Shown here: one piece after another, positions 1-64,000 of the stretch | Numbering within the stretch: position 1 is the first letter of the stretch | Layout of the letters: the number at the start of each line of letters is the position of its first letter | Source of the DNA: Stercorarius parasiticus | Taxonomy: Eukaryota; Chordata; Aves; Charadriiformes; Stercorariidae | DNA length: 64,000 nt | Reading direction: 5' to 3' | NCBI GenBank assembly: GCA_013396915.1 | Contig: VWZL01000260.1 | Location: 226,545-290,544 of the forward strand | Program-made: the position numbers and the translations under genes | The notes under the pieces: model-generated | The model's input: only the letters and a program-made list of their open reading frames with translations | Databases searched by the model: none | What the model was told of the DNA's origin: nothing

Positions 1-3000
1 GAAGCTAAGTGGAACTGAATAAGCAGAGATTATTTATTGCGGGAAAAACAAGAGCTTGTTCAGAGAGTCCAAGCAAGGCACTTCCCAGCAGAGCTGTGGG
101 GAAAAGCTGAGAAATGCTGCACTGGAAGCGTGCGCCTCCGAGGACCAGACTCACCCATCAGGAAGGCTGTTAGGAACTTCTGGGAGTGCAGGCGAATATG
201 CCTTTCCCTAAATTTCATTACAGAGGCAGTAGAAGTGGTATGGAGTCGTGTCTAGCATCTATATTTATCCTAGTCTGAAAAATGCTTCTGTGAGCAAACT
301 CACTTGCCAACGAAAAAATGGTCTAACATTGTCACGGTTTAAGCTTTTTCATACCAGCGGTTTGATCCCTACTCCTAGGTACATGACACTAGACCGCACC
401 TACAATGCTGCTGAAATTTTTTTTCCTCTGTTTCAAAATGGTATCATTTAATTATTGGGAACTTCTGAGCCACTATCACATGTATCAAGATATGCAGACC
501 AAGCGCTCTTTATCAAAATAAATTTACATTTTCTAGCATGTTAGAAGGATATTTAAATGAAAGCTAATACCAGATGTTAGGAGACATAAACACCATAAAA
601 AAAATACATTCAGATATTTTTCTCTTCTTTGCCTGCTATTTTGTGTGAGAAGTCTACCACTGAGTAATGAAAAGGTTATGCCAAATGTTTAAGAGAAAAT
701 TCTCAGCTTCAAATACTATATAAAAATGGAAACATAAACACAATTTTTAGAAGGACGTGTCTCCAGGGGGCAAACTGGGTGGCCCTAAGAGTAAGAAATG
801 CCTCATTGCACAGGGTATCTTTCACATACAATTACTTGGAGGACAACACACATTGTTTGTAAATTAGTTCCGTAGCAGAAAATGGGTTGAAAGGGTGAAA
901 ACCACAAAAATGCGGGGAAAATGTTTGCAGATCTGCCCATATCTTTTGAAGTAAAATCAGTTGAACAGTTACAGTAGCATGAAGACTTGTTTGGATGGAA
1001 AAGACCAGCATATATATGTTAATGGAAATTCTTAGCATCTCTATCTCTGCATTGTTTGTTTGGTTTACACTGGCTTTTATTTTTCCAGTTTTCAGCACGG
1101 AGTTGTATGAAGACCCTTCTCTTCCCCTCACTCGACCATTGGGTAAGTGAATAACACACCATTGGGATATAATGCTCTCTAACGTGAGAGATTAGCATGT
1201 TCCCTACTCACAATGAACACAGTACACTTTCCCTGCATGAATGCCTCTAAGCAGCTATTGAAAATTAACTGCAGTGATTCTCAGAAAGAAGGAAAACTAT
1301 TTTTATAAGGTTTGATGTCAGACATCACTTGTCTGTTGTGAAGGAATTTATTTTGGAACAGTCTTCTTAGGTCATAAGTTATTCTCGATAAGAATGCACT
1401 CCTGCAAAGGTTGTAAGTACAACGTCCTTGACTGATTTGCAAAACCTTCTACATTCTGGATTGCCATTTAAGTTAGTGGGTACCTGATGCTTGAGAGGAC
1501 TATATATGGAACTGGAACGTGTGTGATCAACCAATACAGATACACTTAACATTGAATGCCACTGAATTGGCCCCACTGAAATGGCCACTAAGCCAAGACC
1601 ATCTGTATATCACTTACTAAGCGGTGTGAGAGCTTGAAGCATTTTTATTAAGTGTTTATCAAAGCATGATACAGACCATCTGCATCATGTTATCACCTAT
1701 TCTCCGTTTGTGACAAAAAAGGCATACCTAAAACCAAATGCCTCTTTTTTTCTTTCAATAGTTTTAGGATGGCTAACATGTATGTTTCTTCCTATCTCAG
1801 AGACCTGCTTTTTTGTATACTTTTTCTAACTGCCTGTATGTTTCTTAAGTTTATATTCATCAGCTGGTGGTAAAAACAGTCTGTACTTTCTCCACTTATT
1901 TTGCTTGTGGAGATACTTCTAGGTACCCACATAGAAGCTTTATTTTTGTCCCTACTATTTTGTTTTGCAAAAGCTACCACACAAGCACCAACTTAGATTC
2001 AGGAGAGAGTGTACACACATATACAAATATATATATATATATAAAAACCCTGTACAAACTGTGCTGATTACAACTAAATTGTAAATAGCTCTTCCAGCAG
2101 GGAATCCCCCAAGTCTGCATTACTCTGTACTGCAAAAGTAGGAGATGAGTCAGGTTTCCCAGTAAACAGGACCAGAAAGCAGTGAGGAAAAGCAACAGCT
2201 ACGAGACTTGTCGTAACAAGACCCTCGTTACCTTTTTTTGTCTGTCAAGTATGTATTAATGAAGGATGTCTCAGTTACTGAGTTATTACTTAAGGGACCA
2301 GAGGTAAATCAGAGGCTACAACTGCTTTCCATGCAAACAGGGGACTTTGAGCATTTTCTGGGCTGTTAATTCACTAAAATGCTCTAGTAGGGAGTTAAAG
2401 TTTCATGTATTGCATCATCATAAGAAAAGCTGCCACTGGCTGGACAATTATCTGAGGGATCCTCCCTCTGGGAGCTCATGACCCTTTCATGGCTGTGCAA
2501 TGCATCTCACATCTGGGACACAAGGGCCTGACTCTTCCATACAGGTAAATAGGTACCAGTTAGGGCTGTTTGAGAAACCAAGTTTCCAACTGGCCACCAA
2601 GGTTTCTCTAGAAGAATAAAATCAGGCAATGGAACTGGTTTAGCTTCACCTGGCATTTTCTCCCAGTTTTCCTAGCTGAAATAAAAAACAGAATGTGGTT
2701 TGGAGTGAGTGGAATATCTCATAGCAGAAGAAATGACATTTTCCCCTTTCTGATACCAATGAGCAAATCAAAGGAGAAAAAGGACTAGATGTGAAAAACA
2801 GGCTGGAAAACAGGGGAAATATGCCTCTTTTGTCCAATGGTCCAATGGCCATGGCATGCAGCCACCTCCAGTCCTGTTCTACTGAGAAGTTTCAACCCAG
2901 AACTTGACCTTCCCAGGATGTACCCTCACCACTAGGTGACACAGGTGGGGCAGGGAGCATCTCCTGCTGGCACCGATCTCCACCACACAGTGCCGTGTGG

Positions 3001-4017
3001 ACAAAAATGCATCTATGCCCCCTGCTACATGGGACACCTGGTTTCTGTACCCCACTCCACCAAGCCTTTGGCCATTTATATATATCAGAAAAGCATCAAG
3101 AAGAGAGATTGAGATTGACCCACAACCCCAGGCAGATGTGTGGGCAGATATCTGAGGCACACACAAGGCACACATGAGTGAGGGGCTCAATTAATAGAAT
3201 TTGGATGCTAAATTGCTCCTGAATAAAATTGTCCAGTTCCTGCTGCAGTATTATACCAAGTCTTTCAAGTACATAGGTGTAGCAAGACTTGGAAGATAAT
3301 CCTGGAGTGAATTCATATTTTAAACCCATGGCAACCCAATAATTGAGGCAAAAGATATTATTAGGCTGGCAGAAAACGGGAACATGGGAACTCTAAATAT
3401 GGCAGCTGACAAATATTTTTTAAATGCTGGTGGGAGGAGTTCCAGGCGAAAACAGCGAGGCAGGGGTGTAGATGCTTATTGAGTGACACCTGAGACAACA
3501 GCTGTATATGACAGTTGTGATAATTTTAGATGGGAAGAGAAGAAAGCAGAGAGAAGGGAATGGGTGGGGGAGAAGGAGGATTTACAGAAACTCTCTGCTA
3601 TTTCAAGTGAGGGTTTGAACATAGGAGGGGATACCGATTCCTCAGTATTCGTGAATTATGTCTCCAGTGTACTCATGCATTAGATCTGCCAGTCTGTCCT
3701 GTGTTGTCTGAAGCCCTGACCTATGGTTAATAATCATTATGCAGTGTTTTAAGAAGTAAGAGTGAAGAGTTCATACTAAAATTACAGTGAAAAATAACCT
3801 GAATTCCTACTTTCCTTACACAGAACTGCAGAGAATTGTACTCATTATAGAAACTAAATAGAAGGCTGCAGCCCTCAAAAGGCAAAGGTATGGTTTGTGC
3901 ACAGGAACTGCTTGTGTTTTATTGAAGCTGGCTTTTAAACCAGTTTAATTAAACCAAGTTGCTTCTGTCCACTCTGGTCAAGTAGTTTATCTGGGGTAGC
4001 TCCAGCCATTAAGGAAT
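1..4017. other. Anonymous AT-rich DNA, no gene recognised
   Basis: No open frame here exceeds about 100 codons and none resembles a protein family I know. There is no CR1 tail, LTR end or tRNA-like fold. The only repeat I can point to is a short AT microsatellite near 2.03 kb. The sequence could be intergenic or intronic. A conserved non-coding element could be present and would not be visible without alignment. Confidence 0.6.
2027..2043. repeat. (AT)n microsatellite
   Basis: About eight uninterrupted AT units. It is short and ordinary for vertebrate DNA. Confidence 0.8.
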
Positions 4018-4325
4018 CAGCCGCATCCAACCGCTCGCAAACCGACGGAAGAGACGTTCTGAGTGAAGGAAGTTGTTTTTAAAACACACCCTTCGTTAAG
4101 TGGTGCATGTCAGCATCGATAACGCGTAGCTGCCGGCTGCCTGCACACTGCGCTTCCCTGCCTGTGCCTGGTGGCATGGCTCTGACCCGGGGCGCCGGCT
4201 GGGAGCTGGGCTCCTCCCGTCGATTTGGGTGCTAATGTAGGCGGCCGGCAGACCTCGCCGGGTCCGAACTCAGTGTTTGGGTGGCAAAGTGAACGAGGCG
4301 CTCGTTTTGAATAAATTGGTGCGAA
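4018..4325. promoter_or_regulatory. CpG-rich block, candidate CpG island or promoter
   Basis: I count about 26 CpG dinucleotides between 4022 and 4323, roughly one per 12 bases, in a GC-rich stretch. The surrounding kilobases are AT-rich and CpG-poor, as expected for methylated vertebrate DNA. Such islands usually mark unmethylated promoters or first exons of housekeeping, developmental or long non-coding RNA genes. No TATA box is obvious and no coding exon is recognisable inside or next to it, so strand and target gene are unknown. It resembles none of the CR1 or LTR sequences in the window. It is rather short for an island. It could instead be an orphan regulatory island or a GC-rich exon of a non-coding RNA. 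Confidence 0.5.
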
Positions 4326-5770
4326 ATCCCCTTAAGTTTTGAGCCTCACTTTCTCTTGATAGCTTGCGATTCTGCTCAGGAGCGGAGACTTTTGCAGAAA
4401 GTGGTGCTGTGGGGGAGGTTTCTTCATTTATCAATCAGCCTGTTTTACAATCTTTTGCTTCATTTCTAAGGCAGACAGACTGATGGAATAACTACTGTAC
4501 AGAGGTGCCACAGTTGTAGAAGTGCAGGTTCTGTTACAGTTTGGTGTGGTTTTGTTTTCACACACTGGCTATTTTTTTGTTGAAGTAACTCTTTTTCTCC
4601 TAATACCTCCAGCCACAAAGTAGTTTCATCTCAGCAGATGTCTTAAGCATAGTTCAGCTGCATCAGCAGATATTCCGGCGATGGTATTGCTCCCCTGTGA
4701 CTCTCAACAGGGATTTTATTTTATTTTTTTTTATTTAAGTGCTGGCAACATGGTTTATTTATAACAAGGAACATATTTCAAGAGCATTTTCTATATCCAT
4801 ATCTATTTCTTCAATCTTTATCTCAGTAAATAGAACTTTGTGTTCACATTTAGGTTTTTCTTTTTCTCTCCCTCCCTGTACTTTCTTCTCTTCAAACAGC
4901 AGCATGGCTACGAAACGTTTGGTGAAAGTGCTGTTTGCCCAGCATTATAGTCTAGAGCAGACTCAGCGGCACTATGCAAACATTTTCTTTACAGCATTAG
5001 TTCTTTCACCTACCAGATATATCACGCTAAAAGTTCGTAACACCGCTTTTTTCCCTCATGTGTGTTTCAATCTTCCTGACATCTGGAAAAAGTGGTTTTT
5101 GACTTGGTCCTTCCTGCATAACTTCTGTTTAAACTCGATTCACAAAAAAGATATAGTGTTTGCCTAGAGTTCGGGTGATTAAGACCATTTCTCCTTTTGC
5201 CTGGCAGCGCTACAACTCTTTGGTAGAAGGAGCCCCAAAAGAACTACTCTGGGAATTGTCACGTTTTATGATGTATGAGCTTCTTTTTCTTTTTAATTTT
5301 ACCACAAGAAAAGAAGGAGCAGTCTCCCATCTGCACGGATCTCCTCAGCCCCACTGAAGGTCGAGGCTTAGAGCTGGTTAACCATTAAAATGAAAGGCCA
5401 AAATCCGGCAGAGTCCTCTCAGGCAAAGCTCCCATCTCCTTCAGTGAGAGCTTTGCTTGACTAAACATGGGGGGCCAAACCCCTAACAGATGAATAAACA
5501 GGCTTTGCTGGAGGATGGCTCCCACTCCATGGACTGGGGCTGGGATAGAGTCCTTCCCCTGAAAGTGGGACCAGAGCGATGCCAATACAACTGCTGCAGT
5601 GAGGTACCAGCTGGCACCTTTTTGTCTCCTTTTAAAGGGAGATATTTATTTTTTTTAAAAGTCAGTGATTAACACACTTGCAGACCAACTGTCTGGGCCC
5701 CATCCCCATTTCCTCCAGATGCCACTCCTGAGCAGAAGCAGGGCAAGGGCTAGTCACTTCTGTACCCCCA

Positions 5771-5855
5771 GAAGACCATTTAGTCTTCACTATAAGTGAA
5801 GAGCCATTTACATGTCTCTTTACATGAAGAGCCGTTTATCCAAAAGAGCCATTTA
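5771..5855 (+). repeat. Small degenerate direct repeat, GAAGAGCCATTTA-like
   Basis: Four diverged copies of a 12-13-base word related to GAAGAGCCATTTA start near 5771, 5798, 5826 and 5843. Spacing is 27, 28 and 17 bases. The array is small and imperfect and has no obvious function. It looks like a decayed minisatellite. Confidence 0.5.
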
Positions 5856-8800
5856 CATCATCAGTCAGGGAACTAGGGTAGGACCTTATGTTGGAAGTTT
5901 CCTCTGGCATAAAATGAACGGGGTGGAAGACATCCAGCTCCTGCACCCCAACCATAGGCAAAGGGGAAGATGACTGAGCTAAATGAAAATTGTTTGTAGG
6001 GTAAGCTGTCTTGGAAATGAGGTCTGGTGGGGTCCTACCTACTTGATAGCTGATGAATGGTGGCTCCATATTTCCAGCTCCTTTGGCTACAGGAAAGGGA
6101 TTGCCCATAGTGCTAACCTGTTAGCAGAGTCCTTAGCATGGGTTTGGCTTAGGTCAACTGTCACCCTCTTTCCTGTCTGGTGGGTCCGGGGCTAGCACAG
6201 GGGACAAAAAACTCCAAATGAGTAGATTGGTGGTGGCCATCCCATTTTGGAGAGTAAGTGAAGTCAGTAATACAGATGTGGGCTGTTTGTAGCCTGCTGC
6301 CCTCAGGGCCAGAGACTAGTCCTTTGCATGTTTAATTTACTACTATATTTACTAGTTTAGACTTCAGTGCCCCTTACTATTTCTGTTACAGACATAGGAA
6401 AACATGAAAGAAGAAGCTACAAACGTCCCAGAAATCTGCTTTAATGTCTCCCTCACTATCCATTGCTTGAAGGAAAACTCATTTACTGTGTTCATGTGAA
6501 GATGGGACTGGTCAAAAGTATATTGTTTTTCTCTTCCCGCTCTCAGCACTAGATCCTGTCATGATTAATAAAGCGATTTAAAGAACATTTTCCATTTCTC
6601 TTTTCCAGCTGCCCTACCTTGCCCTGACCTCAAATTAGTTAAATGAAATGGTGACCTTCCTGAAAGTGCTTTCTCTTTCCATGCTGTAATCCCAGGCTCT
6701 GTTTTGTCTGACTTAAAACATTGTTATAAGGATTAACTGTCCATCTCCAGCTCTGCTTTCACACCATCCCATGGCAGCCCTCCTTTACAACCCCTGTCAT
6801 TCACAACTGTCTTGTATTTTCACAGGAGCACCACTGCGGATGGTACAAATTAAAAGGATGAAGAACTTCTCCCCATTGTCCATAGTCACAAAACGCCGTC
6901 TGACCATTCAGCTGCAAAAATCTTCAGAGTAGGGCTGTTGAGCTGTTTTCATTCCTGGTAGTGTTACTTGTGCGATGGAGAAATAATCAAACCTCTTTCC
7001 TTCATGCACATCTCTAAAATATCTGGGACAGATCTGTTTATAAATAGTACTCAAATTGTTTTTCTCTCTCAAATGTGCATTAGTTTATCCACCGTTCGTA
7101 ACCTCCTTATGGTCACGTTGGGGGGTTCGTTGGGGGAAAGGTGTGGTTACATGATCTCTTAACTGGTGAGGTGGGTCGTAGAGGTGGTTATAGAAAGGAC
7201 AGGGATTGCAGGTGTTGTATTTCCTTAGAGAGGGACCTGTTCCTGTGCTGACTCCCAGCGCTGTGCTCAGTCTCAGGGCTGCCTGCGCCTGCACACGCCT
7301 CCTGCCCTTGTGCTATCGTGACTCTTCTGGGAAGGATCATATGTGCCTTCAAGCCTTTCCAGCCTGATGCGGTAACTGCAAGGACAGACAGCTAGCAAAA
7401 AACCTGGGAGCTGCCTGCACCTCAGGTAGAGTTGCCCTTGGGTGGCACTGTAAAACCTTGGCCAGAGGTTAAGTGCCTCCCAGGGAGTAACGCTGGGATT
7501 TCTGCAGCCTGGCAGGTTAGGTGTTGCCCCAGGCAGGTGATGAGGACTCCTGACTGCCTCAGCCTCAGACCTACTCTTCAGGTCACTTGGTGTAGCAGTG
7601 CAGGTGGAGCTATTTGGGATGTCAAGATCATCATGTTTGCTTCCCCAGATTGAAGCTGTGAGACTTAGCAATGGTGACAACTGAGCTGGAGATGGCAGCA
7701 GACCCTTATCATGAAAAAGGAGGCCTATGGTTTCAAACTGTCTTTTAAAATTTTCTGTTTCCAGAACGTCCAGGGTGCCTTTTCTGAATGGAAGTTGTTT
7801 CAGAACCCCTTCCTGCCATCTTGATCATATAGGCCTGACACGCAAAGCCACGTTCATGCCAACCTACACACAAAAAGCCTCCTCTGACCCTGTGAAGCTC
7901 CCTGTGGAGTCCCAGAGTCTCCATCTCAGCCTCCTAGCCCTTTGGCACTTTGTGCTTTGTGGTGTCTGGAGCCTGTTGAACTTTGGGGGAGATGAGTACC
8001 TCCACCTTGTCACAGGAATCCATCAGAGAAACAATTCACTTTCCTTGTTCTTCTGAAAACAGGGTGACAAATTTGCATTGTTAATATTTCACCAAGTACT
8101 GGTGGAATTGCCACCTACCTGAACGCCTCAAACAGATGCGTTGTGCCTAAATTGAGATGGCTATATATTTTTACATGTTGAAAGTGGCAATCCTATTTCC
8201 CCTTTCTAAACTTGATGAGAAACTTCCCATTAAATACATGTGTTTCACTCTCATTTGTTTCTTTTCTCCCTTTATCCTGTTTCCCCCTCACTTTGGGACA
8301 AGTTCAGCTCTGCCAGATGCAAGTTTAACTCTGAATTAAAAAGACCCACATTTATTTTCATTTTTCCTTCTCTGGTCTCCCCCATCTTTCACTTAGAAAT
8401 TTATCAGATAATGTTCTCCATAAAATGATATAAACACGGGATAATTCCAGAAACTGGAGTTTCTTCTTTTTTTAAAACTATTTGGCCTCCTAATGTGTCC
8501 AAATGTGTATGTAGCGGGAGAGGGGAAATTTAATGCAGTGGCATGTTACACCACAGCAACAAAGAATTTCAGCAGGTTGTATAACACTGTATTTCCATTC
8601 TTTCCCCCAGCATCTTTGCAAAGATGTGGCATTCATTTAAAAATATATTTAGCAACAAAATCCAGACCAATTAAACAAGGCTCAGCAGTATCTGTCTAGG
8701 ATCACAACTGAGAGTTGCTTTTTAGTTCATTTAACTGAGAAGGCTTTAAAGCACAATAGCTGTTTGCAGGAAAAGAAAAGAAATTAAAAGTTGTCAAGAA

Positions 8801-11800
8801 AAATTACTGACATGATAATTAAAAAAAAAACCCTAAATAACAATATTGAACGCTTTTTTTTCTGCTGACAAAACAAGGTTCTGAAAGTCATGTGGAAAAA
8901 GTGATTTCATTTGGAGACCTTTTAGCCAAAAAACCATATGCTGCTCTCAGTGCAGCCTCAGAGCTGAGCTTCTTAAGAGACTAGCTGTCCTAGAGAGTCT
9001 TCATACCCTGATGACAGTTGTTTGGTTGCTTCCAGTGAGCTAAAAGTGCAGCCACGGTGACAGGTGAGCGTTGGAGCCCTGCACCAGCCAACTGTGTGAG
9101 GTTTGTTGGTAAGTGCTGGTGCCCTGGAAGAGGGCAGTGTTTCTGGTGAATGCAGGAAAACCACACGGTGCCAGGTGTGTAATAAGGTTGTTGACACCTT
9201 GGTAGGTTTTTGGTAAATAAAATCTGTGGTTCCCCAAACCCGCTCTTTCAGCAGGTTCCTCATCGGGCCATCTCCTTTTTGGTCCCAGAAAGCCTCTAGA
9301 TGCCAACAGAACCATGTAGTTTTTGGGTTGCACCATGTTCCCAACTATCAGAGAAGTATATCTTATGGTTGTCTGAGGGGTGTAATTGCAGAGGTGTGCT
9401 CCACGTACAGCAAACATGAGACAAGAGCGTGCTCAGCAGCCCTTGCACCATTTTAGAAAAACCCCAACCTCAGTGCCTTTACATCTTAGGCTGTGAGTTA
9501 GGTGCTATGACTAAGGAGCAGGAAAGCTGGGTACATCAGCCCGAGGGCATTCAAAACCACATTTACTGCTGAACTGGGGGTACCTTGAATCATGCCCTTG
9601 AAAATAAGGTTGTGTGGGAGGGCTCTTCCAACCCTTCCTACTGAAGTGGTGTTATAGTGTTGCAAATAATAGAGGATTCATATGGCTGGAATGCAAACCA
9701 AGAGGGAAGATGACTCAGGCTGCTCGGGATCAGGGTGTTCAGTTGGTGTAGTGCACCCCAGGGCTGGTCTGTGCTCCAAGGACTGCTGATAAATTTTTGT
9801 TCAAATAGACCCTGGATTGAAAAAGAAATAGTCATGAGAGCCTGTCTGCTAGGCTACAGAGTTATGTGTTGTTCTGTTCTGGATGAAGCTTGTGCTGTTT
9901 TTGTTGTGTATATGCTGATGGGGGAGAAGAACTCTTGTAGACCAATTTGACAGCAGGAAGAGAGGGGAGAAGTGGGTGGACTTTAGATTGAAGTGAGAAT
10001 GGAACCTGGTCTTCTGCTTCCCAAGTGCATGCATAGTCACTAGGATATTAAAAAAAAAATATTTTCACTCTAAAATACTGAGATTATTAAAAGAGTGAGC
10101 CTAGGCCTGCTTTTCTAGGTAACTTCAGCAGATCCCATGGAGCACATTGCAAGTGTTGGGTAGCTGGAGGCACCTCCTGCATTTGGTGCAGAAGCTCCAA
10201 AGTGGGACAGGAGTCCAGCCACATCGCTGTGGCTTGTGGTTCCTACTGGTCACTGTGCAGTGTAAGGTTTGGGGTTTTCAGGGTATTTTTAGATGACTTT
10301 TCTGAAGCTACACCTCTGCCCTAGTTGAACCAATCTGTGTCTTCAATTCCATTCTGGTGACCAAGATCCCTGCAGACCCATCTTTGACTCAACCTGACCT
10401 TCAGTGAAAGCCTTTGAGCGGCTGTGTGAATCCCACTGCTGAACACAATATGCCACGCCATCTACTTTTCTTAACCAGCCAAGTGTCCAGCATTGTCACT
10501 GCTTGGTAACTAATGCATACAATTTTGACTTTACACAATGCAGTGCAATACATTTGGCTCCACAATTTGAAAAGGGTCTGCCCTTTGTCTCTCTTTATCA
10601 GTATTATCTGACATTGAGTTATGAGCTGCTAATGACCCAGAGATAATGAAAGTCATGTCTCGGAGAGCTCAGAGTCTGAAACACTGATGCAAGAAGACAG
10701 GGGAACCACTCAAGAAATCCAGCGGGAAGAATAATCTGTGGCTTTGAGCATAATATATATTTTAATTACTGTTTGTTTGGCAGTCTGGTAGGGAATATGG
10801 AAGAAAAAAGCTTTTAGGAGAGTTTTCAATGGTCTGACGGCAGTGGTTTCATTTTCTTCAGCTGAATTCCCCTTCCCCTTGTAGTTTTTCTTCTCAGAGT
10901 ACTGGCACTTTGATAAGTGTTGATGGAAAACACTGTCTTTTATGTTTAATGTGGGTGTGAGTAGAGGGGAGAGTATATTGAAAGTGCTGCATGCAAGTGC
11001 CAGAAATGCCTGTGGTTCCCACACTCAAAGGAGCAGAAAAACTCCCCCCTGGAGGCCCAGCAGTGTCAGAGGGTGCAAAGCAAAGGGAAGGTGGGCTGTA
11101 GCCCAAGCTTCTGTCTCTTCCCCAGTTCTGACTAATCTGGAGAGCCTAGCAAGGTCATGAAAGTTAGGAGCTCAGTGGCCTGGGATTGCCTTCTGAAGGT
11201 GTTTCTCTCAGGTGTCTTTACAATAAAGTCTCGCAGACTCTGCTTAGGCCAGTCTCCTGTTGGAGCCTGTTGGCCACTTATTCTTCTCAGCTGAAATAAG
11301 ATAATGATTTCTGTCTAAATTATTCAAGATTTACACTGGTATGATCTGGACGAGAATCTGGTGCAAGTATCCTGCAGATATGCTAAGAAAGGAGGCAGTT
11401 GTGTGTGAACACATTCATTACGTATATTACCCCAGAGAAGCAAGCCACTGTCTCCGCTTGCCACTTCAAAGGAGAAGAGTGGGTCTGTTAAGAGAAAAGC
11501 AAAATCTTCAAGATGCCTCGAGGGAGAATAACTGAGATTTCGTTGATTTGTACAGACAGCAATGGAGACAGAAATCTCACACTTGATTTTAAGTTTATAC
11601 GGCACCCTTTTCTCAAGCACGCTGTTGTATGTGAGCCTGAAATCTTCAGCTAAAACACTGTAGCCCAGCAATGAGGCTCCATGATCTTCACAATATGCCT
11701 TTGTTTGTGTTTTTATAAGTCAAGAATATGCAGCTGATGAAAGACTGTCACAGATTCCCTGCAGAGCACTCCCGGTCTGAATCTCTCTCTCATGCCACCA

Positions 11801-14800
11801 GAATGAATCAGTCTGCAGACAGCAGTTTTTAGCAAAGATGCTTTATTACCAGGGCTGTAGCACCCACTAGAATGAGGCAACTCATTACTTTTAGAAAATT
11901 ATTCTGATGTTTGAAGTTCTTTTACAGCCCCAAACTGGAGAAATTGCAAAGCTCCACATTTCTTTTTTAATGAGAATGAATGCACTGGATCTCTTTAATT
12001 AGACAGAGGTGGAAATGTATTAATTACCAGAGGACAACTCTCCATCTTCAAGTAACGGTACAGGCGGACTGGCCTGAGCTCCCAGTGGTAATAAAGCATC
12101 CTGGCATGTTGACTAACAGCCTTAGTGCCTGCTGGGATGAAAAGAACTGGTGGGTATTTCCAAACCTTCACTATCATGAAGTACCATGAACAGGAACAAA
12201 TGCTGTACACCTTCGGAATGCTTATTTTCTAATTATACACAGCAGTTCTGTTGAATCTTACTGATTTACACATGAAAAATAATTGGTTGTTCCATTTTCC
12301 TCTCCGCTTCCACACCATCCACATTTTAGCAGCAGCTGTCTGGAGGATGGAGGCAGTAGACTATGTTTAAAACATTGTTACTTCCATTTTTGAGTGGTTT
12401 AACTTTAAAGTATTATTTGCTGAGTCTAGGAGTTTGTGAGGAGCATGGTTGCTAAAAATCATGCTGAAACTGGGGGAGAGGAAGGTGATAATCAGAAGAG
12501 TCTGATTTTTAAGTGGGATTGTGAATTAACTTATTCAGTTGGAGTTCCTTTCTGCTGTTGTCTTTATCAGCTGTTGTCATTCCCTCATCTGTTACAAATG
12601 CCTAAATAAATTAAATGGAGAAAAACACTGGACGTCAAAAATATTGACTAGAATTCAAAGTGGTTGGGAACAGTTGCAGCACCTATGGCTTGAACAGGCA
12701 ACGAGCAATTGTTCACGACAGCAGTGAACGCAGAACAGCCTTTCTGGAGTTGAAGGGTAATTATTGACATCAGGACTTGCAAAAGCATCGGAACTTTATT
12801 GTTAACAGAAGATCGTGCATCTGTGTGCTGAATGTACGTTTTTCTTCCTCTAAACACTGCATGAGGCTTCAAAGAGACCCTAGGTATTCCCTGGCCCTCA
12901 TAATTTTTATTTTTAGATTTGACAAGTGAAGAGCAGCTAAAGAAAGTCTCGGTCCGTTGGCCAAGGTGATATAGTCAGTGGAGGGGAGTAATACCAACTT
13001 AACTCTCTATGCAACTCCCAGATTTTCTTTATGAGCTTGAACGGTGCTTGAATTAACTTACTGTTTTGAGCAGTTCCATGAAAATTACACACCAGAAAGC
13101 GTGAGCAAATTGTGAGCAAATTTCTACTTTCTACTGAAATTGCATCTTTTTGTGTGCTTGTGTGGTATTGACAGTAGTTCTTAGAGTAAGGAGATGATGT
13201 TATGTGGTCACATTGTGGGTGTGTATGTCAGTCCTTTTCCTCACTGTGAATGTTTTGATTCATTAGCTGATTTCATGAAGCTTTAAGAGAGGATTAAGTC
13301 TCCAATATACAAAGTTTCTGCAAAAGGTCTGTGAGATGTATGGTGAAAGACCATATGAATCCACATTCATCTGATCTCTCCTATGCCCTGTCTTCTCCTT
13401 CCAAAAGAGATGTGGGGCAGAATTTGTCGGAGGGCAGCTGCAGCACCGTGGTGGGCTGGACTGTGCAAAAGCATTTGACACCTGACCAACCAGTTGAACA
13501 ATGAACATGTGTGTCCTGGCCGGTCAAACTCTGTTCATGTAGCCCTGGTTCCTACAAAGGTCTTCATGTCTCTTGGCCCACCAGCAAGCTAGACAACATT
13601 GATGAAAGATAGGGGTGGGAGAAGAAAGTAGAAAGGGCATAAGTATGTTGTAGAGGACTGAGGAGTCCTGCAGTGAAGAGAAATGAGGGAGCTAAGGTTA
13701 TTGTGGTAGGGCTGTAGGTGATATGAGGATGAGTTCATTGCTGTGATTTGTTTGAAGGTTCAGTCAACCATGAAGCATAAATCCAGTGGAAATCAGAATT
13801 AATTAGTGATGAAGCTCATAGAGTTACTTGGTGATAATGTGTTGCATTCCTCTGCTTAGTTCCCTTTGCCGTATCGGGAAAGTGCTCTTCTTTTCAGACC
13901 TAGTTATATGAAAGGTCATCTTTTTGACCCAAAAATGTTTACGTAATGGCATTAAATGATGGATTGCTCAGTATCTTAACTTAATGACAGTGGCACTTGA
14001 AAAATGTGGTGGTGATGTATGGATGAGAAAAACAAGGCTTAGATCCTGGTCTCATGCCAGGATCATGTTAGTCAGGCTCTGTTGTATTCTGTTTTGTTGT
14101 GTTCGAGTACATGCATAGGACCCATCAACACTGCACTCAGAGCACCTGACTTCTGCAGTCATATTGAACAGTTCATTGGCCTAACTCTGATCTAATAGTA
14201 GGATAAATCAGCAGTGATTTGATTTAAATTGATAGAGATAGAACAATATATTTAACATGGTGATGTCAGAATCAGGTTCCTAGGATTTGATCTGAGTTCA
14301 GTGTGCTCGTGCAATAACTGGAAGAAGTGCTAACTGTAAAACAATAGGCTCTTTGCTTTTTTTTTACTTACAGTTTTTACAGCTGGCTCTGAAGAGCTGG
14401 AGTCTTGAGGGAAGCACTGTAGACTTCAGGCCTCCATTTATCCCCAGGCCAGGAGCAATGCTGGTAGCTGAAATGTGAGCTTTTCTAGAGCTCTGAAATG
14501 ATCTTCCCTTGGTCCCAGAAGATCATCCTCTCACGGGGTAAGAGGCAGCTTGAATACAGCCTGATTTTCTGATCTGGCTTTAATACTTAGGACCAGTGGG
14601 CATCCTGTTGAAAGAGTGGATATGCCCTTTTTCTACCCTACACTTAATACTTTCTGAAGCACATCAGGTATGGAAACACTTTCTGGCAGCACCTCAGCCA
14701 TCCTAACCAACCCCTTCAGGCTTTAAATCTGGTGGTTCTGTTCAGCTGCAAAATTGTGCAGCTCTGGGTTTTCTGGGTTATAACTCTGGGTATTTGTGAT

Positions 14801-17590
14801 GGGGATTGTCATCATGTTTTGCCACTCACCTCAGTTTCTGATGGTTTCTACTCACTTATATTCAGTGATTTTTATCTTCGATCAGTTAGAGATTACTCTT
14901 CTGCATGTGGCCTAATCATTTAACAATTTTCTCCTTTTGGGAAGGATGCCATTGGCTGGAAACATCCATCTTCTACAAAAAGACAGCTGCATGTCTCACC
15001 TTTTAGCATAGCTAACAATGCCTATATGTCAGATATGAGTCAGAAGGAATTTCTGTGTTTCTGCATGAACAGTGTTAGCATCTGACCCAGCAAAGAGCTC
15101 TGCATTGCTGGGCAGAGGTCCTGAGCACCGTCATCCTGTTGTGCTGGCAGGCTGACTCATACGGTTTCAGTGGAGATCAAGGATTCACAACAACATCTCA
15201 ACTGGTCCAGGAGTCTCCTTATGACTCCTCAAAGGAGAGCCTGCTCAATGGGAGGGAATGAAGTTGTCATGTTACAACAGCGATTTTATTGTAACCTTGA
15301 GAAAGTTGTGTGTCCTGTTCAGGGAAAAAAAAAAAGCAAAGAAAAAAGTTTGACAATAATCTGGTAAGTCAGTTGTTTTAAGGCAATTTTGAGGTGAAAG
15401 AAGGGGAAAAAAGCAAGATGCTTCCTAAAAGAAAAGATGAAAAAGTGAGGCAGAAAACACTAAAACTAGTTGCAGAGTGTCATGACGCTACTTCTAGATG
15501 GGCACATTTGCCGTTAAGTTGAGGGAGGGTTTTGCTAGCAAAAGATAGCACCGTGTTTTCTTCCCTCTTCTGGCAGTAAATAGGTAACACTCACTTTCTC
15601 TTGTGATGTGGTAGTGCCCAGCAGCCTTTAGAAAGGGTTGCTTTGTGTTGCCGCTTGCCTGAGAGCTGTTCTTCTGCCCTGAAGAAAGCAATGTTTGTGT
15701 CATGTTCTGATTTATAAACAAAATGTTCTATTTCATGTATAAAATGTGAAATGACTTACCATGAGAGTTTGATTAAAGAAGTTGAAAAGACCAAGAATTG
15801 CGTGCGTGGAGTTAGTTTTTCTTTGATATCAAAGACCCTTTGGCTTGGTCTTTTTTGTCAGATGGGAGAACAACTGTGCAGAAAAATGACTTCAGTCTCT
15901 GTCTGCCTCAAATAGCACATGTGATGTGAGAAGTGCTCAGAGGATTTTGATCTGGAGACTTTTTTTTTTTTTGCATGCCAAATTGATGTAAGAACACTAC
16001 AAAACAGTTTACGTAGCATTTGGGCTGATATAGGTCCAGGTGGGGTGCTTGTCCAAAGGCCTAAGTGTTTGCAGCTATCCCAAAAAGCACATCTGTAGGT
16101 CACTAAAATGCATCCTGTCTTGCCATATAGCTGTTGGATACTGATCTGTACTGAGAATTTGCACGTGTGAGTAGTGATGACAGTGCTAGCATTAGGCACC
16201 TTATAAGTATGTAGCACTGCCTAAAATGTGTGTTCACCACAGCTCCCTACGGTGTGCCACGTGCCATGTATTTCCCACACTGAGTTTCCATTAGCTCAAG
16301 AAGTAATAAACATATGGGTACTTGGGGCTGGAAGAAATGAGCCCAGGGTATTGCCATGAACTTCTGGCTGTCAATAATGGGCACTGCCTGGCCAGTTTGA
16401 TATAGTGAGTACTACCAACAGGATTAGAGGAACTAGCAGAGGAGTTTAATATTTTCTAACCAGTTTATTAAGAGTCCTTGGACAAAACCCATTTAAACTC
16501 ATATTTTTTTTCAGAATCACTTTTCAAATGCAGTTTACAGTCTGAGAGCTGTCTCAAAGTAGCTACAATTAGAACATGTATAACTGTAGCCTGTACAATT
16601 TTTAAGAATAGTAGAGGTAAATTCCACTCTTGTCTATATATGCATTATACCTAATTGTTCAGTTTCAGGTATGCGACTGAGAACAAAATGTGTCTTTTAG
16701 CTCTCTTTTAAGACAGTGAAAAACTGGATCAAAATTCATTTCATCCTCATACTATGCTCATCTCTGTAGTACTTGAGTGTCCCGTGATATTACTATCAAA
16801 GTAATCTCTGTTGCATGTTTGCTCTTTCAGTTTCTTATTGAGAGAAACAAGCATAAGGAAAAGTTTTGAGTTTCAATTACATGAAAAGTGTTTTTACAGA
16901 CGCACGTGCACACACCCAATCTGATATATTTATATCCAAGTTACATTACTTAATGATCACACATGTCATTGGAAGTAGATATGTGTGGTTCAGTTCAATC
17001 AACTGATACCCTGAAAATTTGTTTCAGGTTCTCTTATACTACAAACTTAGTCATCTTACATGGGAGTATAGCCAAGAGGTCTCATTGCTACATGATGTAC
17101 TATGAAATCAACACACAGTACAGACTAAACTAAAACTGGTGTTAGATAAACAGATCCAAGCATGCAGTAAGTCTGGATGACCTGAATGGATGTGGCATAT
17201 ATTGCTATGAGTTATTGATGACCTTTCATAATTCACAAGTGGCTCAGGTTCCCTCCACCACTTCTGAGCTATGAGATCATTAATAATGTGTGCAAATAAA
17301 TAACACATCTCGAGTCAGCTCATTGTATTTCCTATTGCTCTCTATTTCCCTCCATGTATGGTATGTATGCATATAATATTTATTTCAGAAACAGTGAAAT
17401 TCCCACCAGCAGCTGTGGGGAAGAAAGTTATATCTCATAGTTATATCATTGGAGAGCTATATTTCATAGCTGTGAGGTTATAGTCATAAAATATAGCCTT
17501 TTAATGTGTTAAGAAAAACTTCTGCAGTTATTTAAACCAATAGGGCTATTGTATTCAAATTAACTAAACTTTACAGTACCGTCACATCCA

Positions 17591-17896
17591 CTGGGTCAAA
17601 TTCTACCCTGGCTTACACGCTGAACTCATTGGAAATTGCAAATGGCATCATCAGTCAGTACAAAACTGACTTTGCAAATCCTCCGTGGATGGTGGAATCA
17701 CACCTCGGATGAATTGGTCCAACAATTAAGGTCTTTTGACCCTAAATGTGCTGTAGCCTCAGTTGTCGTTTGCCAAGTCTTCTCACTTTTAACTTGGGAG
17801 TAATGCAACTCTCTCAGCCAAGAGCTAAAATGATCTTAAGTCCACTGAAGTTAAATCTTTCCATTGAATTCAGTAGGCTTTAGATCAGCTCCTAAG
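17591..17896. repeat. Possible ancient fold-back element (MITE-like)
   Basis: The right part, 17822-17896, is an imperfect palindrome. The 17-base arm at 17838-17854 pairs with 17864-17880 with several mismatches, and an outer arm (GAGCT..TGATCT) pairs loosely with AGATCAGCTC near 17883-17892. The left part begins with GGTCAAATTCTACCC. From memory, both parts resemble a highly diverged interspersed repeat common in turtle, crocodile and bird DNA, whose hallmark is a palindromic stretch like CCATTGACTTCAGTGG. The copy is very decayed and the family name cannot be fixed by eye. Confidence 0.3.
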
Positions 17897-18946
17897 AGCA
17901 GCTGCCATCTCGGAAAAAATCTATGTGAAAATTGTCCTTGATTTTGCTATTAATGATCTTTGCCCTGAAGTTACTTCATTCCCATATTTTTCCAATACTG
18001 TTTTTAAACATTGTTTTTCATTCCTCATTGTTCATGCAGCTTTTGAGGTCTGTTCTCATCAGTGGGTTTCTTACTGCACTAATAAGAAAAATATTGCAGT
18101 TTGTAATCTCTTCTTTCATCTTTGTGTTTATTAACTTTTGAGAATGTATGCAGTTCCATGGGTCAGTCACGCCAGAGAAAGAAGTTTTGTCATATCGCTC
18201 AACCTTCCTGCTTGTAACTGCACAGCCTTTTATTTCAGTTTCTGGTAGACTCCTCCTGGAAAACGCTGTAGTCATTGAACCAACAAGACGTATCCATGGG
18301 GGAAGTAGGCTGAAGGCTGTAATGTTTGTATTGATGCATATATGGCAGTGGCCTGGTAGTTCATTGATTGGTTATTTAAGGCTTTTTCAGCACATGGGCA
18401 GTAATCCAATGTGCCAGTAGACAAGTATAGCAGTGTTGTTAATCAGACTGGCACCAAATTAAGAAGCCTCTGTATTAACCTGATGTCTGTATCCACAAAG
18501 TTAGGTTTTCAAACATCAGAACCCTTAAATAATAGTATAAGCAGATGAATCTTATTTAGACTATTTCTTCTTTTTGGTATTAATTGCACTGTGATTATGC
18601 AATTAGTCAACTGAAGAAAAACTACCAGTGGGAGAAGAAATACGTACCTAAGAGAGTCTTCATTCTGACACTTTTAGCCATGGTCCTTCATTCCAGGTCT
18701 GAACAGGAACATTTTGGTCCCTCCACTGAACATCTGTGTGGGGAGGCTTTTTCACTGAAAAGCATTTTTCAGAGTTCAAAAGCATCCAGGGTGAGGAAGC
18801 CCAGAAGTTGGGAGTTACTACTGGTTTCTGTATAGCCCAGCCTATTTAGCACAGCCAGCAGTGCTTTGCTGCAATCTGTAAGGGATTAACTTAATTTACC
18901 TCAAGATAGCTATCCAGTGGAAGCTCTTGAAGGAGGAGTTTGGATA

Positions 18947-18966
18947 TGAGAGGGAGAGAGAGAGAA
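18947..18966. repeat. (GA)n purine microsatellite
   Basis: A short GAGAGGGAGAGAGAGAGAA-type run. Low complexity, no further meaning seen. Confidence 0.7.
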
Positions 18967-20014
18967 GTGGTTGAATTCAAGATGTGTTGCCCCTAAGATG
19001 GCATGGAAGGTCTGGGTGGTGGTCCCCTCTCTAGAATGAAGTGACGCTAGTGTTCATAGCAACTATCTGGTATTATAGCTGAGCTGTTTGAGATTATACC
19101 AGTGCATTCACTGAAGATCCACTTTCCACATCTCCCAAAGTGATCAGAAAACCTGATACTTCCCAAAACTGCTACTGGAATCACTGCCGCTGTTAGATCA
19201 CGCTCACTGCATTCTTCAAATTGAAGTGTTCTTCACTTTAAATATGATTTTTGGGGGCTGCCCAAAATGTGAGTCATTTCTTCACAGACAGTTTTTCAAA
19301 AATTGCTGCCTCTATGTTAGCAGATACCCGTCTTTATGCTACATAAGCCAAGGATTCTGTTAACTGTACTAACTGCATGGAGTAAATCACACTTTGGCCC
19401 CTGAACGCAGCAACCTTTCCCCTCTAGCCATGAAGTAATTGATGGAGTAGCACTGGAAAGCTTGCATTCTTGCTGTCTGGCAAAATAATAAATAAAAATG
19501 TATCATTTCTTAATGGACTTTGAAGAGGTGAGTAACTTAAATCTGGTAAACATACAAGAGCAGCAGCCACCTCTATTTTGCTCGGACAGTAGAGGAAAAC
19601 ATTGCTTTAAAGATTCATCTAAATATCCTCCTGCATGAAATGAAAAATAGTTTCTAATCTACCTAAGAAAACGTAACAAATATTTTTTGTTCACGGCTAA
19701 CCAATTGCAGTGATACCCAGAGGGGTCCTGGTCAAGTTTCCACCGATGGAGATCAACGGGGAGTCTTTCCATTTTCTCTAATGGGGTTTGTTGTGTTGCT
19801 CAGTGCTGATTTGAGAATAATGGGGAAGCTGGCAACCAAAAGCTACTCTGATTCGTTAGAACAAGGAGCAGATTTACTCATTGTAGGAGTACATAAATAA
19901 CTGGTTTCTGAAAAGTTTGATTAAGAAACTAAAAACTTACCCCTGGCCTCTGTGATGTGAATGGGGAAAATCCTACCAGCATTAGCAAGTGCAGGACTGA
20001 GGCTTTAAAATCAA

Positions 20015-20822
20015 CAGAGAGAAATGGCTGGAGAAATGGGCTGACAGGAACCTCACAAAGTTTAACAAGGGGAATGTGCAAAGTCCTGCACCTAGGGAGC
20101 AACAACCCCAGGCACCAGCACATACCGTAGACCACACAGCTGGAAAGCGGCTTGGCAGAAAAGCACCTGGGGTTCCTGGTGGACAACAAGTTGACCATGA
20201 GCCAGCGATGTGCCCTCATGGCAAAGGCAGCAAATGGGATCATGGGCTGCATTCGACTGTTGACAACAGGTCAAGGGAGGTGATCCTTCCCCTCTACCTA
20301 GCACTGGTGAGGCCACACCTGGAGTGCTGTGTCCAATCCTGGGCTCCTCAGCACAAGAGAGGCATGGACATACTGGAAAGAGTCCAACAAAAAGCAATGA
20401 AGGTGATTAAGAGACCAGAGCACGTCTCCTATGAGGAAAGGCTGGGAGAACTGAGATTGTTCACTCTGGAGAAGAGAAGGCTCAGGGGGAATCTCATCAA
20501 CAAATACCTGAAGGGCAAAGAGGGCAGAGCCAGGCTCTTTTCAGTGGTGCCCAGTGGCAGGACCAGAGGCAATGGGCGCAAACTGAAGCACAGGACGTTC
20601 CCTCAGAACATCAAGAAACACTTTTTTACTATGAGGATGACTGAGCACTGGCACAGGCTGGCCAGGGAGATTGTGGAATCTCTCTCCTTGGAGGTATTAA
20701 AAAGCTGGCTGGACACGGTGCCAGGCAGCCTGCTGTAGGTGGCTCTTCCTGAGCAGGGGAGTTTGGACCAGATGAGCTCCAGAGGTCCCATCCAACCTCA
20801 AACATTCTGTGATTTTGCGATG
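20015..20822 (+). mobile_element. CR1 LINE fragment, 3-prime end, plus strand
   Basis: This is the last ~800 bases of a CR1 non-LTR retrotransposon: the C-terminal end of the ORF2 reverse transcriptase followed by a short 3-prime UTR. The RT tail block starting [15 protein letters not shown] and the blocks YEERLGELRLF and [11 protein letters not shown] are diagnostic for CR1. The element ends in CCCATCCAACCTCAAACATT and a decayed octamer tail near 20800-20822. The 5-prime truncation is typical of LINE insertions. The left boundary is approximate, because similarity to CR1 fades upstream of about 20015. Confidence 0.93.
20021..20738 (+). pseudogene. CR1 ORF2 reverse transcriptase C-terminus, broken
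   Basis: The reading frame of the RT thumb and C-terminal region can be followed but is interrupted. FNKGN near 20065 is in one frame. The next block, CKVLHLGSNNP, lies in another frame and contains an in-frame TAG near 20126. From [10 protein letters not shown] (about 20268) to the end near 20738 the first frame resumes and stays open for about 155 codons. At least two frameshifts and one stop are therefore present. The RT catalytic palm, the endonuclease and ORF1 are absent. An uninterrupted 220-codon frame starting at 20076 is misleading, because its first ~65 codons are out of phase with the RT. No function is expected. Confidence 0.85.
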
Positions 20823-23810
20823 AGTGGAAGAGAATTAAGTTACAGCAGATTGTAGCTACCCTCAAAATGGAGACTGTGAAAAACATGCGTAGCCTTAACA
20901 GAGATTATGCCATTGATTGTGACTTCAAATCACAAAGGGACAGCAATGGTAATAAAATGTACGGCAGGGGTGGAGGACAAGGAAACCTAGCCAAGACTAC
21001 TCAGAAACTGTTATATTCAGTAACTGTAATTGGTGTGGAATAAGTGTAAACTGGATGAACTTGTGCGTATGGTGTGAATTAGTCATTGAGGTTAAAGTGA
21101 ATTGAGGTTAAAGAGAATTAAAGTTTTCTCTTTTTTTTTTCTTTTTGAAGAGAAATGGTTCTCTTCTACATCAATGAAGTACATAAAATCCTTATCCTTG
21201 ACCTTAATTAATGCGAGATATAAAACCTAGGAAAAAATCCATTATGAATTGAGAACACACATGTAATTAGTGACAGTTTGAGACCAAGACAATGAATACT
21301 TTTATAAAGTGTTTCTCTAAAAAATAAAAATGTTGCTAATTTTGCAGAATTCCATCATATGGTTACTTCAGGGTAAAGACAAAACAGTTAGGAAATATGA
21401 ACTATGTCTTAACCAGCTAAAAGACTTACCAAACCATGGGCAGTTACTTTTTAAAAGATGAGAGCACTGGGAAAAGACTGGAACGAGAACAGAAGCACAC
21501 TAGTAAACCTCAACAAAAAAAGAATATTCTTAGTAATTACCATTTTTTAAAGTACTTTAATCCAAAACTCAACATCTGATAAGGAAAAGTCTTTGAACAT
21601 CTAGAAGACAATAAAATTATGATCAATAACCAGGACTGATTTGTCAAGACTAAATGTTGCCAGACAAACCATTTTTATAGCTTAGAGTAATTAGTGGATG
21701 AAGAAAATGAGGTAAATGTTATATTGAAGATCAGAGTCTCAGCTGGAGAAAGGAAACATAACTATATTGACTTCATCGTACTTATTAAAGTAAACTGAAG
21801 ATCAGCATTTATACCTTAGAACAGCATTTCTCCAAGTCTCATAAAGTTTTACCTGAAAAATAAAATCGAATTGTTTCTAAACATTTGACATAACATGAAA
21901 CCAGAGTAAAATGATCACAAAACTGAGCAATTTAAAATGATTTTAGGCATTGCAAAGAAAGTTTCTAAAAGACATCTTATTTCCTGACCTCGTTAATAAT
22001 CCAGGAAAGGTCCAAATTTTATTAATGCAGCTATGAACATTTTAAAAAAAAGAATAAAAAATATACATCAAGTTAGGGAGAAAAGCTGGGGAAAAATACA
22101 AGTATGATATTTATAGGGGAAAAATATTCAAAATACTGATATTCAGAATGAAGAAGAAACCTGACAGCAGTGTTGCCATTTTGCTTGCAGGAACAAAGAT
22201 ATCGGCCCAAATTTATTATATGTGTATTTTGACATATAATCTGTATCTTCTATGAATGTGTTTCTACTCGAATTAAATTAATTCAGTGGAAAGAGTTTCA
22301 AGTCTTTTCCTTATATTATCATCTACTGAAAGAATTACTTGGTGTTGACATTACATAGTTAGGGACATGTTTGTTAATACTCTTAACTAAAAGTATGTTA
22401 GTACATAGAGTAAAAAAGAACAGTCTTTTACAAACTACGAGACAAGAGATAAGATTTAGATGCAGACAATCAAGGAGAAAATGAAAGGGCAGTGACACGA
22501 TACTGGCCAGCACGATAAACAATGATTTTGGGGAAAGTGATGTGAATCTTTTCATTATTAACTCTGTCTTGAGGATATGCCACTGCTCTTAGGTCAATGT
22601 TGGTCAGAGGTTACTCTCAAGATGAGATTCTCCAACCATTTGCTGTGTGAGCGCTCAGTCATATCTTGGACATTACTTCAGTGCAAGGTCTAGAGCTCTC
22701 TAGAGAAAAATTCAAGTATAGTCATCATATCATAATGATATGATGTAATCATACAGAGTAATTCAGATTACAAAGATCCTCCACTCCAGCTCCCCCCCAA
22801 AAAACAGGACAATTTAGAGTTATGTTAGGTTGCTCTAGGTCTTAACAACACTTGGTGTAGGCCCACAAAGTAATACCAATGGAAAGGGCAGCAGACTGTG
22901 CTGCCTCTGATACTCCAGAGCTCTCTTGATTTCTCAGGTAGATACGAGTTTAGATTCCCAGGCGCTCCCATAAAACCAATGCTTTTTGATATGAAGCAGT
23001 TGCTTTTTTGGCAGCACTGATAGGAACATCACAAGAAGGAACTGTTGTCATTGTGCTGCAGGGGTAGCTAAGCATAAACAAAGAAGGAAGGCCAGCTTCA
23101 TCTGCCTGGATGCTTGTGAGAAAATAATCAGAAATATTTGCAACTGGAAACTCATGTGTTCAGACTTGCATACAGGTTATATGCAGTATTACTGTTCCCA
23201 TGCTACAGTGTGTAGTGAGAATGTGGGGCAATTATGAAAGTGAAATTTGCTTTTTCTGCAATGTGTGCAACATTTATTTAAAGTGAATTGTTCCAGGGAA
23301 CATCTTTGCCAAGAAACTCTTTCAGGAGATAATTTAAGGAAAATGAGCACCAAAGAATGGAAATTATGGGATTGAATTCGCTTAATTCAAATGGAAAATG
23401 TCTTCATGGTTTCTACCCAGCAGGTAATGCATATGTTTATTGCATTATAGAAATTACAGAGCTAGTTAAATTATTTCACTATTTTTGACATTCTGAAGAT
23501 CTTTCCATTCCTTGTGATCTGAAATTGATACTTTTTCTGCTTATTTTACAATGTATTTCCACAGATTTTTGCCAGCATTTTTATGAAATCACATTAGAAA
23601 ATTCATGTTTACTAATAATCTTTTTTCCTCCTGACAGTAGGGAAAATAATGAAAGCAACAATGTTAAAATATATTTAAAAGATATTGACATATGCGGTTG
23701 CCAATGTTTTAATAGGAAGTACTGATACTGTTTGAAATGTTCCCCTTATAAAAGTACAGGCCATTTTTTCAACAGCGTGATGGCACCAGATTTACTAAAA
23801 ACTATCATAA
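20823..23810. other. Anonymous AT-rich DNA, no gene recognised
   Basis: About 3 kb of markedly AT-rich sequence with only short frames. A perfect short palindrome at 22723-22745 is listed separately. No transposon ends or exons are visible. Confidence 0.6.
22723..22745. repeat. Perfect 23-base palindrome
   Basis: Two arms of CATCATATCAT face each other around a single central A. It is AT-rich and could form a small cruciform or a dimeric protein site. In AT-rich DNA such palindromes also arise by chance. Confidence 0.75.
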
Positions 23811-24650
23811 ATCATAGAATTATGGAAAAATTCAGGTTGGAGGGGACCTCCGACGGTCTTGTAGTTCAGCCTTCCGCTCAAAGTTGGGCTAGCTTTGAAG
23901 TTACATCAGGTTGCTTACTGTCTTGGCCAGTTGCATTTTGAGTATCTCCAGGGATGGAGGTGCCACAGCTTCTGTGGACAACTTGTGCTAGTGCTCAACT
24001 ACCATCATTGTAAAACTTTTTCCTTATTTTTTATCAGGGCCCAAAACAGGACACGCTATTCCAGATGTATCTTCACAAGTCCTGAGTAGAGAGGAATAAC
24101 CACTTTACTCAGCCTGCTGCCTACGCTTCTTCTAAGACAGCTTGATATGTGCTTAGCCTTCATTCCCACAAGCTCACAGGGTTAAGATGAGTTTCAGCGG
24201 GGTCCTTATCTGCAGATCTGCTCCTCAGCCAGTCATCCCTCAGCCTGCACCAACAGAGAGGGTTAGCCCTACCCAGGGGCAGGACCTTGCTTTCATCTTT
24301 GGTGCATTTCATGAAGTTCCTTCTGGCTGATTACTCAAGCTGGTTTGGGTCCACCAAAGGTGGTGACATCCAACATATCAGCCATTCCTCCCAGTTTGGT
24401 ATCATCAGGAGACTTGCTGAGGGCTCATTATGTCCCATTGTCCAGGTTATTGATGAGTTTGCCATTTGTTAATCCACACTGATAGTTCTCTGTTGCTGTC
24501 TTTCCCTTTGTGTGCAGTGAAATGACCTGCATGAAGACTTGCTCCATAATTTTTCCAAGAACTGAGGGAAGACTGACTGTCTTTTAGTTGCCTGGATCTT
24601 CTTTCTTGCTTTTTTCAAAAAACATTTTTTTCTCTTACTGCAGACCCAAA
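23811..24650 (-). mobile_element. Old CR1 LINE fragment with internal deletion, minus strand
   Basis: On the minus strand this is a diverged CR1 3-prime portion. The element end is at 23811 (ATCATAGAATTATGG, reverse of the octamer tail), followed by GGAGGGGACCTCC and the 3-prime UTR. Then come pieces of the RT C-terminus (about 24000-24100) and the RT region preceding it (about 24190-24465), which holds the ATCATCAGGAGACTTGCTGAG block matching the FADD-region context. At about 24465 it jumps to a more upstream RT block (about 24515-24640, TTTTCCAAGAACTGAGGGAAG), so several hundred bases are deleted. It is more diverged than the other CR1 copies and contains no usable frame. The right edge is approximate. 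Confidence 0.8.
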
Positions 24651-25864
24651 GAGGCAGTCCCGCCTGAGGACATCTTCTGTGTAGAGACACTTGGTCAGAG
24701 GAATCACATATTATTGTGTAAATAATCAACTCTGTGCTCTCCAATCTAAAAATATTCTGTTTTCTTGGGAGAAAGGGGCCTTCATGGGGCACAGGTTTTC
24801 AATATCCTCAGGCACGTCGATGTTGTTTATTAATCATGAGTCTTTCCTGAATACCACATCCAGGCTTCTCTGTTTGCATCCAAGCATATGCTCAGGTGTA
24901 GGTACAGGCTGAGTTTTGGAGTTGTTTATAAGAGTCTAAACACGCCTGGCACCTGACAAAGATCCTGTTCACTGAAGCAGACTGGGTAGAGGAAGGTCCA
25001 AACTTTCCTGATAGGTCTGCTGACCCATGCCCCAAGCTTGGCTATTGCTCAGCACTTCAGGTAAGCTTCAACCCTAGGCCACATTTGAAGAAATAGCCAG
25101 CTATAAAGACAGAAATGTTGTGGGTGATGGGCTCTCACCCGCTGCGAGAGGGGCAGATGGGCAGTTTCTTATTCCTCTCTAGTGTGAGGGAACTGGGCCT
25201 CCTGTGTTTCATGGCTTTGTAACTGGAGTTGAAGAGAAGGTTGTGGGATTAGTCAGGCTTTACTTGTTTCATGTACTCACTACGAAAGAAATGCTAAAAT
25301 AACAACTATTGGGTCTAGTAAAAGAAGACATGACGTTTGCTTTCTCAGAGACTCTAGGTGACTTCAGGCAAAATCTGTGGAGAGGAGTTAGCAATCAGGC
25401 GATAAAAACATTTCAGCTCTAGCTTTATTCCATGCTTCCCTGTGGCTGAGCACACTCTCACAGCAGATCTCAGCTAGTTTGAAGGACTCAATCCGTGAAC
25501 CATTCAGATAACAAACATTTTATCTTCCCAAATCAGAATCATAGCAACTCCTCTTTTCATCAAAGGATCGTCCAGGAATGAAAGGGACTTTCACATCAGA
25601 GGGATGTTTCTCTGCTGTGACATCCCATCAGGGCTCTGGAAACTCCTGTTCCCCTGTGAAACTGAAGGCGGATGAGTGCTCGCTCCTAACGCTCTGCTGA
25701 CGGCAGGGCTCAGCCTGGCAGCTCCCAAAGGAGCCTGTGCAGAAAGTGGCATTACCTCATATGTCACTGTGATATTTTAAAATGGTTGCATAATTACTTT
25801 GACTATTGCACTCGGACTGGATGACAGGACTATGAAGACAAATTTGTTCCAGAAACTGTTTGGA

Positions 25865-25914
25865 TTTTTTCCTTTCCCCCCCTTTTTTTTCTTTTTTTCC
25901 CTTTGTGGCCTGGG
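25865..25914. repeat. Polypyrimidine tract
   Basis: About 50 bases of nearly pure C and T with runs of seven C and eight T. Low-complexity DNA prone to length variation and sequencing error. Confidence 0.75.
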
Positions 25915-28838
25915 GGTGCGCAGCAACCTGAGATGTTACGCTGGTAGGAAAAGTCACTGAGGAAGGGGGGAAATAGGGAATTACAGACCCATACACACTT
26001 TTCCCTGTTACTCAGAGCTTAAAGGAAGGGCATGCAGCCACCTATTTCCATTACCACGACGGACCTCACCAGTAGTGCCCAGTGGAGCATGCATGTACAT
26101 CACTGGTGGGTATTTTGGCACAAGGCAGCCAACTCCCAACCATGATGCCGTTGGAGGAAGGACAAAGCCTTTCTCAAAGACACCATGTGCCTGAGGCCAG
26201 CTCCTACGAGATGTGTCATGACCAGAGACAGCAGCAAACGTTATCATGTTAGGTGCCCCTCTGCCCTTTTTGAGGCAAAGCCTGCCAGTCTCTCCCCGAG
26301 AAGGCACTTTCTGGAGCACAGCAATGCCCGCTCTACCCCTGAGGATTGCGGTCTCTGGTCAGAGGGACTTGGGGACCTAGTCCTGTCTGACCGCTCTGAG
26401 CTTGGTACCTGCCTGGGGCATGTAGCACTCTAACTGCATGATGGCCCCCAAATCAACATATAATGAGGTTACCCCATGAAAAATAAAATCAGTTCAGTGC
26501 AAAGTGGATGTCCTTGGCTTTGAAGGGAATAAGGAGAAAAAGAAGTCTTTGTTACCTTTATAATAGATATTTACATTCAGCCTTTAGACCGTGACCTGCG
26601 TTATCTGATCCAGACTAAACTGCTGTTGGTTTTGGGACCTCACAGGACCATGGTTAAGATGAGCACCCTTTGAAGCATGTGAGGATCTACCGAGCGGTCT
26701 GAGCTTTTACACAGATTTTGTAGGGCAGAGATGAAAAATGAGTTTCAAGAAATGCATTTCTCACAGGCACATAGAAAGCCCTTTAAGTGTGGACTGCACT
26801 CCACACAGAAAAGAGACCACATTAAAAAGGCATTTAAACCCCTGAAAATCTTTTTGACTTCTGACTTCAAAAGAGTTCCCTTGCAGAACTGTGCCCGCAG
26901 TAGCTGCCTCCTGATCATATGGTCAGGCATGAGGGAAATTCAGCTGATTTCTCCCTCAGCTATACAATGAAGCGTGTTACAAAACGTAAAATTGGAAAAT
27001 TATGTTAGGTTTTTAATCTTTTTATGACAAACAAATGCATTCTTTATATTCTACTATATCTACTGGAAATGCAGACAGTGATGTGCAAAATTAATTTGGA
27101 AGCTAGAAGTTAGTAAGGGTAAGTTTTCAGGTTTTTTTCCAGGGACATGGGGAGCAACGAGGCCTCCTTGCTGCCTTATCCAAAGTGAAAAGACAACTGG
27201 TCCTCTCAGGCACTCTGATGACTACAATTCAGTGATGTGGTCCCTGACAAGGACACAGCTAGGTAGGAGATGCCAGGGAGAAGCCTGGGATAATTTGAAA
27301 ACAACCGGCCTCTCTCACCCAGAGAGCATCTAAATAAAATGGAAATGGGAAAAATGAGGGCACCGAGGCTGGATTGTGTAAATAACCAACTAATACATTT
27401 GTTGGCTGATCTGAAAAGTAATTGAAGTAAATAATTGACATGCAGAACATGCTCTACTCTCCCAACACCAGGATCTTTTCCTTGCCAAACTGAAAAGAAG
27501 TTAAAAAAACCCCAAAACAAAACTTTGGGGTAAAAAGTCATAGAAAGATTTCCTCTTGGAGTTCTGGAGTAAAAGCCCTGAAAATGACATGGTAGAGTCA
27601 TAAAGCTGTTAGCAGCTTGGACATCTCTTTGACTCGAAAGGAATCCCTGGCTATTCCTCTGCCCAGGTTGAGAGGGAATCTGGGGTGTGGTGATGCAGGC
27701 AGCCCTGTCTGGGACTCCCTCCTGTGCATTGGTCATCCTCACCTCCTGGCAGTGCTCTCCTCCTTGGAGCATCCTCAGCCTCATACCTTGGCAGGGGCTG
27801 GCAGACTACTGGGAAAAACTGAGGGGGACTGATAATGGGTAAGTTGCTACTGTCCCCCAAAGGGGTAGAAGACTTTAGTTCAAGTCAGATCTTTCAATCA
27901 GAAAGCACACTTAGGTTGCAGAACCATCCACAAGGACCCATGAGAGCAGAAAGGCACCTGCACTGACTGGTGGCCAGTGCAGTTTTCTGGGACGTGGGTG
28001 CAGCTCCTCGAGCCAGAGGAAGAAATCAAACCTGCGTCTTTCATTTTTCAGATGAGGGTATTGATATTCTGCTATTGGGTGGAAGGTTAACTACCACCAA
28101 TGTACCTTTATTTACATAACTTTTATTATAGGTACTTAGAAAGTTGAATATTTAAAAAATATAAAGAGCTTATGTTCAGATAGTGTCTAAACAGACTGTT
28201 TCTGACAGTTAAAAACCCCCAATCTTTATTTGTTTTGGCGAAAAGTGTTTATTGAATTTGGTCAGACTTCAGAAATTCATCAGCCAACCTGATATAGCGG
28301 GTGTTTTTGGTGACTAATGATTTACCAAAAGAAATATACCATCTTCTTCCCAGGAGGCATATACTTCATTTGGGAGTTCATGATAGATTTTCCTTTCTTC
28401 CTTTCTCTCCTTTTATCCTGGGTTGAGGTAAAACAGAACCAACTTTCTGTCCAGTAATTTTACTTCTTAGCTAGGCCTCTGAAATTAACAGCATGTTGTG
28501 TCAAAACCGGTTCGTTCTCAGAGTGATAAGATCAATGTTTACAGTTTGTGCCAAGGAATGGTACACAGAGAGGCTCTTGCTACTGTTATAGCTATAAGTA
28601 TTATTGCTATAACAACCAAGGTCAGCTAATTTCGTAATTTGCCCCATTGGATGGTCAGAAGTGGAAAAGCATAGAGGGGTCCCACCTGCAGGGAGGAGCG
28701 GACAGGACAGGGGAACCAAAACTGACCCACAGGAGCATTCCATCCTATCTGCCCCATGCTCAGTATAAAAGCTGAGGGATCAAAGAGTTAGCTCTCTTCC
28801 TTCAATGGCTGACGTCCAAGGAGGACTCTGTCTGTTCA

Positions 28839-28839
28839 N
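28839..28839. other. Single undetermined base (N)
   Basis: A lone N inside otherwise ordinary sequence. Two other lone Ns in this window (50964, 55023) coincide with structural joins, so this one may also be a zero-length assembly gap and not a miscalled base. I see no repeat or broken element on either side that would decide it. Confidence 0.9.
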
Positions 28840-31800
28840 TACAGGGCATTTGAGCTTCCCGAGGAGACAGGTTGCTGCCTTCTGCATCACCTGTGAGTTG
28901 GGCTTTCAAAGCAGGAGATTTCTCACCTCCTCCTTTGGATGGGAGCAGTAGACCATCCTTTTTGCTCTGCCCCACCCAGGGGAAGGGGCTGCTGCCAGCA
29001 CCGATGGGCTGCAAGCTCAGAGAGGCCAGTGGCTAAGGGAATCTGAAATCATGAGGTCCGCAAAATCAGTGTCAAGTAGGTGACTTGCCTGTCCTTGTAT
29101 GCTGTGTTTGGGCAGCTTTGAGAGCAGGCAAAGGGCATTTAGTTACCCATGTTTGATTTACGCCATCCTCAAGCATGCTAGGCAGTTGACTGAACCCATT
29201 CGGATCCGTGGTTCCTACCTGGAGGAGTTCGCAATCTCCTTGTTAGAGGGGTGACCTAAGGAAATACAAGGTGAGGTTGCTCGGAGACTCATCCCTCCTG
29301 GTGCTCCTCTAAAACTGCCCAGCTGTTTGCTTAAATTAACCCCTTCTGGGTGATGCTGCAGACTTACAGCTTTGTGTCAGCGCTGACATAACTGCAGGAG
29401 GGTATTTTCCTGGGAGAGTTTGCGATGCTGGTGGATTCAAGACAGAGCAAGTGGTGAAAGCATTTTCCTGGGACTCTTCCCTCACTGCTGAAGAGGAAGC
29501 CAGCCCAGACAAGGGGCTTGCAGAGGGAGGACAGCATAAGCATCACATGGAGCGTTGGGGGGCCTCTGGGGAAAGCACCATCTCCTGGCGAAGAGAGCTT
29601 CTCCACATCCCAGTCTCGCCCCATGTAACACGAGGGCAGGGATCTTGCCGGTCACACGCTGAGCACTGTATGGGTTACATTAGCTCAGAGCCATTCAGCT
29701 GCTGATTGCAGAAAGCCTCCCGGGAAAGCGCATGGTTATCTTTAAAATGATCTTTGTCCAGCAGAGCAAGGCTTTGCTTCAGTTTTGCTAGTGTGGAATA
29801 CTCCCATAACTTTAAATCATATCAGGATTTGATTGTGAGTTTAAATATATGTAGTGAACATTTAAATCCTGTGCAAACAAAGACCAGACAGGGGCCAAGA
29901 CAAGCTGACGCAGGAGCAGCCATGTTGTTCTCTCTCCAGTCCAAGAACTGGATTCTTTCACAAAACCCGCTGCGTGGCAGTGATAAAAAGATGAATATTT
30001 GACATAGTTGTAAGATAACACTCTGACGCCCTAGTAAACATAAGTGAATTAGTGCTTATGAAAGAGACCCTATGGTTGCTTGCAACAGCGTCGAGTTGGA
30101 CGTGGTGCCTCAGAAGGCACCTTCCAGTCAGGTCTTGTTATTTGCTGGTACAGATTCACAGGGGAGATGTTCAATAGGATTTGGGTTACTGTTTCGTTTG
30201 TAGGAAATCTCACCCTTGCTATGTAATGCACTCAGTGTGTTAGAGCTACACTTGAAAAACTAGGTCTGGATGATAATATCTGTCTTTTTCCCTTTCAGAC
30301 CAAATTGTCATACCCCAATTTGCACTGGATTAATAATCCCCCAAAGGTCGGTGCAGCGACTTGTGGAACAAGCAGTGCTCAAGGCCCTGCCCTCAGCTCC
30401 GCTGAGCCTCCTGGAAGCACGGCTGCAGCTGGGTGCCGGTGGAGTGGCCGCCAACGTGGGGGCCCACTGGAGAAGTCATGCTGGTGCTCACGGGGGTGCC
30501 AGAGACTAACTGCACAGTCAGAAAAACTGGAGAGACTTTGAATCTCTGCAGGCTGTAGCTCGTACGATATTAATAAAAAGCTCAGATGGGAGAGTTTACC
30601 AGCATAAGTCTAATTTAAAAATTGAAATAGATGGAATTTCAGTATCCTCTGCAAATTGGCGTATCAGACTCTTACAGCAGCTTTCAGAGTCCTTGTCCCT
30701 CCTGCAGCATAGCTGGTTCTTATTCCCTGAACTTGATTTGTTAGCATGTCTGCTGTCAAAAGGTCTGTTTCTTATTTTTCTTGAGTTATACCTTAAATGT
30801 GTCTTTTTTTGGCTACTTATGTTCTCGTTTCTGCACAGCGGCAGCCAAGCAGGGGCCCAACTTCTCATTCCTGGCCCTCAGATTTATTCCCATTGCTTTG
30901 ATGGGTTGAGTCTGGTGCTGCCTGTATCACAGAGCACCTGGATGGGCCGATCGCAGACATTCACTGGCACTGCAGTCTTAGCTGTGGAAACAATTTTGCT
31001 GGCAGTAGAAGCCCGGTTTCGCTGGGGAGGGGCCCATATTTCTTGTTTGAAGCGTGTGAAGCCTCATCAGAGCTCTGTTATCGGGCCCACTGGAATTTTT
31101 TTCCCCTCACTCTCTTCTTGGTCCACCTTCTCTCACTCCTCTAAATCTTACTTCTGCTTCTTCTCAAAGTCCCTGGCTTCTTTTGCTGTAATCTCTTCAC
31201 CCATTAGCTCTTCGTTCACTGTGCTTCTCCACTGCCTCCTCCATTTTCTCTGCCCCTCCTCTTCATTTCTCAGGAGCCTCCTGTTTTTCTCCCCATGCTC
31301 CCAGTTTCATCCCTTCTCCAGAAGCTCCATAAATGACAATTCGAGTAATGGGGTGTATCCCTTGAAAACACAGCTCTCTCGGTCCTCAGAGATGCTGTGA
31401 GATGCAGGTCCAGGTGGCATAATTGCTATTATTATTTTATTAACAAGTGATGCCGGGGACCCATGGTGCTAAGTGTTGTGTAGCTGGACAATAAAAGACA
31501 GCTCTTGCCACGGAAGTCCTCACATGCTCCACAGGCATAAAGGGATTACAGCCTCAACCTTACTCATTGGCAACTGAGCCTTATGAAAAATGAGGATAAA
31601 TTTACTAAGCTGTTTAGGCACATAAAATTGTGAATACATATTTTCTCCCCAGCCTGACATCCTTACACGTTAACTGTCTAATTCCATTTAACCTGTTGAT
31701 TTTACTGGTGCATAGGAATGACACCCATGTAGAAACCATAGAAAAATTTGCTCATGGTGACCGGGTCAAGTCCACATAGAGAGTTCAAGACCATCCGTTT

Positions 31801-33680
31801 CTCTCTATGGTCTCATGGGGGGAATGAAAGCTCAGCACAATTAAGACAAGGAGAATAGGAGGAGAGGAAAAAATGAAACTCTGTAGACTGTGCTCATCGT
31901 GCTGTATCTGACTCTGCCTCAAGGGCCTGGACTGAAAAGCCTGTTTTCCTGAGGCACGGCTAGAGCTGAAAACTGTCCCATGGTCCTCATATTCTGTGTT
32001 ATTCCAGTAGAGCATTCATGAAATGCTGTGTCAGCTTCACAGATATATTAAGATAGAAGACTGTAAAGATCTAAGCATAAATATCATGATTCACCTTCTC
32101 CTCCTTTGTGTCACTCTGATGTTTAGACTGTAGATGTTTGATGCCATCTCCCATTTAAGAGGTTTTGATGTGCCACAGGCTTTTCTATCAATATATGGTT
32201 GTATCGTTTCCTGTTACTTGAGGTCAGTTGGTTCTTGGCCAAGGAATAAGTGGACCTGCTAAGTTTGAGAAAAGTGAAATGGTTAATTTGATAATATTTA
32301 ACTTGCCAAAGCCTTAATATGCAGAGGTAGCATGCTCAGGAGTTGAGCGGGGCAGCATGATGTCCCTTAGCTATCATTCCAGGATGCCTGCAGAACCAGG
32401 AAGACTGTGTATCAGTTTACACTCAGCTTGGTAATCTTGCATGGGGCCTGTTTGTGTCTCTTGTGCTGAAGGCTGAATGTAAAATGAACATTGTTAGCCA
32501 AGAAAGCAAATAAAGGGAACTATTTCCCAAGGCATTTTACTCTGTTTATTTAACGCCTCTGAACAAACCCCTTTCCACATCCTCTGAACCTACTGGCCAC
32601 TTCAGATAGCTCCATTTCCTGCTGGGTGAGTTTTTTCTAAAATGTTTATTCAGCTCCAGGAAATGATGATTTCCTGAATATTCTGAAACTTCATATTTTT
32701 GTTGTATCCCTGTTTATTTAGTAGTCTTATTGTGCAAGTGTGCAATGCACTGCAACACCCCATGTGATGTAACTGTAAGGAGGAGTGGAACTAGACGTAG
32801 TACATCAAAAACCAGTTTAAGTGAAACAAAATCTGGTTTTGCTAATTTATACACTAGTGTATTTCCATTAGCACGAGGAATTACTCCTTATTTATACTGG
32901 CCTTAATGAGTTCAGAAGTAGGCTTTTAAATTTATCCTGCTCTTTAAGGAAAGGTGCCTAAAAATTCAAGCCAGTGAAGAAGAATTAATTAACTTAAAGA
33001 TCAAGATTTTATAATTCACAATTTACATTAATGTCTTTTAGTTTTCTTTAAGCAGCAAACCAACAGAAGGTACTACAAGTTTTCTTCACCCCACACTGGG
33101 ACTAAAAATGAGCAATGCTTATTTTGTGAGGTTGAAATGAACCTGTAGGCAGCACTCCAGCGTGATCTGGATTTCCCTATAGAAAGTGAAATTTGTTCAC
33201 AGTCTTAATGAAAAGGCTGTAATACTTTATGCACAAGGATGAGAACCAGGAGGAACTATACTGAAATAAAAAGAGCTTCTCTAAGGTAAATGAAATGGGA
33301 TTGGTCCCAGAGGAAATTCAGGAATTGCATAGCCTTGCCATTAACCCTGGACTAAGCCAGGTGTCCTCCCCATGCTTTTATCTTCTCTTTTTGCATCTAC
33401 TTTTTGTTAACCTGCATCTGCCTCATCCTTACCTGGAACTTCTACTGTCACAGAAACCACATCCTTCAATGACCACCATGTCTCCATTTGGAAAGGATTT
33501 TGAAGGAGGAAGAGAGTGAGAATTAGACTTTTGTTTTCTCAGGGACCCTTTTATCTGTCTTGCTCCAGAAACCAGCCTCTTCCTGTCCTGTGAGTTATTT
33601 GTTGCCATTCCTATACTATCTGAGTTGAGGAGGCTGGTTGTTTTCTCCCACTTTTAAATATTCTTTTTAGAGTTTCTCTA

Positions 33681-33754
33681 TTTCCTTTCCTCTCCTCTCC
33701 TCTCCTCTCCTCTCCTCTCCTCTCCTCTCCTCTCCCTTCCTTTCCTTTCCTTTT
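33681..33754. repeat. (TCTCC)n pentanucleotide microsatellite
   Basis: Nine perfect TCTCC units at 33691-33735. They are flanked on both sides by TTTCC-type variant units (33681-33690 and 33736-33750). The pure core makes it a likely length-polymorphic locus. The minus-strand frame with GEERRGEERRGEER is a by-product of this repeat. Confidence 0.92.
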
Positions 33755-36532
33755 ATGCATCCCATACTCATCCACTATTTTTTCCCAATTCAGGTGGAGA
33801 CATGCTGCTGTGGTGTCTGTATCACCAGATGTTGCCCGGATGTCTCTATCACTGACAGAGACTGAACCCCTTGTAGGGACCAGAAGGGGGTCTGCTTCCA
33901 GCCCACCCCTTCTGAAGCAATGTGGTACCACTGCGCCCCGTCTGAAAGGAGCATTCTTGGTTTTGACACCAAATACTTGATACCCACATCGCTGAGCTGA
34001 GTAATCTCTGAGGATGCCATTCCTACCATCTTACCTCCTACCTGAGTTCCCATAGTGCAATTTTACCACCAAGGTGCAGGATCACGACTCTTTGATTTTT
34101 GAGTGGGCCTGGACTGTTTTTAATTAATCTCTGATTAATTCACCTTACATCCTTGTGTGACCTGCTTTCCGCCTCTGCAGGGAGACACTTTCCTCTCTTC
34201 CTCCTGTCTAGCGTGGTCAGGCAGAGCTGCAACACTTTTGTCTTTTTTCTTTCCAGGAGCCTTTTTCTTCCTACTTTTTCTGCTCCACCATAGCTCTGAT
34301 ACCAGATCATCAGCTCCAACAGCCTCTTCCTCAGCTTTAACAGAAGGTTTCCTCATCCTGAGACATTTGTTATGTTTTAACTCTCTTTAGGTTTGGTGAA
34401 GTTTTCAGAGTATGTAAGGGACCCACTGAGAATGGTTTTTACCTCTTATACAGGTTTTGGCTACTTGGCCTCTATTATCACTTCAGCTGAGGCTGCTGGG
34501 AATCATTTGCAGCACCATGTTTAAACCTGAAATTTCATGAGAAAAATCTACCCCGGGCTACTATTGCGTTTGTAAAGTAAGCTGCTAGGTGTTAGGAAAG
34601 CAAGAGAATCACACAAATAAATAGGTTTAAATTAACTCCAGGTCCTATACTAATGCATGATGACATTTACAGCTGCCTTGGCTTACCCTGCCATCTTCTG
34701 GTGATACCTGCTGCAAGATCAAAAGTTAGAGGTGAAATGAGATGAAATATTTTATTGCTAAGAACACAAGGGTTGGCTCCAATCCAACAGAACAGTTTCC
34801 TTAAATAACCATTTTTAATATACAGCACCATATAAGATTCCTGCAATAAATGTTAGGATTTTAGATTTTGATTTAACTTCTTTCAATAATGCCTTTATTT
34901 TACTGAATGATACTTCTCCAGGCTAAAGAAATGTTTCTGGCCTGACAATGCCTGCCCTGGCAAAGGTGGATTAAAGAAACGTACCACTCATTTCTCTATC
35001 ATTATAAAGCAACCAAGGATACTGAGGCAGCCAGAGCCATTGGCTGGCCAAGTATTCAAGACTGTGACTACTTGGTCTCCAAGTCTTTAGGTGCTCAGCT
35101 ACAAACTGCTTCTCAGCCATCCAAACCCGGACTATTTGACACTTTCCACAACAAAACCACCAATCTGCGCTCCAATTCTCTCACTGTATCTTTCAGCCTA
35201 ATAACTTCAATGATTTTATTTCTTGCTGGTTTTCCTGCTTCTTTCCATTTCTGTTTGCACCCTGCCCAGAATTACGCTGTTTGTCTGTTTGGTTTTGCCT
35301 TTTGACCAGCCCCCAATGCTCTTCTTTACAGAGGCCTCAGCACTGGCCATCCCCTAAGGCAGGGACTGAGTTTGAACTTTTTTTTTTTTGACATTTAAAG
35401 CCCTGTTGGTTTGGAAAGCTCCCCCCCTCACCCAGAGGAAAATTTGGACTTTTTATTGGAAAACTTAAAAATATTCAGTGTTTGGCAACAAAGAGATTAG
35501 TCATGTCTCAAAACTACAAGCCACTCTTTAATGCTCACCAAAATATTCTTTTTTTTTTTGCGTCTGAAAAAGTTCAGTTGCCATAAACAGAGGGTTGGGT
35601 TTTTTTGGTGTTTCCACAAAATGTTGAAAATTTTCATGGAAAGCAGCTGTTGTGGGTAAAAAAAAATATTAGACAGAGTAATCATATAAAAGTACTCCTT
35701 TTACTGTTCAGTAGAGAAGTTTTGATGGAAAATTTTGACCAGTCTTGCTTTAAGACCTTTTATGGTGCTGTGTTATGAAAGGATTAGACTTAGACACTCT
35801 ATCTGGCTTCTTCACCTATTTCTGTTTATACTTCATTATGTCAATCTCATCACTATCCTCAAGTCTGTAATCCCCTCTCTTTTCAAACTTACAATTCACT
35901 TGCTTTATTTAAAACATTTTGCTTGCTTCTGTTTTCATTTAATCGACTGGGCATCTTAGTTATGGGTTTTTTGTTAATATCTGCCTGATTTCTTCCTGAC
36001 TGCTCAACTGTGCTATGTGAGGTTACTGTCAAGGGCTGCTCTAGTGGGATGGCACTAGGTCTTTAGGGCACTTCAGCATTGCAGACCTTCGTGGCTTCTT
36101 TGATGTATCCCAATGGCACAAGGCTCCCTTGGGTCCTTGCAACATCTTTACCCTGGCACTTGGCAGCACACTCAGATTCCTGTCCTTGGTGTTTCACTCC
36201 TGAGGAACTTCCAATTTATAGCAAAAATCCTTATTACGCTTTACTTGAAGGAGCTCCTACTTGGTATTGTTGCGTTATCACCCGTCTTCATGGTGTTCAA
36301 GTTGTTTCTGCTGTTCTGGCTCTCAGCCTCCTTCTGCAGCAGCTCACGTCATCTATTCTGCCCTGAGACTGCACCCTGAGAGGCACTGTGCTCCCCCAGC
36401 AGCACTAATTAGGTCCCTAATTATGTGAAACAAGCTAATTCCAGATGATGATGGCTTCTGGTACCTCACGGGGAAAAGCACCCTGGGGATGCAGGACCAC
36501 GACTGTTACAGGAACTTGGGCTTTGTAAAGAC

Positions 36533-36566
36533 GGAGACACTTTTGAATTGGAGACACTTTTGGATT
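36533..36566. repeat. 17-base tandem duplication
   Basis: The word GGAGACACTTTTGAATT (36533-36549) is followed directly by GGAGACACTTTTGGATT (36550-36566), with one mismatch. A small local duplication. Confidence 0.8.
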
Positions 36567-39500
36567 CCTCCACAAACAGCCAATAACAGTGACGTTTTGA
36601 AAGCATGCACAGAGTTGTGTCGGTGTCAAAATTGCACACTAATGTTTTTTTTCGTTAACGCATTGAAGGCCTCCAGGGAAATGGCAAGTTAATTTGGCTG
36701 ATTGGTGTCGTCCCCCCGAAGTGTGTTTACCAGAACCAAGACTAATTAGCTCTCCAGACAGTATGTGAATGCAAACATATCAGCTTTTATTTTCCTTCCT
36801 CTAACTCCCATCTGATCTCACTCAGTTGCACCTTCAAGGAGTGAACACATTAGGAACTCTGGAGCTCAGGAGCAGGAGATGCAAGGGAGGAGTGGTTTGC
36901 TGTGATTTGCAAGGTCGTGGTGGACAAAGTGTGCTGGAGTGGCAGGTCTGAATCTCCACCGCCCATCAGCTGAGGCACTTTTAATTCTAGCTCAGAAACA
37001 AGTGTAAAACCCAATCAAGTCAGACAATCTATACCTTATCCTCACTTCTAAGGCGTTGAGTCCCTTTTCTCCCCAGAGGGTTAAAGCCCTGAGTCCACTG
37101 TTTTAAGCGGGGCAATCAAGCTATGTGGAGCATTGGTTCAGAGAAAAGGGGGAGTTCCCTGCATGAAACTATACAAGTACAGCTTATGTGGGCTCTGCCT
37201 TTCTCTCCGGCTTTGCCAGGATCCTTGTGTGCAGTCTCAGGCAATGTCCAGGCTGAGCAGTGACCCAAAATATACTGCAGGAAGTCATGTTGTGTTCATC
37301 GTGGTGCTGTGCCCCCTGGGAGCACCCGATGCTACAGGACACTGTGAATTTTGCAGAGGTGATGGTAATATTTGAAATAAGAATGACCAGACGGTGAGAG
37401 GTTTCTAATAACCAAGGACGTGCTCTTAGCCAGTGCCTGTACCGAAGAAAAGATATTTTTTGGCATCTTTTTCTAAACATTCTTCTTAAAACAAGCAGAG
37501 ATGCAGAGTTTGATCACAGTGGCACTGGTGCAAGTCCAGAGTACCTGCTGGTGAGTGACTGAATTATGCTAGATTCGCAGCAGGGTAATGAGATCAGACC
37601 CTGATCCGCAGTGACTACTTTGGTCTGCAGCAGACGTATGTAATTCCCATCTGAAAATGGCAGCAGGGACCCCAGGCGTAAAGGCTGGTCATGATTATTA
37701 GTGTATTTTACAGGAGACGCAACTGTCTGTTGAATCTCCGTGATTAGAAAAGTACAAAACCACCTGATTTCTGCCTCGTTTCAGGGACCGGTGGCGCATC
37801 ACAGGTGGTGAGTCACAGGCGGTTTGCTGGGGTAGCCACAGCAGTGCCCTGCTGGAGGCTCTGGCTCTCCTGTGCACAACGTGGGCAGCCGGCAGCCTTC
37901 CAAAGCCAGGCAAAAATTGACACCATTTCACGCTGCAACGCCACAAAGAAAAGCCTAATTAAGAAAAGTTCAGTTCCTTATTTTTCTGTCTTACGGGAAG
38001 ACGACACAGTCATCTCTACGTGAAAAATACTCGACTGCGTTTCTAAGGCGTCACATACTTATTTAGTTATGTTTGAAGTATGTAATTGGTGGGTTTTAAA
38101 TCTCTGTATGAGGAGCTAAATAGCTGTTCAATGGAAGCGTACAAGAGATCACGGCTTGTGAAGACTGTACTAAAATGCCAAGAGACAGTACAGCCTTACA
38201 GCACTTAGAGAAATATTCTGTAAAATAAACATAAATAGCCCCTCAGAAAAGCAAATTGACCATGGCTGAAAACAAGTCAGTGAAGCGATATGCCCACAGC
38301 ACTGGGATATGCTTATCTGAAGGAGGCAGGAGTAGATAGCAGCAAGGATGGTGAAGGCTGGATAGACATTGATTAATATGGATCCAAAGTAATTTTTAGT
38401 TTAACTCTGGCAATGGATTTTTAAAATCAAATTTTCCTATGCTGACATTTTTCAGTGTTGCCTTCACTGTACTTCCTAATTGGAGAACTTACATCCTGGT
38501 GCATTCAAAAATAAATAAACCTGTAAAGAGATTTATTGAAAAACAGGGAGGTGTTTGTGAGAAATGTGTGTTTTTAATCGTAGCTTGCGTTCTGGGACAA
38601 TCCTTCAACAATTCTGCCTTCTGGCTGTGGATTTCCCCATCCTATCTATGACAGGATCTCCTAATGAATCCCAGGTTTCAAGGTGAAAAGCCCTTCTGTA
38701 TTTGAGGTGGGCTTGCTTTAAGCAAAAGATCCAGGCAGATCCACCCAATCCCCACATCTAACTTCTGCCACGCCACCCCATCCTGCTTGAATAACAATTA
38801 GCAGCAAAACACGTAAGTTTAGCTGAGATGGTGAGGGCTTAGCATTTGAGCCTGGCTTTGGCGTCCTGTTGGGGCTAATGAGAGAGGGTATCCAGAGCTC
38901 TCAGTTGTGGTTTGGGGCTGTGGCAGGCACATACCACACTCCTTATGCCTGTTTGATGGCTGGAAAATTATTACTACCTAGAAGGTCAAAGGCTCGGCTT
39001 TAAAAAATAAACAAAGAAGTGGAAAATGGGGTTTCTGTAGCGTCCAGGCATGCCGGGTAGACACAGCGAGTTTGGCAAGGACCAGACACTGCGTGCTGCT
39101 TGCTGCCCCTGCAGCACGGGCTGTGGGGCTGCAGACCCTGGCTGTGGGGGGAATGCAGGCATGGACAGCATCTGACACCCGCCCTGGAGGGGGAAGCCAT
39201 CCCCTCTTTGCTGGGCTAATGCAAACAGCACATAGGGTAGGAGGTGGATTTGGCATGGCTCCTGCCAAGTGTGAGCTGAGGTCTCTGCTCAGGCTGGTTA
39301 TATCTGGGACCAGGAAATAAAGAGCAATGTTTAGGGGGCAAATACTTTGATCGTATGCAGGGTTGCACCTGAGGAAAGTCCTATTACAAGGACTTGAAAT
39401 CAAAATATTAACCTGTCAGACAAACACTGAAAAACTACGTAATAATTGTAACTTTTCATTCCTTTTCCCCTTCTGAAATAAATTATTATGAAATTTACAT

Positions 39501-41256
39501 TCAGTAGATCTGTAACCGAGAGAGTTTTTTCAAAATGGGGTTTAAATGCCCAGATAAATCTGGTAGGACATTACCCTTCTGAAATATGCAAGATATTCCT
39601 TGGCATGCTGCTTGTTACTTAACACAGCCATTAAATGTGGTTTATCTGTGGAAGGGGAGGGGGAGATTAACAAGACCAGCAGAAATGATGAATTAACTGA
39701 CCATGATGAGGTGCACTTGCAGAGTGAGCTACTGTGGCAAACAGCTTTGTAAAACCAAGAAATATTAAAGCTGGGTCTCTGGGGAGGATGGAAGTGTTAT
39801 GACTATAGACAAGGTTTCTGCTACAGGGGCTGTAATGGGTTCTTTCCATGGGAATGGGAAACGGGCTTTTTATGGAAGTCCTGTGGGACTCAGGGCTTCA
39901 GGGTACCTATGGTCCTATCCTGTGATCCTACAGTCACATGTTGTACAGTCCTAAGGTACGACATCTCTCTAATGCTGGGCATGATATATTGGCAAGCTAC
40001 TTAGCATGTTTGTTTCAAGTGTAGACTCAGCTTTTTCCAAAATTTCTTGGGATTTCTGAGTGACTCACGCTCGAGAGAGCGTCAGAGCCTTTGGACACAC
40101 TTGAGAAAGACTGAATACAAGAACATAACATTGGCCTGAATAAAGTTAACTTAGTTAAAGAAATTTAATGAAATAGACTTCAGAAGATAATTTAGTGAAA
40201 CCAGTGCATAGCTGTGAATATGTATGGGGGGACACCAGAGTCTTCCAGAGATGTGAGGAAGAGTATGACAGAGACAAAGTGCTCAAGGGAAAGGAGCAGA
40301 GGAGCTGCAGGGTGTAGGACAGTGTTTTCTGTCTCCACTAAGTCCCTGTTTCCTACTTGATTTTGAACACAAGCCTAAAATTACCTTTAACTCCTCAGGA
40401 GCATTGGGACCTAGGAGTGAACAGTGGCAAGGCATAACTGGGTGTTGCATGCATTTAGTGCTGTGGTGCTACCTGTACCCGACTAGCTGTGCAGATGCTA
40501 CCTTTGGTTTGAAAGATGTAGGCTTCAACAGTCTAAGATCAGCTCTATCCCCAGTATCAGCTTATTTCATGGTGGGCACGATTATTTGTCTTACAAAAAC
40601 CCACTATGGCACCATGTTGCAGTCTGGTTGCAAGAGATAGGTTGACACCCCATATTGAGGACAGCTGAGTGACTACTTTTGTTTTTTTTTAAGGGGGAAT
40701 TAATAAATGGTCCAAAAGTGCTGAATTCAGAATGAAACTTTGAATGTAAAAGTAGAGAAGATATTTTTTTGAAACACACTTGTGCCATGAATGTTCTCAA
40801 AACATGACCTTTGACTGAATCGGAACACAAGGAAAAGGTTTTTGTTTCCAAAGTAAAAATTTCATACTGGGTCAAATGCAATAGTTTGGGCTGACTGAAA
40901 AGGAAATGTGTCTATTCAGCTTATGCCAATGTTTTTTCCTCAGCTAGACCACAATTGCCCAGCTCTGGCTGTGACTGACCTGTTGCTCCCGGCTAAGGTC
41001 CTGAGGGAGCTCAAGGATGGTCCAGCAAGGACTTGGCTGCCTGAGGCCATTGTGAGGGCTCGGATGATGCCTTCAGAGCTGGCCCAGGTGCTGCCAGGGT
41101 ATCCAAATCCCAGGTTGCCTTTAACAGCCAAGGCAAAAATTGTTGAATGTCCAGAGAACAGTTACAGCTGCGTGTATTGGCCGGTCCTTAGATGCAATGA
41201 TGCAGAAATACCTCCTCTCTGGGGCCATCCTTGATGTCTCACCCTGGTGGTACCTT

Positions 41257-41270
41257 CCCCCCCCCACCCC
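41257..41270. repeat. C homopolymer run
   Basis: Nine consecutive C, then A and four C. Low complexity and a possible slippage or sequencing-error site. Confidence 0.7.
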
Positions 41271-41639
41271 ATGAGGAGTCCTAGCCCCCTCTAGGGAGGA
41301 AAATGTGTCTTCCTGGAGCAGAGATGATTCCTCCTTCCTTCTCTCTCTCTGATGTCATCTGTTCCCTGGTGGTCACTACAATATCTCACTTCTGTAGCTG
41401 CCAAATATTGATCTATCTCTAGACACACTGGGCTGGGGTAAAACTGCTTTAGGACATGTCAGAAGGGCTATGAGGCAGACAGGGGAGCAGAAGGGAGCAC
41501 AAAAATGTGGCTTGATCCCCAATGGAGTGGGCTGGGTGTTGAGATGCTGAGCCATAACTTGGAGAAGAGAGGAAGGACTTTGGTGCCTTGGAGCAGAGCA
41601 ATGAAGTACATTTGAAGCCCTGGGAAAAAAGGAAGGATG

Positions 41640-42254
41640 TGATTCTTCTGCATCCTGGGCTGCATCAAAAGAAGTGCAGCCAGCAGGTTGAGGGAGGTGA
41701 TTCTGCCCCTCTATTCTGCTCTGGTGAGACCCCACCTGAGTACTGCATCCAGCTCTGGGGTCCCCAACGTAAGAAGGACATGGACCTGTTGGAGTGAGTC
41801 CAGAGGAGGGCCACAAAGATGATCAGAGGGCTGGAGCACCTCTCCTATGAGGACAGACTGGGAGAGTTGGGGCTGTTCAGCCTGGAGAAGAGAAGACTCC
41901 AGGGAGACCTAATAGCAGCCTTTCAGTACTTAAAGGGGGCCTACAGAAAAGGTGGAGAGGTACTCTACCAGGGACTGTAGTGACAGGACAAGGGGTAATG
42001 ATTTTAAACTGAAAAAGGGTAGGTTGAGATTAGATATTAGGAAGAAATGCTTTACTTTGAGGGTAGAGAGACACTGAGATGCTGCCCAGAGAAGTTGTGG
42101 ATGCCCCATCCCTGGTAGCGTTCAAAGCCAGGCTGAATGGGGCTTTGAGCAACCTGGTCTGGAGGAAGGTGTCCCTGCCCATCACAGCGGGGTTGGAACT
42201 AGGTGATCTTTGAGGTCCCTTCCCACTCTAACCATTCTATGATTCTATGATTCT
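41640..42254 (+). mobile_element. CR1 LINE fragment, 3-prime end, plus strand
   Basis: The last ~600 bases of a CR1 element. RT C-terminal blocks ([21 protein letters not shown], then [13 protein letters not shown], then [20 protein letters not shown]) are visible but interrupted. A TGA lies just after MDLLE at about 41794, and the frame breaks again near 41970. The 3-prime UTR has GGTCCCTTCCCACTCTAACC, and the element ends in clear CTATGATT octamer repeats up to about 42254. The phrase [12 protein letters not shown] differs from the equivalent part of the CR1 at 20.0-20.8 kb, so it belongs to a different CR1 subfamily. Confidence 0.93.
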
Positions 42255-42485
42255 GCAGGAGGAGTGTATGATAGCAAACATCATGCTGGGCCAGACTAAA
42301 GGTCTGTCTAGTCTGGTAACAAGTTTTTAGCAGTGGTCAACAGTAGCTGGAGGCCTACGGTAGAGGGTCCAAGTGTACGTGCTGTTTCCCCTAATGCATC
42401 CAACCATTTGCAGCTCAGTAGTGCACTGAGCCACCTTCAGTGGGTTTTTACTCCCTAAATTTGTCCAGTCTTGCCTTGAACCCAT

Positions 42486-43118
42486 AGAATCATAGAATCA
42501 TAGAATCTTCATGATTGGAAAGGACCTTCGAGATCATTGAGTCCAACCATACACACACACAAAAAAAGCCACTACAATCTCTGTCACTAGAGCATGCCCT
42601 GAAGTGCCAAATCTACACGTTTCTGAAATACCTCTAGGGATGGGGACTCAACCACCTCCCTGGGCAGGCTCTTCCAGTGCCTGACCACTCTTTCAGTAAA
42701 GGAATTCCTCCTAAGGTCTAGTCTAAACCTCCCCTGCCACAACTTCAGACATTTCCTCTGGTCCTGTCATTATTCAGCTGGGAGAAGAGGCCAACACCCA
42801 CCTCTCTGCAACCTCCTTTCAGGTAGTTGTAGAGGGCAATGAGGTCTCCCCTCAGCCTCCTCTTCTCCAAACTAAACATGCCCAGTTCCCTCAGCCTCTC
42901 CTCATATGGCTTGGTCTCCAGACCCCTCACCAGCTTGGTAGCTCTCCTCTGGACCCGCTCCAGCACTTCAATGTCCCTCTTGTACAGAGGGGCCCAGAAC
43001 TGAACACAGTACTTGAGGTGAGGCCTCACCAGTGCCGAGTACAGAGGCATGATCACTTACCTACTCCTGCTGGCCACGCTATTCCTGATCCAAGCCAGAA
43101 TGCTGTGTACACTCTTAG
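42486..43118 (-). mobile_element. CR1 LINE fragment, 3-prime end, minus strand
   Basis: On the minus strand this is a CR1 3-prime end. The octamer tail (ATAGAATC repeats) is at 42486-42508. A relatively long 3-prime UTR follows, with a short CA run, and then RT C-terminal sequence. The frame at 42745-43056 reads [16 protein letters not shown], then [16 protein letters not shown], then [17 protein letters not shown], and is open for about 100 codons. The layout matches the longer CR1 at 49.9 kb, so the two are close subfamilies. Its upstream (right) end is near 43118, where sequence of an older element begins. Confidence 0.92.
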
Positions 43119-43124
43119 CATCCA

Positions 43125-43550
43125 TGGTTTAAGTGCACAGCACCCTGTGCAAAAACATCCTCTTTCACTGGTTTTGATCCAACCACCAGCTGCGAGCTCC
43201 ACAGTGTGCTTCTGAATTCTTGCACTGGAAGGAGCAGTGAACAGACGTTTCCTACTCACCCTTTCCATGCTACTCTAGATTAATTGATTTTTGACTGTAT
43301 TAAACACTTTCCTCCACTTCCAGGTCTTTTATTTTCCAGGCTGAAATGTTCTAAGGCATTCAGCTGTTCCTTGTGTGCAAACCACTCTGTACCTTTGACC
43401 CTCCTTGCTGCTTTTCTCTGAACCTCCTCCAATTTCCAGTAGATCTTTTTTAAGATGTGGGGGTGGAAGAACAACCAGGACTGTACAAAGTGTTCATGAT
43501 GCAAGCCCATCATGGCTTTATACGGTGGGAAATGCTGCTGAGTTAGCTCT
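43125..43550 (-). mobile_element. Ancient CR1/L3-like LINE fragment, minus strand
   Basis: A much more diverged RT C-terminus. The minus-strand frame at 43280-43594 contains LEEVQRKAARRVKGTEW followed by LNALEHFSLENKRPG, which follows the CR1 layout (LERVQRRA..., LFSLEKRRL) at low identity. A deletion of part of the C-terminus lies near 43275-43320. This type resembles old CR1 lineages that I recall from turtles and crocodilians, so the insertion may predate modern birds. Boundaries are approximate. The neighbouring younger CR1 may have inserted into or beside it. Confidence 0.65.
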
Positions 43551-44067
43551 TGGCTCAGCCGCACCAGTCTGAATGGTACTGCAGAGATGGACAAAGGAGC
43601 TGGGAAAGGGCAAAAAGCTCCCCGACAGTGTGGGAGCCCTGTGCCCGGGAGGCCCCATTAACCTGGCGGGCAGAGCTACCACAGACTGGTCCTGGAGGAG
43701 AAAGAGGAGGAGAGGACAGTCACGAGGTGTCTGTTCCTTCTCCTCTGAAAAAGCTAAAAGCCTTCCAGCCTGTAAGCTGTGATGTGCAGCTCCCCATTGA
43801 TGGCCGGGTGCTCTGTGCAGGAGCAAGGGAGATAGGACACAAAACGGGCTGCTTGCCAACGGGCACAGGCTGGAACAAGGCTGGTTTGATAAAAGCAACA
43901 GACTGGGGAAGGGAAAAGACCTCAGAGATGTCTGGAGGCAATAGAGGGTGACTGCTTGTAAAGTAGGTGGTCTGTTAGGGTCTGGTGCTGGAGCCTAAGA
44001 AAGGGACTTTTATACAGGCCACCCAGGAAACAAGACTTCTGCTGGGGTGATGTCTTTTCCAGTAAAT
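43551..44067. other. Anonymous sequence between CR1 and purine tract
   Basis: About 500 bases of moderately GC-rich DNA. Several overlapping frames of 70-133 codons cross it on both strands. None has a recognisable motif, and the mutual overlap argues that they are chance frames. Confidence 0.5.
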
Positions 44068-44317
44068 GGGAAAAAAAAAAAGAAGAAAAAAGAAAGAAAA
44101 AAAAACAGAAAGAGGAAAAAAAAAGGAAAAGGGAAAGGGAAAGGGAAAGGGAAAGGGAAAAAACAAGAAAAAGAAGAAGGAAAAGAAAAAGAAAAAGGAA
44201 AAGGAAAAGAAAAAGAAAAAGGAAAAGGAAAAGAAAAAGGAAAAGAAAAAGAAAAAGAAAAAGAAAAAGAAAAAGAAAAAGAAAAAGAAAAAGAAAAAAA
44301 GAAAAAAAGAAAAAAAA
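44068..44317. repeat. 250-bp polypurine tract, (GGGAAA)n to (GAAAAA)n
   Basis: The + strand is purine for 250 bases except for C at 44106 and 44164. Five perfect GGGAAA hexamers at 44131-44160 give way to GGAAAA and GAAGAA mixtures. A run of about nine GAAAAA hexamers lies near 44245-44298. Such tracts can form triplex (H-DNA) structures, exclude nucleosomes and vary in length. All the lysine-rich (+) and phenylalanine/leucine-rich (-) frames here are artefacts of the repeat. Confidence 0.95.
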
Positions 44318-47300
44318 TGGATGCAAACTGGGTCCCAGTTACCAGGGACTTTATTGCCATAAGTGTTCATGCCAGCACAGTCAGAGTGGTCCTTGTTCTG
44401 TGTACAAGCAGCACTGAAGATGGCCCCTGGAAACTTGTCTTGTTTGAGGTGTCTCTGCTGTAAGCAGTGATTTCTCCGACATCAGATAAAGGAACAGAAT
44501 TGCAATCTAACCTAAATTTTTCCCCCCAGCATGTGAAACACATGTTGAGGAGCTAAAAATCACTTATCCAATGGATTCAGTCTTGGTAGTTACGTATAAA
44601 TAAATGCTGTTAGAGAGGCTATCTCATTTTAAAATGAGCAAGGTTTTTGAAGAATGGACACTAAATATTTTGGTCCGAGGTTCAGAGACCTCAGGATGCC
44701 GGGTCTTGGCTGCTGTTGTTCCAGCTGTGTCATCCTCTGACTTCAGCAAAGCTCCACCGATATACCCCAGCCAGGGAGATGCCCCCCCGTCTCATTCACG
44801 CTGCATTTGCTTCATAGGTATATGGTTTGCCAAAGGCTTTAGCTCTGTGTTTGTGGCTGGGTTTATGAAAAGCAGAGCCAATGCCGGCAGTTGTAAGGGT
44901 GGGGCCGCGTGCTGAAATTTCAGTGCTTACAATTTCTGTTTCAGATTAAAAAGAGATTCATTTCTGCTTTTCAGTGTTTTGTTTTGCAGATAGCAGGTAG
45001 CTCTTATTTACTTGAAGAGGTTTTTTACATCTTCTGTTTGAGTGCTTGGAATAGGGTAGGCTGCGTGAAGGAGAAGTGGGAAGAGTTAATCCAAGTAGGA
45101 GAAGTTTTGACTGCAGCTGTGTGAAAAAATGGGCCAGAAAGTGTTTTATACATTTACCTTTGCTTCAACAAAGCCTATTTCTTTTTTATACTTCAAATAC
45201 TTGAAAGGGGGTAGTCAACCTGAAATGGTTTATTTAATCCAAAATAGAACATCTTGGGTTTGGCCTGCTTAATCCTAATAAAAGAAATAAATAAGAAGAG
45301 TCAGTCTCTAACTGAAAACATCTTCTAAACACCAATTTGAGAATGTTTCTGTTTAAGAATGGTGAAAGAATACATCTAGGCTGTAAAAAATAAAATAAAA
45401 TAAATTTGGTTTTTCTGGCAAAAAAAATCTTGTTTAAAAATAAGAAAAATTTGTTGGGGGAGAGAGAGAGGGAGCGAGAAGTCCACTTTCTGGGGCTTGC
45501 AGTTAGGTCAGTGGCAAGGCTTGCTGAGCAGGACTCTTTCCCATATGGAAGATCCAGCGGCGCACTCAGTGACACAGCTTTCCTGACCATGTCACCTGCA
45601 ACTCAGGCAAATTTGGTGCTCTTGAAGAGCTGGGGCCTTTCAACCGACCTTTGGTGCTCCCTGAGGCTTGACCTAACCGGTCTGAGGATGTCTTTGCAGT
45701 ACCATGCCACCGCAGTGGTAAAGAAGCCACCCAGGATCCTGGGGATCTCTTCTTTGAGTCCTTGGTTCGGATAACCCACGTCCTTCATCACCTTGGTGGC
45801 TTTCCCAGCTGGCATAAAACTCTCACCAGGGGAGACCTGCTGGGTTTGGCTGCTTGGTGTCTGAGCAGGGCCACAGACCCTGCGCACACTCTGCTGCCAT
45901 GAGAAGCAGCATCAGCCTGGAGCGGGCACCAAGGCTTGGGCGGCTGAGCTGCCTTGGACAATTATTGCAGCCTGGAAGCCAGACGAAATCTTGATTGAAT
46001 CTAGCTCATAACGAGTAACTCACTGAAAACTCCTTGAGTTACTTGCACATATTTTTCTAATAAATGAGCCATGCAAATACTTAACCCTATTATTGCTTCC
46101 TAAGAGGAACATATTAATAGTTTATCTTTAACAGTACACTGATTGAAAGGTTATCTGCAGTGCATTAAAGTTTATAATGAACAATTTAAAATCAAATAGA
46201 TAATCAAAGGAGAGCAAATATGACAGGTGAGAATGGCAATAATGCACCAATAAACTTTCCAATTAAACGTTTGGAGTGGGTGAACAAGCATTTTCCTGCA
46301 AAAAGGAGTCTTGAGGAAAACTACAGGTGTCCCTGCATTTACAAGCACATTTCTGTGGGGAATCAGCCCCGTTCCCTGGGAGCTCATGGCAGCCTGCTGG
46401 GTTTACCGGCATCTCAGGTGCCGGGGCAGCTCTGCTGGGCATCTTGGACCTTATGGTCCCAACCTCAGGGCATGGCCTGGCTAATTGTTCTGGAACAAAT
46501 CAGCTCCACATCTTCTTAATTCATTCCCTTTTGAAGGATAACCTGCGGCAGTCTTGCCTCTCTAGCTCAGAGGAGGAACTTTCTTTTTAACATCAGAATT
46601 CGCATGCAACATGGAAAATCCTTGTTCACTGGCTGTTTCCACAATGGAGGCAGTAACACAAACCCAAATGCCCTGGGCTTCTTACTGGCCATGAGCCCTG
46701 GCGGTGTGCGGCATGTGTCCATGTGCTGGTGGAAAGTGCAAACAAAAGACTGTCTGAGAGCCTGGGGATCGCTGGCAGGAAGCGAGGAAGAAAACTGGGT
46801 GCTCATTTGCCGTTCACAGAAGATGCAAACTGCCACCACTGGTTCATCCCTTTACTGCCTTCTCATGGTGCTGCTTGGCATGTTTTTCCTGCTGACTCAG
46901 TCCCCATTTTTCCCATCTACTACAATCTCCTGTCTTTCCTCTTTCCCTGTTTCTCTTCCAGCCCTACCTGTGGGTTGGGCAGCTTTCCCTCTCCCCGCCA
47001 CTGCCTGCTCCAGCCGCAGGGAGGGATGCTCTACTCAGCATCGGGCAAGCGGGACAGAAGAGGAGCCCCAGCACAGGCACCATCGCCCAAACCCCAGCCC
47101 TGCTTGGGGCTGCCACAGAAGGGTTTCCACAGTAGCGGGATGTGGGGGGGAAGAGAAGCAAGCAGCTGTTTTTACGGATTCCAGATGCCTGCATAAGTGT
47201 TGTGTGTCTGTAGCTGGGCAAGAAGCTTGGGGAGTCCTGGAGTCATGAGCTTCCCTTCTCCTGCTCCCTTGCCGCTTATCTTCTGCCTTCCCCATTTAGG

Positions 47301-49908
47301 AGACACTGGCTTAGGATCTCCCTCAACTGAGAGAGGAAAAAAAAAAAAAAAGGAAAAAAGATTGTTCTGACTTTTGAGGCATGCGATGTAGTGTGGGAGC
47401 AGCAAACCCTTGGCGCGGCAGTCGCAGAAAGCAGAGCCGTTTGCTGAGTCAGGCCCTTGATGAGCTGGCAGCCCTGCATCGGCCGTCTGGTATTCATTGT
47501 CGGCAACTTGCAGTCTCAACTTCCTACATCATCTCTTAATCCTCTAAAAGATGTGTTTCTCTGACTCAGAGCTGAGTGCGCTCTCACTCCCCGGCTGCTG
47601 AATGTGTGCCTTTCCATGGAGTTGCAAAGCACTGGGCTGACCTGGCCCACGGCACTGCCACCGTCGCTCCTGGGCAATGTCTCTCTGTCCTGTGCTTAGA
47701 ACATCCACCACTGTGCTTCCTCTGGGGTGAGGCAGATGTCTCCAGCCTGTATCTGTCCCTGCAATTGGAAAGCTTTTCCTACCAGCTGAAGTATATTCTC
47801 TCTGTGCTCTTGCTCTGTTCTTTCTGCTATATTCAGCATGGCATAGAGGAGTGATTTTTTCTGCTGTACCATCCCCACCAGTCTTGTCTTCTCTAGACTA
47901 AATAGCACCAGACCTTCAATTTTCTCTCCAGAATAATTTTTTTCTTGACCTCCTTGCTTTCCCCTTGGGCTTTCTCTTCTTGCTCAAGATCCACTGTGCT
48001 AGAAGACGCAGATTTTTCCTTTACAATCAGCATTTTCTCAGGGAGCCAGGAGATTTCATTGCAGGTGGTAAAAAACCTTTAGACTTGTATCAGATCAAGC
48101 TTTCTTCTCACAAAAAATTGATGTTTGCTCACATGTTCTTGGCCTGCTGTATAAATTTGAGTGTTGGCTGCATACGCAAAAGTAAATTAATGAAACTGGC
48201 ACTAACTAGTATGAAAAAATAAGAGGGCAAGAAGTTCTTGAGAAAGAAAGGACTTTTCTAAATCAGTATAATATCCTGTTCGGTGTTTAAGAACGAGCAG
48301 ATCTTCATTTAATAGAAGGTTATATGACAGACCTCCAGTTAATGTAAATAGATACAGCTCTGTGACTGAGTTATGCTGGGTTACATCAGTGGAAAATTTG
48401 TCCCTGTGGTGATATTTTCGAGGGCTTTACAGGAAGACTATCCAGTTTAAAAATCACAGTTGTTTGAGTTTGGTTTTTTATTTTTAGTTAATGTGACTGA
48501 AAGAGAGCAGAGAAAATTTTTCTTCCGGGTCTTTTATGTTTGCTTGTTTGTTGGTGTGTTTAAACGGAGCCTTTTACATCCCTGTTTGTCAGCTATTCAC
48601 TGCATCCAAACACAGAGCATTATTGTTTGTGCGGGTCCCCCGGTACCTGGAGGAAAGAAAAGCCCCTTTAAATGGAGAAGGCAAGTAGAGAGTCCTAAAG
48701 CTGGATGACAGATTTGGGGGAAGTGCAATGCTTGAAACATATATTTAATTTTCTTTTTTAAAACTGACTGAACTGAATCTAGGTGGGGAACCTGTGAAGA
48801 AATTAGGAAACTGTCCTTATCCTTGAGTGGTTCAGACATGCCTCCTGCTCCCAGGTCACTTACTGCCGCTCTAATCATTGGAGTTAAAGGTTATTCTGAA
48901 GAGAGGGAGAAAAAGGAAGGCTCATTTAAATACTGTATGGATAAATGAATGCTATTACCTCCCCCACTCCCAGAAGTGTATTTTTTAATGAAAATACTGC
49001 TACTGTACTCTTCGATGGTCACAATTCAACCATACCCTAAGTAAAAATAATGCTATTTTCACTTACAGAATTGCACAGCGGTAGAAATATTCTACAAACA
49101 TTAGCTACAAAAAATACAATGGGGGAATTTTTATTGCTAATTAAATAATCACTTCATGCAAAACCAGTGTAAAATTACATCAAGTGTAAAATATGTTTAG
49201 TAAAAGCAGTTACTACATTTAATAAAGAGTTTTGTTAGAGATCTTTTCCATTGAACTAGAATTAATTTTAAGTCCTTTAAGCCCTTTCCCTATATTGTCT
49301 CACAGTACAATGCAGCAGTTAATTAGTGGCACAGTTGACTGATTTCATTGTACACTAACTTAAAAGAAACAGTTATGGAATTGTAAATTTGAAAAGTGTG
49401 CATGTCTATATATTGCTACAGTAGCTATCATTGAGATGATAACATTTAGACGTCAAGAAAATCAATTAGAAGTAAGCACTGAGGAGAGTAATTTCCAGTG
49501 ATGTCTGGGTATCTTTTTTTTCTTTCCTCTATGTGGGAGCATACAACAAAGTTGCTCATGGCTTTTCCTTCTCCCACCCTGTTATAAACTGTTGTGTGAA
49601 ATCCTGTTCTGAAATTCTCCTTTTCCCGTGGCATTTCAATGAGAGTAATTGATCTCCTGGCCTTCTCCGAGGGGGACTGCGCTAGCAGAGCAGGCTCTCC
49701 TCATGTTATTTCAGGAGAATTATTTATGGGAAAAGAGCTAAGGAAATGGGGTTATTACTAAGGACTTGGGAATGGAGGAAGATGAACAGAACTGGAGGTT
49801 GTAAATTAAATGAAGAATGGGACTGAAGGAAAAAAAAACCACAGAAAGTTACGGGATCCAGTTCTGCTCTTGCTTCACACCAATTTGCTGTCACTGACCT
49901 AAACACTT
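44318..49908. other. Anonymous DNA, no gene recognised
   Basis: About 5.6 kb between the purine tract and the long CR1. It includes an A run near 47338-47351, GA-rich low complexity near 45460-45474, and a very AT-rich stretch at about 48950-49440. Overlapping frames of 157 and 214 codons near 46.6-47.2 kb show no domain. No splice-site-bounded exon can be argued. Confidence 0.5.
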
Positions 49909-50792
49909 AGAATCATAGAATCATATAATTGTTTAGATTGTAAAAGACCTTTAAGAGCATCAAGTCCAACCGTTAACCTAGCACTTCCAAGTCCACCACT
50001 AAATCATGTCCCTAAGCACCACATCTACATGCCTTTCAAATACCTCCAGGGATAGTGATTCCACCACTTCCCTTGGCAGTCTGTTCCAATGCCTGACAAC
50101 CCTTTCAGTGAAGAAATTTTTCCTAATATCCAATCTAAACCTCCCCTGGGGCAACTTGAGCACATTTCCTCTTGTCTTATCTCTTGTTACTTGGGAGAAG
50201 AGACGGACCCCCACCTCACTACAACCTTCTTTCAGGTAGTTGTAGAGAGCGATAAGGTCTCCCCTCAGCCTCCTTTTCTCCCAGCTAAAAGCCCCAGCTC
50301 CCTCAGCCACTCCTCATAAGACTTGTGCTCTAGACCCTTCATCAGCTTCATTGCCCTTCTCTGGACAAGGACTGCTCCAACACCTCAATGTCTTTTTTGT
50401 AGCGAGGGGCCCAAAACTGGATACAGTACTGGAAATGCAGCCTCACCAGTGCCAAGTACAGTGGGACAATCACTCCCCTAGTCCTGCTCACCACACTATT
50501 CCTGATACAGGCCAGGATGCTGTCGGCCTTCTTGGCCACCTGGGCACACTGCTGGCTCATATTCAGTCGTCAGTCGACCGACACCTCCAGGTCCTTTTCC
50601 GCCGGGCAGCTCTCCAGCCACACTTCCCCAAGCCTGTAGCCTTGCATGGAGTTGTTGTGACCCAAGTGCAGGACCTGGCACTTGACCTTGTTGAACCTCA
50701 TGCCATTGGCCTCAGCCCGTTGATCCAGCCTGTCCAGATTCCTCTGTAGAGCCTTCCTACTCAGGCAGATCAACACTCCCGCTCAACTTGGA

Positions 50793-50804
50793 GTCATCTG
50801 CAAA
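50793..50804 (-). other. RT catalytic FADD motif in the CR1 ORF2 relic
   Basis: The codons read Phe-Ala-Asp-Asp, the metal-binding palm motif of LINE reverse transcriptases, in the context [12 protein letters not shown]. It lies about 160 bases beyond the N gap that removes the first palm aspartate. Confidence 0.85.
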
Positions 50805-50963
50805 CTTACTGAGGGTGCACTCGATCCCTTCATCAAGGTTGTCGATAAAGATAAACAGAACTGGCGCCAACACTGAGCCTTGGGGAGCACCACTTGTGAC
50901 CGGGCACCAACTGGATTTAACTCCATTCACCACAACTCTTTGGGCCGGCCTTTACCCATCAAA

Positions 50964-50964
50964 N
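50964..50964. other. Single N at a break in the CR1 reverse transcriptase
   Basis: On the right of the N the RT reads up to LTGEVPVD. On the left it resumes at the block preceding SGAPQGS. In intact CR1 these points are separated by several hundred bases encoding RT motifs 1 to 3, including the first palm Asp. The N therefore marks either an under-sized assembly gap or a true deletion whose breakpoint happens to be an ambiguous base. The first is far more likely. Confidence 0.8.
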
Positions 50965-52628
50965 AGTCAACTGGGACCTCCCCTGTTAATCAGGACTGCT
51001 GATAAATGATGGAAAGTGGCTTGGTCAGCACTTCCGCCAGATCCCTCAGTACCCTTGGGTGCATCCTATCTGATCCCATAGACATCGATGTGTCTAAGTG
51101 GTGTGGCAAGTCACTAACCATTATAGGGGCTTCATTCTGTTCCCTGTCTTCCAGCTCAGGGGGCTGGGTACCCCCAGAACAACTGGTCTTACCGTTAAAG
51201 ACTGAGGCAAAGAAGGCATTAAGTACCTCAGCCTTCTCCTCATCCTTGGTCACTATGTTTCCCCCCTCATCCAATAAAGGATGGCGATTGTCCTTAGCCC
51301 TCCTTTTGTTGCTAATGTATTTATAGAAGCACTTTTTATTGTCTTTTACACCAGGAGCCAGATTAAGTTCCAGTTGGGTTTTGGCCCTTCTATTTTTCTC
51401 CCTGCATAACCTCATGGCATCCTTGTGATCCTCCTGAGTTGCCTGCCCCTTCTTCCAAAGGCCATAAACTCTCCTTTTTTTCCCCCAAGTTCCAGCCAAA
51501 GCTCTCTGTTTGGCCAGGATGATGCCCTTCCCTTCCAGCTTGTCTTTCGGCACATGGGGACAGTGAGCTCCTGCACCTTTAAGATTTCCTTCTTGAAGAA
51601 TGTCCAGCCTTCCTGGACTCCTTTGCCCTTCATGACTGCCTCCCAAGGGACTCTGTCAACCAGGCTCCTAAACAGGCTAGAGTCTACCCTTCAAAAGTCC
51701 AAGGCAGCAATTCTACTGACCCCCCTCCTTGTTTCTCCAAGAATTGAAAACTGTATCATTTCATGATTGCTGTGCCCAAGAGGCCCTCAAACCATCACAT
51801 CACCCATAAGCCTTTCTCTGTTTGCAAACAAGAGGTCCACTGGGGCGTCTTCCCTAGTTGGCTTCACTCACCAGCTGTGTTAGGAAGTTATCCTCAACAC
51901 AGTCCAGGAACCTCCTAGACTGTTTCCTCTCTGCTGTATTGTATTTCCAGCAGACATCTTGTAAGTTGAAGCCCCCCATGAGAACAAGGGGTTGTGATTG
52001 TGAGACTTTCCCCAGCTGCTTATAGAATATTTCGTCTGCTTCTTCATCCTGGTTGGGTGGTCTATAAGAGGCTCCCATCATCATATCTGCCTTGTTGGCC
52101 TTCCCACTGATTCTTACCCATAAACAACCCTATCATCACCATCATTAATCTCTAGACAATGAAAAGACTCCCTAACATACAGGGCTACCCCACTGCTTCT
52201 CCTTCCTTCTCTATCATTTCTGAAGAGTTTATAGCCATCCATTGCAGCACTCCAGTTGTGTGAGTCATCGCACCATGTTTCTGTGATGGCAACTATATCA
52301 TAGTTTTCCTGATGCACAACGGCTTCCAGATCCCGCTGTTTGTTGCCCATACTGCATGCGTTGGTGTAGATGCACTTCAGTTTGGATATTGTTCCATATT
52401 TTTTTGGGGAAGAAACCTTAATTCCTACATGACCATTCTCAGGCCCTTGTGTGGTTTCTAACACATCAATAACCCTCGTGTCTTTGCTGCTGCATGGATC
52501 TCCTTCCCCTAACTCCACTGAGACAGCAGACCGAAGGACCTCGCTAGCACACTGTCCCTCCGATCTTGGTGTGCCATCCCCAGGCCTACCTCTAGTGAAG
52601 CTAGTTTTACCCCTTTCCCCCTTCAAAT

Positions 52629-53578
52629 CTAGTTTAAAGCTCTTTTGATGAGCCCTGCTAGCTCCTGTGCAAAGATCATTTTCCTGCTTTGAGACAGGTG
52701 TACTCCATCTGTCATCAGCAGGCCTGGTGTTGTGTACACAAACCCATGATCAAAACCCCCAAAATTCTGCTGGTGACACCAGTCTTGGAGACAGGTATCG
52801 ATCTGCTGGCTCTTCCTGTTTCTTCCCTCATCGTTCTCTGTAACTGGAGGGACAGAGAAGAACACGACTTGTGCTCCTGATCCCTTAAGCAGTCGTCCCA
52901 AGGCCATGAAGTCTCTTGATCGCCCTCAGACTTCTTGTTGCGACTTCATCGCTGCTTACCTGAAGAATCAACAATGGACAATAATCTTAGGGCCATACTA
53001 AGGTAGGAAGCTTTATCTTCACTTCTTTAACCCAGGCCCCAGGGAGGCAGCAGACTTCCCTAAGAAGTGGGTCCGGTCAGCATATTGGACCTTCTGTTCC
53101 CTTCAGAAGGGAGTCTCCTATGACAGTGATCTGTCTCTTTTTCTTTATGGAAGCAGTTTTGACACAGGACACAGGTCGACTTAACCTCAGTGACACCTTC
53201 AAGCTATGTAAACCAATGTCCTCATTATTGTTCAGTTCCACTTGCAGAGCCTCGTGCCTATTAAGCAGGGGCACGCTGCTGTAGATATTGGTATAAGAGT
53301 AAGGCACAGCCCGCAGCCTGACACCTGTGTGTCCGTGTGTTCCCACTGGAGCTCTGTCTGCGAACCTGTGTCAGTCGTGGTGGGTGCACGGAGTCCCGGT
53401 GGCTCTCTCGACTTCCCCTGAGGTTCCCCCAGTTTGGGACATCCCTCCTGTGCACTCTGCTAGAGTGCTCTGCTGCAGATTGTGCTGACACCGGAGCTGC
53501 TCGCCTCAGTGACTTCTGTAGAGCTATGAGGCTGGCTTCAGAGTCTGTGTTGCTACTGTACATAATAGGTCTGAGCAA
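52629..53578 (-). pseudogene. CR1 ORF1 with SGNH/GDSL-esterase motifs, broken
   Basis: ORF1 of CR1 elements is known to carry an SGNH-type esterase domain thought to act in the ribonucleoprotein. Here block I (VIGDSLLKGTEG) sits at about 53090-53130 with the nucleophile Ser present. The C-terminal block (DGVHLS, about 52690-52710) keeps Asp and His. The frame runs 53578 to about 53340, shifts, runs 53346-53077 to an in-frame TGA right after GPIC, and re-enters a third frame at 52907-52629, ending IKRALN. ORF1 ends three bases before the open ORF2 frame begins. The TGA could be a decayed CGA codon (CpG transition). The N-terminal part is short and the true start is not visible. Confidence 0.8.
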
Positions 53579-55022
53579 AAAAATAGGCTTGGGGAAAAAA
53601 AGTAGTTAAACTATCATATATGTCTACATCCAAGGACAGATCCCCAGCTGAGGGTAAATGACACAAATCTCAGAGTTCAACAGAGCTGCTGTGATTTGGG
53701 CTTTTGGAGGGTCTGGTGTGTTTCATATTTTTGGTGTTACGAATAACTGCTAATTACACAAGTTGTTCCTAAACTTGCTTCACTATTTCGTGTATGGCTT
53801 GCTATTTTTCATGTTTTTTAAAATACTGTATATGTTTAGCTCAACCCAATACAGAAACACCCATCAAATTGTCTCCATTTGCTGGATTTATGCTGCGACA
53901 AAATGAGCTCAAATCTCAGTTTGGTGTTTAGGTGCTTTGAAAATATCACTGAGTTGCAACCTTGATATCTCGCTTCTTTGACTCACTGCGCAGTGGACCC
54001 CCTCGTTCAGCAAAGTGGCTTTTTCAGCCTGAAATAGATGAACAGGCTCTTTTGAGGAGAAATGTTGGAAGTTACAGCTAAGTTCATGTCAGCCTGTTCT
54101 TCAATGTTTTGGAAACCTGCTGTAAATTACATGCTGTATCTTTTATAAATCATCCAAATGATCCTTGAATGGCAAATTGCAAGAACAAGTAATCCAGCCA
54201 CAAACTAACGATGAAGCATAATGAACTGTCACTTACCTGAGCGATTGATATTTTCATCCAAAGCATCCTTTCTGTTCAAACATTTGGCTGAACTGCTTCC
54301 CCAGGATTTCTCTTTCGATGATTTGAATCTCTTGTTGGCCAAATAATTTTTGCTTCCTGTAGCATTTCAGATAAATGAGATTGTACTGAGAGAAAAGCAG
54401 AGCTAACACCATTCCAGTGGAGAATTTCTTGGCTCCGCAACTTGTCTTTTCTCACTTCAGAGACTCTCCAAGTAACAGAACATATAATATAGCCTTTTAA
54501 TGTGCGCATTGTTTCCAGCCTTCTTTCTAATGGCAATGCTGTAAATTGAACTAACCGTTCGGTCATGTTTTAATAATTAACACTTTAACACAAAAGAGTC
54601 TTTTTTGGTATCCTGTCATTGAGAGAAGTTTCATAGGTGATTTAAAAAGTCTGTTTTGTCAATCTACTCTGTAGTTGCAAGGAAAAAGATTCTAAATTAA
54701 ACCTAACGGGTCATTTTTTTTTTAAAGGGCCTCAGCCCAGACTTAATTTGTGCCTGTAATACCATGGTGTGATATGTGTGATTTTACTGCCTCTCTGTAG
54801 TAATGGCTCCGCAACAGCTGCTGTTCCTGTTGTAGCCGGAGGCAAAGCTTCGCCTCGGGTCGCGTTCCTGGTACTGGAGGCGCAGCCCCTGTTGCCAGGT
54901 GGGATGTCTGCCTGGGATACGGCCAGTGACACCCCCTGCCCCCTCCTGATTTAATGGGAAACAGGTTGGTTTGGTAGATTTGCCAGACATTTGGGTTTGA
55001 GGAGTTGGTTCACCAAGGTGTG
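52735..55022. repeat. Copy 1 of a 2288-bp head-to-tail duplication
   Basis: This contains the ORF1/5-prime part of the minus-strand CR1 (52735 to about 53600) plus about 1.4 kb of its unique flank. Every stretch I compared with 55023-57310 matches at a constant offset of 2288, including homopolymer lengths such as the ten-T run near 54714. All translated frames in the two copies are identical. Left of 52735 the similarity ends after the four-base word TGTG, which both junctions share. Confidence 0.95.
53601..55022. other. Anonymous CR1 flank inside duplication copy 1
   Basis: Host DNA on the 5-prime side of the CR1. It contains no recognisable exon. The longest frame is 111 codons and runs across the copy junction through the N. 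The same sequence recurs at 55889-57310. Confidence 0.6.
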
Positions 55023-55023
55023 N
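55023..55023. other. Single N exactly at the duplication junction
   Basis: The base before the N is the last base of copy 1 and the base after it is the second base of copy 2. A one-base N between two perfectly overlapping sequences is the usual sign of two contigs placed end to end without merging their overlap. Confidence 0.9.
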
Positions 55024-55888
55024 ACACAAACCCATGATCAAAACCCCCAAAATTCTGCTGGTGACACCAGTCTTGGAGACAGGTATCGATCTGCTGGCTC
55101 TTCCTGTTTCTTCCCTCATCGTTCTCTGTAACTGGAGGGACAGAGAAGAACACGACTTGTGCTCCTGATCCCTTAAGCAGTCGTCCCAAGGCCATGAAGT
55201 CTCTTGATCGCCCTCAGACTTCTTGTTGCGACTTCATCGCTGCTTACCTGAAGAATCAACAATGGACAATAATCTTAGGGCCATACTAAGGTAGGAAGCT
55301 TTATCTTCACTTCTTTAACCCAGGCCCCAGGGAGGCAGCAGACTTCCCTAAGAAGTGGGTCCGGTCAGCATATTGGACCTTCTGTTCCCTTCAGAAGGGA
55401 GTCTCCTATGACAGTGATCTGTCTCTTTTTCTTTATGGAAGCAGTTTTGACACAGGACACAGGTCGACTTAACCTCAGTGACACCTTCAAGCTATGTAAA
55501 CCAATGTCCTCATTATTGTTCAGTTCCACTTGCAGAGCCTCGTGCCTATTAAGCAGGGGCACGCTGCTGTAGATATTGGTATAAGAGTAAGGCACAGCCC
55601 GCAGCCTGACACCTGTGTGTCCGTGTGTTCCCACTGGAGCTCTGTCTGCGAACCTGTGTCAGTCGTGGTGGGTGCACGGAGTCCCGGTGGCTCTCTCGAC
55701 TTCCCCTGAGGTTCCCCCAGTTTGGGACATCCCTCCTGTGCACTCTGCTAGAGTGCTCTGCTGCAGATTGTGCTGACACCGGAGCTGCTCGCCTCAGTGA
55801 CTTCTGTAGAGCTATGAGGCTGGCTTCAGAGTCTGTGTTGCTACTGTACATAATAGGTCTGAGCAAAAAAATAGGCTTGGGGAAAAAA
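55024..55888 (-). mobile_element. Repeated CR1 5-prime/ORF1 segment in copy 2
   Basis: The same ORF1 portion as at 52735-53600, with the GDSL block frame at 55365-55634 and the upstream frame at 55549-55866. It starts abruptly at the N, in the middle of the ORF1 C-terminal domain, with no ORF2 beyond it. It is not an independent insertion, because its flank and end coincide exactly with copy 1. Confidence 0.9.
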
Positions 55889-57310
55889 AGTAGTTAAACT
55901 ATCATATATGTCTACATCCAAGGACAGATCCCCAGCTGAGGGTAAATGACACAAATCTCAGAGTTCAACAGAGCTGCTGTGATTTGGGCTTTTGGAGGGT
56001 CTGGTGTGTTTCATATTTTTGGTGTTACGAATAACTGCTAATTACACAAGTTGTTCCTAAACTTGCTTCACTATTTCGTGTATGGCTTGCTATTTTTCAT
56101 GTTTTTTAAAATACTGTATATGTTTAGCTCAACCCAATACAGAAACACCCATCAAATTGTCTCCATTTGCTGGATTTATGCTGCGACAAAATGAGCTCAA
56201 ATCTCAGTTTGGTGTTTAGGTGCTTTGAAAATATCACTGAGTTGCAACCTTGATATCTCGCTTCTTTGACTCACTGCGCAGTGGACCCCCTCGTTCAGCA
56301 AAGTGGCTTTTTCAGCCTGAAATAGATGAACAGGCTCTTTTGAGGAGAAATGTTGGAAGTTACAGCTAAGTTCATGTCAGCCTGTTCTTCAATGTTTTGG
56401 AAACCTGCTGTAAATTACATGCTGTATCTTTTATAAATCATCCAAATGATCCTTGAATGGCAAATTGCAAGAACAAGTAATCCAGCCACAAACTAACGAT
56501 GAAGCATAATGAACTGTCACTTACCTGAGCGATTGATATTTTCATCCAAAGCATCCTTTCTGTTCAAACATTTGGCTGAACTGCTTCCCCAGGATTTCTC
56601 TTTCGATGATTTGAATCTCTTGTTGGCCAAATAATTTTTGCTTCCTGTAGCATTTCAGATAAATGAGATTGTACTGAGAGAAAAGCAGAGCTAACACCAT
56701 TCCAGTGGAGAATTTCTTGGCTCCGCAACTTGTCTTTTCTCACTTCAGAGACTCTCCAAGTAACAGAACATATAATATAGCCTTTTAATGTGCGCATTGT
56801 TTCCAGCCTTCTTTCTAATGGCAATGCTGTAAATTGAACTAACCGTTCGGTCATGTTTTAATAATTAACACTTTAACACAAAAGAGTCTTTTTTGGTATC
56901 CTGTCATTGAGAGAAGTTTCATAGGTGATTTAAAAAGTCTGTTTTGTCAATCTACTCTGTAGTTGCAAGGAAAAAGATTCTAAATTAAACCTAACGGGTC
57001 ATTTTTTTTTTAAAGGGCCTCAGCCCAGACTTAATTTGTGCCTGTAATACCATGGTGTGATATGTGTGATTTTACTGCCTCTCTGTAGTAATGGCTCCGC
57101 AACAGCTGCTGTTCCTGTTGTAGCCGGAGGCAAAGCTTCGCCTCGGGTCGCGTTCCTGGTACTGGAGGCGCAGCCCCTGTTGCCAGGTGGGATGTCTGCC
57201 TGGGATACGGCCAGTGACACCCCCTGCCCCCTCCTGATTTAATGGGAAACAGGTTGGTTTGGTAGATTTGCCAGACATTTGGGTTTGAGGAGTTGGTTCA
57301 CCAAGGTGTG
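55889..57310. other. Anonymous CR1 flank inside duplication copy 2
   Basis: Repeat of 53601-55022. No gene recognised. It continues into unique DNA at 57311. Confidence 0.7.
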
Positions 57311-57849
57311 GAGGGTACCACTGAAAACCTTGGGGTGGTTGCCTAGTGCTTCCTTGCAGGAGGTGTGTTTTGGGATAGCAAGGGGATTCATACTCTGAAA
57401 TTTTTCTGCAGTGCTTGATCTAAAGATATATTCATATCACTGCATGTCAGGCACATACCTGAAGGACCTAAATTAAGAGGCTATCATCCTTAGCTTTGTA
57501 TCCACAGTCATCTGAGGCAAAACATGCTCCAGTGCTTATTTGCGCTCTGGAAAGTGAGAGAATCCACTGTGTAAAGACTCCCTTCTCAACATAAACACCT
57601 GCCATAGGAGGTGTGGACACTCCCCTTCTCATGCTTTCTTCTGTGATTGAACAGAAGTGACATTTCTTTGCTCCTTGTGTGACCATGGAGTATAAAAAAA
57701 TGCTTGGTGTGGCATCTGCTTGCTACGGCTTTCCATTGCCAGCTTCTGCATCCCTCCCTCTTCCCTGTGGTATTACTCCAGAGCTACAAGAGACCTTCGG
57801 GGTAGGTAGGTTTATACTCCACAGTCAAGCGCAATGCAGAGAGAGATAC
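57311..57849. other. Anonymous spacer between duplication and LTR
   Basis: About 540 bases with only short frames (72 codons minus, 88 plus crossing into the LTR). Nothing recognisable. Confidence 0.55.
57845..57849. repeat. Target-site duplication, left copy (GATAC)
   Basis: Five bases immediately before the TGTGGTGG terminus. They pair with GATGC at 58984-58988, with one mismatch. Confidence 0.55.
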
Positions 57850-58028
57850 TGTGGTGGGATGACCCTGGCTGCATGTCAGGTGCCCTCCAAGGCCTCTCTA
57901 TCACTCCCCCTTCTCAGCTGGACAGGGGAGAAAAAAATACAATAGGCTCATGGGTCGAGATAAGGACAGGGAAATCACTCACCAGTTACCATCAGCAAAA
58001 GAGACTCAACCTGGGGAAATGAGTTCAA

Positions 58029-58034
58029 TTTATT
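58029..58034 (-). terminator. LTR polyadenylation signal AATAAA
   Basis: TTTATT on plus, so AATAAA on the LTR sense strand, about 180 bases before the LTR 3-prime end. It is in the expected R-region position. Confidence 0.6.
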
Positions 58035-58260
58035 ACCAATCAAATCAGATTAGGGTAATGAGTAAATATCACCAAATCTTTGAAACACCTTCCTCCTGCC
58101 CCACCCTTCTTCCCAGGCTTAACTTTACTACCAATTTTCTCTACCTCCTTCCCCCGGCGCTGTGCAGGGGGATGGGGAATGGGGGTTGTGGTCAGTTCAT
58201 CACATGTTGTCTCTGCTGCTCCTTCCTCCTCAGAGGGAGGACTCCTCACACTCTTCCCCT

Positions 58261-58556
58261 GCTCCAGCATGAGACCCCTCCCACGGCAGACAGTTCTCCA
58301 TGAGCTTCTCCAATGTGAGTCCTTCCCACAGGCTGTAGCTCTTCACAAACTGCTCCAGTGTGCATTCTTTCCACAGGGTACAGTCCTTCAGGAACAGACT
58401 GCTCCAGTGTGGATCCCCCACGGGGTCACAGATCCTGCCAGCAAACCTGCTCCAGAGTGGACTTTGCCCTCCACAGGCTGCTGGTCCTGCCAGGAGCCTG
58501 CTCCAGTGCGGGCTTCCATGGGATCACAGTCTCCTTCGGGCATCCACCTGCTCTGG
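58261..58556 (-). repeat. Array of about seven 45-51-bp degenerate repeats in the LTR
   Basis: A core word, CTGGAGC on the LTR sense strand (GCTCCAG on plus), recurs at plus positions 58261, 58307, 58352, 58401, 58449, 58500 and 58550. Spacings are 46, 45, 49, 48, 51 and 50. Flanking words such as CCACGGG and CAGTCCTTC also recur. Most spacings are close to 15-17 codons. Several minus-strand frames stay open across parts of the array. Confidence 0.75.
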
Positions 58557-58794
58557 CGTGGGGCCCTCCACAGACTGCAGGTGGATATCTGCTTCACCAT
58601 GGACCTCCATGGGCTGCAGGGGGACAGCCTGCCTCACCATGGTCTTCACCACAGGCTGCAGGGGAATCTTTGCTCCGGTGCCTGTAGCACCTCCTCCCCC
58701 TCCTCCTTCACTGACCTTGGTGTCTGCAGAGTTGATGCTCTCACATATTCTCACTCCTCTCTTTGGCTGCAATTGTGCAGTTTTCTTTTTCCCC

Positions 58795-58814
58795 TTCTTA
58801 ACTATGTTATCCCA
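58795..58814 (-). promoter_or_regulatory. Putative LTR core promoter
   Basis: On the minus strand the sequence GGGATAACATAGTTAAGAAG lies about 170 bases into the LTR. It is the only TATA-like element in the expected U3 position. The match to a TATA box is weak in this copy. Confidence 0.4.
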
Positions 58815-58983
58815 GAGGCGCTACCACCATCACTGACAGGCTCGGCCTTGGCCCGCGGCAGGTCCCTCTTGGAGCCGGCTGGCATTGGCTCTGTCAGACA
58901 TAGGGGAAGGTTCAGCAGCTTCTCACAGAAGCCTCCCCTGTAGCCCTCCTGCTACCAAAACTTTGCCACGCAAACCCAATACA

Positions 58984-58988
58984 GATGC
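58984..58988. repeat. Target-site duplication, right copy (GATGC)
   Basis: Directly follows the TACA terminus. It differs from the left copy GATAC by one A/G change, consistent with an old insertion. Confidence 0.55.
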
Positions 58989-59535
58989 CCGGGCTAGTTT
59001 TGGACAGGGCACTGTGGTACTGCAAGTGGTCTAGCAGGGTGCCAATGAGTGGGGAAATTAGCCCATGCAAGGCTCTGTGCTGCTGCTTCAGGTGGGTTAC
59101 GGTGGTAGCCAAGCCACTTGTCCTGAGAAGGGCCCAGGATTGTCCCAACAAAATGTAGCCAGTGACCCAGCTGAAATAGGTGATTCGGTGACAAAATGGG
59201 AGAGAAAATAAAATTCTGGTCAGGAGAATGGTGTGCTGCTCACTGGTGTACTAACAGAGAAATAACAGTTTGCAAAGATTTAATCCAGAAGAAAACTATC
59301 TACGGGGACCACACCCACAATATGAACCTAAATTGCCAAATAACCCACTCTCCTTATGAAATAAATATATAACCACAATGCCGCAATGAAATGGAAAAAG
59401 CAATTTTGCCCAGAGAATACTGTTCCTAAAGGCACACAGGGCAAATCTCAGAGCCCACCACACCCAAAAGTCAGGACAACAGTGAGAAATGAAATGCCAG
59501 AAAAATAATGCAATCTTGTAAAAAAAACCAAACCC

Positions 59536-59549
59536 AACACACACACACA
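59536..59549. repeat. (CA)n microsatellite
   Basis: About seven CA/AC units. Short. Confidence 0.7.
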
Positions 59550-60026
59550 TACAAATTGCTTCTCTCCTTCCTGCCCTTTCTCACTTCCTTCTGTTTCTCG
59601 TCCTAAGCAGATTTCCAGATAGCTGCTTAGCTGTATGGAATTTGTGAAGAGAAATCCAGATCCTGGGCATGTACAGCACCTCTGCTCGTCAAAACCAGTC
59701 CCAACCCCTTAGCAAGTAGCTCAGCACCCAGCATGTAGCCCGTACTCAGGGTACTGAGTGCTTTGCAGGAATAGGGTAGACCCACATGCTTTGTTCAGCT
59801 GAAACTCCAGTAAAATGCTCTGCTCTCAGCTAGTCCTCTTGCATCACTTCTTGCTGCTCGCCTATTCCTCCTAACGTCTTTCTCTTGCAATCACAATTTA
59901 AATGTAGGGTTTGGTTTTTTTCCAGCTAGACAGGATTTTTCTTAATCTGAGATTATGTTACAGCTGGTTTTAATATATAAACAGTCAAAATATACTTGAT
60001 TGTTGGGACTTCTGGAGGTGTTCTTC

Positions 60027-60092
60027 ATTGGCCTAATTCTGCACGTGTTAAGATGTGCAATGAAATTCTTATCAGCTTCAGCAGGAGTTTAG
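60027..60092. repeat. Possible decayed ancient interspersed repeat
   Basis: GGCCTAATTCTGCACG, followed about 40 bases later by CTTCAGCAGGAGTTT, resembles the same old sauropsid repeat suspected at 17.6-17.9 kb. The match is short and from memory. Confidence 0.25.
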
Positions 60093-63000
60093 ACAGCAAT
60101 GAATCCTACTGGAAAACACGTCTGTTGTGTTGACAACTTTTTTTTTTCTTTTCTTCATAATCTGGAATAAAGCTGACACCAATTTCCCTCTCTCTACTCT
60201 TTCCTACCCAGTCATGAGGGTAGAGTGGGTCTGTTGCTATTCCAGTATACGTCAGTGCCACATACCATCACACTTACCTAACTGTCCCTTTAGTATCACA
60301 TTTTTAAAGCTTTTATACCCTTAATTAGGATGTTCTTATAAACCAGGGCTGCCATCTTTTTTTTTTTTTAATATGAGCTTTGCCAGGAGGTTGAACTCTG
60401 TGTAAAGGCAGTGAACACAGATGGATGGGCCCATTTGGGTTATTTTGCTAGGAGTCATTGATGGAAGAAGTTTGTGAGCACTGATGGCACTGAGGCCACC
60501 ACAGTCAATGTCCATGCCTTAGGAGGGGGACTCTGCTGAATGGGCTGGGCAGAAGGAGCCAGGCATCTTTCTGAAGGCACTGACACATGGGAAAATGTCT
60601 TGATGGAATATTGCTAAATGTCTTTACCAGGAGGAATGAGGCACCAGGGGTCTCCTGTATGCATTGCGTTGAACGCAGCCTTCTCCAAGGTAAGTTTGTT
60701 TAGGAGGAGGGAGGACACCTGACTGATATCTCCCCTCAAAACCAAAGCATTTTGCTTTGGCCTCCATTCCAGTGAAAGGTAGCATCTTCCAGACCAACAG
60801 AACAGTTGCAAGAATGAATGAGGCTCCAACGTCTCAAATTCTGCTCCCGCCTGGCCAGTGTCCCAGCGCTGTGATCCCTGGGTAGCAAAAATCATGAGTC
60901 AGCTCCCCCTGCCTCTCCGGCAGCCTGCTCGAGTGCAGTCAGGTCATGTTTTCAAACTTTCCTCTGCAAACAGGAGGGATGGAAACTTCTGCAGGAATGA
61001 AAGTTGAGGTTTGTGTTCAGTCTCTTCGTTCCAAGCTGGGACTCGAATACCAGCTTTACGTTTGTGAAAGGCTGGATAAATCAGGAGAGCTGGTAGTGAT
61101 GGAGTGTGTTTTTATGCTGGTTTTTCTGGGAATGGAGTCCAAACTACACCCCAGGATCTGAACGCTTGTGGGTTTGAAATTCAGCCTCCCACTTTTGAAG
61201 CTCTTCTGACTCTGAAATGTATTTTGAAAATAAAAAAATAGTATAAAGTGTATCTACATGGCATAACACAATGCCACGAACAGACAGTTAAAGGCTGCCT
61301 GGGACTTTTTAGCATAAGTCATGAACTGTAGGGTGCAAAGTAGGTTTTCTTGAACAGCTACTGGATGCTCCCCTCTCCTACCCCAAAAAGTTACACTGGG
61401 TGGAAAAAAAAAGCCTTTGGATGCAGACAACAAGCTGGTTTGGGAACTAGCAAGAAGTAGAGGTGTACGACCGCTCAGAGGCAGGTTAAGTTAGATTTTG
61501 TGGCACACTGTGCTAATGAAGCTGCCTTGTTTCCAGTGTTTGAGCAGGACTGTCTAGAGCTAGTTCAGGTATCTTTATGAGCAGAAAGAGAAAGCAAGGA
61601 TAAGTGCAGGGAGGCTGAAATGTGACACTTCCCTTTTCTTGGCAGGGACAGTCTGTGATCCACTGCTGCCTGAATATTCCTGTCTTTGACTCTTAAATTA
61701 AAAGGTGGTTGTACAGTTTCTTTTTCACCAATTTTTTTAGAGAGACAAATGAGGGAGTAAGATTCTATGCAAAACTAGTGCACCTTGGGATGAATGAATA
61801 ATGGAAGAGCACCATCGCTGCGGCCACATGTGGCATTGTTTACTCGTGTCACTGTAAATGATTAATGTGGAAAAGCTGCATTTGAACAAGTGAGATTGAT
61901 GAGAGCTTTACAGGCTATTTTTGTGTAATTTAAAACAGTGCCTATACTGGATGGTAAAAAGATGAATGAAGATGAGACAGCCAGTGCTGTCAGCTTTTCT
62001 CCCTCCTGATTCAATCTTTGGCCTTGCCCTGCCTCTGCTCCAGAAAGCCAAAGGCTTCAGATGAAGGATCGAAAGAGAAAACCAGAAGGCTGAGAGAAGA
62101 TTTTGGTCTCGACCACACTGGCAGATGCAGAGATATTTGAATTCACTCTTCCACATTAACCCTGGAGCCTGTAGCGTGGGGAAAGTTGGGTGATGGTGGG
62201 TGCAGAGACTCCTGAGCTGTCTGGAGGTGTGCTGGGGGGAGAAGGGGAGCGCCCAGATGCAATTTAACCATGTTTGTCTGGCCCTGGGCCCAGACTAATA
62301 AGCTCACAGTGTTGACGCCATCTCCTGTGCAGTGTTCAGGTTACTGAGATAAGTTGCATCTGGACCACATCCTGTTAAAGAAGTGGGTGTTATGGTGTGT
62401 CCAGAGGTCTCTACTAACGTGCCTATCTCTGTGCTCCAGTTCTGCATACTCTGCAGACATGTCTTTAAGGTTGCTTAAATCTGAAAGCCCAATTTTCATA
62501 GTTAATTGGAACAAAAGACAGGTTACAGGTAAGGGTCTTTTATAGTCCAGCAACAATTTCTAGGAGATAAAATGAGCTGTTCCTTAAGCATCTGTTAATA
62601 ATTTGTAGGGGACGTGGGAAATAACTACAACAGTCAAAAGGCAACCAAGAAACTTATCATGGATGACTTCAACCAGAGGGCCATTTGCTGCTGATCTCCT
62701 GTGGCCAATAACAAATATCCTTAGTATTTCTATAAATAATAATGTTGCCTTCTCAAAACAGGAAGTCCTGTATCCAGTACAAGGTAACTTGATAGTGGAC
62801 TTAAGTCTGCTGAACGAGAAAGTGTTAGTTACAGACCCAAAAAAGCACAGTTGCTGAGGTACCAGAGACCACAGTCAATTTAAATTTACTTTATACAAAT
62901 CAAAAAGGGCATTGACCAAAAGTCTGCACACTTGGAACTTTAATAGGGCCAGTTTTCCAAAGCTTAAAGCATTTGCTGGCATAACTGTATGAGCATATGC

Positions 63001-63958
63001 ATTTTAAGTGGGAAGGCGCTGAGAAAAATCAGGAATTGTTCAAGAATATTGTACTAGTTGTTCCAAACCCTGTGGTTCCATCAACAAAAAAAGGGTTATG
63101 TAGAACAACAACAAAAATTCCTTAGTTAAACAGAGAAACAATAAAACATTAAAGAATATACTAAGAACAAAAAAATGTCTGATCCCAATGGAGTTAAAAA
63201 AAAGATAAGGAATTTTTTTAGGCCTGTTAGGATCCAAAACAGTTCTGTGCCAGGTAAAAGTCTGAACTGCTAGGTTCATATGATAAAATCAAGAACACTC
63301 ATATAAAAAAGCAGAAAGACTGATAAATACTTCTTATTTGTATTTATCTGTGCCTGTCTGTAATGCTGGGTTGTGGGGCAGGAATGTTAGTAGCTGTAAC
63401 AAAGATGGATAGAAACAATTTGCTAAAATTAAAACACTTATGCATGGAGACGTAAATTTATTACTTGAGGAGTTATCGGAAGCATTATTATTGATTTCTA
63501 ACATAGCTGTGGGAATGAGGGAGTTCTGAAGTCTTGGTATACACTCATTGTCATTTTGTTATCTGTAGATGTATCAAAAGACTACAGGACAATAGATGTT
63601 CCCCAAAATGCTGCAGTTTGGGTTTAGGATTTTAGCTTCTCCTGTCATAGCTTCATCTATTTGGAGCCAAAGAGACAACAAGGCTGGCCTGAGCAGGCAG
63701 CAGGACTGCTTTCTTCCCTCTGCCTACTGGGCAGGACACGTCTGCAACCCGCTGGAATCCACTCTTCTGCTCTGCTCTGCTTCTTGAAGTTTCCCCTGCA
63801 GGTTTTAGAGGCTAGGGTCTAAAAGAGAACGCCAGCCCCCACCTTTTACCCAGACATTTTGTCAAGAACCAGGTTGGTGTGAATGTTGCTGGTCAGGTAA
63901 AAAGAGAAAGATGGAGCTGTGTGGGAACTCTGCCTCTGGATCCTGTCACCAGGGGGCA

Positions 63959-63959
63959 N
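63959..63959. other. Single undetermined base (N)
   Basis: It lies ten bases before a G run (63970-63977). It may be another unsized assembly gap. The window ends 41 bases later, so the context is too short to judge. Confidence 0.9.
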
Positions 63960-64000
63960 GTGTTATGCCGGGGGGGGTTCACCGAAAGGGTTATCAAAGA

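Follow-up and report, generated by a model that had tools for sequence, protein, structure and literature searches.

A window of 64,000 nucleotides, the whole stretch of DNA analysed here, contains two long direct copies of one sequence with a single N between them. Was this segment duplicated in the genome of the bird, or was one segment written out twice during assembly? Our analysis points to the latter: the locus is very probably a false tandem duplication, produced by the assembler when two overlapping contigs were placed end to end.

The duplicated unit and the CR1 LINE at its left edge

A letter-by-letter comparison of the two copies revealed that 2287 of 2287 bases match. The elements of the duplication are as follows.

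52736–55022: copy 1, 2287 bp, equal to 55024–57310 and taken for the right-hand end of contig 1
55023: junction N, read as an assembly gap, the true length of which is not given by the N
55024–57310: copy 2, 2287 bp, taken for the left-hand end of contig 2
52731–52734, plus strand: TGTG in the left flank, which pairs with the TGTG at 55019–55022, a possible 4-bp microhomology if the N is a T

An earlier interpretation made from the letters alone (the sequence-only reading) had described an exact tandem duplication of 2288 bp at 52735–57310, with no difference at any place where the copies were compared and a single N as their junction. The duplication, the complete identity of the copies and the position of the N were all confirmed. 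The start, however, was off by one base, and 2288 is the period of the repeat (2287 plus the N) rather than the length of the unit: position 52735 still lies in the left flank, where its T faces the N. Beyond the edges of the unit the likeness stops immediately, except for the paired TGTG motifs. No 21-mer occurs twice within the unit (2267 of 2267 are distinct), and the rest of the window contains none of them on either strand, so that an exact match of 2.3 kb is far beyond chance. When the window was compared with itself (E ≤ 1e-5), we recovered the duplication together with six matches of 65–76% identity, all of which sit where CR1 proteins also match. A separate tandem array, with about 41 copies of GAAAAA, occupies positions 44070–44314.

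Copy 1 begins within a mobile element that we take to be a CR1 LINE, for which the following features were identified.

50002–53387, minus strand: old decayed CR1 LINE in five blastx intervals, with esterase, endonuclease and reverse-transcriptase parts, which runs from the left flank into copy 1 without a break
52114–52749, within the minus-strand CR1: Exo_endo_phos (PF03372), a Pfam match
55016–55675, minus strand: second occurrence, within copy 2, of the 5′ portion of this CR1, truncated at the N; its blastx interval extends 7 bases beyond the N

The window has 52 ORFs of at least 110 codons; 8 of these were submitted to Pfam, with Exo_endo_phos as the single match obtained. No tRNA was found in the window, and Rfam gave no family at its gathering score. 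For the ORF at 50990–51655, 562 relatives were found at E ≤ 0.001 among 911 candidates, 120 of which were listed. The named matches among those listed are from birds, which marks the window as avian: the best, with 78% over 97% of the query, is a protein of the crane Grus japonensis, and the stork Mycteria americana, penguins and others come next. Many of the listed names describe a reverse transcriptase, or an RNA-directed DNA polymerase, from a mobile element. Five crane proteins (P0013, P0017, P0022, P0041 and P0060) are labelled in public records as ‘mitochondrial enolase superfamily member 1’, yet match the CR1 reverse transcriptase; these names look like misannotation. For the esterase frame, part of the listed relatives bears the SGNH-esterase domain PF13472. 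More CR1 fragments, on both strands, are present as blastx intervals at 20083–20759, 24038–24598, 41652–42174 and 42590–43119, and where CR1 fragments match each other in DNA they are 65–76% alike.

The esterase frame of the element (52925–52632, minus strand) spans the left edge of copy 1, and 14 of its 15 CR1 esterase relatives align over the boundary at 52735/52736 with at least 15 nt on each side and no indel within 30 nt. The alignment of the fifteenth relative, P0135, falls short of this boundary. In copy 2, the same 14 relatives stop at query base 189–198, where the N is base 191; that is, their alignments end from 2 bases before to 7 bases after the N at 55023, while P0135 stops at base 123, just as in copy 1. 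In line with the sequence-only reading, copy 1 runs on from the left flank, as the 14 alignments across the boundary indicate, and the CR1 inside the duplication is old and decayed. Judged from these alignments, the left flank has its natural continuation in copy 1, and the CR1 is interrupted at the N in copy 2. The unbroken CR1 argues against an insertion with its edge at 52736, and fits an artefact and a real tandem duplication alike.

The right join (57310/57311), unlike the left, is without independent support. A homologue search with the ORF that crosses it (57072–57419, minus strand) gave none, and an exact 27-base pattern over the right edge matched nothing in either viral_contigs or genome_contigs, neither of which is a bird collection. 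A pattern for the junction likewise had 0 matches in viral_contigs, which is not a bird collection.

Lone Ns in the window

The window contains four Ns, each of them single, at 28839, 50964, 55023 and 63959. That at 50964, which lies within the CR1 LINE, bears on what such a letter can mean in this sequence.

50964: another single N; compared with two relatives, the CR1 reverse transcriptase is short of about 368 bases at this point

Among the 120 relatives listed, 7 match both sides of this N (E ≤ 1); 6 match on its left side at E ≤ 0.001. In the case of P0007, P0060 and P0108, collinear pieces end 1 base before the N and resume 18 bases after it. For P0060 and P0108 this amounts to 129 residues each, leaving 368 bases unaccounted for, and the missing 129 residues include a KAFD motif present in both proteins; by comparison with P0007, which is itself without part of the domain, 59 residues are missing. 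The other four relatives were not used, as P0006 and P0026 match further off and P0068 and P0096 are out of order. Going by these alignments, a lone N in the window can stand for several hundred missing bases, and is then a gap mark that gives neither base nor length. It may be the assembler’s single N for any gap, or what is left of a longer run of Ns that was cut down in preparing the window. It is possible that a real deletion ends exactly at this N, which would be a coincidence. As a general reading, the idea that a lone N marks an uncalled or variable base was rejected because of the approximately 368 bases missing at 50964.

It is from this sister N that we infer a contig boundary at 55023. 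The sequence-only reading had counted the junction N towards an overlap, but a lone N can also hide missing bases, as at 50964; the N at 55023 thus shows a gap, not an overlap, and it is the 2287-bp identity that shows the overlap. Since a lone N can hide missing bases (50964) or, if the duplication is an artefact, repeated ones (55023), distances across lone Ns are unreliable. To look for duplicates next to each N, we used exact 12- to 30-mers adjoining it, within 6 kb. Only 55023 has a duplicate on both sides. That the other three lone Ns lack a flanking duplicate, leaving the window with no second case, counts against an artefact, with the reservation that the test at 63959 is weak, as 41 bases remain to its right before the window ends. 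This N lies near a G-rich run. Both it and the N at 28839 stand in sequence without a recognised repeat, and are perhaps gaps of unstated length too.

Origins of the second copy

Most likely, the true locus consists of the left flank, a single 2287-bp stretch and the right flank. Two contigs would have been built, with ends at 55022 and 55024 and both holding the 2287 bases; the scaffolder would then have ordered them, missed their overlap or left it unmerged, and set a gap mark between them. A negative gap is written by some scaffolders as one n. On this reconstruction the reads would support one copy only, and the scaffolder’s would be the program step that failed. The interpretation rests on the finding of 0 differences in 2287 bases together with an N exactly at the junction, and on the fact that a lone N can be a gap, as 50964 shows; that the gap falls on the junction is more telling than the exact identity. 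Taken together, the anatomy of the locus, the sister gap at 50964 and published base rates lead us to regard an assembly artefact as the highly probable explanation. A false duplication from a contig overlap of about 2.3 kb, as proposed in the sequence-only reading, is thus supported by the continuity of the CR1, by the gap at 50964 and by the published geometry of such cases. The duplication is probably not a real biological feature, and probably an ordinary assembly error.

The exact identity of the copies, put forward earlier as evidence for an artefact, was confirmed, but by itself it cannot tell an artefact apart from a real duplication of less than about 0.3–0.4 million years. At avian rates of 1.5–2.5e-9 per site per year, zero differences would need an age below about 0.26–0.44 million years. 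In such a scenario, a 2288-bp segment would have been duplicated in tandem very recently, by end joining or template switching at the TGTG microhomology, and the assembler would have left the junction unclosed. We consider such a duplication, perhaps still polymorphic and with one breakpoint inside the old CR1 LINE, improbable. If the N is a T, the copies would be joined by a clean 4-bp microhomology with no inserted base, a feature that the sequence-only reading does not mention. At least 4 bp are shared by chance in 1,644 of 56,001 allowed placements (2.9%), and the exact TGTG placement seen has a chance of 289/56,001 (0.5%); the microhomology is therefore mild evidence for a real event, and does not outweigh the rest. 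A real duplication by itself leaves a gap exactly at the junction unexplained, and an exact 2.3-kb tandem would normally be expected to be collapsed by short reads, or crossed by long reads without an N. In the sections of Ko et al. drawn on here (PMC9516828), gaps were absent between the true duplications that the authors examined. Recombination between long repeats was rejected as an origin, since no more than 4 bp are common to the two breakpoints. Positions 52731–52740 read TGTGTACACA, a perfect palindrome of 10 bp whose midpoint falls exactly at the left edge of copy 1; perfect palindromes of this length occur at 71 of 63,980 window positions, and as this one was spotted post hoc, we attach no meaning to it.

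Two identical direct copies with a gap of unstated length between them could also be the terminal repeats of a young mobile element, the interior of which was lost in the gap. This is extremely improbable, and the LTR pair was rejected as a candidate: copy 1 begins within CR1 coding sequence that continues unbroken from the left flank, so that its left edge is not an insertion edge, the flanks are without a target-site duplication of 3–10 bp, the unit begins with ACACA and ends with TGTG, and it holds an old decayed CR1 fragment. There remains the question of which kind of artefact the duplication represents, a choice that falls within the probability we give to an artefact as a whole. The copies might be allelic, derived from the two parental chromosomes (a heterotype false duplication). 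Overlaps in the reports of Kelley and Salzberg (PMC2864568) and of BiSCoT (PMC7649008), in the parts concerned, are mostly of this type, and the text of Ko et al. names heterotypes as the major source in three previous assemblies, with the hummingbird excepted from the tenfold excess (PMC9516828). In a table of the same paper, heterotype and homotype duplications in the older assemblies amount to 190.5 versus 5.1 Mbp for the zebra finch, 72.0 versus 54.0 Mbp for the platypus and 13.7 versus 27.2 Mbp for the hummingbird (Illumina). Against an allelic origin, heterozygosities of 0.34% (hummingbird) or 0.95% (zebra finch) would lead one to expect 7.8 or 21.7 differences in 2287 bp, where 0 were seen, the probability of which is 0.0004 or less. 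At a heterozygosity of 0.05% this probability rises to 0.32, so that the allelic kind would be plausible in a bird of low diversity. Since the excerpted results of Kelley and Salzberg give a median identity of 98.1% for false duplicates, with few above 99.5% (PMC2864568), exact identity is atypical of the allelic kind. We therefore hold two alleles to be unlikely unless the diversity of the bird is very low; by this analysis, the copies would fit better as one haplotype assembled twice, which Ko et al. class as homotype.

If the second copy is an artefact, it concerns only users of this assembly and carries no new biology. Copy-number scans and repeat counts would misread it as a young segmental duplication.

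Comparison with known false duplications

The portions of the scaffolding literature consulted, among them passages of PMC6881392 and PMC5834899, name no program that marks overlapping contigs with one N. The Meraculous paper, in the passage concerned, notes that a number of gaps in scaffolds may have negative size, in which case the contigs on either side overlap (PMC3158087).

Base rates come from the part of Kelley and Salzberg (2010) that deals with nearby contigs overlapping at their ends, where mate pairs indicated misassembly for 5,698 of 5,947 cases in chicken and 13,159 of 13,571 in chimpanzee, and, by the same measure, for 1,094 of 1,366 in cow and 8 of 22 in dog (PMC2864568). Their duplicated overlapping contigs have facing contig ends and opposite unique flanks, and share more than 300 bp at more than 95% identity, within 300 bp of both ends. 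The locus described here resembles them, as sketched in that source, in that each contig has one shared end, the unique flanks are opposite and the overlap of more than 300 bp runs to the contig ends; it measures 2287 bp, is 100% identical, and both copies reach the N. Theirs, as far as that text goes, are mostly allelic with proof from mate pairs, whereas the present case has 100% identity and is known from its sequence alone.

A gap between copies is listed as a mark of false duplication in the relevant section of Ko et al. (2022; PMC9516828), and is found here as the N at 55023, read as a gap. Like their homotype false duplications as set out there, the locus has two copies on one scaffold, a gap between them and no allelic differences. 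That class, however, is defined by read depth and k-mers, and its members often stem from read errors, whereas here the copies are without visible difference.

The layout is also that of the unmerged overlaps outlined in the BiSCoT paper, where the Bionano scaffolder puts 13 Ns between contig 1 and contig 2 and keeps the shared stretch in both (PMC7649008). There, by that account, the gap mark is 13 Ns, compared with one N here, and the overlaps are usually allelic; in both settings, contig 1, a gap mark and contig 2 follow one another with the shared region doubled, and numerous Bionano cases span several kb.
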